DNA from: Limnomonas spitsbergensis
Taxonomy: Eukaryota > Chlorophyta > Chlorophyceae > Chlamydomonadales
Length of the DNA: 64,000 nucleotides
Assembly: GCA_037349105.1 (NCBI GenBank)
Contig: JAYJMM010000094.1
Span: forward strand, 2,604,001 to 2,668,000
Reading direction: 5' to 3'
Positions 1 through 64,000 of the stretch are shown here, one piece after another. The stretch's first letter is position 1; each line of letters begins with the position of its first letter. The position numbers and the translations under genes are program-made. The notes under the pieces are model-generated. The model was given only the letters and a program-made list of their open reading frames with translations. It was not told the origin of the DNA and did no database searches.

Positions 1-366
1 TTCTGGGGCCAAGTCTTTGAATCAAGCTGCCCCCCTTCTCTCCCTTCTGAGCTCACCTTCGTCCTCTGATGCACTCTGCCTCCTTAACTCCATAACATTT
101 CCTCAACACTCCTCTGCCTGCTTTATCCCATCCTGAGCCCACCTTTGTCTTCTGGTCTACTCAGCCCAGCTTACAATGCCCTCGCCGCTTCTCCCCCCTC
201 TACTTCCTGCTCAGCCTGCTCTTTTCCCCTCTGATCTTACCCTCGTCCTCTGATGCACTCGGCCCGCTGGAGTCCACAAAAGCCCCTCCTCCTCCTCCTC
301 CTCTGCCGCCTGAACGCGAGCCCTCCGCCACTCCCTGGGCTGTTAGCTGCAACGCGCCGCGGTTAC

Positions 367-3300
367 CTGATGCTGTAGGAGTCTGCGGTGCAGGGCGCCG
401 TACAGAGGCCGCTGGCAGCCGCTCAGCGCTAACGCCTCCGATCCTGTTCGTCCCAACCCGCGCAGAATCTGAGAGCGCAGGGGAGGGCGGGGCCTGCAGA
501 TCCGGCCTGGGTGCAGAGCGAGCACGGGACGGGTCCTCTGAGCCGCGGCGGGCGCTGGGGCTGCGCGGCGGGCGCTGCGGATCAGCAGACCTACCCCTGT
601 GCGTGAGGGAGCAAACGCGGCCCGTGATTAGGAAGCACAAGTCAGAGGTAGGACATAAGCAGCCCCCCCTCTTGTAGGGTCAGCTCATACAGCCAATCCG
701 GCTCCTCTCTCGTCACTTTCAGCCCATTGCCGCTGCAGAAGAAATTGTATTCCAGCACCCAACCCAATGCCAGACATTCAGCCGCCCTGATCTCCATCCT
801 TCACTGGCACGGCCCTCCAGCTCACTGACCGTGAGTCTACCGAGCCTGCAAAGGAGCCGTCCCTGCTGGCACGGCCCTCCAACGCCTGTTGGGCGGCTGA
901 CAGCCGTGCCTCACGTCCTTGGCGGATGATGCGCAACCCCTCAGACTCCAGAGGCTCCTAGACGGAGCAGTGCCGGCAAGAGGGGAGGACGGGCAGAAGT
1001 GAGGCAGTGCAAGCAGCAGGGTCAAGGACTGGCTGAAGCGTATCAGACTGAAGCTTATCAGGCTGAAGCGTGTCAGGCTGAAGTATATCAGACAGCAGGA
1101 TAAAGCAAAGCCCCTAGGACTGCAGGACCTCCTAGGCAAAGCAGTGCAGGAAAGGGGTATATGATGAGGCAGCATTAAGCAGCAAGGGCAGTTGCATGCA
1201 GTAGGGGCATAGAGCATGAGGTGGAAGAGGCATAACGCATCAACAGTGGCAGGCAGTAGCAGGCAACAGGGGCAGTAGCATGCAGCAGGGGCATAGAGCA
1301 TGAGGTGGGAGAGGCATAACGCATCAACAGTGGCAGTTAGTAGCAGGCAGGAGGGACAATAGCATGCAGCAGGGGCATAGAGCATGAGGTGGGAGGAGCA
1401 CAACGCATCAACAGTGGCAGTTAGTAGCAGGCAGGAGGGGCAATAGCATGCAGCAGGGGGCATAGAACATGAGGTGGGAGGAGAATAACGCATCAACAGC
1501 GGCAGGCAGTAGCAGGCAAGAGGGGCAGTAGCATGCAGCAGGGGCATAGAACATGAGGTGGGAGGAGCATACCGCATCAACAGTGGCAGTTAGTGGCAGG
1601 CAGGAGGGGCAGTAGCATGCAGCAGGAGCATGAGGTGGGAGGAGCGTAACGCATCAACAGTGGCAGTCAGTAGCAGGCAGGAGGGGCAATAGCATGCAGC
1701 AGGGGCATAGAGCATGAGGTGGGAGGAGCATAACGCATCAACAGTGGCAGTTAGTAGCAGGCAGGAGGGGCAATAGCATGCAGCAGGGGCATAGAGCATG
1801 AGGTGGGAGGAGAATAACGCATCGACAGAGGCAGTTAGTGGCAGGCAGGAGGGGCAATAGCATGCAGCAGGGGCATAGTGCATGAGGTGGGAGGAGCATA
1901 ACGCATCAACAGTGGCAGTTAGTAGCAGGCAGGAGGGTCAATAGCATGCAGCAGGGGCATAGAGCATGAGGTGGGAGGAGCATACCGCATCAACAGTGGC
2001 AGTTAGTGGCAGGCAGGAGGGGCAATAGCATGCAGCAGGGGGCATAGAACATGAGGTGGGAGGAGAATAACGCATCAACAGTGGCAGTTAGTAGCAGGCA
2101 GCAGGGGCAATAGCATGCAGCAGGGGCATAGAGCATGAGGTGGGAGGGACATACCGCATCAACAGCGGCAGGTAGTAGCAGGCAGCATGGGCAGTAGCAT
2201 GCAGCAGGGAAAGTAGCAGGTAGCAGCCACATACAGCATTAGGCAATGTGCGGCAGCATGAGCAGCAGGGGTGGAGAGCATCAGGCAGTAGGGGCAGGCT
2301 GTGGCATGTGCAGCATATAAGGCAGCAGGCTGCATGCTCAAGTGCCAGGCAGCAGGGGCAGTGGCAAGTGCAGCATATCAGGGGAGAGACATCATGCAAC
2401 ATTGTGCAGCAGGAGCCGCCTATCAGCTCAGCCTTAGACTGCACCTTGGCCTCATCCTCCTGGTCGGGATGCATGCCTGCCATCTTGATCAGGTCACGGC
2501 GGTTCTTCTTCTCCAACGCATGGCGGACCTGCAATCGGTGTGGTCGGGGCCAGGGTCGGGGTCGGGGTTGGGGCTGATGGGGGATACAGCAGGAATATAA
2601 AAGCTGTGCAGATAGGGCCGAGGCCGCACCTATGCCGCTCCCGGTGAACCGTGCACCACAAACACCAGTATTTCCTTTTTCGTGACTCAGCAACATGTCA
2701 GCAGCACTCCGGCTTCTGGCCGCCAACCCCGTTTGTTGGCAGCTGTGCTGCTTTGGCCACAAGTCGTAGGCTGGTCCAAGTTTGGTCCCTTTTGGGCCAT
2801 AGGCGGCCGTGGGGCGGCCTGCTAACAGTGGACTGAAGGAAAAAAAAGAAACACTGGTGACACACTCTACCAAGACCCCCAACCAATGCTGTGTCGCAAC
2901 AACTGGAAACCTGCATGCCCATGCGGCTCTCCTTGCTTTCTACGAGTCAATGAAAAGAGGTCCTGGTTGCTCTGTCAAGGCTGAGCAGTGGACCATCGGG
3001 CCAGAGCTTAGCGGCATAATAGGACTGAAGACAGAAATCAACAAAGCTGCTCCCCCCTTGGGACGTGGCAGCGCAGGTAGCAGCCAAACGGGAGGGTCTA
3101 GGAGGGAACACAGACCAGTGTTTATTTTAGTGCGCTTTAGCCAGACTTCAGGTACATCACGGCCTACGGCCGCAGGAGGCTGGTGCTGCTAGCCCTGCTG
3201 CTTGGTCCACCGGCTGTAGGCCGGTCAAGGCTTCGTTTCATTTTGCGCAGTGGTGGCCGCCCGGCGGCCACCGAAAGGTCGTCTGGCGCACACTAAAGTA

Positions 3301-4052
3301 AACACTGACACAGACAAGTCATGTTGCACTTAACATATTTTCAACCCACGTGTCTAAAGCAGTGCCAGCTCCTTTGCTCCATATGTTGAAAGCAGTGTTG
3401 CTTTTTTCGGCCACCAATCCACCTTAAGCAGACCGCCCCGCAGCAACCAAGGCCCCATTGGGACCAAATTTGGACTGACCTATGCCTGGTGGCCAAAGCA
3501 ACATGCTGGCTACAGATGGGGCCGCCGGCCAGAGGCCAGAGTGTAGTTGACATGTAGCTGAGTCACGAGAAAAGAAACACTGGTTGAAAGTATACTCTGA
3601 AAGAAGATCCGAACTGGATGAAATCCTCGTCAGTACATGAGCCTTGCTCACTCACCATCTAATGTGCCTCGAACAGGGCTTTCTCCTTGGTGATACGAAT
3701 TGACAGCGGGCACTTACAAGAGATCCGAATCAGGTGAGCTCTATACCAGGACACCAGCCCTGCTCACCTTCTCATGCACCCGGAGCAGTGTTCCCTTCTT
3801 TGTTATATACATTCACAGCGTGCGATCAAAATATATCCTTATTATAGTACTTCTTGTCAGCACGTCACTCTGATTGCATTCCTCACGCGCCTGGAGCAGC
3901 GTTTCCTCTCACTTCACATACCGACATCAGGCGCTTGCATGCAGGAGAATCGGATATGGTGACCTCTATGTCCGCGCCAGAGTGTTGCTCACCTTCTCAT
4001 GCGCCTGGAACAGTGTCTCCTCCTTGGACAAGAATTGCATGTGGTGGCCATC
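367..4052 (-). CDS. Helical protein of unknown function, partial gene with tiny exons
   Basis: Not recognised. Three exons join in phase 0: 4052-3993 (reads DGHHMQFLSKEETLFQAHEK), 2528-2445 (begins VRHALEKKNRRDLIKMAG, ends DQEDEAK) and 957-841 (begins EPLESEGLRIIRQGREARLS). Each has an AG acceptor and a GT donor (GTGAGC, GTGCAG, GTAGAC). The product is charged and looks helical, perhaps coiled coil. Further exons are likely but their borders are uncertain: around 655-805, where an open frame reads GWVLEYNFFCSGNGLKV, and 596-367, rich in Pro, Arg and Ser with a GTAACC donor, which does not match phase 0 directly. A possible upstream exon near 4180-4270 reads LRAYLSHDAQQMRLLTAEQK. The true start was not found and the 3' end lies beyond the window. 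The introns hold an 84-bp array, three MITEs and copies of the 3993-4052 exon. Confidence 0.5.
1208..2230. repeat. 84-bp minisatellite, about 12 copies
   Basis: The word catagagcatgaggtgg recurs with an 84-bp period (1208, 1292, 1376 and on). Decayed relatives extend to about 1140 on one side and 2400 on the other. Because 84 is a multiple of three, long minus-strand frames of a 28-residue Cys/Leu-rich repeat stay open; these are artefacts. The array lies in the intron between the exons ending at 2445 and beginning at 957, and is pyrimidine-rich on the gene's sense strand. Confidence 0.9.
2666..2856. mobile_element. hAT-type MITE, 191 bp
   Basis: Terminal inverted repeats begin CAGTATTTCC and end AAAGAAACACTG. 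The interior is closely similar, in opposite orientation, to the elements at 3393-3582 and 15810-15999. The flanking octamers (acaaacac and gtgacaca) do not match, so this may be an older copy. It has no coding capacity and lies in an intron of the left-edge gene. Confidence 0.7.
3116..3307. mobile_element. hAT-type MITE, 192 bp, perfect 8-bp target duplication
   Basis: It starts CAGTGTTTATTTTAGTGCGC and ends in the inverse, GCGCACACTAAAGTAAACACTG-like. It is flanked on both sides by acacagac (3108-3115 and 3308-3315). CAGTG ends with an 8-bp duplication are typical of hAT elements. The interior differs from the other copies, so this is a sister subfamily. Confidence 0.85.
3393..3582. mobile_element. 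hAT-type MITE, 190 bp, perfect 8-bp target duplication
   Basis: CAGTGTTGCTTTTTTC at the left end and GAAAAGAAACACTG at the right end form inverted repeats. The direct repeat gttgaaag flanks both sides (3385-3392 and 3583-3590). The interior matches the copy at 15810-15999 in the same orientation. Confidence 0.88.
3640..4052 (-). repeat. Four diverged copies of a micro-exon with its splice sites
   Basis: Modules of about 110-125 bp recur near 3665, 3775, 3890 and 4010. Each contains, on the minus strand, an AG, a short coding-like stretch resembling EETLFQAHEK, and, in most copies, a GTGAG donor. The copy at 3993-4052 has the best acceptor (cctgctgcag) and donor (GTGAGC). The copy near 3665 carries an in-frame stop, so at least that one is dead. 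The module appears to have duplicated as acceptor, exon and donor together. Confidence 0.6.
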
Positions 4053-4287
4053 CTGCAGCAGGCAGGGTCCAACGAGGGTTGGGGGAGGACAGGCTGGGGA
4101 GCATCGCTTCCTACACCGATTCCTAACAATGGCCAATGGATGGAATCCTGGTGGCACAGCCACAGTGGAGAAAAAGGGGACAGATGCAGAGAGACAGGAG
4201 AACATGTAGAACAGCTTTTGCTCTGCAGTCAAGAGTCTCATCTGCTGGGCATCGTGTGACAAGTAGGCTCTCAGCCACAGGGGGGAG

Positions 4288-6520
4288 AGAGTGGAGGGGG
4301 TCAGCACATGAGTACGGTCACCACCACAGGGGGAAGAGAGTCGGGGGGGTCAGCAGATGAGCACGGTCACCACCACAGGGGGAAGAGAGTGGAGGGGGGT
4401 CAGCACATGAGTACGGTCACCACCACAGGGGGAAGAGAGTGGAGGGGGTCAGCACATGAGTACGGTCACCACCACAGGGGGAAGAGAGTCGGGGGGGTCA
4501 GCAGATGAGCACGGTCACCACCACAGGGGGAAGAGAGTGGAGGGGGTCAGCACATGAGTACGGTCACCACCACAGGGGGAAGAGAGTGGAGGGGGTCAGC
4601 ACATGAGAACGGTCACCACCACAGGGGGAAGAGAGTGGAGGGGGTCAGCACATGAGTACGGTCACCACCACAGGGGGAAGAGAGTGGAGGGGGTCAGCAC
4701 ATGAGTACGGTCACCACCACAGGGGGAAGAGAGTCGGGGGGGTCAGCAGATGAGCACGGTCACCACCACAGGGGGAAGAGAGAGGGGGGGTCAGCACATG
4801 AGTACGGTCACCACCACAGGGGGAAGAGAGTGGAGGGGGTCAGCACATGAGTACGGTCACCACTACAGGGGGGAGAGAGTGGGGAAGGGTCAGCAGATGA
4901 GCACGGTCACCACCACAGGGGGGAGAGAGTGGAGGGGGTCAGCACATGAGTACGGTCACCACCACAGGGGGAAGAGAGTGGAGGGGGTCAGCACATGAGT
5001 ACGGTCACCACTACAGGGGGGAGAGAGTGGGGAAGGGTCAGCAGATGAGCACGGTCACCACCACAGGGGGGAGAGAGTGGAGGGGGTCAGCACATGAGTA
5101 CGGTCACCACCACAGGGGGAAGAGAGTGGAGGGGGTCAGCACATGAGTACGGTCACCAACACAGGGGGAAGAGAGTCGGGGGGGTCAGCAGATGAGCACG
5201 GTCACCACCACAGGGGGAAGAGAGTGGAGGGGGTCAGCACATGAGTACGGTCACCACCACAGGGGGAAGAGAGTCGGGGGGGTCAGCAGATGAGCACGGT
5301 CACCACCACAGGGGGAAGAGAGTGGAGGGGGTCAGCACATGAGTACGGTCACCACCACAGGGGGAAGAGAGTGGAGGGGGTCAGCACATGAGTACGGTCA
5401 CCACTACAGGGGGGAGAGAGTGGGGAAGGGTCAGCAGATGAGCACGGTCACCACCACAGGGGGGAGAGAGTGGAGGGGGTCAGCACATGAGTACGGTCAC
5501 CACCACAGGGGGAAGAGAGTGGAGGGGGTCAGCACATGAGTACGGTCACCACCACAGGGGGAAGAGAGTCGGGGGGTTCAGCAGATGAGCACGGTCACCA
5601 CCACAGGGGGAAGAGAGTGGAGGGGGTCAGCACATGAGTACGGTCACCACCACAGGGGGAAGAGAGTCGGGGGGGTCAGCAGATGAGCACGGTCACCACC
5701 ACAGGGGGAAGAGAGTGGAGGGGGTCAGCACATGAGTACGGTCACCACCACAGGGGGAAGAGAGTGGAGGGGGTCAGCACATGAGTACAGTCACCACCAC
5801 AGGGGGAAGAGAGTGGAGGGGGTCAGCAGATGAGGACAGTCACCACCACAGGGGGGAGAGAGTGTGGGGGGGGGGGGGTCAGCACATGAGTACGGTCACC
5901 ACCACAGGGGGAAGAGAGTGGGGGGCGTCAGCAGATGAGCACAGTCACCACCACAGGGGGAAGAGAGAGGAGGGGGTCAGCAGATGAGCACGGTCACCAC
6001 CACAGGGGGAAGAGAGTGGGGGGCGTCAGCACATGAGTACGGTCACCACCACAGGGGGAAGAGAGTCGGGATGGTCAGCAAATGAGCACGGTCACCACTA
6101 CAGGGGGGAGAGAGTGGGGAAGGGTCAGCAGATGAGCACGGTCACCACCACAGGGGGAAGAGAGTGGGGGGGGTCAGCACATGAGTACGGTCACCACCAC
6201 AGGGGGAAGAGAGTGGAGGGGGTCAGCACATGAGCACGGTCACCACTACAGGGGGGAGAGAGTGGGGAAGGGTCAGCAGATGAGCACAGTCACCACCACA
6301 GGGGGGAGAGAGAGGGGGGGTCAGCAGGTGAGCAAGGTCATTACCACAGGGGGGAGAGAGTGGGGGGGGTCAGCAGATGAACACGGTCACCACCACAGGG
6401 GAGAGAGAGTGGGGGGGGTCAGCACATGAGCACGGTCACCACCTCAGGGGGGAGAGAGTGTGGGGGGGGGGGGGTAGCAGGTGAGCACGGTCACCACCAC
6501 ATGGGGGAGAGAGTGGAGGG
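4288..6520. repeat. 49-bp minisatellite, about 45 copies
   Basis: The unit contains gagtacggtcaccaccacag and is followed by a purine-rich block (gggggaagagagtggagg). The spacing is 49-50 bp. Variants alternate cacatgagtacgg, cagatgagcacgg and a ctacag version, suggesting higher-order duplication of 3-4-unit blocks. Short plus-strand frames (MSTVTTTGGREW...) are artefacts. The array lies between the last B9D1-like exon (6601) and the left-edge gene and is pyrimidine-rich on the minus strand. Confidence 0.92.
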
Positions 6521-6600
6521 TTCAGCAGATGTGGAGGATTTGAGGGTGGAAGGCAGATGTGAAAGGGGGCTGGCCGTGAAGCAGTGTTTCTTCCAGGGTA

Positions 6601-9600
6601 TCAAAATTCCATGTTTTGGGCATTCTGTGGATGCAGGGTAACAGCTAGACGGGAGGGAGGGCATGGCAGCAGAGGTGAAATGAGGGGCGGGCAGGCCACT
6701 GAACTGCGTTTTCCCCTCAATATATGATGGCCTATGGGAGGCATCCTGTGGGCGCAGGCTCATAGCCAGAGGGGAGAGGGGAATGAGAGGTGGCAGGGCC
6801 GCAGACTCGGAGAGAGGGAAGCAGGTAAGGGGGTAGAGAGGCTGGGACGGTCAAGTGGCCAGGCATTCCCCCACTGGCCTTGAGGAATATGTACCCACCC
6901 AATTCACCATTGATCACAAACCAACTCATCCCCCCCCCACCCCCTCTTTTCCCACCCATCCATCCACCTCCCTCTCGTCCCACCCACCCACCCATCCACC
7001 TCCCTCTCGTCCCACCCACCCACCCACCCTACCCCCTCTCGTCCCACCCACCCACCCATCCAAGCCCAACTCGCGCCCCCCCCTCCCCCAAGCCCCCCCC
7101 TGATATGTCCTCCCCACCCTGATCAGGAGTTGGACTCTCAGGTGGATGTTCCCGGTGCCGATGGAGCACACGAAAGGTCCAGCCTCTTTCCGCTTCCCGG
7201 CGTCAAGGACAAAGCTTTCGTCCTCTAGGCGGGGCGTCAGGCCAGTAAACCAGGCTGCAGGTGGGAGGGGGAGGAGAGCCAGGACAGGTGAGGAGTCAGG
7301 CCAGTGAACCAGGCTGCAGGTGGGAGGGGGGGGGGAGTCAGGGCAGGTGAGGAGTCAGGCCAGTGAACCAGGCTGCAGGTGGGATGGGGGGAGAGTCAGG
7401 GCAGGTGAGGAGTCAGGGCAGTGAACCAGGCTGCAGGTGGGAGGGGAGGGGAGTCAGGGCAGGTGAGGAGTCAGGGCAGTGAACCAGGCTGCAGGTGGGA
7501 GGGGGAGGGAGAGTCAGGGCAGGTGAGGAGTCAGGGCAGTGAACCAGGCTGCAGGTGGGAGGGGGGGAGAGTCAGGTCAGGTGAGGAGTCAGGCCTGTGA
7601 ACCAGGCTGCAGGAGGGAGAGGGGGGAGTCAGGACAGGTGAGGAGTCAGGGCAGTGAACCAGGCTGCAGGTGGGAGGGGGGGGGATTCAGGACAGGTGAG
7701 GAGTCTAGGGCAGTGAACCAGGCTGCAGGTGGGAGGGGGGGGGGGAGTCAGGGCAGTGAACCAGGCTGCAGGTGGGAGGGGGGGGAGGGTCAAGGCAGGT
7801 GAGGAGTCAGACCAGAGAACCAGGCTGCAGGTGGGAGGGGAGAGAGTCAGGGCAGGTGAGGAGTCAGGCCAGTGAACCAGGCTGCAGGTGGGAGGGGGGG
7901 GGAGAGTCAGGCCAGTGAACCAGGCTGCAGGTGGGAGGGGGGGGGGGGGGGGGAGGAGTCAGGGCAGGTGAGGAGTCAGGGCAGTGAACCAGGCTGCAGG
8001 TGGGGGGGGTGGGGAGAGTCAGGGCAGTGAACCAGGCTGCAGGTGGGAGGGGAGGGAGAGTCAGGGCAGGTGAAGAGTCAGGGCAGTGAACCAAGCTGCA
8101 GGTGGGAGGGGGGAGAGTCAGGGCAGGTGGGGAGTCGGGGCAGTGAACCAGGCTGCAGGTGGGAGGGGGAGGGACAGTCAGGGCAGTGAACCAAGCTGCA
8201 GGTGGGAGGGGGGGGGGGGGGGGGGGTCAGGGCAGGTGAGGAGTCAGGGCAGTGAACCAGGTTGCAGGTGGGAGGGGGGGAGAGAGTCAGGGCAGGTGAG
8301 GAGTCAGGGCAGTGAACCAGGCTGCATGTGGGAGGGGGGGGAGAGAGTCAGGGCAGGTGAGGAGTCAGGGCAGTGAACCAGGCTGCAGGTGGGAGGGGGG
8401 GAGAGTCAGGGCAGGTGAGGAGTCAGGGCAGTGAACCAGGCTGCAGGTGGGAGAGGGAGGGAGAGTCAGGGCAGGTGAGGAGTCAGGGCAGTGAACCAGG
8501 CTGCAGGTGGGAGGGGGGGGTCAGGGCAGGTGAGGAGTCAGGGCAGTGAACCAGGCTGCAGGTGGGAGGGGGGGGAGAGTCAGGTCAGGTGAGGAGTCAG
8601 GGCAGTGACCAAGCTGCAGGTGGGAGGGGGGGGGGGGGGTCAGGGCAGGTGAGGAGTCAGGGCAGTGAACCAGGCTGCAGGTGGGAGGGGGAGGGAGAGT
8701 CAGGGCAGGTGAGGAGTCAGGCCTGTGAACCAGGCTGCAGGAGGGAGAGGGGGGAGTCAGGACAGGTGAGGAGTCAGGGCAGTGAACCAGGCTGCAGGTG
8801 GGAGGGGGGGGGATTCAGGACAGGTGAGGAGTTTAGGGCAGTAAACCAGGCTGCAGGTGGGTGGGGGAGGGGGAGTCAGGGCAGTGAACCAGGCTGCAGG
8901 TGGGAGGGGGGGGAGGGTCAAGGCAGGTGAGGAGTCAGACCAGTAAACCAGGCTGCAGGTGGGAGGGGGGAGAGTCAGGGCAGGCGAGGAGTCAGGCCAG
9001 TGAACCAGGCTGCAGGTGGGAGGGGGGAGAGTCAGGGCAGGTGAGGAGTCAGGGCAGTGAACCAGGCTGCAGGTGGGAGGGGGAGGGGGAGTCAGGGCAG
9101 GTGAGGAGCCAGGCCAGTGAACCAGGCTGCAGGTGAGAGAGGGGGGAGTCAGGACAGGTGAGGAGTCAGACCGGTGAAGCTGGCTGCAGGTGGGAGGGGG
9201 GGGGAGAGTCAGGGCAGGTGAGGAGTCAGGCCAGTGAACCAGGCTGCAGGTGGGAGGGGGGGGGTGTCAGGGCAGGTGAGGAGTCAGGCCAGTGAACCAG
9301 GCTGCAGGTGGGAGGGGGGGGAGTCTGGGCAGGTGAGGAGTCAGGGCAGTGAACCAGGCTGCAGGTGGGAGGGAGGAGAGCCAGGACAGGTGAGGAGTCA
9401 GGCCAGTGAACCAGGCTGCAGGTGGGAGGGGGAGAGCCAGGACAGGTGAGGAGTCAGGCCAGTGAACCAGGCTGCAGGTGGGAGGGGGGAGAGCCAGGAC
9501 AGGTGAGGAGTCAGGGCAGTGAACCAGGCTGCAGGTGGGAGGGGGGGAGTGTCAGGGCAGACGAGGACTCATGCCAGTAAACCAGGCTGCAGGTGGGAGG

Positions 9601-12600
9601 GGGGGGAGAGTCAGGGCAGGTGAGGAGTCAGGGCAGTGAACCAGGCTGCAGGTGGGAGGGGGAGGGAGAGTCAGGGCAGGTGAGGAGTCAGGGCAGTGAA
9701 CCAGGCTGCAGGTGGGAGGGGGAGGGAGAGTCAGGGCAGGTGAGGACTCAGGGCAGTGAACCAGGCTGCAGGTGGGAGGGGGGGGAGCCAGGACAGGTGA
9801 GGAGTCAGGGCAGTGAACCAGGCTGCAGGTGGGAGGGGGGGGGGGTCAGGGCAGGTGAGGAGTCAGGGCAGTGAACCAGGCTGCAGGTGGGAGGTGGGGG
9901 GGGAGTCAAAGCAGGCCAGAGGGGGGGGGGAGCTTTGCAGGTGGGAAGCAAGGCCAGCAAACACACTGCAGGTGGGAGGGGTGGGGGAGGAGTGCAGGCT
10001 GAGTTTGGAATTGAAGTTCCAGGTGGGGTTTGAGGGCAAGGATAAATGTTTAGAAAAAAAACCCAGGCAAATCCTGCTGCTGTAGTCCGGGCTGTGACAC
10101 TAATTAGGCCAGGCCCCATGCGTTCCCTTATGCCTTATCCCGTATGCCACTGAAATTCAGTATCTTTTTTTACTATGTGTATGTGTCAGCCCACATGCTC
10201 TGTCTGAAGGCACCTACGCCAGTCCTAGTCCCTATCCTGCCTCCCAATTACACCATAGGGCACCTCTCATGCAGCTGCAGTCTCCCCATGCACCTCACCT
10301 GGCATGTTACACCTCTCCTTCCCCCTAGCTCATCGTATGCCACCTGATGAACACCTCAGTCCCTCCATGCACCACAAACTACGTTGCAATTTGACCTGAC
10401 CCGCCTCCCCCCTCGGTTACTTCCACCCACCCAACAAGCGTCTCTGGCCCCACCATTTCTCCTCAACTCTCCTTCCCCCTTCCCCCCCTTAACCTACCAA
10501 ACAAGCGTCTCTGGCCCCACCATTTCTCCCTAACTCTCCTTCTTCCTTCATCCCCTTAACCCACCCAACAAGCGTCTCTGGCCCCACCATTTCTCCCTAA
10601 CTCTCCTTCCCCCTTCCCCCCCTTAACCCACCAAACAAGCGTCTCTGGCCCCACCATTTCTCCCTAACTCTCCTTCCCCCTTCTCCCCCTTAACCTTCCA
10701 AACAAGGGCCTCTGGCCCCACCATTTCTCCTTAACTCTCCTTCCCCCTTCATTCCCTCAACCCACCAAACAAGCGTCTCTGGTGCAGCCTTTGTGTATCC
10801 ACCACAAACCAGGTCGGGCATTCAATGCGGTGCACACCCGGCATCTGTGGAAGTGAGCAGAGCCCATACGATACAAACGCATCCTTGTCGGCAATGTCGC
10901 TGCGACTGTACACCATGAATACGAGGCTCGGCCAGCCCTGTGTTCAGGGGGGGATGCAGGAGGGGGGAAGGGAGGGGTGGGGCCCACACATGTAGGAGGA
11001 GAGCAGGGAGGGGTGGGGCCCGCGTATGTAGACCGCTCTTGCCTAAAACATAAACACTGGTCGTTTTAAATATTCATTTGGGGAGGGACGTTCCCAATGC
11101 CCCACCCCATCAGACTGAAAGCAGGTGCAGGCTAGAGAGTGGGGTAGAAGGGGGCAGCTCGGAAATGTCATGCAGCGCCATGAAATGAATGGGAGTCGGA
11201 TCCAAATTGGGTTTTAAGATGGCTTCTCGACAACCAAACCCTCAGATCCAACGCGGCAAGACAGGCCCTCAATCATGGATGCCGAGTATTGGATGCTAAA
11301 TGCTCAGACCCCAACCCATCCCCCCTCTTGTGCCTCTGTCTCGACTCAAGTCCTGTGCATGCCTCCCACCCACCTGATGTCTCATTCCAAGTCATGTGCA
11401 TGACTCCCAGTGGCTCCCACCCACCTGATTGGTCTGTGTGCTGAGTAGCATATCAAGCGGATGCTCCCATGCCACAAAGTCTTCCTCTGGGTGTGATGAG
11501 ATGGCAAAGTGAGTAGCGCCCTGTGATACAGTAAAAAAACAGGTGGAATGGAGCAAAGTGAGTGGCGCCCTGTGATACAGTACCAAATAGGTGGAATGGA
11601 GCAAAGTGAGTAGCACCATGTGAAACAGCATCAAATAGGTGGAATGGAGCAAAGTGAGTAGCACCCTGTGATACAATACCAAATAGGTGGAATGGAGCAA
11701 AGTGAGTAGCGCCCTGTGATACAGTACCAGATAGGTGGAATGGAGGAAAGTGAGTAGCGCCCTGTGATACAATACCAAATAGGTGGAATGGAGCAAAGTG
11801 AGTAGCGCCCTGTGATACAGTACCAGATAGGTGGAATGGAGCAAAGTGAGTAGCGCCCTGTGATACAATACCAAATAGGTGGAATGGAGCAAAGTGAGTA
11901 GCGCCCTGTGATACAATACCAAATAGGTGGAATGGAGCAAAGTGAGTAGCGCCCTGTGAAACAACATCAAATAGGTGGAATGGAGCAAAGTGAGTAGCGC
12001 CCTGTGATACAATACCAAATAGGTGGAATGGAGCAAAGTGAGTAGCGCCCTGTGAAACAACATCAAATAGGTGGAATGGAGCAAAGTGAGTAGCGCCCTG
12101 TGAAACAGCATCAAATAGGTGGAATGGAGCAAAGTGAGTAGCGCCCTGTGATACAGTACCAGATAGGTGGAATGGAGCAAAGTGAGTAGCGCCCTGTGAA
12201 ACAGCATCAAATAGGTGGAATGGAGCAAAGTGAGTAGCGCCCTGTGATACAGTACCATATTGGTGGAATGGAGCAAAGTGAGTGGCGCCCTGTGATACAA
12301 TACCAAATAGGTGGAATGGAGCAAAGTGAGTAGCGCCCTGTGATACAGTACCAGATAGGTGGAATGGAGCAAAGTGAGTGGCGCCCTGTGATACAATACC
12401 AAATAGGTGGAATGGAGCAAAGTGAGTGGCGCCCTGTGATACAGTACCAGATAGGTGGAATGGAGCAAAGTGAGTGGCGCCCTGTGATACAGTTTCAAAT
12501 AGGTGGAATGGAGCAAAGTGAGTAGCGCCCTGTGATACAATACCAAATAGGTGGAATGGAGCAAAGTGAGTAGCGCCCTGTGATACAATACCAAATAGGT

Positions 12601-15600
12601 GGAATGGAGCAAAGTGAGTAGCGCCCTGTGAAATAGTACCAAATAGGTGGAATGGAGCAAAGTGAGTAGCGCCATGTGAAACAATACCAAATAGGTGGAA
12701 TGGAGCAAAGTGAGTAGCGCCCTGTGAAACAGCATCAAATAGGTGGAATGGAGCAAAGTGAGTAGCGCCCTGTGAAATAGTACCAAATAGGTGGAATGGA
12801 GCAAAGTGAGTAGCGCCATGTGAAACAATACCAAATAGGTGGAATGGAGCAAAGTGAGTAGCGCCATGTGAAACAATACCAAATAGGTGGAATGGAGCAA
12901 CTGTATTGGAGTTTTCAGACTCGGCTTCATTCGGCATTATCGGCTACCGTATTTGTTAGCTTTGAGGTGCCCTGCCAATGATGGCCTCGTTAGCAAAAGC
13001 GAAACATTGAGAAGGTGCATGGTGGCAAGGGATGTCCCAAGCCATGCAGAGCCGCACCTTGTCCAGACCCTTGATGATGCTCCACGTCTTGGTGGGTTCG
13101 TGTACGAGCTGCCATCTGAGCAGGGAGGCAGCGGTGAGGTGGCAGCGGTGTGGAGGTAGTGGTGAGGTGGCAGCAGTGTGGAGGTAGTGGTGAGGTGGCA
13201 GCCGTGTGGAGGTAGTAGTGAGGTGGCAGCAATGTGGAGGTACTGGTGAGGTGGCAGCAGTGTGGAGGTAGTGGTGAGGTGGCAGCAGTGTGGAGGTATT
13301 GGTGAGGTGGCAGCAGTATGGAGGTATTGGTGAGGTGGCAGCAGTATGGAGGTACTGGTGAGGTGGCAGCAGTGTGGAGGTAGTGGTGAGGCCCTCTACC
13401 TCTGGCTCTCCACCACCCCACGTCACAACAGCTCTGCCTCAGGCACCTTGCCCTGCTTATGAAGAAGCATCACACCCTCAGATCTCAGTATACCACCCAT
13501 TCCGATTCAAAACAATATATTCCCAGGGCATGATACACGTCCTCTTCCACCAGACCCAAACAAATCATCATTTGTTTGATGTACATCTGCTCCAGGCAGA
13601 TATCAGGCCTTCGCCTTCGATGCCCCTAAACGTGAGTGTCTCGCGCCACGGCGTGGCGCAAGTCTGCAGCTGCTACCCTATCCACATCCCCCCCCAAACA
13701 TGACCCGTGTACGGTAATCCGTTTTGGTGAGGTGGATCCACTTCAGGCAGAGATCAGCCCCTTGCCCCGCGTGCACCCCCACCAAGAATCGCGTGCCACG
13801 GCGTGGGTTAGGCTGAAAGTCACTGCCATATCCACATGCCCCCTCAAACAAAGGCTGCCAGGCAATACAAGCCGTGACTCCCCTGCCATCCTGGTGGCTG
13901 AACCGCCACACGTGTACAAATGAGTGCCTGTGGACCCTTAAAGGAGGTCGCACACCCAAACATGAGGTTTTACTTGTGCACTTCCCATGGATGTTGCATT
14001 AAGACATCTCACTTGCAACTGAGTGCCTGTTGACCCTCAAAGAGAGTCCCCCCCCCCCAAAATCTCCGTGTTTTTGCTTTTGCAGTTCGTATGGATGTCG
14101 CATTAAGACATCTCACCTGCAACTGAGTGCCTGTCGACCCTCAAAGTGCGTCGCGCCCTCAATCTCGCCGATTATGTGGAGCTGAGCGGAGCCCCGCGGA
14201 GTGTCTCCCTCACCGTGCTGACCTTCCTGGTTAAGGGTTTCACGCTTTAGACTTCAGTTTGCAGGTTTCATGTTTAGGGTTTCACAATACAGATTTCAGG
14301 TTTCAGATGGGCACCAGTACCCTGTTTATCAGGCAACATGCGATGCCTGGGCATGCGACTGCAAATCAGGTTAACACAGGTGCCGACACCTACTGAACAC
14401 ACGCACAATGGCAGCCATGCACCATGGCAGGATTGGCAGCCATGCACTCTGGCAGCCATACATCATGGAGTGCTGCCATGCGTCCAGGTGCCAGACCGGC
14501 GTCATGACCAGGTATGATGATCAGGCACGCTGCACACCCTGGTGTGGGAATAGAGGCACTAGGCAGGTGCTGGCAGTGTGGAGGGGCTGAAGGGGCAGGG
14601 GGTGAGCTGGCAGTGTGGAGGTGCTGAGGGTGACAGGGGAGGGGGGGGCTGGCAGTGTGGAGGTGCTGAGGGTGACAGGGGAGGGCTGGAGGTGTGGCAG
14701 GGCTGAGAGAGCAGGGGGGGGGGTCTGGCAGTGTAGAGGTGCTGAGAGGGGTAGGGGGGCTGGAGGTGTGGAGGGCTGAGAGAGCAGGGGGGGGGGTCTG
14801 GCAGTGTAGAGGTGCTGAGGGGGGTAGGGGGTGCTGGAGGTATGGAGGGCTGAGAGGGCAGGGGGGGGGGGGGGGGGGCTGGCAGTGTGGAGGGGCTGAG
14901 AGGGCAGGAGGATCTGGTGGGTTGAAGAGCTGAGGGGGCAGGGGGGGGGGCTGGCAGTGTGGAAGGGCTGAGGGGATAGGAGGGGGGGCTGGCAGTGTGG
15001 AGGGGCTGAGAGGGCAGGAGGAGCTGGTGGTGTGGAAGGATTGAGAGGGCAGGGGGGGACCCTTGCCTCATCAATTCGTCATCCCTTATCCAGGTATGGA
15101 TGTCCCCACTAGCCTGCCCCAATCTATTTACCCTCTCCCAACCACCTATTCTGCACCCCTTCCCATGCTTACCCCCTTCCCAGCAGCACCTCCTTTGGAG
15201 CGGCTGCCTTGTCGGTGGAAGCTGTGTTCGCTACCGCTGTCTCGCACCGATCCTTTAGCAGTGCGGGCTCGAGCCAATGACCTGACCAGCAGCAACAATA
15301 GGAGTGGGAGGTTTGGAGCTTGGCTTAACTGGGAAAGGAGCCAAGAACCCCATCAGCAGCAGCTGCAAAAAGAAGTGGGAGGATGGGTTTTTCATTGGAC
15401 ATAGAGACATTGACCTGACGAGCAGCAGCAGTAATATGGATGGGAGGGTGGGAAAGAGGTTGCACTGGGCTTGGAAGCAAGGATGCGGTGGCCTAGTGAC
15501 AGAACCAGGATTCCAGGCTCCAATGCAGGGTTACATTTAAGCCCTCAACGCTGTTATCGGCTGCAAATCAGCAATGCCGTTGGGCAGGATGGCAGATCCT

Positions 15601-17065
15601 CAAGACCTCAATCAGGCATTGCAGTGTCGATGAATAATGAGGATTGAAACCTCTGCATGCGTCACTGCTGGCCGGTCAGTTAACGCTGGCCAAATCCAAC
15701 ACGGCTTAAGTTCACTCAGTGCCCGAGTCTGCTCAGCTGAACAGCCTGCTCAGTTCAAAAGACAGCACAGTTCAGCAGTCTGCTCAGATACGATAGGGAG
15801 TGTTGGGACCAGTTTTTTTTTTTGCCACAAGTCCACTTTCAGCAGGCCTGCCTAACGGCCACCTATGGCCCAACGGTGACGAAACTTGGACCAGCCTACG
15901 ACTTGTGGCCAAAGCAGCACAGCTGTCTACAAACGGGGTTGGCGGCCAGAAGCAGGAGTGCTGCTGACATGTTGCTGAGTCACGAAAGAAGAAACACTGG
16001 TTGGGAATGAGCCTATAGCTAGGCAGGGTGGGTTTTAACTTTACGATCTGCCTATGGTGTCTGATGCAGGAATGCAGTCTATATGACTATATGTGTGTGG
16101 GGGGGGAAGAAGTGGGCGGCCCTAATCACTGGCCTTAGTGCGCATGGGAGTAAGTGGCCGTACCTTATGTACCAAGCAAATATTGGCCATGCAAACATGA
16201 GCCAGACGCTGATTCACGTCATTGCTGCTGCTCTGCATTGTTAATGCTGCGCTGAGAGCTGTGCCTCTCGCATGGCTATGTTTATTTGTGTGCACTTGAG
16301 ATACCATGTAGAGTACAGCACGGGGGGACCTGATGCGCCCCCCCTGCTTAGGCCACCAGCAGTAGGCTCATCAAGATTTGGTCCCCATGTTCCCAGCGGG
16401 GGCCTCCAACAGACCAGCCAAGATTGGTCGGGTGCACACTAAAAGAAACGCTATTGCATGGCGTGCGATCATTTCCCAGGCCACGTGCACGAAGCAGCCC
16501 CAGCAATCTTTCCTAAACCTCATGTGCAGCTGCTGCACATGTCACAAACACGCAAACTTTGGCCTACCTCATGTGATACAGGTTCCAGGCGGTTGCATGG
16601 GCTTCAACAAAAAGAAATATGCTTCTTGGTGTGTGGATCAAAGGAGGTCATGCTAATCGTTTACCTTAGGACACGCCTGGACGCTGAGTGCCCTGCTTCG
16701 CCCTCTTTAGACAAACGTGATGCTGCTGTGGCTGGTGTGCCCTGGTTGGAGAGGGTCCCCCCATGCTCTGTCACGGCTGGGGAAGAATCCTTAGGAGGCG
16801 AGGGAAACTCATTCATGCTTTGGCTGGCAGCCCTGCATGCGTGCATCAGCAGTCATCGGCCAGTGCGTCAGGTAGGCATGGGGCAGGCATGATTGGCTGT
16901 GAACGTGACAATCCAAGTAACTTGCCGCGCAGCATTGCCGTTTAGAGGCGTGCCCTCGATACTCCCGGACGTCTCTGGTGCGTCCGAGCGCTGTGCTGCA
17001 TTTCGCCTCTGGTCCCTCCGGTCTGAAGCTGACTGTACAGCATCCACCGGGCTAGCGTCAGCCAT
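6601..17065 (-). CDS. B9D1: B9 domain-containing protein 1 (B9D1/MKSR1-like), ciliary transition zone
   Basis: Nine exons: 17065-16905, 16832-16665, 15281-15173, 14217-14117, 13115-13058, 11520-11425, 10937-10766, 7254-7118, 6624-6601. All junctions agree in phase and give 341 codons plus TGA. Residues about 158-334 form the B9 (C2-like) domain: LHIIGEIEGATHF, SCRWQLVHEPTKTW, GLDKGATHF, VAWEHPLDMLL, GWPSLVFMVYSRSD, then FAWFTGLTPRLEDESF and IHLRVQLLIR. Spacing from GL to W to GWP matches what I recall of B9D1 better than B9D2, and SWF-like AWFTG also fits B9D1. MKS1 is less likely but not excluded. In ciliates, animals and algae B9D1 acts with B9D2 and MKS1 at the transition zone gate. Residues 1-150 are a Ser/Arg/Ala-rich, probably disordered extension. 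The first donor (GTTCAC) is weak, so the exon 1-2 join is the least certain. Introns are swollen by minisatellites and two MITEs. Confidence 0.85.
6930..7080. repeat. Short C-rich array just downstream of a B9D1 donor
   Basis: Repeats of cccacccatccacctccctctcgt, about 28-29 bp, four or five copies. On the sense (minus) strand it is purine-rich and begins about 40 nt beyond the 5' splice site at 7117. The coding-like frames of Pro/His/Thr are artefacts. Confidence 0.75.
7240..9960 (-). repeat. Acceptor-junction minisatellite, about 59-bp unit, roughly 45 copies
   Basis: Every unit contains gaaccaggctgcaggtggg on the plus strand. On the minus strand this is a pyrimidine tract, CTGCAG, then CCTGGTTCACTGGCCTGAC. 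That equals the true 3' splice site and the first 20 or so bases of the B9D1-like exon 7254-7118 (CTGCAG|CCTGGTTTACTGGCCTGAC). The spacing between units is 57-65 bp, with expansions in poly-G tracts. Long frames (SEPGCRWEGG...) are artefacts. Confidence 0.9.
10430..10790 (-). repeat. Donor-junction minisatellite, exact 67-bp period
   Basis: The word aagcgtctctgg (or a one- or two-base variant) occurs at 10436, 10503, 10570, 10637, 10704 and 10771. The last occurrence is inside the real exon 10937-10766. On the sense strand each unit ends CCAGAGACGCTTGTTTG followed by GTGGGTTAAGG or a variant, repeating the last 17 exon bases plus the 5' splice site. Donor dinucleotides are kept in most copies but changed to GA in the copy nearest the exon. 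Confidence 0.9.
11521..12905 (-). repeat. Acceptor-junction minisatellite, 48-bp unit, about 28 copies
   Basis: The unit on the sense strand reads pyrimidines, TGTATCACAG, then GGCGCTACTCACTTTGC. This reproduces the 3' splice site and first 17 or so bases of the B9D1-like exon 11520-11425. All units are 48 bp (16 codons) except the one next to the exon,​ which is 49 bp because of a T-run. Two frames therefore stay open for about 500 codons (GATHFAPFHLFGIVSQ repeat); they are unlikely to be separate genes. Confidence 0.93.
13130..13395. repeat. 27-bp minisatellite upstream of a B9D1 exon
   Basis: About ten copies of ggtggcagcagtgtggag with a 27-bp period. On the sense strand it is a pyrimidine-rich tract running directly into the acceptor at 13116. 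It does not contain exon sequence. Confidence 0.85.
13925..14150 (-). repeat. Duplicated donor junction of a B9D1 exon
   Basis: The 3' end of exon 14217-14117 with its donor reads, on the sense strand, CAGGCACTCAGTTGCAG|GTGAGATG. It is followed downstream by a second copy near 13985-14040 (TTGCAAGTGAGATGTC) and a weaker third near 13921-13945. The duplicated word acatctcac(c/t)tgcaactgagtgcctgt is easy to see on the plus strand. A further diverged tandem pair lies at 13580-13850. Confidence 0.7.
14575..15060. repeat. G-rich minisatellite with variable unit
   Basis: Irregular copies of ggctggcagtgtggaggtgctgag separated by G tracts, with unit lengths from about 45 to 70 bp. It lies in the intron between B9D1-like exons 15281-15173 and 14217-14117 and is pyrimidine-rich on the sense strand. 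Confidence 0.8.
15810..15999. mobile_element. hAT-type MITE, 190 bp, 8-bp target duplication (7 of 8)
   Basis: It starts CAGTTTTTTTTTTTGCC and ends GAAGAAACACTG. The flanks are gttgggac (15802-15809) and gttgggaa (16000-16007). The interior is nearly the reverse complement of 2666-2856. It sits in the second intron of the B9D1-like gene. Confidence 0.85.
16276..16453. mobile_element. hAT-type MITE, 178 bp, diverged
   Basis: The left end ctatgtttatttgtgtgcac and right end gtgcacactaaaagaaacgcta are imperfect inverted repeats. The flanks tcgcatgg (16268-16275) and ttgcatgg (16454-16461) agree at 7 of 8 positions. It shares the GTGCACACTAAA subterminal motif with the copy at 3116-3307 and lies in the same intron as 15810-15999. 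Confidence 0.65.
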
Positions 17066-18553
17066 TGCAATTCTCCTCTTCGTCCTTGCGCGATGCGTCT
17101 GTCTGAAAGTTTGAAAATTAAAGAAGGGGTGTGTCACGAGTAGGGCCGATCCACACCTCCCGAATGGGGGGCAGCACCCTTGTCGTGGACGTCAGGAATC
17201 GCTAGACATACGCAAATTTTGGTGTAGCTTCAGGGCGGTCATTTGCAGCGTCAAGCTACTCCTCCTGGACCTGTGACTCGGCCGGTTAAAACTGATGATG
17301 CGTAGCATGCCCAGGTACGGTATGAACGTGTATGAGGCTTGCGATCCGCTGAACAATTGAGCTGCAAGGGCACCTGGGCGTATTTTTGCTACCCGCCCGT
17401 GGTGGCTCTTTAATTGGGTAAGTGCATGGTCTTGGGGAAAAGAAAGAATATTTTAGCCGGCCACCATGCCCAGCCCAAGTGTGCAACCCCCCTTCCCTCC
17501 CAGATACTACAACCCGGAAATTGGACACTTTTCAATTGGACACTTTTTTTATGCTCTACAATTGGCCTTCGCTTCGCTTCCATGCTCGGTGTAACTTGTG
17601 TATAAGGCATCGCCCTGGGTAGAATTGCACAAACCAGGGCAATAACCTCTCAGGCAAAAACTAATGGAATCAGGGGTTGGAATTGTCAGATTGTGTCAGT
17701 ACATGCCGGCCCTGCTCAATATCGGCTTTCATGTCCCTATCAATCCAATCCGGATGTCTGATCTAGGAAGCCAACACTGAGATAGTGCAGCCATAGGTAG
17801 TCCTCTTTCCTAGATGTACCGGCTGTTTATCTCCCTCAGCTCTAGGTTTGCTCATAAGAGCCGCTCGAATTGCAATGAGCATCAGCAGAGCCACGGGGCA
17901 CATGAATGCAACACAAATACACAGTCTGTGTTCTCGTGAACTATACATACATAAAGGCAGGGGGATAAAGGCACAAGCTCTCTTTTAATGCCTAGATTTC
18001 GATATCCAGAATGAAGCCTATAATCTGGGCTACAATACCAGCATGTTGAATCTCGTATCATATCGCGTGTCAGCAAATATCGCAAAGCCACATCAAGTAT
18101 CACAAAGCTAAACGCTGGCGACACATCCGCTACCTGATGGAAGGGCGAGGCCCCACGTTGGCCACGTTGCATTCGTGCTGCTTCCTCATGGCATGCATGG
18201 GCACGCATGGTGATGTATGCGCTTGCCTTAGTTTGCCCTGCCATGCCTAGGCAAGGCTGCGGCCGCTCTCTTGACTATGGATCATGCCAGTTAAACAAAA
18301 GAAACAAGTGGAGAGTAAAAATGGCTCAAAACCAAGCCACCATATGATTAATCCGTGCTACAGTAGGCAAAAAACATAAAACAACACAAAGGCACAATAC
18401 GTCCACAGTATGGACAATTCAGTGCTCTGCCACGACAGTTGCATGTTCTTTGTCGTAAGGTGGATACAAATGCCCAAAGCTTCAGCGGCATTTGCAGGCT
18501 GCTCGGACAATGGCAGCTCAGATGATGGGAATTGCATTACCGGCAGCGCCTGC
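17066..18553. other. Intergenic region upstream of the B9D1-like gene
   Basis: No supported exon. It holds the presumed promoter and 5' leader of the B9D1-like gene and the 3' flank of the next minus-strand gene. No recognisable core promoter motif was found. Several open frames of 60-120 codons are present but lack splice support or composition like their neighbours. Confidence 0.4.
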
Positions 18554-20470
18554 TCAACCTTGCAGCTGCCCTTCAGCAGAAGCACAACCAGGCTGGGGGA
18601 CGAGGCTCCCCACCTCAGGCAGCCACCCCTTGTCCTCAGGCCGCAGTCTTGAGCTCAAGTTGCTGGAACTGGCGGGCGCGGGTGGCATAGAGGGCGCACG
18701 GTACACGTGGCCCACTTCCTCCTGCTTCATCTGCTGATCCTGTTGCTGCTGCAGCCAGGTGTCAAACGCCTTCATGTTCATGCCACTAGGGGAGAACAAG
18801 GTGCTACGGTTACTATCACTCACGCCCCACTGTTGCTGCTGTTGCTGCTGCTCATGATCTGAATGCAACTTCATCGAATGCGGCAGCTGGTCAGAGTAAC
18901 ACAGCGTGCGCTGGTGTTCAAGCTCTATCTCCTTTTGGTCTTTGAGCTCCTGCTGGTGGGGCTCCCGTCCCTCAAATTGTGATAATACAGGCTCCTCCCC
19001 CTTCCCCTCCTCCTCCTCCTTCTGTTGTCCCCTAGGCAGCCCATGGTCATGACTGCCCTGCCATCCATCAGAGTCGTCCTGGGGGCCGTCACTGCAGCGG
19101 TGAAGACCGCGCTGGTGCAGGAGCTCATGTTGCACCAGCATGGAGGCAATGTGGGCGGGCACCGGGTCGATGGCCAGGGCAGTCACTGCAGAGAGATGTG
19201 CAGTCCATGCCTGCGGGGAACAGCAGCAACAGCACCAACACCATTCAGTAACAGATGCGAACCGGTGATGCAGAAGCAGCAGCAGCCGCAACCACAAAAA
19301 TAACTCAGGGACAGATGCAGCACCAGAAGCAGTAGCAGCAGAATACGGCAAAACGTGCGTATTGGTAGCAAGGATATGTACGATCGGTACCTGCTCATAA
19401 ACGTTAGATGTCCAATGGGGGGTCTTTATTTTGTATTATTTCCAGATGATACCGCATGGAACTCGAAGGTTTCTGTATTCTCCTCCTTGATGTGCATGTT
19501 TGTAACCTATTTGTGGGGACAGACCGCACGCACGTTCTGGCTCCTCAATCCTCATGAAAAATTGCATGAACCCTTGACACGGGCTCCCAGCTGAGAAACG
19601 CCCTATGAAGTTGAGGGGCAGAGCGCATGGGCTGCACATGTGTAATAACAGCCCAGTCTTCCAATGATCGCGATGGCAACTTCAGGGTATGGCCTTCCTA
19701 CTAAGGATGCAGTATATGAAGAAACATTTCCTCCTCCCACTGCCTGCCAGTGCCCCGATTTACCCTAGTGATCTGCAAGCCGTTCATGGAGCCCACGGCA
19801 ACCCCCAGGGCAAAGGAGAAGATGACCTCCATCGGACTCGAGCTCCGCCCACAGGTCATGCGCATGGACTGAGAGCAGTGAGCACGAGGAGAGATTGTAG
19901 TCAGAGCATTGAACCAGGGGCGATACCAGGGGGCACATACGATTGGAATGACAGTTATACAACATGATTGATGCATAAGGGATGGCTCTGCTCTGCTCTC
20001 CATGATGGGGGATCTGCCAGCAGCACACAAACCACACTGCAGGGAAAGGAATCATCGCAACATGGATAGAAAGGAAGGATGAAAGCCGCTTCCACCCAAT
20101 GCATTTGCGCCATACCTGGATGGTCAGCACGATCGTCGCCACTGGCTATACCAGCAGCACCCCCAGCTGTGTACCCTCCCTCCTGCTGCCCAAGCTGCGC
20201 AGGCCCTCAGGCGCCGCCAGCAAGGCGCCCGTGATGCCTCCAACTTGGGCCACAGCGCGGCGGGTGTCTGCGTCAGGTCCGAGCTGACCCATGGCCAGCC
20301 CTGCCTCCTCGTCCTCCAGGTAGTTCGTCGTGTTTGTGGTGTATGTCTGGGTCGTGTGTTTGTGCAAGCATGCGTCCTGGGTTTGCTGCGCGGTTTGTAT
20401 ACGGTATAAATGCCAGGGAATTGAATACCGGAATGGCAGGATAGTATTTGTGCCCGAGGCGGCAGCAAAG
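18554..20470 (-). CDS. Hypothetical protein, possible membrane segment, Gln/Glu-rich tail
   Basis: Not recognised. The exons join in phase 0: a likely small exon 20470-20429 (reads LCCRLGHKYYPAIP, excellent acceptor ttttgcag), 20376-20152 (contains LEDEEAGLAMGQLGPDADTR and ends TQLGVLL), 19868-19764 (contains MEVIFSFALGVAVGSMNG, a hydrophobic stretch) and 19210-18554 (begins AWTAHLSAVTALAIDPVPAH). The last exon continues with Glu-rich and poly-Gln stretches and ends in TGA. The second exon could instead end at a later donor (GTATGG, 20110 area), but then a TAG interrupts the hydrophobic run. The start codon was not identified and more 5' exons are likely. Confidence is moderate for a gene, low for any function. 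Confidence 0.55.
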
Positions 20471-22376
20471 CTGCAAAACAGAAAATCAATTTAGGTCGAG
20501 GGTCCCATGATGCCATGACACATGCAGGCCAGACCAGGGTCTTTTTAATGCCAGCATGAGGCGGCAGCAGAGCTGCCAACAATTATAGCAGCCCTCATTG
20601 AGCAGCCCTCACGGGGCACTGGGGCAGCCCTCGGTCAGGTATGGGATAACAGCCCGGACCCTGGCTGGCCTCAGGGCCCTCACCTCGAGCTTAGGGCCCT
20701 GACCTGGACCTCAGCATTCTAAAGCGCAAACCAATTCGGTCAGTCCCAACCTGGATGCAACTTGCTTGATAACCTGAACACTATTACCCTTCACATAAGA
20801 GATAGATCAGTGGGGATCAGCGTGCGTGTGGCATATCGTATGGTGTGCTTGTGTAAGCATGACTTCCACTTCGTCAATCACGTACCTGTTTTTGCCTGGA
20901 TGTGTGCATTCAAATGTCATCGAGTTCGCCACGCACTGTCGTCATCCTGCGAATGGGAATGGGTCGGGAGCTGAGTTCAGAATACAGGGCACCGGGAATG
21001 CACCGGGTAGATTCACTGCGGATTTGAGCATGGGCAGTTGGAAACATGGCAGGAATGCCGTTTGTGTACTGAAGTCGAGGATCCAACCATGTTAAATTGT
21101 GAGCGTTTTAGACTATTGTGCTCGCTATCACCGGTATGACAAATGTATGCTTCAAGACAAGGATTCGTCAAGAAATTTGATAGGCACTGGAATCTAGGAC
21201 GCATCACGGCTGCATTGCTGTAAATCCGCCCGCGACCATCCTCTGAACGAACGGCCAGTGACATCTGTCACTTCCTACAAACTGTCGAGACAAGCAGGTT
21301 TGCGCTCGACGCGAGGTGACGGCCCCACGGTGACGGCCGTCGACTGACGTTCATTGTCAGCGTGTACGAATGCTAGAAATCATCTTTGTCACGCTGTTTC
21401 TGGCCGTGCCATCCCAGCTGAACGGCCAGAAATTGCGATCGTACATGGCGGTTAAATAAAATGGCGGTGAAGGGTTGTAGTACAGACCTATTTTGTTTAC
21501 ATCCCGAACAATATAAGCTAGCCAACGCAAATCTAACACGATGACGAGCCCTGATGTCGAGAGTAAGCGCAAGGGCGCAAGGTGATCACTGAACGTAATG
21601 CAGCGCAGCGCAGCCGAAGCGCTAGAAATATGCATCGAGATTAAGGATCCCCAAGCTCCATGTAAAGACAAATGCTGAACCTCTGCTGGTTGCCTGGTTA
21701 TTGTCCTTCTGCCCTATGCTGACAGTGGCCAAGCACTCACTGAGCAGGATGCAAAGTTGTAACGTGGTCACATGACCATGGCATGCATGTTCATGAGGAA
21801 ATGAGTTTAAAACACTAAAATCAAGCTATGCCTTTCATTGCTCGCAATCCGCGCATGGCATGTTTCGACTTGCTATCATACACATGGTGCGCGGTTATTG
21901 CACGAGGCCGTGCCATGACTTGCGCATAGCAAGCACTGACAGTAGTAGCTGTTGTCTGAAAGGGCGATTTGGCTTGATTCATGACCTTTCACAGCCCACA
22001 GTCGAATTTAGAGGTTGTGATCTGTGAGTGCATGTAGTAATGCAAATAAGTCAAGAGATTACAGACTGGCAGGGCGTGCCTTCAGTTGGTACATCATAGC
22101 AAGACTATTTTTGCTGCAGGATGATGCATTACGCCCAACTACCAAACGGTCATGCTGTCATTCTTTCTTGAAGACGGCTCGCGTGACGCTGTGCCGTTTT
22201 ACGTCGTCGATGTTATCTTGACAAGTAATCAGAGGCGCTGATGCGCAGCACGACACATGGCAGAGCTGCCCCTCACTGATCTCTTTCTTTCTGTGTCACA
22301 GCGTTGAAGCATGATTTGGGGATAAACAGTTTAATGATTCAGACATGAGAACATGTGGGAAACTTGTACGGCAGGC
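20471..22376. other. Intergenic stretch with no supported gene
   Basis: No exon with a convincing acceptor, donor and composition was found on either strand. A degenerate duplication (ggcggcagcaaagctgc and ggcggcagcagagctgcc) occurs near 20459 and 20562. The remainder has unremarkable short open frames. Confidence 0.4.
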
Positions 22377-23566
22377 CCTCCTCAGCTGAGCTCGTACCAA
22401 AAGTGGCCACTTTCTGAAAACAAACCGCAAATTTCGGCATGCCGCTCGTTGTAACTCTGTGGGAAGTACGAATTGGATCATAGTCTTGGTCAGTGGGTTG
22501 TTTAGAAAATTCTGGCCTTTCCAATGATGTTTAGGTTTTGGTGTGTTTTCATACAACGAGAGGTAGTTATCGTCGTTTCCGTAGCGTGTAGCTACGAAAT
22601 TTCTTAGCGGAGCTAAGCTACACGATGCGGCAACAACCAAAACTCATATTAGCTGTTATCAAAACATATCAAACCCATATATCATTGGAAAACCCTGAGT
22701 TTTCTAAAGAGCCCTGAATAGATAAAAACCCGAAATGTGTGGAATGTGTGGAGTTACGCGGCCTCCGCATTGGCGCTGGCGGACGTGCCGGAAATCGCGA
22801 CCGCCTGCTGGGATCTTTCCGGCCTCCGCTGAATTCAGATGTCCTGAAGAGGCTTATTTAAAACTGAAAAGACATGAAATGATAGATGAATAGTTGGTGC
22901 AATTTCTCGAACTTGATTGGTTTCAGAGCCGGCTGATTTTCAGGTACGTACACACGAGATGGGGTTAAAAGGTCCACACATGTTGCACACCCCTCAGGAT
23001 TAGCCGGAAATTGCTTCTGAAAGCGCAGGAAACATTTTCATAGTTAATGAAAACTTTTGAAAAAAAGGGTGGGGATCTTTGCCACCTTCCCGAGTTTCTT
23101 TTTGTGTCTTTTCTTTTTCTTGAACCCTTCGCACTATTTAAGGGTTGAACAACCATCGACGTGTCAGTGCAATAACGCACGGTCTGCAATAATTATTTCT
23201 GCAACCAGCAGGTATCGAACTCGCTGATGATCAGTTTCGTCTGTGCGTGGCGAAAAGCGACTGACACCTGTATACATACCGAAACGAGTGACGACGCTCG
23301 GCATGCACGGCCTGGGTTGCAACGCAGTCTTGCGCCGCAAGCGCGGCCTCGATTGAAAGCAGCGCATTAGCAATGTGGTTATATTGTTCTCAACGTCGGG
23401 TGTAGGCGATATGTATTCGAAAAGCAATCGCACATTATGCGCTGCGCGGCGCTGACGTCGCTCACCGGGCACCCACCCAAACTGCTTGCCCATGAGTGAT
23501 GCCGAGCATGGGTATGTAAAGTAGGCAAGTCGCCTCTGGTATGAACAGAGGCAAAAAGGGAAGAAG

Positions 23567-25438
23567 TTGCAAGATGTCACTGTGACTTCTTTTGAAAATA
23601 TATATCGTGCCAGAGTCAATACCGCGTCTCCCCAGTTAATACACATCCAATTCAGGCTCATACCCAATGCTTTCAACATGAGTACGCACAGGACCTTTTG
23701 TGTCTGTCCCAACAAGGGGAAGAATGCAGGCCAGTTATTAAGGACCTTGCAATTTAATCTCGTTGGCACGGTAATCTGTGACCTTGAGCTGCAGCTGGGA
23801 TACGATTCCACTGACATCACGCCACATGAACTGCAGCGGGTCGTCATCGATGTCAGCGATGCCATTGTGGAGCCATGGCAGCTGTGCAAAGGCAGCATCA
23901 AGGGGCCCAGCTGTCCAGCGAAACAGCTCTTGAATGGGTCCTTCAGCTTTGATCCGTGCAGTGTCAAGTCCAGCAGACACCAGAGCACGTCCGACCGGGA
24001 CGAAGCTCTGCAGTTCGTGAAAGTGCAGAGGTGGGACCCACTGCTGCTGCATGGGGAAGCAGCACATCCTCGCAAGTGTCCTAGCTGCTCTGGGAAGCTG
24101 GACGGCCATGGGTCGGGCGACACAGCGAAGCTCGTCAAAGGTCTTGGTGCTGAGGACCTTGACACGTACCTTGTTTGTCGGCGCTGGTACTGCAAGTCCT
24201 GCAAGAAAGCATACTCCGACGTAGACCCGGAGATGAGGAGCCTGCTCCCGGCTGCTGTGGCTCACAGCTTCCCCTTCAAGGTCTTCCAATCTGCCAATGC
24301 TGGTCAAAAGCTGGGGCCGACAGGTGCCCCCTCTCCCTTCCATGTGGCCTCTGCCTCCCCCCCCCTTCAGAGGTCTCCCCACCAGGGGTCAGGGCATGGG
24401 GGGGTCATGCAGCCAGGAGCAGCTACCTCTGTCTCCCCCCCCCTTCAGTGGTCTCCCCTGCCCGCATTGCTACAGCAGCTAGGAGTAGCTGCCTCTGCTT
24501 CCCCCCCTTTTCAGAGGTCTCCCCTGCCCGCATTGCTACAGCAGCTAAGAGCAGCTGGGGCCCCTTCCACCCACCAGGGGTCAGGGCATGGGGGGTTCAT
24601 GCAGCCAGGAGCAGCTGCCTCTGCCTCCCCCCCCCTTCAGAGGTCTCACCTGTCTGCATTACCACAGCAGCTAGGAGCAGCTGGGGCTCCCTCCACCCAC
24701 CAGGGGTCAGGGCATGGGGCAGCTTGCACTCCATCCCCCCTGCCAGGTGTCACCCAGGCTGAGTGCTCCAGGCTGAGGAGGCCGCTGGAGACCAGTCAAA
24801 CAAGCAACAGCAAGGTGGGAGTTGCGAAGTCGAGGCAGAGGAAGGGAATGTGGGTGAGACAGCACATGGGTGCTCGACGTGCCACTATCCTCAGTTGCAG
24901 CAGCCCCATCAGCACCACTGCGGAGATTGCTCTGTTTAATGAGCTCCTGACCAAACACACCGGGGGCGTCAAGACAGATTTTTTCAGCATGGTCAGGGAG
25001 TACAATCAGGACGTCATCAACGCCTTGCAAGTTCCTCAGATTGCCGGGCAGCAAGGCAATGCCCTGAACCCCAAGACTGAAAAGCAGCTTGCAGCATTTG
25101 ACCGAACAGTTGCGAGGGAGCTGAGCCGGAGGGGGGCAGCTGGCATGATGGAGGCTCTGTCTTCCACTGCACTTGCCCCACATGTTGTCTCTCCTGTTGT
25201 GCAGAATGTCATTTCTGCATTTGGGCACATGATGGTGGCTGCCAAGGCCAGCGCCAAGAGGAAGGGAGAGAACCTGGAGCCTAGCACACAGCCAGATCCT
25301 GGACCCCGCCCGGCACACCCCAGCAGGGCGAACCTAGAGAGGCCCAACAAGCAGGGCCAGGGACCCAAGTCCTGCCGTTGTGGTTGGAAGCCTGGCCAGG
25401 ATGGTCTGGTTCTCAGCAAGCACCGGGTCACTTGCTAG
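23567..25438 (+). CDS. Zinc-finger protein of a TIR transposon (KDZ/DUF6729-like)
   Basis: A single 623-codon frame ending in TAG. Residues 170-213 carry CPSC, then CRRWYCKSCKKAYSDVD, followed by a conserved-looking LLPAAVAHSFPFKV. This Cys-rich pattern ending with a LP..V...FP motif is what I recall from the Cys-rich (CxC/DUF6729) modules of KDZ-type elements. The C-terminus has CRCG and HRVTC, a second possible zinc site. Residues about 250-395 are a Pro/Ser/Gln-rich tandem repeat with SPPLQRSP, PALLQQLGAA and HQGSGHGG. Met39 (MSTHRTFCVC) is an alternative start. It lies between inverted repeats at 22377 and 26042. It may be an accessory or truncated transposase, since no catalytic triad was identified. 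Confidence 0.7.
   Translation: MQDVTVTSFENIYRARVNTASPQLIHIQFRLIPNAFNMSTHRTFCVCPNKGKNAGQLLRTLQFNLVGTVICDLELQLGYDSTDITPHELQRVVIDVSDAIVEPWQLCKGSIKGPSCPAKQLLNGSFSFDPCSVKSSRHQSTSDRDEALQFVKVQRWDPLLLHGEAAHPRKCPSCSGKLDGHGSGDTAKLVKGLGAEDLDTYLVCRRWYCKSCKKAYSDVDPEMRSLLPAAVAHSFPFKVFQSANAGQKLGPTGAPSPFHVASASPPLQRSPHQGSGHGGVMQPGAATSVSPPLQWSPLPALLQQLGVAASASPPFQRSPLPALLQQLRAAGAPSTHQGSGHGGFMQPGAAASASPPLQRSHLSALPQQLGAAGAPSTHQGSGHGAACTPSPLPGVTQAECSRLRRPLETSQTSNSKVGVAKSRQRKGMWVRQHMGARRATILSCSSPISTTAEIALFNELLTKHTGGVKTDFFSMVREYNQDVINALQVPQIAGQQGNALNPKTEKQLAAFDRTVARELSRRGAAGMMEALSSTALAPHVVSPVVQNVISAFGHMMVAAKASAKRKGENLEPSTQPDPGPRPAHPSRANLERPNKQGQGPKSCRCGWKPGQDGLVLSKHRVTC
24300..24735 (+). repeat. In-frame coding minisatellite
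   Basis: Inside the zinc-finger ORF, blocks containing ttcagaggtctcccc, gctacagcagctaggagcag and caccaggggtcagggcatg recur three or four times in varying order. They keep the frame throughout, which suggests the protein tolerates or uses a repetitive linker. Confidence 0.8.
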
Positions 25439-26042
25439 GCATACCAGGCCTTCGTGAACGGCAAGAAGCCTAGAGTAGAGTAGAAGCTTCACAAGTGTAA
25501 TGAGACTGAGCAATTGTCTCATTGTATTATTTAATAACTATGTCCTCATGCTGGTGGGTGCCAACTTATGGCATTCCTATTATTGTTTGCCTCTAATATG
25601 ACCATGAGGCTGGCTGGTTATTGTGTGCTTGCTGATTTTGTGCATGCTGACAGAAGTGTGAGAGGTGTGCCAGTGTGCCATGACTGTGCACCAACTTTTG
25701 GTCGACTACCGACCAGAATGGAATGGAATAGTAAAATGTATAATAACGCTACTATAGTTTTGCTTTCGTTCGCTCGCTGTCCACTGAAATTCGACGGGCT
25801 GGTGCAGGCTACTTCCTTCACAAGGGAGACCGCTGGCCGCAACTTCACTCAGAGGTGCGCCTTTCCCCGATAAGAAGTTACATTAGTAGCAGGCGCAGCG
25901 CTGCGCGCTGCGCAAGATGCCTACATCCCCCCTACTTCCACGCTTTTTTCCCTACAGAAGTCACTATTTTCCCTGCCCCCATGAAGGAGATCCCTAAAAA
26001 TGAAAAAAATGGCCACTTTTGGCACGAGCTCAGCTGAGGAGG

Positions 26043-29000
26043 CAGCATGCAAAAGACATGAGCGTTCGGAGCAATGGTAGTATTACATGAATCCGTGACG
26101 GCCACTTAAACGCACATTGCCTTCATTCCGTCATATGTTTTGGGAATTGAGTTTTTATATTTGTGAACAACCTTTGTGTACCGCAGATTGACAACGAGTT
26201 CGCTCAAAAATAATTATTGATTGGCCTGCGCACCCATGTTGTGCTCTAATAATAATTCAAAATTTTCCGCTGCGTGAATGCTGCGTGGTGTTGGACTCGG
26301 GTTTTCGTCATAATTGCTGCAAAAATCGGCGCTATTGGACCGTTTTGAAAATATATTTTACTACCCTACGAAATTTCAAGTCACACATTTTTTGCTGCGC
26401 GGACCCTATGTCAATCTACGGTACCTGATTTGATCTGTGTTATTGATAGGTTGTCATATGCCATCCCATCCCATGGGTTGCTTCCAAATGAAGGCTTTTA
26501 GCAACATCCGACTTCTTATCAATAACCGGTACATGAGTAAGCAATCCTCATGGTCTAAAACAACCCCGTTGCTGGCCTGCCTCAATGACCAACTCGGCTA
26601 CAAGTAAGCATGAAACATGCAACGCTGGGAATATACGTCCTCACACCCATAAAACTAAATTGGCTCCACCAGATTTTTGGCCAGCGCGGAGTGTGCTGTG
26701 CTTATATTAATTTAAAATCGCTGCTGATTGTAGTATCAGCCAGAGGCCTAAAATTACTTTGAGGGTGCGCGCTCAAATAAAGCGCAAATGTCAAAAAAAG
26801 CGCACTAGCGCGAAACTGTTTGATTCGACAGTTGTCCTGTATATCGCTACTCGTGACTTAGAGCACAACTTGTACCTCGCAAGACAGCTCAGTTCAGGGT
26901 CAGGATGAGGGTCAGGGTCAGGAGGAGGAGGAGGGCTATGCCGAGTGCTGCTGACCGTGTTATGTCCTTCCAGACATCAAACAAGGGTTTTGACTTAGTC
27001 TGACTGTACTGGCTGAAAGAGCTGCACAGACCGAAATGTATATAACAGTGTCTGATGCGTGGCGGTAAATTGAATCTTCTGCAAAATTTCCGCCGACGCG
27101 CAGCCGTTTTATAATTGTTATTTTGCTGCGCAGAGAACATTTAAATTACATGCAATTGCCATGCACGGAGTCAACCCGGTTCTATGATAGGCCAACAACG
27201 ATTTACACTGTCATAGGGTAAGAGGAAGAAGCATCAACCCTAAACCCTAAGAGGAAGCAGGATATAAAAAACATTGCCGTTTCTTCGGGGAGTTGAGGCA
27301 GGTGAGCGGATGCAGCAGGAACGCCCATGACACCTGATACCGGTATCAGAAAACAATGACCTACAGAGAAGGACTTCCTCCCTTGGGGCGGGAAAGTTCA
27401 AGAAGCTGCAGTGCAAATCGTGACTGCAACCGCATTGCTATGATTTCAGGTTAACAGTCGACTGTGTACCAACATGTTATCAGAGAGTAGAAAAATAGGC
27501 TCACAACAGGAACTTCAATGTGGAAGCTGTCAGAAAGAGACATGCCTTGAAAGCTACCACCAAGAATTAGTAGGTGGAACGACCACTCAATGCCTGAGCC
27601 TTACCAGCCAGGTATCTCACAAGCGATGTGTAAGTACATTTACAAATAACAGAAGGGGAATTGTGCTCGATTGGCTTGCGGCTTGAAGGCAGCTTACCAT
27701 TTATAACACGACATGATACTCGCAGCACCTTGCCTCAGTCAGCTTGGATCAAAGGGAAAAAAGAAACTGACAACGCCGGTTTGACCCTGTTGAAAGAGTG
27801 GAGTCATGAGCGTTAAGCTCACTGAATCAAAAAAATCAGAATGTATCCAGCAATTAGCTTTACATGAATGAAGCGACCCCAAAACTGAGCAGTCAGAGAA
27901 CCGGGCAAACAACACACCGTCCCTAATCTGCTATCCTTAATGGTGGCCAATACTGCAGAAAAAGGCAGCATGCACAATTAGGTTCGTCGGATGTGGGACC
28001 CGTGCTCCAGACGGAATTCCCGCAGCAACATGCATGGAGGGAAGCACGCATTGCATGTACCACACCTTGCCCTCGTCAAATAAAAAGGAGGAATACAGCA
28101 AGGTCGGGGAATAAAAATTATAGAGTCCAAGAAAACCCTGACTCAAATAATGGTGACTTAAGAAAGGTACCCAATAAGTGCTCTGTCGCCACATAAACCG
28201 ACAAGATGATTTACTCATATACCCGAATTCATCTTTTCACTTCGCAGATTAATGCAAACATAATTTCCTCCTGCTGCTTTCGATTACTTAACCATCGCTG
28301 ATTGCTCAGGCCATGCAGAGACGGCAGCAGCGTCATAACAAACAAAATGAAAGAAAAAGCCGATTGACCAGCCAGCGAAGCCGGCAGCTTTATGACCGAG
28401 TTCTGAGGAACAATTTTGGGTCCAGTGAGATTGAGTAGGAGCAGCAGTGAAAAATGTGCCCTACACGACTGGCACTAGAAAACTTGATCATCACTGATGC
28501 AAAAGATATTGGCATGAGAAATTCTTCCACGACAGAGGGCCCGAGCCTTCAGTCGAAAGGTCTGAATCTAGGTCGACAGCCAGCTAAAAAAACAGCCAGC
28601 TAAATAAAAATTAACATAAAAACCGAGTTTTTACTTAAAGCAAAGCTCAAAGTATAAAAGGGACTGCTATCCAGCATGGGGCAAGCATGGCTGTGAGGCC
28701 GCATCAGTCTCGGCATCAACACGTATCCATAACAATGCCGGCAAAGGATGGTAACGAGGTCATAAGCTATGAATACCTGCTTGATCACTCCCCGATCAGT
28801 CCATCCTGATTGACTGATCATGAGGCTATGACTGAAGTGCTGGAAATTACTACACATGGATGACCTTATCTGATAGCGCCTAATCAGGCTGGACAGTGCC
28901 CACCCTGTCCGCTCAGAGCCATATGGAGTGGGGGCCTGGGTCAAATCAACAGCCATGCAGGTGAAAGAGTGCATGCGCCAGAGAACAGGTGCGGAAACGA

Positions 29001-29616
29001 TCCCGCAACAAAGACTGAAAGGCAGTGTGGATGCATGGATGGATGCGGGGTCTCTTGCTCCTTCATGAACGAAAATAGCATACGGGTAAAACAGCGTGTG
29101 GGCAGGCAGGCCAGGAATGAATGCAGCAGGCAGAAGTGCGCGCCAACAACATGGCCTGGTGCGATAAATTGCAAAATTGAGGCCAGATTGCCGAGATTAC
29201 ATGAATGGAGTGACAGCCCCGGCTGACGGCATCTCTGGAAATTAATATCGAATTAAATGTAAGCGTGATAGGTCAATAAAAATGGCACAGGCATGGCCTC
29301 ATCACATGCCACCCTGCTCCCTTTGCGCTCACGACCATGAGGGGCATAGATTTTTCTCCTTTCCTCCTCCTCCTGAATCTAGGACAACGCGATCTGAGTT
29401 GGCCGCCTTGAGAGTGTGCCTGACGGTGCCCGGTCTCCTATCTGTATCATGCATCATGATACATTTAGTGAGGGCAGCTCTGAAGATCTGATGCTACGTC
29501 AGGAATGACGACGCAACCGACTTTTGAACCGACACACTTGATGGCTGGGAGCGCTTCACCCTAGTGTGGCTGATACTCGGACTCCATCCGCCACACGCGC
29601 TATTCAACCTTCCGTT
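26043..29616. other. Long intergenic stretch, more AT-rich, no supported gene
   Basis: Nothing here combines an open frame with credible splice sites. A short minus-strand frame at 26889-27140 ends in a hydrophobic Leu/Thr run (GIALLLLLTLTLILTLN) that comes from a gtcagggtcagg repeat. Two telomere-like words (aaccctaaaccctaa) occur near 27237. An 11-bp inverted pair (gttgtgctcta) is seen at about 26235 and 26860. Confidence 0.4.
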
Positions 29617-32600
29617 CTAAAAGGTCAAGGGTGTGTCTCGGGCCTGGTCCAGAGAAGCCCTCTGGCAGTTGATCTGCACAGTCTTCCTGGGCCGCCTTCC
29701 GCCACCGCTGCCACCATTGCCTGTGTCGCTGGTGCTGGGTGATGCGATGGGGCTGTGTGGGACCCGATGCAGACCAGGCAGCCCGGACTGAGATACCCTA
29801 CTGCAGTGCATCAACAGCGCGTCTGCGCCGCCGGACATGCTGAAAGGTGACGAAGGCTCGCCGGCGGGAAGTACGGGCCTCCGAAACCCGCCATCGGGCA
29901 GAGGCAAGGGCTGGCTGACTGTGCCGGCCAAGGGTTGCGGCCGTCCGCCCGGGAAGCGGCCGGAGTGGACCGTCAAGTTGCTGGGCAGCGCCGTGCTCCC
30001 CCTGCGCTGCCGCTGCAGCTGCAAGGGGCTGCCACCTCTGCCACTTCCGCCACCGTCATCGACTTCAAAGCTGTCCATAATGCTAGCATTACACATCCTG
30101 GAGCCTTCCGGGCCGAACCTGGATCCGGTGCCACCATAAGACATGGCCCTACCAGTCCCTCCACCTTCAATCTGTGACAGCCGAGAGTTTGCATCATGCA
30201 AGCGTTGGCCAAACCTGCTAGGGCTGGTCGGGGTGGGGTGGCCGCCCAGCGGTACCGGCGATGCCTGCCTGTTGCTACCGAGTGGCGGTGCCTTGACGTC
30301 CGGCAGGTTGTAGTCTGAGCATGCAATCTGGAACAATGAGCTGTCCAGGCAGGCAGTGAAGAGCGACCCGCTGTTTGCCGGGGAACCCTCTGGAGTACTG
30401 CCGGTGGGGCTGCCACACGGCTCAGGATGCTGAGGATGCTCAGAGTCCGAGGCGTCGGTGGATGCCGGGGGCATGCCTCGCATCCAGCGTCGGGACCCAA
30501 ATGGGTTGAGCTTTGCGGGCAGCAGGGCACTTCCGGTGCTCCTCTCAACCGCAGCAGCCACAGCTGCCGCTGCTGCTGGGTGTCGGCCCTGCTGGCTCTT
30601 GTGCAACTCCTCGTCGCCTCCGCGCATGGCCCTAACCGATCCCTCGTCAGAGTTCCCGCGTGAATGGCCTAGGCCGGGTGTTGCAGGAGCACCGTCTCGC
30701 TGCCAGTTGGGGAAGGTGTCGGCAGCAGCCTCATCATAGCGCACTCGGCGTGAAGGCCCGCCCAAGCCGATGCGTGACATCGCCCCGGTCAGCGACTGGG
30801 TGCTCCGTTGGACAGCAAGGCTCGTGCTCGTACTGAGGGATCGTCCGCTCCGTTCCACCAGGTTGCCTGAGCGGGGCTCTGACGGGGCACTCTTCATGGG
30901 TGATGTTGGTATGTGGGGTGCGGACGCAGGCTCGGCATCACCCTGTGGCAGGAATCTGTGAAGGTGGAGTTGAGATTGGGGGGTTAAGGGGAGAAGGGGT
31001 CATGAACACGCATTGGCAGGACTCTGTCAATGAAGGTGGAGATGGCGGGGGGGGGGGAGGATCGGCAGCAAGGGAGGTGGGAGGGGGGGGACATGAGGGG
31101 AAAGGATGAGTGCAAACAATGTGGACGAGCAGGGGGTAGCAGGCAGGTGCCGCAATGGTTCCGCCAGAAAGTCCATGAACCTGTCAACATATCCGTGTAA
31201 CTCACTTTGCGTGCAGTTTCAGCATTTTAAAGCAACCTGCTATTTTACCTGCCTCCCCCTAGGCCGCAACTGAATACGCCATGTACCGCCATTTTGTCTT
31301 GCTCACTCACAAATTCTGCAACTCCTCCCCCATGCACTGCCAGCGGTACTGCACCCCTGTCCCACAACTCATTCGACCATGTACTGACAGCGGTTCGTCT
31401 TACTACCTCCCCTGTTCTGCACCTATATTCCCCCCGTACTACCAGCGGTCCGTCCAACCTGTTCCGCTACTCACTCTGCCATGTACTGCCAACGGTACGT
31501 CTTGCCGCCGACTGCGCTCCCTTCCAAAAGCGTAGGCCTAACACCATCGCCTGATGAGGTCACACTTGGGAAAGTGACGGACGGACGGGTTTTGACCGCC
31601 TCGGCCTGGAGGAAGGACGGAGCCAGTATAACAATTTAGGGCTTGGGCTTCAGGAAATGAGTTTAGGGGTCAGGGGTTACAGGTTAAATCAAAGCAATGA
31701 TGCAGCAGAGAATAATAAACATCAAGCAGAAAGACCGGCACCAATGCCACAGCCTTCAGAGCCAGTTAGTGACTGCAGCATTTTCAGCTGCGTGGAAAGC
31801 ACTACGGGCTTCTTGACACAGGATTAGGGTCTAGGGTCATTCAGGGGCTTATGGTGGGGTTTCTGGTTTTGGGCCGAGGACCAAGAACCCGTGTGAGATC
31901 CTCGCCCAGAGGTTCCTGAAAGGGCGACTCACAAAACATTTACCTAAAACCCAAACCCGAAAGCTCGCCTCAGCCAGAGGGCATCCTTAATCCAAACCCT
32001 CAACCTAAACCCTGCACCCACCTCCACCGAGGGGTAACGCGATAGGAATTTGTCCATGACCATTCGCCTGCGGTAGGCCATGATGAGGTCTGGTAGCCTC
32101 ATGTGACCCAGCTGCAGGGAGGGAAGGAAAGATAAATGGTGGCAGGGGGGAGGGAGGGGAGGGGGGACCCAACAGCAGCAGGAGGGGGGAGAACGGGTGG
32201 CAGGGGGGAGGGAGGGGAGGGGGGACCCAGCAGCAGCAGGAGGGGGGAGAACGGGTGGCAGGGGGAAGGGAGGGGAGGGGGGACCCAACAGCAGCAGGAG
32301 GGGGGAGAACGGGTGGCAGGGGGAAGGGAGGGAGGGGGGACCCAACAGCAGCAGGAGGGGGGAGAACGGGTGGCAGGGGGGAGGGAGGGGAGGGGCGACC
32401 CAACAGCAGCAGGAGGGGGGGGGGGACGGGTGGCAGGGGGGAGGGAGGGGAGGGGGGACCCAACAGCAGCAGGATGGGGGAGAACGGGTGGCAGGGGGGA
32501 GAACGGGTGACAGGGGGAAGGGAGGTTCTGCAGATACTAACAACTACATCTTGCCCTTAATGTCTCCATGCCCCTTAATGTGTAGGCCTAATGCCAATAC

Positions 32601-34521
32601 GGGTTGCGCAAAAGGGCACCTCATGGCACTAGAAGCTCATGCTGCAGGGGCACAACCGGCATTGTAGCCACATGAATGGGTTACTGAATCCACCTACCAA
32701 GGTGCAAGCCCGTGTACAGATGTTCGTTTTGTGTGCCATGCAGATCATTCCTCAAAGCCCCCTCACCGATATCATATCCTCAACCACAACCTCCTTGCCG
32801 TTGGCTGTACTGCGCCCCTGTGAGGTAGAATAGGAGGCAGAAGAGGAGGCAGAATAAGAGGTAGAATAGGAGGCAGAATAAGAGGTAGAATAGGAGGCAG
32901 AATAAGAGGTAGAATAAGAGGCAGAATAAGAGGTAGAATAGGAGGCAGAATAAGAGGTAGAATAAGAGGCAGAATAAGAGGCAGAATAAGAGGTAGAATA
33001 AGAGGCAGAATAGGAGGCAGAAGAGGAGGCAGAATAAGAGGTAGAATAGGAGGCAGAATAAGAGGCAGAATAAGAGGTAGAATAAGAGGCAGAATAGGAG
33101 GCAGAATAAGAGGCAGAATAAGAGGCAGAATAGGAGGCAGAATAAGAGGCAGAATAAGAGGCAGAATAAGAGGCAGAATAAGAGGCAGAATAAGAGGCAG
33201 AATAAGAGGCAGAATAGGAGGCAGAATAAGAGGTAGAATAGGAGGCAGAATAAGAGGCAGAATAAGAGGCAGAATAGGAGGCAGAATAAGAGGCAGAATA
33301 AGAGGCAGAATAAGAGGCAGAATAAGAGGCAGAATAAGAGGCAGAATAGGAGGCAGAATAAGAGGCAGAATAAGAGGCAGAATAAGAGGCAGAATAAGAG
33401 GCAGAATAAGAGGCAGAATAGGAGGCAGAATAGGAGGCAGAATAAGAGGCAGAATAAGAGGCAGAATAAGAGGCAGAATAAGAGGCAGAATAAGAGGCAG
33501 AATAGGAGGCAGAATAAGAGGCAGAATAGGAGGCAGAATAAGAGGCAGAATAAGAGGCAGAATAAGAGGCAGAATAAGAGGCAGAATAGGAGGCAGAATA
33601 GGAGGCAGAATAGGAGGCAGAATAGGAGGCAGAATAAGAGGCAGAATAGGAGGCAGAATAAGAGGCAGAATAAGAGGCAGAATAAGAGGGAGGAGACGAT
33701 CCATGCAGTAAAAGAAGTTAGCAAAGGTAATGCTTGGGGGCGTGATACCCATGGTGATGCTTGCGGGCATGATGGCAAAACATCTGAATTTTGAGCTCAA
33801 GGACGACAGCCTTAACCGGAAGTTTTTGAGCTCAAGGACGACAGCCTTAACCGGAAGTTTTTGCGGGCCCAGGTTCAGACTTTGATTTTGGATGCCAAAA
33901 CTAGACGAACGGTAAAAAATACCCGGTACGAAAGATGGCTCTCAGTCTTAATTAAAGTCTGTAGCATATACGTCAGGAAAACGGTATCATTCATCTTATA
34001 TACCGGTATCATATATGCACGGTCTGACAGTGCATTGGGGTTTGGGCGCCTTGAACCTTTAACCCTGTACCCTTGCTTGCAAGGCCAGACAGTGGTACAC
34101 AAAGCATGCTCTTAGGCTTAAGCGCAAAAATAACTAAACCTTGGCAGCACCTTCACTGTGGCCGCCGTCATGGCCGATACAGCATCCTTGGAGGCGGACT
34201 TGTTGTTCAACATGAACACGTAAAACTCATGGCTGCAGAGGGGCAGGGGGCAGCTGGGTCAGACAGATAGGGGTGCGTGTGCATGGGGGAGGGGGGGCAG
34301 CTGGGCTAGACAGGGAGGGGTGGGTGTGCATGGGGAAGGGGGGGCTGATGGGTCAGGCAGGAAGGGATATGTGTGCATGGGGGAGGGGGGCAGCTGGGTC
34401 AGACAGATAGGGGTGCGTGTGCATGGGGGAGGGGGGGAGACAGGGGTAGACTGGGAGGGTTGGGTGTGCATGGGGGAGGGGGGGCGGCAGGGTCAGACAG
34501 ACAGGGGTGGGTGTGCATGGG

Positions 34522-34563
<42 letters not shown>

Positions 34564-34626
34564 CAAGGTCAGACAGGGAGGGGGGGGGGGGGGCATGGGG
34601 GAGGGGGGGGAGGGGGAGGGGGAGGG

Positions 34627-34680
<54 letters not shown>

Positions 34681-37600
34681 CAGGGTCAGGCAGAAATGAG
34701 TGGGTTTGCATGGAGGAGGGGGGCAGCAAGGTCAGACAGGGAGGGGTGGGTGTGCATGGGGGGGGGCAGCAGGGTTAAGACAGGGAGGGGTGGGTGTGCA
34801 TGGGCGAGGGTGGGCAGCAGGGTCAGGCAGGGAGGAGTGGGTGTGCATGGGGGAGGGGGGGGCAGCAGGGTCAAGACAGGGAGGGGTGGGTGTGCATGGG
34901 GGAGGGGGGCAGCAAGTTCAGGCAGGGAGGAGTGGGTGTGCATGGGGGAGGGGGGGGCAGCAGGGTCAAGACAGGGAGGGGTGGGTGTGCATGGGGGAGG
35001 GGGGCAGCAAGTTCAGGCAGGGAGGAGTGGGTGTGCATGGGCGAGAGTGGGCAGCAGGGTCAAGACAGGGAGGGGTGGGTGTGCATGGGGGAGGGGGGCA
35101 GCAAGTTCAGGCAGGGAGGAGTGGGTGTGCATGGGCGAGAGTGGGCAGCAGGGTCAGGCAGGGAGGAGTGGGTGTGCATGGGGGAGGGGGGGGGCAGCAG
35201 GGTTAAGACAGGGAGGGGTGGGTATGCATGGGGAGGGGGGCAGCAGGGCCAGGCAGGGAGGAGTGGGAAGCACAGGGTGCCAGGTTTGCCCTTACTACTT
35301 CACCCATAAGCCATAACAATTATCTCTACAACACTCCTTTGACTGCCCAGAAATACTCATTGCAACAGGGCAACACCTGCCTCACCACATTTTCCTGTAC
35401 TAGTCCATGCCCTGGTCGTATGCAACCAGTCAAGGCAGGAGCGCAGGGGTAGAAGCAATCACCTCAGTCACGCTCCACTTGCCCAGACACATGCATCAGG
35501 CATATAAAGCCCGTCTGCGCTTATTCACAACGCTAGCACACTCACTGGCTGATGCCTCCATCATTGTTCCGGTCCATCAGGGTGATGGCCCTCTTAAGAT
35601 CATGGAGCCTATGGGGGTGGGGGGGGAGGACGTAGGCTTGAGGATACTCTGAGGGGTGTTGGCAAAGGGTTCGATACATCCGTGAGAGGTCACATCAAAG
35701 AGGAGGGACGAGTGGAGGGTGAAAGAGAGCACATACACAAGGTGCGGATATTGTTATGGAGGGAAGGGTGGGCACACAAAGTTAAACCGGAATCAGTGAA
35801 GAATATATGTAACCTAGGAGGGAGGGTGTGGATTAAGGGAGCCTCCATGCTGGCTTATGAAGCATGGGATGTGGCTGCTACTTACATTTCCAACATGTAT
35901 TGAAGCTAATTCTACCCTGAAAGTGTGAATTCTTATTTATTGAAAACAAAATAATATGAGTCAAGTTTATGTATGCAGTGAACCCTTCACCCTCAGTCGC
36001 CTCCGCTTACGTGCAAACGTCTTTGCCCAGAACGCAGTCGGCGGCATGCCCCAGCTCCACGTGGGTCAGCCTCAGGTCTGCAGAAGTTGGTCAATGCGGG
36101 GCGGGCAGGGCAGGTTCAGAATATGGAACGCAGCATGGCCCAGCTTGACGAGCCTCGGCATCTGATCGGCACAGGTTGCATGACCCGGGCAGATATTGCG
36201 GGGGTGCAGCGAGTCCAGAATAGGGGTTCTTTAATACGGAGGTGCAAGTAAAGAACAAAGGTCATTTAGTGGAGGAGGGGGGAGGGGAAAAAGGGGGCGC
36301 TGTTAAATTGTCTGCGTGCCCACCCAAGAGAGAGGAGCTTCGGTAATACAGGAGTAATAGGTCAGGTAGCTCCACAGCCAGGTCTACGTTTGAGGTTCGT
36401 TGCTCACTTGCTCCCCGTGTTTCCTATATTTTATTATGGTTACACCGTACCGGTTTATTTGTAACATTTGTACCCACAGCCTACACCCTAAACGTTCAAG
36501 GGGCTGTTGGATACCTTATGGTAGCGTAGGCGCTGTAACCAAGGCAACAGCTGTTCTGGTTTGCTTTTATTATTTGTCTTCCTTTCTTTCTTTAGCGCCC
36601 GTTCTTGTTCGACAAGTTTTGTCATGACATTTTCATAGTGGGCCTTCCCATTGTTTTAAGGGGAGTCACACCTGGCTGGTTTCCCTGAATTTGGCCGGTT
36701 TGGGTACCTCCGTTTCGCACGGTTTCGCAACCTGGGGTCCGACCCCCAGTTTGAGTTCGGTAGGTTTCGCATTGGTTTGGTTTCACTAAATTGAGCTTCC
36801 AGCAAGAGGGCTTGATGACGCCGAACCAACCAACCGATACGGCGAACTGAACTAGGTGTGACTTGGCTCTTAGTTTTGCATCAGCTTCAGCTACAATTCA
36901 GTTTTATCAGCCTATGGCCGTGGGGGCCTGGTGCAGCAAGCAGTCCAAGCACTGCCAGCCTGGGTCTATCTGAGGCTGAGTGAATGAGTGGTCAATGTTT
37001 TCACCTTTGGTCCCCCATGTCCTTGTGGTGGCCGCTCGGTGCCCCCCAGAGATGCTTTGGATTGCGTTCCATTAAACACTATACCTACCGGTACCTGTCT
37101 ACTGACCTCCTAGTCACGTCTTGGAGAAGGTAGAGCACACCCTATCCCCAGCAGTGTTGATGATTGTGCGCAACAGACAGGTTGCTGGGGATTGCAACAG
37201 TTTGCTGCACCTGACTTTTAGCTACAGCGCCCTGAAAGAAACAGTTAAAGATAGGGATTCCTTAACATCTAGAAGAGTAGCAGCAGAGAAACCGAATCCC
37301 CCAATGAAGATGATGGCAGCTTCTCCCCTCGCTCCACAATCATACATGGTTCACACGCCGCGTGCTGCTTGTAGTGACCATTAGCGTTCGCTTGGAATTC
37401 ACGAAGGACCGTGACTTCATAACGATCGTTTTCGCTATTCAAACAATTGTAAGAGTCGAACTAGAGCTTCTCGTTTCAACGATACGAAATAATATCAAGC
37501 TCGGCGTTTAGCGCAAATTGGGGCCGTTCACCATCAACTTCACGCTATCAACTAGAGTCGGTCGTCAGCGACATGGTTACGATGGTCTAGGATGAATATT

Positions 37601-38043
37601 GCTGCATCTTTGTTAAGCCACGGCTTAACAACATATAAGCCCCCCCCTGGCCCTACGCCCTCAACCTACACTTTGCAGCTGGCGAAGGAAAATGGCCCCA
37701 ACAGCCCTCCCCAGGCCCCCCCTCTCGATCCCGGGACACTCATCGTACCCTTTGTGTCGCCCCTGTTGTCCACCATGAGCATGGCCCACACCTCTTCCAG
37801 CTCCGCTCGTTCGCCCTCGCTCGGAGTGTTGACGACACATCGACTGCTGCGCTGTCGGTGGTGTGCTGCTGTCTGGCTCTGCCACAGGCGTAGCGCGCCG
37901 TCCGAGATGGTCGCTGTCAGGGCACCCGTTTTTGAGGGCACGCGCGACTGCACCGTCAGTGCATCTTGCTGCTGCTGCTTCAGCTCATGGGCGTCGTCGC
38001 TCATCATTGGCTTGCAGGCGCCCATAGATTTTAGCCATTCCAT
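29617..38043 (-). CDS. EF-hand calcium-binding protein with long disordered tail
   Basis: Seven exons: 38043-37749, 36077-36011, 35608-35546, 34232-34151, 32817-32767, 32111-32022, 30942-29617. All phases agree and give 657 codons plus TAG. The ATG at 38043 has an in-frame TGA four codons upstream. A canonical EF loop, DRNNDGGISHHEF, spans the junction of the third and fourth exons, preceded by a helix (LHDLKRAITLM) and followed by YVFMLNNK. A degenerate first EF hand (EEVWAMLMVDNRGDTK) lies before it. Then come VKGRSTANGKEVVVEDMIS and a helix DLIMAYRRRMVMDKFLSRYP. Residues about 217-657 are Gly/Ser/Pro-rich and probably disordered, ending RKTVQINCQRASLDQ. The single intact EF hand suggests calcium sensing; the partner is unknown. 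Four introns carry arrays. Exon structure is well supported, the name is not. Confidence 0.82.
32136..32520. repeat. G-rich minisatellite, about 58-61 bp unit
   Basis: About six copies of ggaacgggtggcaggggg followed by a purine block and acccaacagcagcaggag. It lies in the intron before the acceptor at 32112. On the sense strand the unit contains cctgctgctgttgggtc, resembling the real junction cctgcag|CTGGGTCAC, so it may be a decayed junction repeat. Confidence 0.85.
32824..33695. repeat. 12-bp repeat, about 72 copies
   Basis: Tandem aggcagaataag or aggcagaatagg, with aggtagaata variants near the left end. On the sense strand it is an almost pure pyrimidine tract (TATTCTGCCTCT) that runs straight into the acceptor ctacctcacag at 32818. 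The Ile/Leu/Pro and Leu/Phe/Cys frames of over 300 codons are artefacts of the 12-bp period. Confidence 0.95.
33789..33862. repeat. Perfect 35-bp tandem duplication
   Basis: The word gagctcaaggacgacagcc begins at 33793 and again at 33828, and the copies are identical across the 35-bp period. It lies in an intron of the EF-hand gene, between the 12-bp array and exon 34232-34151. Because the copies are identical, the event is recent. Confidence 0.9.
34240..35270. repeat. G-rich minisatellite with two very long poly-G runs
   Basis: Units of about 45-65 bp with ggtgggtgtgcatgggg and cagcagggtcagacaggg. G-only runs of about 36 (34525-34560) and 48 (34630-34677) bases lie inside. It occupies the intron that splits the EF loop. 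On the sense strand the unit (CTGACCCTGCTGCCCCC) resembles the sequence just before the acceptor at 34233. Confidence 0.9.
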
Positions 38044-39149
38044 ATCTGAGGTTCAGTTAAAGCAAGCAGTCCCTGTTGTGTCGACGCAAGAAGCCCTGTT
38101 TGGTGCCGACAAGTAGTGAGCTGCTGACTCGGATGACCAAAGTGCGTGAGCAGAAATGGGTTTACGTGCTTGGGTCGTAAAGGTGTTTTGCATCAGCTGC
38201 TTATGGCGAGGTTGTAGCACACTGTCAGTCAAATCAAGCACACTGGGGGAGTACTGGGATCAAAGCAGGTATCATGTCATACCCTACCGCTGAATGTATC
38301 ACATGTGTACGCAATTTATGACTCACATGCACACGCTGGTGACAGAGCCTGAAATTGTCACGGCGAAATTCCCCCCTTTCGTACTACAGTAATTACTGAG
38401 GGGTTCTACCATGGTTCCATCCCCGGGTTCCACTTTTTTGGTGCACGTACATGAACAATGTGATTGGACGAACCCTGTGTGGTCATCGTTATATTTTTCG
38501 CACGCTGCGTGGCTGAAAAGATGGGTCCCACACTGCGACTTCTTCAAGGAATGCACGCACCCACCTACCCACCCACATGCTGGTTGATGCCAGCCGTGGT
38601 GTAGTGCCTAGTTTAGTGTGATGGCTAGGCCCTGGGACAAATTGTCATTCTCGAAGTTGCGAAAACAATGGCCTTTCGGCTTGCCGCTGCTATATATTAG
38701 AACGTGGACAGTTAACAGTCACCACACATCTCAAGTTCGCGCCATATCTCGCAGCATGTATTCGTACAATCAAATTACCACGGCATTGCCAGTTTTGCCA
38801 CATCGTGATGAGGTGTTCAGTTGGAAATCATGAGGTCGCTGATGGTGCCAGCTTCAACAGCTCGTTCCGCCCTACTATTCTTCCATCAACGCAAATGTAC
38901 GCACGATCGACCCACGTTCGAAGGCGTGCAACCATTGACGTAGAGTGGCGACAGTGCAGCGTACACGTGCTGCACACTTGCACGTAGTAAGGCGGTCGAC
39001 GAGTAGACGCAGGCGCCAAATGACCAAATCGGCATACACGCCGTAATCAATTAATAACGGCATGCATCAAGGCTTGCGTCTTGATTTCAGTTACCGGTAC
39101 TAGCTCGGGTACTATGAGATATATCGGTAATCGACAGGTACACCTCTGG
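38044..39149. other. Intergenic region upstream of the EF-hand gene
   Basis: No supported gene. It should include the promoter of the minus-strand EF-hand gene, but no clear motif was found. Short open frames of 60-77 codons lack supporting splice or composition signals. Confidence 0.4.
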
Positions 39150-39375
39150 GCCTGCTCATAGCTCGGCCGCGTGGTAAGGGAGTAATGAAAGAAGGAACTA
39201 AAATGAAGAGAGGGGGAAAGGAACAAAAGGAGAGGCCGGGAAGGCAACGAACACCAAGTCCAACACCTGAGTTCCACTAGAGACTAACCCTCAACAAAGC
39301 CTTAAAAAAAATTAAGTCCAGGAAAGCAAGCGTATCCTACCCCTGCTTGGCCGCGAGGGCGCCCCACTGATCAGA
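39150..39375 (-). mobile_element. LINE 3'-end fragment
   Basis: A second, diverged copy of the 3' end of the element at 39395-41375. Matching words are gactaaccctcaacaaagcc against gactagccctcaataatgcc, and aaagcaagcgtatcctacccc against aaagcaagtgcgtcccaccc. The two copies lie in tandem and in the same orientation. Confidence 0.65.
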
Positions 39376-39394
39376 AGGGAGAAGAGAAGAAACT

Positions 39395-41375
39395 AAAAGG
39401 AGGGCAAACCACAACAATAACAACAACAACAAATAAAAAAAGGACCAAAAGAGAAGGCCGGAAAGGCCAACGACACCGGCCTCGGAAACCCTGAAGACTA
39501 GCCCTCAATAATGCCCACAGCATAGTAGTCCACAAAAGCAAGTGCGTCCCACCCATGCTCAGCCTGGTACAACTGGTGGAAGATAGTGGCAGCGCCCGGA
39601 GGACATGCCCACCTATGCTCCCGTAACTGCTCCCCGACACTAGGGCACTGGACGCACACATGCAGCGCATCCTCTACTCGCTCGCTACTGAGTATCCCCC
39701 GTTCCCAACACCGCTGGCAGCAGCGTGCCTGTCGCCGCTGACCGTTGCGCCGTCCTCTGGTATCCGCAGTGCTGATCGCGCCAAGCCGCTGTTGCAAATT
39801 GATGCGCACACAAGCACACTCCTTCTGACTAGTGCGGCTCTTGGCTTGCGCCAGCACGGCACCCGCCGTGGACCGGATCCAGGCGCGGTACGTCGCCGCA
39901 GATCTGTGCTCGGTGGTAGGGTCCCTGGGGTCCCCACCGCCGCTTGCGTCCATCCGTGCTTGCTCGTAGGCTGCGTCAACGAGTGCCAACACCTCTGTCA
40001 CGGGTAGGCGCGGTAGGGCAGCTGCTGCCTCGCGCAAGGTGGGGGTGGCTGCCCCCCGCTCCAGCTCCTCTAATGCACCCATTAGATCAGAGCACCAGGT
40101 GCGGCCGGCAGTGCCCTGGCTGATTGCAAGCTGCATATCTGCTGCCATGGCTTGAGCCATGAGAGGGCTGTATTGCTGTGCCTCCGGTGCCACCGCTGCA
40201 TTGTAGAAGCGGAGGATATGGGCCCACCAGTCTCGCTGTAGTGGCTGGAGCTGCAGCTCTCTCATGACTCCCCAACTGGCGGCTGATGCAGGTAGCCCCG
40301 CAGCCTGGCGTAGGTGCTGAAGCAAGCTGGACTGCATTTTGCTGGAGAGACATTGCAGCGGCCGAAGGTGGCTGGTGGCCCACACCACATCGCCGTAATT
40401 GGCCGCAGGCGCTGCGTACACAGCCTGATGCGGGTTGGAAGATGGCGCCTTAGGCCCACCTTGGCTGCCATGCGGCGAACACGGTGCAACGCGGCAGCCA
40501 AAGGCGCCTGTCTACCCTCCATTGCCCTCTTCATGCCGCCGCTTTCGTGCCGAGTGATGCCCAAGAATTTGAATTCTTGGACACGCTTCAACATGGTACG
40601 GTCAGGGCCGTAAAAGCAAACATGGGCTGGCTGTCGGCGTTGCGCTGCTAAGCGGCTGCCAAACTCCATGATCTCTGTCTTACTGACATTGTCTTGAACC
40701 TGTTTATGTGCCGCATGTTCATGCAAGGCATCAAGCATGCGTTGCAGCCCTGCTGGGGTGCGGGCTAGCAAGGAGAGGTCATCCGCATACAGCAGGCAGC
40801 GGACTTGTCGCCCTGTCTGCATCTCAATGCCCTCTGCCGGGCACTTGGCTGCGAGCATGGCCGGCAGGTCACTGAGGTAAAGGCTAAACAGCAGGGGGCT
40901 CAGGGGACAGCCCTGTTTGATGACTCTGGTGCAAGGCACATGACCAGTGCGCTTGTGGCCGTCAGTGAGCGTGTAAACTGCACTGGCATAAACCGCTTGC
41001 ACCGCGCGTAACAGGCGTGCATGCATGTGAAGATGCTCGCATAAATGCCGCCACAGCTGCTCCTGGGGCATGCTGTCATAGGCCTTTGTGAAGTCCACAA
41101 AGGCCACATGCAGCTTGCCACGGCCTGCAGCTGCCCGTTGACCATGGACTGCATGCCTGAGGAGGAAAGCAGCCTGGAGCGTGCTACAGCGCTGTTAAAA
41201 ACCAACCTGCTCAGGAGGGACGTGGCCGTGCAATCGCGCCCACTCATCAGTGATGGCAGTGAGCATGCTGGCATACAGCCGGTAAAGCACGCTAGTGATG
41301 GCGATAGGCCGGTGATTACCGGGATCAAGGGGGTTGCCCTTCTTGTAAACAGGCTGAATATCGACAGGTGAAAAT
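39395..41375 (-). mobile_element. 5'-truncated, inactive LINE (non-LTR) retrotransposon
   Basis: Reverse transcriptase motifs read in order on the minus strand: VYKKGNPLDPGNHRPIAIT (near 41330), FVDFTKAYDSMP (41100), IKQGCPLSPLLFSLYLSDL, and YADD at about 40778-40789. Then EFKFLGI and a C-terminal Cys/His motif, CCQRC ... HVCVQC, and a stop at 39498. The copy is broken by a TAA near 41200 (after EQVGF) and a frameshift near 40430. The 5' part including any endonuclease is missing. The 3' flank is A-rich on the plus strand as (aac)n and poly-A-like tracts. Confidence 0.88.
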
Positions 41376-42190
41376 CAGGAGACACAATTTATACACAAAT
41401 TATGCTGCCCCGATTGCCCATTTTGCGTTATTTTTACTGATTTGCGATTGAGTGGCTGGGGGGCACGTATCTTGATATGCTGCCTGTATGTCATCTGCCA
41501 AGGCCAACGCAATCACCAAGCCTCATCACCCCTTGCGGTTTGAAATTCTTGAGATGCCGGAGCATCATGTGCCAGACCCTTCAAGCCGTTTATGGTTCTT
41601 GTCTCAAACGCCATGCATGCCAAATATTTGCCATGCGTGGCACGAGTGACAAAGTACCTGCTGACAAGTGACAATACAACATAACGAGCTTTGACCACCA
41701 AACTCTCGTACTTGGTCTGAGTGTTTTTTGGACATTCACACTTGCAACGCGCATCATGACCCCCCCCCCCCCCCCCCCCACACACACACATCCTATTAGC
41801 TTGCAAGGGCTTATATCCATCAGTGGCTGAAAAAGGGGCTTGCGTTATCAGGGGCTGTTCTAAACCATTTGATTATTTAATAGCCTCTACTACGCCTAGT
41901 AGAAGTCACTAAAAATGCGACATTCAGTGGACACATCATAAAGCTGACGCTCCCTTATATGGCGGTGTTTTGTAACAGAGATGGCTGCCAGGCTATCATG
42001 CTTCGAAAGCACGCCGTTGCCAACGATGCTGTGCCATGGGAGCTAGACAGCGCGCGTGTGGAGGACACGATACATGCTTGCTTCCAATGCTCTTGCGTTT
42101 TCAGTTTCGGAACATAGCCCTAGACAAAAGTCGCTAGACCACTACTCCAACTTGAGCCTCCCATACAAGTAGCAAAAAATGTACTAACAT
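41376..42190. other. Intergenic region with a 20-base poly-C tract
   Basis: No supported gene. About 20 C residues followed by (ca)n lie at 41760-41790. The rest separates the LINE remnant from the 3' end of the coiled-coil gene. Confidence 0.45.
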
Positions 42191-42195
42191 TTACA
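42191..42195 (-). terminator. TGTAA polyadenylation word of the coiled-coil gene
   Basis: TGTAA on the minus strand about 46 bases after the TGA stop at 42241. TGTAA is the usual poly-A signal of chlorophycean algae. The spacing to the stop is short but plausible. Confidence 0.4.
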
Positions 42196-42240
42196 TTCAA
42201 GCGCCAAACATACCGGTACTGACGACCATTCAGATGTAAA

Positions 42241-45200
42241 TCACTTGCGTACGTAATTAGCGCCACAACGATTGAGGCCCATCATATCCAACATGCCCGT
42301 CCCAAACGCGCCGGCCGGTGCCCCGCTGCCATCCCCTGCCCCCCGCTGCGCCACAGTGCCTGCGCTCCCCCCCGGTTGTACTGCCATCTTGATCTGCCAG
42401 CTCAGGTCCTTAACAGCCTTGTGGGCATCCGCCAGCTGTTGCTGCAGGGCCGAGATCTCCACCTCAGCAGAGCTAGCTCTCCGCGTCTAGGGGGGAGGGC
42501 AACAAAACAACATCAGTGCTCCAGAAGTGCCAATCAACGGGAAAACAGAGCCATCCCATCGGTAGCACACATATTGACGCCACATCGCTCCATAAAGTAA
42601 GAAACCACACACCCAGCCAGCTCCCCATATCATGAAGGGAGGGGGGAGGTGGGCAGACAAATCCCTGAGCGAGACAGAACCGGTCATGGCCCACCTGCAC
42701 TGCTGCCGCCAGCTCTGCCTCCTCCGCCCGCCTCTGGAACTCTTCAATCAGCTCCTCGAGTTGTGGCTGCCCGCCGCCGCTGCCCGACCCTGCAGAGGCG
42801 GCCGCAGCCCATACCTGTCGTCTGGTGTCCTGCCCCAAGCGGGATCGGGTGCCCCCGCCGCCCTCAAAGCCGCCTCCAGCCGCCCCGCTGCCATCCTCGC
42901 TGTCATGCCGAGCTAATGCGAGGGTGAGCTCAATCTTAGCAAGCTCAGCAGCCTCAGCGCGGATCTCAGCCTCGTCAGCGCGGCAGGCCTCGTCTGCCAG
43001 GCGAGACTCTGCAAGCGCCGCACGTCGCTCAGCCTCGTCCTCCCGGGCGGCCACAGCGGCGGCGACGAGACGATCAAAGTCGCGTCTGGGTGTAAGGCAG
43101 GTGAAAGGGGCAGGAGCATTCGGAATCAGCACTTGGATAAAAGGGGGTGAGGGGTCAAAGGTGTGGAGAGGTAACTCAGGCTGAGCTGCAAAGGGCTGAG
43201 GTCCAAGGGCTCAGGCATTTGGAATAAGTCACAGACTCACAGCTGTAAGCATTGCAAGTCGACCCAGCCCTTGTCCATCCAATAACTCTTCCCTGCCCCC
43301 TTCCCCCCTCCCCTCTCTGTGGCCGCCCCTGCACAGTCAAAGAACACGCGTGGAACAGTGATAGGACTTAGGATGGTCCAATTTTCTCACTTGATTTGTT
43401 ATGCTAGATTGAACTTCGCTTCTAAGTTGGGTTGTGAGCCCACAAAGACATGAGATCCCATCCTCCTGCAGCCCTGCCCTACCCGGTCCCCACCTTAGCT
43501 GCAGGTCATCTCCACTGGCCGCCTGCTCCGCTGCCTGCGCTTGCTGCAGTGCTGACTCAGCCGACACCACTCTAGCAGAGGCATCAGCAGCAGCCCGCAC
43601 CTGCAGCACCAGAGTTGACGAAGTGCACTCTAAACCACCTTAAAAAGGGAGTACCGAGCGGCCACCACTGGGCCCATGGGGACCCAACCTTGATCTGCCT
43701 ACGGTTGGTCGCCCTGGTAGTGTGGCCTGCTACACCAGGCCATTACGGCCGTAGGCCACAGTGGCGCGGTGTAGGAGTATTGCAGCTGAAGCACCCTAAC
43801 CTAGACACAGTGCAGCACCTGGCCGCCACAGCAGAGTGAGGCTTCAGGGATGAGGCAGGGTACCGGCACAATGCCAGCATTGACTAAATGAACACGACAC
43901 AAGTGTCGTACATGACTGAAGTCCCCTCGCTCCCCACACACTGATGGGGAGCTTCTTGACATCTGCAGCTGGTTTCTTCCATCCATACCGACATACTCAG
44001 CAGATATGCCTGTACGGATGGAAGCATCACATGGGTCTAATGGTTTGGTTTCACAGTTTAACATGTGTTTGCAATCTTCAAACCTTGTGCACACAAGGCG
44101 TGGCGGCGATTTCAACAACATTTGGTTTTGGGGCGCTTGAAAGCATTTAACACTGCAGAGGTTCAGCCATGCCATGAATCTCAAGCTTTCTGTTATAAAA
44201 TTCAAATAACAGTATAGCCCCCAAACCAAGGCCACCTTCGGGGATCTTACCTGTTCTTGAAGCTGCACCTCCATCCGCTCCAGAGCCGCCCGCAAAGCAC
44301 TGAGCTGCTGCTGGATGACCTGGTTCTCTTTTGCTGTGGCCGCCGCTTGACTCTCCGCAGCTTCCACCTGCACATGTCAGATCAGAATCGGAATCAACCA
44401 ACCAGGGAATGAGCATAGCGAATGGTAGAGAGGAATTGACAACTGAGACAGGCGGCTGAGAACGTGCATCCTCACATGCGTTCATTTAGGTGCACGCCAG
44501 ACCACACTACGGGAGCCACCAGGCGTCCACCACTCGGTCAATGGGTACCAAACCTTGACCAACTGACAGCCGGTGGCTTCAACAGCAGAGCTTGCTGCAC
44601 ATAGCCCTGTCGGTCCTAGGCTGGGCTGAAGCTGATGTGTCGCTCAAGCGTAAAATGATCACAGGGCCTCTTGTACAAGGTACAGGCCACGTGAAAATGC
44701 AAGGAAGCAAAGAAATAGAGGGTTTGCAAAGGTATCACACGTGAAGGACCTCGGAATAACGTATGTTTGCAAGGCCCCATGTAAACCCTGAACCCCAACC
44801 ACCAACCCTTAACAGAAACTTCCCTTACATGCACGATGTCCGCACCTTGGCCACAGCCTGCGCAGCCTGCTGCCGAGCTGCTCGCGCCTCCTCGGTCAGC
44901 GCCTCAATCTGTTCCTGCAGCTGGGCCTCTCCTGAGCGGAAGCTGCGCTGAACCTGCACAGTGCACACAGGCCACCAGGGGAAATGAAGGACACATCAGC
45001 CACCGGGACGGTGGACAGCCAGGTCACCAAATGCAAGGGAGGGCTCATGAGCCATAATGGCAGTGAGGCCCTGAGGAACATCAATCTGCTCCTGCAGCCG
45101 GGCCTCTCCAGAGCGGAAGCTGTGCTGAACTTACTCATAGGCCACCAGGAGCAAGGACACAAAATCAGCCATCAGCCAAGAGGATGGTGGGGACATCGGG

Positions 45201-48200
45201 GCTGCTATACATTCCCAGCCCACTGGACATGGCACATCTAGGTCCCATCCTCCACCTGATGCACCTTCTGATGGACATACACACAATGCACAACTTGATG
45301 CTGAACCCACACACCCTTATCCCCCCCCCCCCCCCCCTACTACCTTCCCTCTTATGAGTCTTATCCTCTTCTCCCCGACCCCCTCTCCCTCAACTCCTCC
45401 TCCTCTACCCCGCTCCTTTCCCTTCCTCTGGCCTTCTCCCTCGCCTTGGCCCACCCCTTTCCTTTCCCTTCCCTTGCTGTGGCCCTCTTCCCCCATGCCT
45501 ACCAGCGCAAACTTCCGGCTACGTTCTGCCGCCTCCGCCTCCAACAGCGAAAGAGACTCCTCCAGTCCGCGCTGACGGGACGTAGCTGCAGAAGCGGTTG
45601 CACGCGCACGGTCTGCTTCGGCCTCAAGCTGAGCCGCTCGTTGGCGGAGCTCGGATACCTTGCACATAGTACGGGCAGTCGGGCATGGGCACGAGCATGG
45701 GCATGGGCAATTGGGCACAGGCACAGGCACAGGCATGGGCGCAGGCAAGCAAAATGCAAAAAAACATGGGCAATTGGGCATATGAGCATGGGCAGCACAG
45801 CGGCAGTGCTTTGTGTTTGTACAAGACTCACAGCATGCGCAAGATTTGAAAGTGAAGACAAATCAGGGAATCAGGGAATCAGGGTGTGCGTGTACCAGTC
45901 AGCTGAGACATGTGCGGTGATGAAAGCAGTAACAACATTTCAGAGACCAGAGCAGCGCGCCAACGTCTAGGTATGGGGTGCTCGTGATAAATGATCCAGG
46001 GTTGAGCTCATGCTAACATGCACCTACAGGTCAAATGCCCTGCTCCTATGACCTTGAGTAGTATCCAGCCAAAAGATCTGAATCCAGAAGACCCCCCCCA
46101 AAGCTTGAAAAGCCCTAAACCCTCATGCCCTTAAATGCACCTGCACCTACATCTATCCCGTCATGACCCCACCTCGCCCCCTTTCACAGCCACCTCCAGA
46201 GCAGCAACGCGCAGCCTGCCCGACTCCTCCCGCTCAGCAGCAAGCTCCGTCTGTAGGTCAGTCACCTTGGCCTTCAGGGCCTCCTCGCGCTGGGACGCAC
46301 TCGCCGCTGCAGTGGCCAGCAGCACCTGCAAGGGGGAGGCGATGTGGAAGCAGCCTCAATTAAACGGTTCCGTGTTTTGACCTCTTTACTGCATACAAGA
46401 CGGCACTCTTTGTAGGCATTTTTAAATCAATTTACTGTCAAGGCATGTTTCATATTTCAGCTATAGAGATGCAGTACAGGAGAATACGGACAGCTGAGAT
46501 CGACTACATAGCAAATTATCCCAGGCCTGGCCACGACGACGAGCTGGGAACGTCCAGAGTTTGTTTGATACTCGCGGGTCCCAAGTTCCGGTTGGCGCTC
46601 CGTCAAACAACAATCACCATACGCATCGCTGACCTTTGCTGACTCCTCAGCTAGTTGAGCAGCCGCCCGGGCCTCCAGCCTGCGCCGCAGCTCCGCCGCT
46701 TCGCCCGCTGCCACCTCCCGCTCCACCTCCAGACTGCCCCGCATGACAGCCAGCTGCGACTCCAGCTGAGCGCAGCGCGAGACCGCTGCTGCCACCTCCG
46801 CTTCCAGATGCGAACTACGTGCAACAGACGCTGCCAGCTCCCCTTCAAGTTTGGAGCTGCGGGCTATTGCCGCTGCCAGCTGCGCCTCAAGTAGTGAGCA
46901 GCGTGCAACAGCCGCCGCCAGATCCGCCTCAAATTGCGTGCTAAGTGCACCGGCCGCTTTGATCTGCCCGAGGAGCTCTGCGTCCCGCTCTACGGTGCGC
47001 TGTCGCTCGTGGCCGGCCTCCCCAGCCCGCCGCTCAGCTGCCTCTGCAGCTGCCTCCAGATCGCGACAGCGCCCCACAGCCATCTCCACCTCCGCTTCTG
47101 CTGCATTCAACCGCAGATGGATTGCCGATGCCTCTGACTCTGCCACCTCCCTTGCACTGGACAGATCACGGGACGCTGCCCTGAGCTCCTCCTTCAGCTC
47201 AGACACCTGGGTGTGGACAGGGGAATACTGTCATCATATGTTTTCTCCACAAGGCTCAAAGGGCGCAGCTCTTTCGGAGAAGGGTAGTGTTGCTCACAGG
47301 TTCCCCATTCCAACACCATCTGGCCGCAAGGTTCAGGGCATCAAGGCATCAGCCATAGATGGGGTAGGGTCGGACCATACATGTGTCAATCAGAGGCGGC
47401 ATTCAGAAAACGGGAACCCGAAGATGCAACAATGGCGACCCTCCCTTGGCATGAGAGAGGGTTCATTGAGGCCTGTAGCCCCCTTGCCCCCCACAGCTGT
47501 TGCAGGGTTGCCTCACCCGTCCCTGTGATGAGGCTGCCGAAGCCAGCGCGGCCGCCAGCTGAGCCCCCTTCACCACCAGCTGACTCTTGAGCTCTGCTAC
47601 ACTGCCAGACTCGCTCATCAGCTCCGCAACCGCGCGCTCCAGTTCCCCTTGGCTCTGCGCTCAGGGTCAAAGGGTTAGGCGCCTGTCAGGGTATTGCCTC
47701 GACAGCATTCAAGGATGAAAACACCATCATTCCAATACCGGGCCAGGACGGGGGGGGGGACAAGGGGGGGGCGGAAATCAATAGCTTGGCAATAATAATA
47801 TTGCATCCCATCCCCTCCTTGATACTTTTTTGTCCCAGTGCCTATATATGCCAGTGTTACAGCCTTGATCAGAGCTGGGTAGGGCCACATCATGTTCCTA
47901 CTTACAATGGACGGCAAAAGTGCCAAGATTACCCTGTGTGCACACCCAAGGCTGATGGCCCCATTGTCAGCCAGGCATGCTCTCACCGCCTTCAGGTCCC
48001 ATTCTCTCCACTTAAAACCCTAGACCCTACTGGATAACGCTGGCCCCTCTGAGATCCTCCCGTCAGAAGAGATCATGTCAGAGAAAGAAAGTGCACCTGC
48101 ATGAGCCTGGCCTCATCCTCATACACAACCCACCTGTACGAGCCTCAACACCACCTGGGACGCAGCTTACCTGCTGAGAGCCGTGCTACATCCACATAAG

Positions 48201-51200
48201 TAACTCGATTGCGTGAGACTCGCCTGATCTCGGGACGCAACCCACCTGTGTGAGCCTGGCCCCCGCCTGATACGCCGCGGACTGCGCGTCTTGCAGCTCC
48301 ATCTGGGCGTCTTGCAGCTGTGCCTCCCGCTCCGCCAGTTGCTGCGACACGGAATCCGCGGCTGCAGACCGCGAGCCCTCCAGCTCCTCTGTTAGGGAGG
48401 CTGCTTGTCCCTGCGCCTCAGCCAGCTGCTCCTGCAGCCGCACTGCCCTGCCGAGGGCATCGGCCAGCTCTGAGCGCGCCTCCCTACAAGCCACCTCGGA
48501 ATCCTCACATCTGCACTGAGCCGCATCCAGCTCGGTTCGTGCTACCACCAGGGCCGACCTGTCAGGAGGGGCGAGCGCATCAACCAGGTGGAGGACAAGG
48601 GCGGGCCCAGGGCACTGCAGGCTGCAGAAATGAGGGTTCTCCAGATACAGCTTTCGACTTTCAACACTTACTGGACGCCGAATGACACACTTACCTGCTC
48701 TGTGCCACCTCCTGTTGCAGGGAAGGGGCTTTGGCCAATACTGGTTTTGAACTTCAACTCATGCTGGAAGCTGCATGACACACTCACCTGCCCTCCGCCA
48801 CCTCCTGCTGCAGGGTGGCCACTAGCTGTGTGTAGCTTGTGCATGAAGCCTGGCTCTCATGACAGAGCCCCTCAGACCTGGACAAGGCCATCTCAAGATC
48901 CTGACCGCAACACAGGTTGGAATTTATTAATGAATACATTCATTATGGTAATGCATGACTTATCAGAGACAGATTACAATATAACCGGTATGCAGCAAGG
49001 TGGGCAAAGCAATCGCATGTCCTGGCAATGTTAATGATGAACGGCAGGGTCCACTGCGGTCGTGACAAAGAGGTGATCCAGCGTCAGGGCATACACCTGC
49101 ATGATCCTTGAGTGTGCGTGGGAGCTCAGGCAGCGCGAATATAGAGGCAAGGCGCAGGCAGGCAGGCAAGGAGCAATCATTGGTGGGCAAGGGCTGGACC
49201 AGAAAGCCTGTTTTGAGGCCAATGGAGCAGCTGGAAACAGCGCCTTTGGGGGAAGTGGGTCAGAACGTCCGAACAACTGCCACCACCGAGACACCACACA
49301 GCACTGACTGGCCACAACAGATAGGCTATGCTGCAGTTAGGCCAGTCAGGCAGGACAACGCGAACGGATGGAGCCCTTCGCACCTGAACTTGAGTCAGCA
49401 GCTGCTCATTCTGCGCAGCAACAGCACGTGCAGCAGCCTGCGCTTCACATAGGTGATCCAGAACCAAAGACTGCTGCCCCCCGGCCCTGTCCCCTCCCGC
49501 TCCGTCAGCACCGCCCCCGCCTTGCAGCAGCAACAGCACCAGTGTGGACGCCAGGTCAGCCGCCTCCCCAGCGAGGGCCGCTCCCCGCTGCTGCGCCCGC
49601 GCCACTTCACCAGATGCCGCCAGAAGCGGCCCGTCAGCTGCGGCCACTACGGCAGCCAGCTGCTGATCCGCAGCGGCAAGGTTGCGCTCGGCCAGTGTTG
49701 CGCGCTCGCAAGCCTCGGCCTCCGCCTCTTCAGCCTCCCCGACCCGCTGCTCTGCCACCTGCAGGCGTCGCTCTATGGCCTCCATCGCTTCAGCCGCGCT
49801 ACCTCGCACCTCTGCATCTGCTGCCCGCAGCTGTACCATGAGCCGGGCATGCTCGGCCTCCATAGACTGCAGGTCTGATGCCTGACCGGCACACTGCCCC
49901 TCTGCAGCAAGAAGGAGCCGCTCAAGATCAAGTGTCCGCTTCGCCCCCTCCGCCGCTGCCTCCGCCCCCACAGCCTCCTCTTTGGCAGCCGCCTGCAGCT
50001 CCGAAACAGATGACTTACTAGCAGCCAGCTCTTCCTCAAGAGCCACTATCCGCGCATTGGCCGCGAGCGTGTCCGCCTGATGCGTTGCCTCGGACGCCGC
50101 GTCTGCAGTTGCCCTTGCGCTCGCAGCAGATGCCAGGGCAGACAATGCCTTGGATGCGGCCAGCTCCTCCTCCAAACCCGAGATCCGCTTTGTGGCTGCA
50201 AGCATGTCCGCCTCTGACGCTGCATCGGAAGTTGCCCTGGCCGCCACAGCGGAGGTAAGCAGCTCCTGGACCTGCTGCTGCAGAGAGGCAACTTCCGCTA
50301 GGGCCTGCAGATACATCCATGAACAAAATAGTCATGAACAAGGAAATGGATACATGCCTGGAGGTACGCAATGGGTACACACGAACAGTGCCTCCTGGAT
50401 TGCATGATGGCGGTTTGTGGTCACTCCAGGGCTCAAGCATGGCCGTAGCCTGAAACATGTTATTTTCATTACAATTAAATCACGCCAGCTGGCCAGCTGC
50501 CACGACGAGCGCAGGATTTGGTGATGCAACTCATGAGGTGCCACATCCATCGTACAAGGCAGCCAACCCAGCCTCATCCATTCCCACACCTGCGGAGAGC
50601 CACGCACCTGTTCATACTTTGGCGTCAGCTCTGCCAGCTGAGCCTTATAGTCCGTCGCAGCCTTGGCAGCTCTCCGGCCCTTGGCCTCGTACTGCTTGGT
50701 GGTTTCCTGCGAGGCTGCCAACTGCTCCCGCAGCTGAGATACCGCATCCTCTGAAGTGCCACTACTGGAGGCTGCTGCTGCTGCTGCTGATGATGATGAT
50801 GCCCGGAGCGCCTCCATCTGCACCTTGATCGATGCAATCTTCACACAGATAGGGGGGGGATGTGAAGCTGAAGTCATCAGGTGCCTCTGGCTCAACTATC
50901 ATGGAGTAATGAGGAAAAACAACTGTCCGGAGGTCCCCCCCCGCCCCCACCATCAGCCCTACCCCAATCCACGACTTCCAGCATCCCAGCCAGTTCACTT
51001 TCCTCCTTATCTATGCCTCAGGCATGTAATCACACATACACATGCAGATTTGATTTGCCTTCCCTCGGGTATGAAAACAAATACTGCTGCCCTCAGGGCA
51101 AATTATCGACCCAAACTCTTAATTTCTGACTGCAAAATGGTGTTCACAATCGATATTTAGAATATTAAACGATCCCTTCACCCGAAACAACGTTCATTAT

Positions 51201-54200
51201 CAGGGAAAGCAAAGCAAATCTACAGTACACATGCAGCAGGCCATTGTCATTCCCATAACAAGTAAGTGTTCCATTATTGTGTTCTGCCCTCTGTAACTCT
51301 AGCCCCAAGGGAGAAGCCCCCATGCCCCCTCCACCCACCTGCTTATCTGCTGCATGCAGGTCTGCCCCCTGCTGCTCCAGCCGGCTGTCCTTAGCAGCAT
51401 GCGCCGCCCGTAGCCCCTCAATCTCAGCTAACAGGGCCTTACGGGAGGTCCGCTCGCCCTTGAGCTGCTCGCGAACATCCTCCAGCTCACCCAGGGCCTC
51501 CGAGGCTGCCTGAGGAAAGCAGGGTGGGGGGTCAATGGGGAGAACATCTCGCAGGGATTTTAGGGTGGTTCAGATCACTCAGGGATCCATCGGGAGCTAG
51601 TGTTGGTGGGGCCTGGAGGACCTCACCACCATCATCAGGCTCTCCTGAAGAGGTACAGGGATAGCCGGGCCGGCCTCGGGGTTTAGTGTGCAGGGTACAG
51701 GGATGGAAGATGAGGGGTTAGATTTTAGGGTGCAATGAGCAGGGTGCAGGGATCTAGATGCAAGGATCAGGGATCAGGAACAACAACGTGGAAAGTTTGT
51801 CGCTTGGTTTCTACCGGTACATGGGACTTGCACCTGTATGGAAACATATCTGTATTCGTGGAGCATGTCCCCAGGACAAATTGTATCGGGGGCTCATACT
51901 CTGTGCTGCATTGCACATTTCTTAAGGTAGGTGACAGCCAGGTACATTTTAACAAAGGGGGCTGCCAGATACCCATTTGCGGATCCTGGCTTCAAAATTA
52001 TAACATGGCCCTTCAGGTGCCCAGGCCGTACATCTTCCACTGCCTCCAGTCGCTCCTGCAGCCGGGCATTCTCCCTGGCTAAGCTGATGTTGGAAGCAGC
52101 AGCCGCAGCGTACCCCAAGCTGGTGTCTGTTTGGTGTCCGTTAGACCTGAGCATCCCACCGGGCACCTGCTGCAACAGGCGGGGGGGCGATCTGTTGGGC
52201 TCCACCCTCTATGTAAGCCTCACCTAGCAGCTTCTGGCTAGCTATCAAGCTGCTAGGTGGGGCTTACACTCCACACCTGACCAGTGAGTAAACAATCCTC
52301 AGCAGGGACAACCCTCCCCCCTCAACCCTCAACCCTAAACACGCCTCAGCAAGGACAACCCGTCATCTAGGCACTTCAGGAGGGTTAGGGGGAGGGTTTA
52401 GGTTCTCCCCTTGGTTCAGATTTAGTCCAACTAGTACCACGGTGTAACGAGCTAGTACCAACTGGTACTCAAAGTAGTGGGAAATGTACACCATTAAATG
52501 CATACTTTGTGTACTGTAGATTGGCTTAGCTCAGGGGTCTTTGCCTTCCCTCATAATTAACATTCTTCGGGGTTGAGGGATCCATGAATTTACTAATGAT
52601 TGAAAGTCGACGCCAGTTTTCAGCCAGAAATTAAGAGCTTTGGTCCATTATTCGCTTCTAGGGCAGCATTGAATAAATGTTTCTTTCATTTCCGAGGGGA
52701 AGGCGAATCAAATCTACGGGAAGGAAAGGTTTTTTTAAATCAATAAAATAATGGTAGTGGGAAACATTGTTTTTAAAAAGACGGAACTGAGAGAGGGATC
52801 TAAATTAGCAGGTTCTCTAAATATAATCCGCGTCACCCAGGGACACCTGCCCCATCAACGCACCACATGCGTTCAGGGTGGAGGCCTGCCCTTAAATCGA
52901 AACCCAATAGCCCAGGGGCATCCGCCCCATCGGCAAACCTGATGGATTCAGGGTTAATTCAGGTCTTCAGGGTATGAGGCCCACCCTAAATCAAAACCCA
53001 ATAGCCCAGGTGCACCCGACCCATCACCACACCTGTCGGGGCCCATCATCTAGGGATACCTCCTGGAATTCGTCATCAGCAGCCTGCATTAGCATTTGGC
53101 TGGGGGTCCTGAAGGCTGCAAGTGAGCTGTCGGGTGGGGCTGGGGCTTTGAAGGGCGGAGCTGAGGAGGGGTGGCTGTTTCGACGGGGGGTGCGTAGGGG
53201 GCTCTTGAGCGGAGTCTCACACTCATAGGGCTGGGATCAAGAAGATGGCAGCAGGGAGGGGTGCATGGGAGGGGGATCAGTGCCATAGGGCCGGGTGTAC
53301 CGTGCATGGACCAGAGAGGGATGGTATGAGATGAGGATAATCGTTAAGCAGGCAGTATGGGCTAAGCAGGGGCTAAAAACAAAGCACGCATTTGTTAACA
53401 ATTAGAAGGGTGAGAAGAGGGGCATGATCGGGGCAGAAGGTAAATAGTGACAGCATGCTCCGGGCTTGGGGGCATTGCTGAAGACTGTGAGAGATTGATG
53501 TCCACAAATGTGCAAATGTGGATAGCCCCAATGTGCCATGCACATTTGGATCCGCATGGCATGCAGACAGCCTCCATGCCAACCAACGGTCACAGCATGT
53601 CATGCGAGGGCAGTCAATATGTGGTGGGCAACAATCTGCTGGATATTACAAAACACATCATTTGCAGCATCAGGATCAGATCAGATACCATGCAACAGGT
53701 CCAGAGGCATTGCTGAGCATGTTGGAGGATGCATGCCTACGAAAGAAGGGCAATCAGAACCTGGAATGGCCATTATATGGCTAGTATGCTGTGTTATTGA
53801 ATGGAAAGAGGAGGGAGGCCTCGTTGTCCTTGATATTTGTACCCCTCATAAAAATGTCACAGTATTAGCACGAGGGGTCGCGACCAGGACCGCCATCTGT
53901 CTGCACCTGTTTCTGCATGGGTCGGTCGGCCGAGGGCTCGATGGTGAGCACGGAGTTGGCCAGAGTGTTCATACCAGATCCTAGCTGCTCCCGAGCTTGA
54001 CTCTACACGCGAGAAGGAGAGGAGAAACAGGGGGAGGAAACACGGCATGGGAAAGGAGGACACGACACTGTGTGACCTCTGACAGCATCGCCCTATGATA
54101 CCGGTATGCCAGATCGGCATGATGCACAGCGTCATCATATCGCGCGACACATTTCAATGATATGATTGCATGCAGATCCTCCTGCATGCTAGCTCCACGC

Positions 54201-54332
54201 AGTTGTATGTAGCAGGCGTCAAGCAAGGCGACGCACCAGCGTCGAGTCCAGACCCGCATCCTTGACAGCCTTCGCGGCAGCAGCCTGGACCTGCGCCGCT
54301 GCCTTGGTGAACTCATTCAGGGAGTTCCACAT
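42241..54332 (-). CDS. Large coiled-coil protein, golgin-like, 1418 codons
   Basis: Eighteen exons: 54332-54237, 54002-53907, 53230-53060, 52208-52032, 51509-51339, 50838-50608, 50304-49384, 48900-48788, 48558-48246, 47654-47517, 47206-46634, 46325-46194, 45658-45503, 44953-44846, 44367-44251, 43600-43494, 43085-42695, 42486-42241. Every junction agrees in phase (most are phase 0) and the sum is 1419 codons including TGA. The N-terminus reads MWNSLNEFTKAAAQVQAAAA, recalling amphipathic golgin starts, then a Pro/Ser-rich linker. From about residue 160 nearly everything is Ala/Glu/Leu/Arg-rich heptad-like coil (REQLAASQETTKQYEAK, ELAASVARSSHLEAEVAA). The C-terminus has EISALQQQLADAHKAV and a short Gly-rich tail. 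A Golgi tether or ciliary scaffold are both possible. The exon may extend upstream (acceptor before GACGTCCCG), so the start is tentative. Confidence 0.83.
52216..52266. repeat. Hairpin in an intron of the coiled-coil gene
   Basis: The arms aagcctcacctagcagctt and aagctgctaggtggggctt are inverted repeats with one mismatch around a loop of about 13 bases. It sits just upstream of the acceptor at 52209 on the sense strand. Confidence 0.7.
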
Positions 54333-54769
54333 GTCCGGGACGTCCTGGCGCAAGATTGAACGGGGTAACTACTAACGGTAAGTCCAATTGCAGATCACAA
54401 AGCAATGTCCTAATGATGCATGATCGCTTTCAAGTGCGTGCCTCGATATGCTCGCTCGAGCTCGCGGTCTCTAAGCCGTAAATGGGTGAATCATGTTTGT
54501 ACGTTCATACCAGGGAGCTGTCGCGGGTATCAGGGGTCCGCAGATGCTTCTTGCGAGTTGCTTCTCCCGTACCGTATACCGTTGTTTTAGTCGGATTTGG
54601 TTTTATGGTGGGTTTTTTTATTAATCCAATCTTAAAAACCAATAGTTCCAGGTACAAAACAAGAAAACCAACCATACAAAATCAATAGTTTGGGGTACAC
54701 CAGGGTTTTCAGCTGCATTTCGCGCATTTTCGTGCCTATTCAGTCAGAGTAAACCAATCTCCATGTACA

Positions 54770-55141
54770 ATGAGGAGGCAGTTCAAATTATTTGAGGCAG
54801 TCGATAGAGCGAAGGCAAAGGCTACAGAGAGGGCTGCAGACCATGCTCAAGAGCTTTCCGACACATGTGACGACCTATCAGCAGTGATTACAGGTGGCAT
54901 TGCCCCGCCCCGTCCTTTTCCTCTTTCCCTTCCTTTCCTTTCTCTCCTTCCTATCAATAAAAATTGGACAATGCAAGCCAAAAGAGTGTGCGAGGCTCGG
55001 GGCAGCTCCACTCGGCACTCGTCGAACATCCCCCTCTTCCCGTTCAACGAGCGGGCGAGGTTGTTGGCTGTTGCTAGGATGGAACAACCCGCGGCCCTAC
55101 CACCCTCTTGTTTCAGCAGTAATTTACTTGCAAGTCCATGA
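54770..55141 (+). CDS. Possible captured coding fragment inside the Mutator-like element
   Basis: A 123-codon frame whose first 42 residues (MRRQFKLFEAVDRAKAKATE, then ADHAQELSDTCDDL) look like a soluble helix. The part after a possible donor (ACAG|GTGGCATTG near 54892) is low-quality Pro/Leu/Phe-rich. It could be one exon of a host gene captured by the element, as in Pack-type elements, or a chance frame. No transposase motif was seen. Confidence 0.3.
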   Translation: MRRQFKLFEAVDRAKAKATERAADHAQELSDTCDDLSAVITGGIAPPRPFPLSLPFLSLLPINKNWTMQAKRVCEARGSSTRHSSNIPLFPFNERARLLAVARMEQPAALPPSCFSSNLLASP

Positions 55142-55386
55142 AATATATTTTCTGCTTAGTGAATATATTTACTTTAGGAGGAGGACAGCTTACAAAGTTG
55201 CAGGCCTTGTTTAGGGACTTTTCAGGGGGAAACCAAGTTAAAGCCCATTAAATGTGTTTTTGCTAAAACCATAAGGGTAAAAACCAATAGTCTCAGGTAC
55301 AACTAAAAATCCCATAGAAAACCAACCGCGTTTAAATGCAAATTCCGGGTTAAAAAAAACTCAGATACAAACTAAATCCGACTACA

Positions 55387-55695
55387 GTACCTCCAGGTCA
55401 CCCAAAATCGAAACGCATTATTTATAATTGAATATCATTTCGGAATCAGGGCGCAGTTGCGGAGCTCCAAAAGAAATGGTAACCTGCAGGTGGGGACTTT
55501 GGCACCCTAACCAACTTTGCATGGGTTGGGAGGCTCAGGAGTCAGGACTGGGCGCCCGGACGCTGTTAGGGTGCCAGCGTCACCACCTGCAGGGTACCAT
55601 TCTCTTTTCGAGATCCGCGACTGCGACCCGATTCCAAAATGATATAAAATGGTAAATAATGCGATTCGATTTTGGGTGACCTGGAGGTATACGGC
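55387..55695. repeat. Inverted repeat with arms of about 125 bp
   Basis: The left arm begins acctccaggtcacccaaaat and the right arm ends in its reverse complement. The arms pair through words such as cgcattattta, ggaatcrggkcgcag, ctgcaggtggkgac and ggcaccctaac, with a loop of about 55 bases. It forms the right half of the Mutator-like element. Confidence 0.8.
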
Positions 55696-56044
55696 GAGAA
55701 GCAACTCGCAATAAGCATCTGGGGACCCCGATACTGTCGCGGGCCTTGCAACCCGCTCTCAACCCCAGCAGGTTCGCCCACCTGGTTCGACTACTAACGC
55801 TACGCTATGCTCCCTTCACTGGTGGTTTCAGCCATGCATAGTATTTTTACACCAATAGTATAGAGCATCCTGACCTGTCTACTAAGTAAATCAACTGCAT
55901 TCACTGATACCGAGTATTTAAAGCGGAAATGGTCCAGTGGTATGATGCTAGTGACATCCATACCTGGAGGATGAGGGATCGAACCTGCCAGACGATCTTC
56001 ACTCTCCCTCTGCCCAGAACGCCGGGATCCATGTTCCTGCCCCC

Positions 56045-56371
56045 TCATAAAGGAGGATGACATGGCTGCACCATGGCCCAGGCTGTGCATGGTAGCTGGA
56101 ATTGAGCCCAGTCATCCCCTACCTGCCCCACGTGGCCGAGCATAAAGAAGGGCCCAGCGGGTATGCACTGTTCTAAACTGATATTTACAACCCTGATCAG
56201 ACTTTCCCCAGCCCCATTGGAAGGAACTTTTGGTTTAACCACCCCAAACTCCATCAACCCCTCATCCAGGGCCATCTCAGGGGTGAAAATCTGTTTGTCA
56301 GATCGTTGCCAAAGCAGTCCCCATCCTGAAGATCGCCAACAGTGACTTCTCACCCCAAGATCAACGACCAT
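56045..56371 (-). mobile_element. Possible Ty3/gypsy-type polyprotein fragment
   Basis: A 108-codon frame containing GVVKPKV, SLIRVVNISLEQ and FMLGHVGQVGDD. This resembles the stretch between protease and reverse transcriptase in gypsy-type polyproteins, where a VRVVN-like motif is followed by a KGT/LG motif. No other domain is present, so it would be a small remnant. The call is tentative. Confidence 0.3.
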
Positions 56372-57129
56372 AATCGGCTTTAAGGATCAACCAGGGCACC
56401 AAGCCTTTCAATATTTAACACAAATGGACAATTATATTTTGCCTCCTTGGGGACTGGTGCTTTCCCTTTTTGTCTCTCTCTTGCTCATTCTTAGGTCCGC
56501 CTTTCAGTTTTCTGAAGGGGGTGTTTTTCTTTGTCCATTGTGCTCCTCTCTGTCTTTCCTCCTGCCTTTAGCCCCCCCCCCCTCCAAACGAGACGGGAAA
56601 AAGGAAAGCCCGTAGGACTGCAGGTTTTTTTTCTTTAGTCGGGGCCGACCATTAGCGAAGCTAAGGGGTGGGAGGCCCTGGCTTGTGTGGATCGTTTAGT
56701 AGAGATTCTTGAAGGCTAGTCTCTTCAGGGGCAGGGGATACGGTTTGCCTGACCTTTTTGTTGTTGTTCTTGTTGTTTGGAAGGTGAACTTGCTTTCATT
56801 TCTTCCCTCTTGTGCCTTCTCTCTTGTGTTTTCTAAGTGAATTTTTGTTTGCAGACGTGGCCGAGCTTTTTTAAAGCAGGGCCCAGAGGTGTAAGAAGTG
56901 TGTAACGTCATTAACAGATGTAAGGAAAGTGGACTTGTCACATGCCAATGACGTTACACCTCTTCGCCGTGCTCAAAAGGCACGGCCACGTGGGCGTCCA
57001 AAGTTGAGAGAAGGAAGCTGAAGGCAAGAGGAGAGGAAAGAAAAGGGACATCAAGGAGAAAGAAAATATACCCTTTAAAAAGTAAAGGCAGTGCGAAGTT
57101 CTCCTGCTGCCCCTGTAGAGTCAAGCCCT
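56372..57129. other. Non-coding stretch with fold-back motifs
   Basis: No gene supported. Inverted pairs are visible: gtaacgtcatt with aatgacgttac (56900-56957), and gacgtggccgagcttttt with aaaaggcacggccacgtggg (56855-56993). These are nested in each other, giving a 150-bp imperfect fold-back. It may be the remains of a transposon end. Confidence 0.4.
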
Positions 57130-58080
57130 CAATTTATTAGTAAAGGACAAAAAGCAAGAGAGGAACACAAATGCCCCCCCTAAGAAGGATAACAAATCCG
57201 ATTTCCCAGCACCTAAAGATACTAGCTCTCGATGATGTTGAGCACATCCTCCACAAGAGCTATAGCCTCCCACACATGCCTGCCTGCATTCTCCACATGA
57301 CTGTCGTTGCCCCTTGCCCAGCACCACAGGCAGCAACATGTCTCACGCTCTTCACCGTTGCGCCGTCCTCTGGTGTCAGCCGTGCTATCCGCACCGAGCC
57401 GCAACCGTAAGTTTGTGCGCATACGAGCACACGCCCTGTTGCTGGTGCGGCTCCCACATGCGCCAACACTTGTTCCGCCCAAAGTAAAAATTTAACCAGC
57501 ACCACACAGTACCGCGCTCCTGTTGCTCCTCACCAGAGAGAGTAAAAGCGGAGATACAGTGCTGGTTCAAAGCGGCGGCCCTGTGTGACAGAGCCGAGCC
57601 CTTGCATGGAGCAAAAATACAAACGGAGCCAATTCATCGTCACAATTGCTGCAAGTTAAGTGTTTCAATACCGCCAATTACATAAACAAACACAATCAGT
57701 GCTCCAAAATATAAGAGGCGCGTTCACAGCGCACACGTGTTATAAAGAAGCACATGAAACAATCAAATTTTTGACAGTATCAAAGCACTTTGCGGCCGAG
57801 CTTTGGCCTGTTTCTGGTTACCCACAAAGAATCAACACCATACGATTACCCGCCAGTCGCCGACGCAATAATCCCTGCCCCTACGGAACTCCCGTCTCAC
57901 CTACAGCCACCAAAATTTACCTACGACCCTCCTTATTCACCTTCGGTAGCCCTGTGCCTGCCGTAAGCTGGAACCAAGCGCTAAGGTGGCCAGCTGGACG
58001 CAGACCTGTGCTCGGTGGCGGGGTCCCTGGGGTCTCTTCTGCCGGGTGCCTCTGCACCTGCTTAATGGCAACCAACCCTA
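57130..58080 (-). mobile_element. LINE 3' remnant, interrupted
   Basis: Two pieces match the LINE at 39-41 kb on the minus strand. At 58080-57960 the frame reads GRRDPRDPATEHRSA, against GGDPRDPTTEHRSA there. At 57480-57222 it reads SRTSNRACARMRTNLRLRLG and STADTRGRRNG, ending NIIES then stop. The roughly 465 bp between (57490-57955) is absent from the other copy and may be a later insertion. No terminal repeats were found in it. Confidence 0.7.
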
Positions 58081-58224
58081 ACCAATAAGTGTTGCACCTC
58101 TGGGACGAGGACTTGTCACATGTCCAGAAGAGCCCAAGCCAAAAGTGTGGCCTGCTGCATCGATTGGCCTCCAGCGTTTCACCTGAAGATGTCTCCCTAA
58201 AACCCTGCATTAAGGGTGGACACG

Positions 58225-61200
58225 TTACACAATCTGGACACGGAATTCATCCTGCAGTCGGCCTGGCCGCCTGTCGACGCCACCGCTGTCCCCGCGCCCG
58301 CCCCCTGCCGATGTCGGTAAATGCGGGTGGGCAGGCCCCCCCACAGCATGCGGGGCCCCTGCCCGCTGGAGCCCCTGTCCCTCAGCTAGCAGCCGCTGAA
58401 ACCACACCGCCAACAGCCCTTTACGCGTGTAGTCGTCAGACCTGCAGGGATGTAGAAACAAGCAGGCAGAAACCCTTAAGTCCTGAAAGCTGACCAAGGG
58501 GCTGCAACGGAAAAAAATCATAATTTCAAACACACTTGCACCCCTGGTTCAACTCAATGACAGATGCCTCGCACCCCAGACATGACCGATGAACCAATGC
58601 AAGCCTAGCCTAGCAAAATGTCATTTCGTAAGGAGCTATGAATGTTGGTATGGTACACAAATGTGATACGGTACACAGAGTTTGAAAGTTATCTCAATCA
58701 GCACCAACAGGTACAACCGTGCGCCATTGCATGTAGAAACGAGAACATGATGAGCTGTCGTCCCACAGATCCTGAGCAAATAACAAAACCGGTCCAAGTT
58801 TGTCAATCCCTCACCTGACCAGCATGTCGTGTAGGTGTTGCAGCACGGCCGCCCTGGCCGCCCCCGGTGCCGCCGCAGCCACCACCCGCTCAGCCAGCGC
58901 CGCCGCCTCGGGCACCGCCCGCCACTCCGCCAGCAGCGGCAGGGAGCAGGCCAGGCTCACCAGAGCCGCCCCGCAAGCATCAGCTCCAGACGCATGATCG
59001 CTGCCTGACTGCTGAGTTAAAGAAGCGCCCGGCCGCTCAGGCCTTGAGTCAATGCCCATGGGCCGCACGCTGCTGGGTGATGTGTACAGTGCCGAGAAGT
59101 CAGGGACAGGCCGTGCAGGAGTGGCGCCACACACCGGCCCCTCCGCAAGTCTGTGGCTGGTGTCTTCATGCTCTGCATTTCCTGGGAGACGGGGGGTCTC
59201 AAGCCACTCGGCAGCAGCAGCAGCCACACTGCACAGGCTCCACATGACGGCTGCACCCGCCTGCACCGCAGCCGCCTCGCTGGAGGTTGCGCCGCTTGCA
59301 GGAGGGCTGTAGCCAGCATCTTGTTCTGCGTTGAGTAAGCGTCCGGCGGCCTCCGGTAGACCTGACACAAGCCCCTGGATCTGGCCGGGGGACATCCAAG
59401 GTTTCTGCAACAGTTGCATGGGTGCGTGCATGAGGTACCAGGCTTTGAACCACATCCCCGGCCAGCCCTGCAAAAACACGAACCTACCCATTGGCCACCC
59501 AAGGTCTAAGAGGAAGGGGCAACCGGCGCCTGTGATTCCTGTCATTGCCCACTTTGATTCTTGAACATTGTCTGTGTCTGTGTGTGGGTGTGGTTGTCTT
59601 TAACAAGTGGAGAAACAGGTCAGATTTCCAAAGACTCGCATGCTCACCCATGTCTCCAAAGATCTGTCACAAGTCCACTGGTCAGAGACCACTGGCATGA
59701 CATGCTATGTACACAACTACACATGCAGTCTCAGATCTGTCAAACTGTTCCGCCTTCAGACCTCTCCACCCTCAGGATCCTGAAACATGCAGGACCTGCA
59801 GTCTGAACCACCCAGATAATTGCACCAGGATCCAGATCTACAAGGTCTCGCACCTGTCAGGATCCAGATCTACAAGGTCTCGCACCTGCAAGGATCTGTG
59901 TACGTAGTACGGCAGCGCCCGGCAGGCCAGGTGCACCCGCCCCCCCTCGCACAGGGCCGCCAGGCAGGAGTTGAAGACGGAATGGGCAGCAAGACTAGCA
60001 CCCTCCTGGGAGCAATCAGACAAGCAGCCACACCCGTCAGGAGGACTGAGCAGACTTAAAGGGCTCAGGCCAGGGTGCAGGTGGATAATATGATATGATT
60101 TTGAAGCACAAAATGCACAAAATTGTGATAAATCAGCAAACTAAGCCCTACAAAAGCGAATTGTCATTCACAATTAATTAACTTATCAAGGGGTGGGGGA
60201 CACTTGGGTCACTATGGTGAGATGTAACCTGATATGTCATGTTTGGAATGCCTTCTGGGGTTTTGATACACCGTGTCAGCCCCTTCTCAGGTTTCCAGAC
60301 ATTTTATGAGAGATAGGTACCTGGGAGTGACGGATGAGCAGGTACGTGTATGGAAGCAGCCTCGAAACCACTGAATCTAGATCCTTCCCAGCCGCTGCCT
60401 CTGCTGCCACAGCGGGCAAGCATGCCGCCAAGGCGGGCAGCAGCACCAGCAGCTTCGAAACCACAACAGGGTCCACCTGCCACCGCGCAGGAGGCTCCCC
60501 CGTCAGCTGCGAAGGCTGTAGCGATTGTGACGGCTGTAACGGCAGCAGGAATCCACCATCCACAGCCATGACCTCAGCGGGCGCCCACCGCCCGACAGCC
60601 CCCGCGGGCTCGGCAGGATCCAGCAATTCCGAGTAGCATGGCAGCTGATCCAGCAGGAGACGGGCGCCACAGGATAAGCCTGATAACATCGGCAGCAACC
60701 GCGAGCTCAGCTCCGTAGCCAAAGAGAGACCAGGCACGCGACAGAATGTCACGTCTGACAGCACGCCCATCAGCTCTGCGGCGGCGGCTGCAGCTACTGC
60801 CTCCTGTCTGCTGAATGAGGCCGAGGTGGCCGTGGCTGCAGCTGCCGGCAGCACTGCAGTGTCGGCTGCCGTCAACGCGATGCTGGCAGCACACACATGC
60901 AACTTCTCCAGCACGTCACGCAGCGCACCTGGCGCGGATGGCGAAGCGGGCGCCGAAACAGCCGCCAGCCAGCGGCCGCGGTCAATGGCAGCAGCCAGCA
61001 CGGAGAAGGAGGTGCGAGCGCGGGCGGCACCGCGGCCGAGGGAGGCCATGATGGAGCGCTGCATGACTGACATTCCGGGAGGTGCCGGGTAGGCCGACGC
61101 AGCCGCACCCTCCTCCCTCAATGCATCGATGGCACACTTGGCTAGGAGGCCCACGTCACGGTACAATGGTCCCTGCAATGCAGTACAGCAGTTTTTCAGT

Positions 61201-63704
61201 GACGTGCCCTGATTAGGGTCCTGTACAGCGGTACAGAGGCCCCCCAGTGATATCGACATGATAGACAAGACAGAGAACTGGCATGTGGAGCGAGTTCAAA
61301 TTCAAAAATTGGACTGGTCGCCCACAACCCGCCTTACAGGCCTGAGCCCCAACCTCTGTAAGATCCTAAGAGACTCCTAGGCCCCAGCTAGAAGTTCTGA
61401 TCAGCACACCGGTGGCTTTGAAAACAGCCTGGCAGCATATCAGTGTCATTTGTGCATTCAAACACGTCAGTAAAAGGGGCAACAGGGGCAAGGTACCTGC
61501 ACATGGTTACGGAGCCAGTTCTGACATGACCCTGGATCCGCGCCTGCTGCCGCCAGCAGTAGCAAGTGCCTGATAGGAAGGCACGGGCCGAGCAGGAGCA
61601 GCTGCACAGCCATTCCTGGCAGCAAGGCCGCCGCCGCGCCCGGGGGCAACACCATCTGAAGCATTGTAAGGATGCCGGCCCCACCACCAACACGGCCGCT
61701 GCTGCCACAGCTGCTATTGATGGCAAAAGAGACGCTTCGTAGCCGGGCGTAGCAGTGGCCTGCTGCAAACCGTAGCAGCTCGAGAGGAAGTACAGCCGGA
61801 TCTGGACAAAACTCCCGTGCTGGCGTATGCCAATGCTGTTGCTGTTGTTGTTGCTGCTGTTGTTGCTGCTGTTGCTGCTGTCCAGCGACAGTTTGGAGTG
61901 CTGGCTGGAAATCCAAGCCGTGGCCCAGGGCTGATTCGTGGGAGCATGCCACCGACAAGGCTAACTGAATGCCAGATACCAGTGTCGACACTGCCGGACG
62001 TAGATCTAGTGGGAATCGGGCTAGCGGGTCTGCTGCCGCCACCTGCTGCTGCTGCTGCTGTAGTCCAGCCGCACCCTGCAGCGGCATCAGGCCCTCAAGC
62101 AGTGCGCAGGACAGCAGCAGCGAGCAGCTCGGGAGCAGGTCCAGAGTGGAAGCTGCTTGGAAGCTGTCACGTCCGTGCCCAGGTGGGCCTGCCCAGGTGG
62201 TGCTGCTGCGGCCTCTGCCCAGGTTGCCGTGGTGGTGTATCTGGCTTAAGTCATGGGCAGATTCCAGCTGTTGCGAGTTTATTGCAAGGCCATGGCAGTC
62301 CTCCCTGGAACCCACTGACCTAATAGGGGAGGCAGCGTCGCACAGCAAAAGAGCAACAGACTGAAGCGTCGAGGCAACCGGCTGTATGCCGTGCGAGCTA
62401 AGCCCCGGCTTCTGCTGCTGCTGCCGCCACCGCTGCTGCTGCTCCTGAACGAGGGCTTGCCCCACGGCCATCGAAAGCGCCCGGCCCAGGGCGGAGGTGC
62501 CCTGCAGTGTGCAGCAGTAAGCGCCGTACTGGCAGGCCTCCCCTCCCGGCGCTTTCCCCAGTGCTCCGCCTCTTGTCCTGGCTGGGGAGGAGGAGGGCAG
62601 TGCTCCGGAGAGAAGCAGCAGCTCATGTGCATGATTTAACTCAGACAGGCCCAGCAGGCGACTGAAGCCCTTCATGGACTCCCCTCCAGGGGGGCCTGTC
62701 GGTATGTGTGAGCTCCGAGGCACCGTGACGGAGCGGTGCACCATCAGGTAGTTAGAGAGAAGCCAGCTGCAGCGGGGCGGATCATCCTGCGCATGCACAA
62801 TGTAATGCATGGATCGTAGCGGGCAGGGGTTCACGTGTCGATCTTTCAAAACAAACACATATGTGGGGAGGCACTTGTGAAGGGCATGTGGATCTGGCGC
62901 TGCCATCTGCAGCGAGATGCTGCACTAGAAGAGTGACAAGAGATATACCTAATGCAATGCAGCAGATCTACATTGAACCAGAGGTAACTGAGGAATTATT
63001 GCCCCTCCGCCCCCTCCCCAGTGGCATTACAAAGCACGTCACCCTAATTGTGAGGCCAGTGCAAATCATTGCACACTGGAAGAGGTGCGATCATTAGGAG
63101 TGTGTCAAGGTTATGCTTTCCTTTCCGATGGCCGTCCCTTACTATAAAACATGCTAGCTGTTCATGGACTTAGACTAGCACCTCTCACACTCTTAGAGCG
63201 ATGATTGCAGGCACTGATACAAAGAAGCGCAGAGGTGCAATCCACTTTCAACTGAGCTTCTACAACACCACCATCCAGATTCCAGGCCACACCCCGGAGC
63301 ATGACGATCCCATAAGAGGGAGTTGTGAAAAAAAGACAAGCCAGGGGCGCAAACTCATATGCCCTGTGCAACTAGCCCTGGGCATGGACTCCACTCTCCC
63401 CCCCTCACAACAGGAAGACCCCCTCTAACATCCCTACCACCTCTGACAAGGAAGAACTTTTTTCAGACCCTCCCGCTCACCAGGAAGGCCTGCATGATTG
63501 ATGCAGTCCCCACTGCCAAGTCCTCTGCGCCCTGCAGCCCTTGCCCGGGCTGCTGCTGCTGGTGTTGCGGATGCAGGGGATCCGCCTCCAACAACGCACA
63601 CCCCGCCACTGCAATCGCATTAGACAGGGTGGCAGCTCCATACAGCCGCAACCCATCACAGGCACTAGCCCAGGCGTCCAGCTTGAGGGCAGGGTCCAAC
63701 AGAC
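58225..63704 (-). CDS. Large helical-repeat-like protein, 5' end beyond the window
   Basis: Exons 63704-63481, 62786-61497, 61172-60321, 60005-59886, 59467-58815 and 58441-58225 agree in phase and end in TAA. More exons lie to the right of the window. The encoded 1100-plus residues are Ala/Leu-rich, hydrophobic helices in the style of HEAT/armadillo solenoids: LRLYGAATLSNAIAVAGCAL, LLAKCAIDALREEGAAA, SKLLVLLPALAACLPAVAAE, AAHSVFNSCLAALCEGG, ACSLPLLAEWRAVPEAAAL. The last exon begins DDYTRKGLLAVWFQRLLAEG. A Gln tract (about 15 residues) and other Gln-rich loops lie in the 1290-bp exon. An importin/exportin-type or other solenoid protein is possible, but no family was recognised. The apparent TGA after MLVR at 58812 is read here as part of an AG|GTGAGG donor, because the next exon continues in phase. 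Confidence 0.8.
61835..61881 (-). repeat. CAG/CAA trinucleotide tract coding poly-Gln
   Basis: About 15 consecutive Gln codons (CAG and CAA mixed) inside the large exon of the helical-repeat-like gene. The mixed codons suggest an older, more stable tract than pure CAG. Confidence 0.85.
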
Positions 63705-64000
63705 CTGGACAGACAAAGTTCCGCGTCAATGAAAGAGTCGGGAATAACGGTATTTAGAGCGGGTCTTGGGGTTCAGGTTTCATAGATCCGGATTCAGTGC
63801 TCGAGAAGTGCTGAATATTCGAGTACCGTAGAGTAAAAGCATTGCCATCATATGCAAACAGGCGCTCATGGGCACTATGGTAACCAGTGAACAGGTGCAC
63901 CTAGGTATCATAACTCATAAGTGCGCCACTCGCCTAAGCAAGCAGTGCCGATGAAGACCAGCGCCGCCGGCAGCCACTCTGCCTGATGAGAAGCGCTGGT

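Follow-up and report, generated by a model that had tools for sequence, protein, structure and literature searches.

The B9D2 gene of the green alga Limnomonas spitsbergensis features, in its intron 2, a 48-bp minisatellite whose unit spans the splice junction to exon 3. In all likelihood, this array goes back to a tandem duplication across the junction that later expanded, with splicing at the exon-proximal acceptor discarding the copies, use of a decoy leading to a frameshift and a premature stop, and seeding that was not targeted to junctions. The window is the whole 64,000-nucleotide stretch of DNA that was analyzed; all B9D2 features given below lie on its minus strand, and a slash marks the splice junction in short sequences.

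The B9D2 gene and its exon 3 acceptor array

The host gene of the array is B9D2, a cilium gene, as judged by protein homology. The preliminary description had called it B9D1-like, a name replaced here because the protein search returned one match, bird B9D2 (40% identity, E=1.1e-15), and the gene model matches the Pfam B9-C2 domain (PF07162). A PDB sequence search with the 131-residue model gave no match up to E=1. The modeled part of exon 1 (LHIIGEIEGATHFEGRQALSC; 14117–14187, donor CAG/GTGAGA), for which the start codon was not located, is based on spliced profile alignment and protein alignment. Exon 2 (13058–13115, donor AAG/GTGCGG) and exon 3 (GATHFAISSHPEEDFVAWEHPLDMLLSTQTNQ; 11425–11520, donor CAG/GTGGGT) were placed by spliced profile alignment together with a hand model. 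Exon 4 (10766–10937) follows the hand model, with the profile alignment agreeing on the acceptor and ending before the donor TTTG/GTGGGTT. Exon 5 (7118–7254) is supported by Pfam and holds the C-terminal part of the B9-C2 domain, its donor being uncertain by one base; its addition raises the Pfam score from 108.8 to 127.2 bits and moves the end of the profile match from position 122 to 165 of 166.

The spliced alignment of the minus strand with a profile of 98 B9D2 homologues—these having been found using an alignment that included the hand model—picks 11520–11425 as an exon and coincides with the hand model at all six splice junctions of introns 1–3; it stopped within exon 4, exon 5 lying outside. 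When the AG at 11520 was altered in silico, the alignment score dropped from 81.3 to 73.9, and none of the decoys was chosen. The acceptor at 11520 is thus the one predicted to continue the conserved protein, and the term exon-proximal is taken from this homology. The model agrees with 32 of 54 conserved columns, and five of the misses are terminal residues absent from the model. The start of exon 3 reads GATHFA, where the 98 homologues mostly have GQTQVD. The string GATHF is present in exon 1 too. Rewriting of the exon 3 start from exon 1 was dropped as an explanation: The DNA similarity between the unit and exon 1 is not exceptional (its score of 31 was reached in 10 of 2000 shuffles, and at least 15 of the 1556 remaining tile comparisons within the window scored higher), and the protein deviates elsewhere as well.

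The minisatellite occupies 11504–12900 (TRF: period 48, 29.1 copies, 93% matches, 0% indels). Its 48-bp unit joins the last 31 nt of the intron to the opening 17 nt of exon 3, which begins after the slash in CACAG/GGCGCTACTCACTTTGC. That the repeat crosses the splice junction, as first described, is confirmed by the array covering these 17 nt of exon 11520–11425. The junction motif CA[CT]A[GT]GG[CT]GC[CT]ACTCA occurs 29 times on the minus strand, 28 times in the intron and once at exon 3. CACAG is found in 25 of these motifs and CACAT in the other four, which leaves one authentic acceptor and 24 AG-bearing decoys, i.e., 24 of 28 intronic copies. The row of about 28 acceptors in the preliminary description therefore stands as a row of 29 motifs, with AG intact in 25. 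The exon-proximal unit (11508–11556) departs from the 48-bp length given there. It is 49 bp long, adjoins the authentic acceptor CACAG/GGC at 11520, and carries TTTTTTT in place of the TTTGGTA, or a variant of it, of the remaining units. The longest pyrimidine run is 7 at the authentic acceptor and at most 4 at the AG-bearing exon 3 decoys. Exon 5 and L033 show no such difference, the tracts of their authentic sites resembling those of the decoys.

Matches to the array were confined to this place. A two-unit, 96-base query of the whole 260-Mb genome, in a search that skips very common words and in which one candidate place was scored, gave 13 matches, every one within the exon 3 array; an exact 28-mer gave six, none of them outside it. 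Introner elements are dispersed intron-generating repeats, and dispersal of this type—near-identical copies at many unrelated loci—was not found for the exon 3 array in the genome search. Rfam gave no match at the gathering threshold anywhere in the window.

Origin of the array and choice of the acceptor

The seed would have been a tandem duplication over the intron 2/exon 3 junction, comprising the 31 nt of intron end and 17 nt of exon start, which slippage or unequal exchange of the usual kind later brought to approximately 29 units. Splicing at the exon-proximal acceptor would remove every copy and leave the protein unchanged because the copies sit on the intron side. Use of this acceptor would probably reflect exon definition, in which it pairs with the donor a short way downstream, and the longer pyrimidine run at the exon 3 junction may aid it. 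The array probably brings the cell no benefit. A branch point supplied by the CTCAC of the exon copy to the next unit was dropped as a candidate: The motif CTNAC showed no enrichment ahead of 60 kinesin acceptors, and a branch-point explanation for the predicted success of the last acceptor thereby falls away.

Since the exon-proximal unit has 49 bp, all 24 AG-bearing decoys of exon 3 would lead to a frameshift and a premature stop (24/24). The spliceosome had been expected either to choose the last acceptor or to tolerate others. The first option agrees with 11520 continuing the protein; tolerance is unlikely for a functional protein because every AG-bearing decoy gives a stop. The same extra base bears on a reading of the array as an exon encoding a 16-residue repeat, (GATHFAPFHLFGTVSQ)n. 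The unit length of 48 equals 3 × 16, and the frame of an exon 2-to-decoy join is open across the array until the last unit. There, however, the extra base throws exon 3 out of the array frame and a stop follows; moreover, the unspliced exon 2 frame hits a stop ahead of the array, and the B9D2 homologues align over the exon 2/exon 3 junction without a long insertion. The coding reading was rejected on the grounds of reading frame and stops and is extremely improbable.

The presence of both exon and intron sequence in the copies would also fit an intron gain, in which a tandem duplication within an ancestral exon created intron 2 and the array is its remnant. The Rogers model derives introns from exon segments that contain AGGT and are duplicated in tandem, with a potato RdRp case listed as PMC4974935, and excerpts of PMC3087553 propose that new introns may arise from mirages in amphioxus. 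Tandem duplication over splice signals is common to this process and the algal array; the former makes a new intron, whereas here an existing intron seems lengthened and a new one is not evident. The array does not reach the 5′ stretch of intron 2, from 13057 to approximately 12901, which suggests that the intron is older than its array. Such a gain is judged very unlikely.

Junction copies elsewhere in B9D2 and in kinesin genes

Junction-spanning copies occur at four of the eight B9D2 junctions. The end of exon 1 recurs once, together with its donor (GCAA/GTGAGATG), within the intron at 13968–14054, approximately 104 bp downstream, as judged by local alignment over 87 nt and the junction-copy test; this copy bears GT, and its use would give a stop (1/1). 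A 67-bp array of 5.3 copies at 10425–10782 (TRF, overlap table) extends over the exon 4 donor and the 17 exon nucleotides before it. Four of its five decoys carry GT, and all five would lead to a stop. An array of approximately 60-bp units in 46 copies at 7236–9915 (TRF, overlap table) extends over the exon 5 acceptor and the 19 exon nucleotides after it; 44 of its 45 decoys carry AG, and all 44 would lead to a stop. Altogether, B9D2 has 73 decoy splice sites with intact GT or AG, the use of each being predicted to destroy the protein. The 28-bp array of 9.6 copies in intron 1 (13124–13391; TRF, sequence, overlap table) is purely intronic and stops 8 nt short of exon 2.

The genome also has junction-spanning copies in the 16 kinesin genes sampled, at 8 of 138 junctions and in 7 of 69 GT–AG introns. 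The search of other intron repeats for overlap with the flanking exon, proposed at the outset, was thus successful both in B9D2 and beyond it. The 16 loci were picked by score and compact span from the genes behind 139 exon matches; their models were built with an in-house spliced aligner, its penalties set by hand, from a profile of 31 sequences of the kinesin 2/24 type, and introns without a GT donor (9 of 82) were dropped. The best named relatives of the kinesin 2/24-type protein are algal: Astpho2, presumably Asterochloris, Tetraselmis, Trebouxia, and Chlorella. The kinesin copies translate to motor motifs, e.g., SHLPYRDSKLTRIL (authentic GHIPYRDSKLTRIL) and SCFAYGQT. B9D2 and kinesin genes together have 12 affected junctions, six donors and six acceptors, with GT or AG intact in 127 of 139 copies. 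All 137 of 137 counted copies lie inside their own intron. In the first 11 genes, reversed junction 32-mers, serving as the chance control, had a copy at none of 106 junctions; the further copy controls gave 8 of 400 for exon interiors and 286 of 800 for intron interiors. The repeat share is 26.9%, a figure that permits small overlaps between arrays.

These counts bear on whether the array tunes B9D2 output as a regulatory switch, decoy choice yielding a frame-shifted and degraded message. The premature stop from all AG-bearing decoys of exons 3 and 5 and the retention of GT/AG by most decoys at the 12 junctions would suit such a role. Yet, conservation of the splice dinucleotides among the exon 3 copies (0.929) is close to that of the remaining positions (0.942), so selection for decoy function is not visible; unrelated genes show the same arrangement, and most random insertions give stops anyway. 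A switch is accordingly judged decidedly unlikely.

Arrays arise in many introns, so that seeding need not aim at splice sites, and those crossing a junction would be tolerated because splicing discards them. Under random seeding in short introns, 4.9 of 30 intronic arrays are expected to span a junction, and 8 were observed (P(≥8)=0.086). The model behind this comparison is crude—a single null, ancestral intron length by subtraction, and B9D2 included though picked for its array—and the count comprises TRF-reported arrays, leaving out diverged repeats that TRF missed, with the exon 5 array entered at the TRF best period of 234 bp rather than 60. The kinesin genes alone, which were not chosen for arrays, give 5 of 25 versus 4.0 expected. 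Junction-spanning arrays are thus not clearly commoner than random seeding predicts, and a mild junction preference has room. A feature of transcription or splicing, e.g., R-loops, that starts tandem duplications preferentially at exon–intron boundaries would account for the excess and for the hits at half of the B9D2 junctions; it is nonetheless unlikely, given an excess that is not significant and amounts to 5 versus 4.0 in the kinesin genes. In addition, exon-interior arrays would be lost, and spanning arrays are therefore expected anyway; none lies wholly inside exons in 14,037 modeled exon bases.

Known systems and implications

The B9D2 arrays correspond in their sequence organization to the structures called mirages in amphioxus, as far as the excerpts of PMC3087553 describe them. 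Mirages are reported there and in excerpts of PMC3902484 for Adh3, the globins BflGb6 and BflGb9, troponin C, and PGBD5. Both kinds are minisatellite-like tandem duplications across the exon–intron boundary, at donors or acceptors; both keep AG/GT in many, not all, copies, and in both the boundary unit is left out of the homogenization of inner units. Three traits of mirages are present in the alga: units spanning the boundary at exon 3 (17 nt), the exon 4 donor (17 nt), and the exon 5 acceptor (19 nt), both 5′ and 3′ boundaries affected, and partial AG/GT retention. The hosts differ, a cephalochordate versus a green alga, and so does the evidence on splicing: RT-PCR suggested that splicing is undisturbed by mirages (PMC3087553, excerpts), whereas the algal arrays are known from sequence. 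Length instability between haplotypes is a further trait of mirages. In copy number, the algal arrays exceed the amphioxus examples given in these excerpts, with 28 and 45 copies at two B9D2 acceptors compared with 6 and 3 units in the two haplotypes of BflGb6 (PMC3087553, PMC3902484); in the alga, 7 of the 69 kinesin introns sampled carry copies as well.

Human genes in segmental duplications carry internal tandem repeats at exon–intron boundaries, with a mean of four 30-bp units, according to excerpts of PMC2812944. There, as in the alga, minisatellites can supply extra splice sites. The human repeats are tied in that source to alternative transcripts and novel introns; for the algal arrays, in contrast, homology indicates a single authentic junction, and a stop is predicted for all B9D2 decoys in which GT or AG is intact. 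No description of junction-spanning minisatellites in a green alga was found among the matches listed in titles and abstract openings of the open-license literature.

A phenomenon described, in the sources excerpted, mainly from amphioxus thus extends to a green alga, with a simple account on offer: random tandem duplication in short introns and tolerance by splicing. Gene predictors could choose decoy junctions in such genomes, which matters for annotation. Classical splice-site duplication experiments used hand-built, near-identical sites differing almost only in position. Here, near-identical sites that likewise differ almost only by position occur naturally, as two rows of decoy acceptors (24 and 44 with AG) plus decoy donors; they could separate the parts played in splice choice by position, distance to the opposite splice site, and minor sequence features, e.g., the 7-T run. 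Tentatively, and with more doubt than confidence, junction-spanning minisatellites may be a standing feature of about one in ten introns of this genome, with splicing set mainly by position and the exon-proximal copy always winning. If true, this would constitute a natural genome-wide competition assay of exon definition in an alga.

The B9D2 gene model

The gene for a B9-C2 protein lies on the minus strand at 14187-7118. With a profile built from 98 B9D2 homologues, which were collected by means of an alignment that included the hand model, spliced alignment of this strand picks exons at 14187-14117, 13115-13058, 11520-11425, and 10937-10809. Six junctions, the exon 1 donor being the first and the exon 4 acceptor the last, agree with the hand model. 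The alignment stops inside exon 4 and leaves out exon 5; hence, support for exon 5 comes from the gain in Pfam score: exons 1-4 match B9-C2 (PF07162) with 108.8 bits, and addition of exon 5 raises this to 127.2 bits, covering profile positions 1-165 of 166. The search with exons 1-4 found a single protein relative, a B9D2 from a bird, with 40% identity over 89% of the query (E=1.1e-15). The preliminary description had assigned exon 11520-11425 to a "B9D1-like" gene: its coordinates stand, and the bird match and the Pfam domain change the name to B9D2.

Exon 3 begins with GATHFA (window 11504-11520, minus strand), where GQTQVD prevails among the 98 homologues. Exon 1 also encodes GATHF (window 14142-14158, minus strand), from DNA similar to the exon 3 start. 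One tentative reading is that the start of exon 3 was rewritten by repeat-derived sequence, but the protein is divergent throughout.

Decoy splice junctions in B9D2

The array at the exon 3 acceptor spans 11504-12900 as judged by TRF (period 48, 29.1 copies, 93% matches). In gene orientation, the unit takes the last 31 nt of the intron and continues with 17 nt from the start of exon 3. The 29 junction motifs read CACAG in 25 cases and CACAT in 4. The exon-proximal unit is 49 bp long and carries seven Ts in place of TTTGGTA or a variant of it; close to the acceptor, its pyrimidine run reaches 7, and none of the 24 AG-bearing decoys exceeds 4. Because the last unit is one base longer, all 24 put exon 3 out of frame and then run into a stop, and 11520 is the only AG-bearing acceptor that yields B9D2. 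Homology and reading frame point to 11520 as the probable acceptor in the cell. When two units were queried genome-wide, all 13 matches fell within this array.

Junction copies were searched on the same strand and up to 4 kb away with 32-mers (16 exon and 16 intron bases; 7 mismatches allowed), which place copies at 4/8 B9D2 junctions and in 3/4 introns. The array at the exon 5 acceptor (7236-9915, minus strand, 2.7 kb) holds 45 decoys; the 44 with AG all lead to a stop, despite 20 being in frame. A 67-bp array at the exon 4 donor (minus strand) adds five decoys, four with GT and all giving a stop, and a single good copy of the exon 1 donor, 104 nt downstream of it (minus strand), also gives a stop. 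In total, 73 B9D2 decoys have an intact dinucleotide. By eye, the exon 3 donor ATCAG/GTGGGTGGGAG has an apparent degenerate second copy ~52 bp into intron 3 (window 11373-11430, minus strand), absent from the 32-mer matches.

Across 12 junctions, GT or AG is intact in 127 of 139 copies, 112 of which come from three arrays: exon 5, exon 3, and the kinesin locus L040. At exon 3, conservation of the dinucleotide is about equal to that of other positions (0.929 versus 0.942). In contrast to the other large arrays, the donor array of the kinesin locus L028 (minus strand, donor at 967) has lost GT in most decoys (4/6), with other positions 96% conserved. Three of these copies read GC and one AT, so few events may lie behind the losses.

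Recurrence elsewhere in the genome

Minisatellites with periods of 15-200 bp make up ~27% of 264 kb (the window plus 200 kb upstream) in 89 arrays. One of them, G000:C94:2578039-2600499 on the same contig (174039-196499 of the joined 264 kb), holds ~354 copies of a 64-bp unit over 22 kb; its end lies upstream of the window, ~3.5 kb from where the window begins. The window also contains a reverse transcriptase frame at 40265-41194 (Pfam RVT_1, 2e-23) and similar translated text, ..LDQPTTCGQSSTA..KRGWRPEAGVLLTCC, at ~2650-2830 (minus strand) and ~15790-16000 (plus strand), perhaps a dispersed repeat.

The kinesin sample comprises 16 loci found via Pfam PF00225 (139 exon matches), modeled by spliced profile alignment and not picked for arrays. 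Junction copies occur in 7/69 GT-AG introns and at 8/138 junctions. In controls from the first 11 genes, reversed 32-mers have copies at 0/106, exon-interior 32-mers match in 8/400, and intron-interior ones in 286/800. Parts of the motor domain are recognizable among the kinesin copies: in kinesin locus L033, six that follow CTAG encode variants of GHIPYRDSKLTRIL, and six in L028 encode SCFAYGQT or SCFAHGQT. Each of the 137 copies counted in the 17 genes is confined to its own intron. A kinesin 2/24-type protein of this genome has its closest named relatives in Astpho2 (which we take to be Asterochloris), Tetraselmis, Trebouxia, and Chlorella, so the host is a chlorophyte green alga.

Two further cases on the B9D2 contig, in genes whose families Pfam assigned, were spotted by eye and carry no control. 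In a cysteine-synthase-like gene of the PALP family, a 163-bp array repeats the last residues of an exon, LQQFENPANPN, together with the GTGAGT donor, and the 11-mer GTGAGTGTGAG is found four more times beyond the authentic donor. In a PDEase_I gene, the acceptor and the exon start GYNNDFLIKS are copied in an 81-bp array.

Junctions are spanned (by at least 8 nt) by 8 of 30 intronic arrays versus 4.9 expected (P=0.086) when the first unit is placed at random in an intron of ancestral length; kinesins alone give 5/25 versus 4.0. No array lies wholly inside an exon in 14,037 exon bases. On these counts, untargeted duplication with loss of exon-internal arrays is enough as an account; a mild junction preference of array seeding is also compatible with them.

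Relation to mirages

In amphioxus, tandem duplications across exon-intron boundaries have been given the name "mirages"; a report on them (PMC3087553) describes cases in globin genes, cites Adh3, states that RT-PCR suggests undisturbed splicing, and gives 6 and 3 units in two haplotypes of BflGb6. PGBD5 and troponin C appear as further cases in PMC3902484, and human exon-intron boundaries also carry repeats, according to PMC2812944. Those structural features of amphioxus mirages that could be checked are found in B9D2, and titles and abstract openings among the matches listed in literature searches describe no junction-spanning duplication in green algae. The B9D2 structure is therefore a mirage-like case, notable for its host, copy number, and spread.
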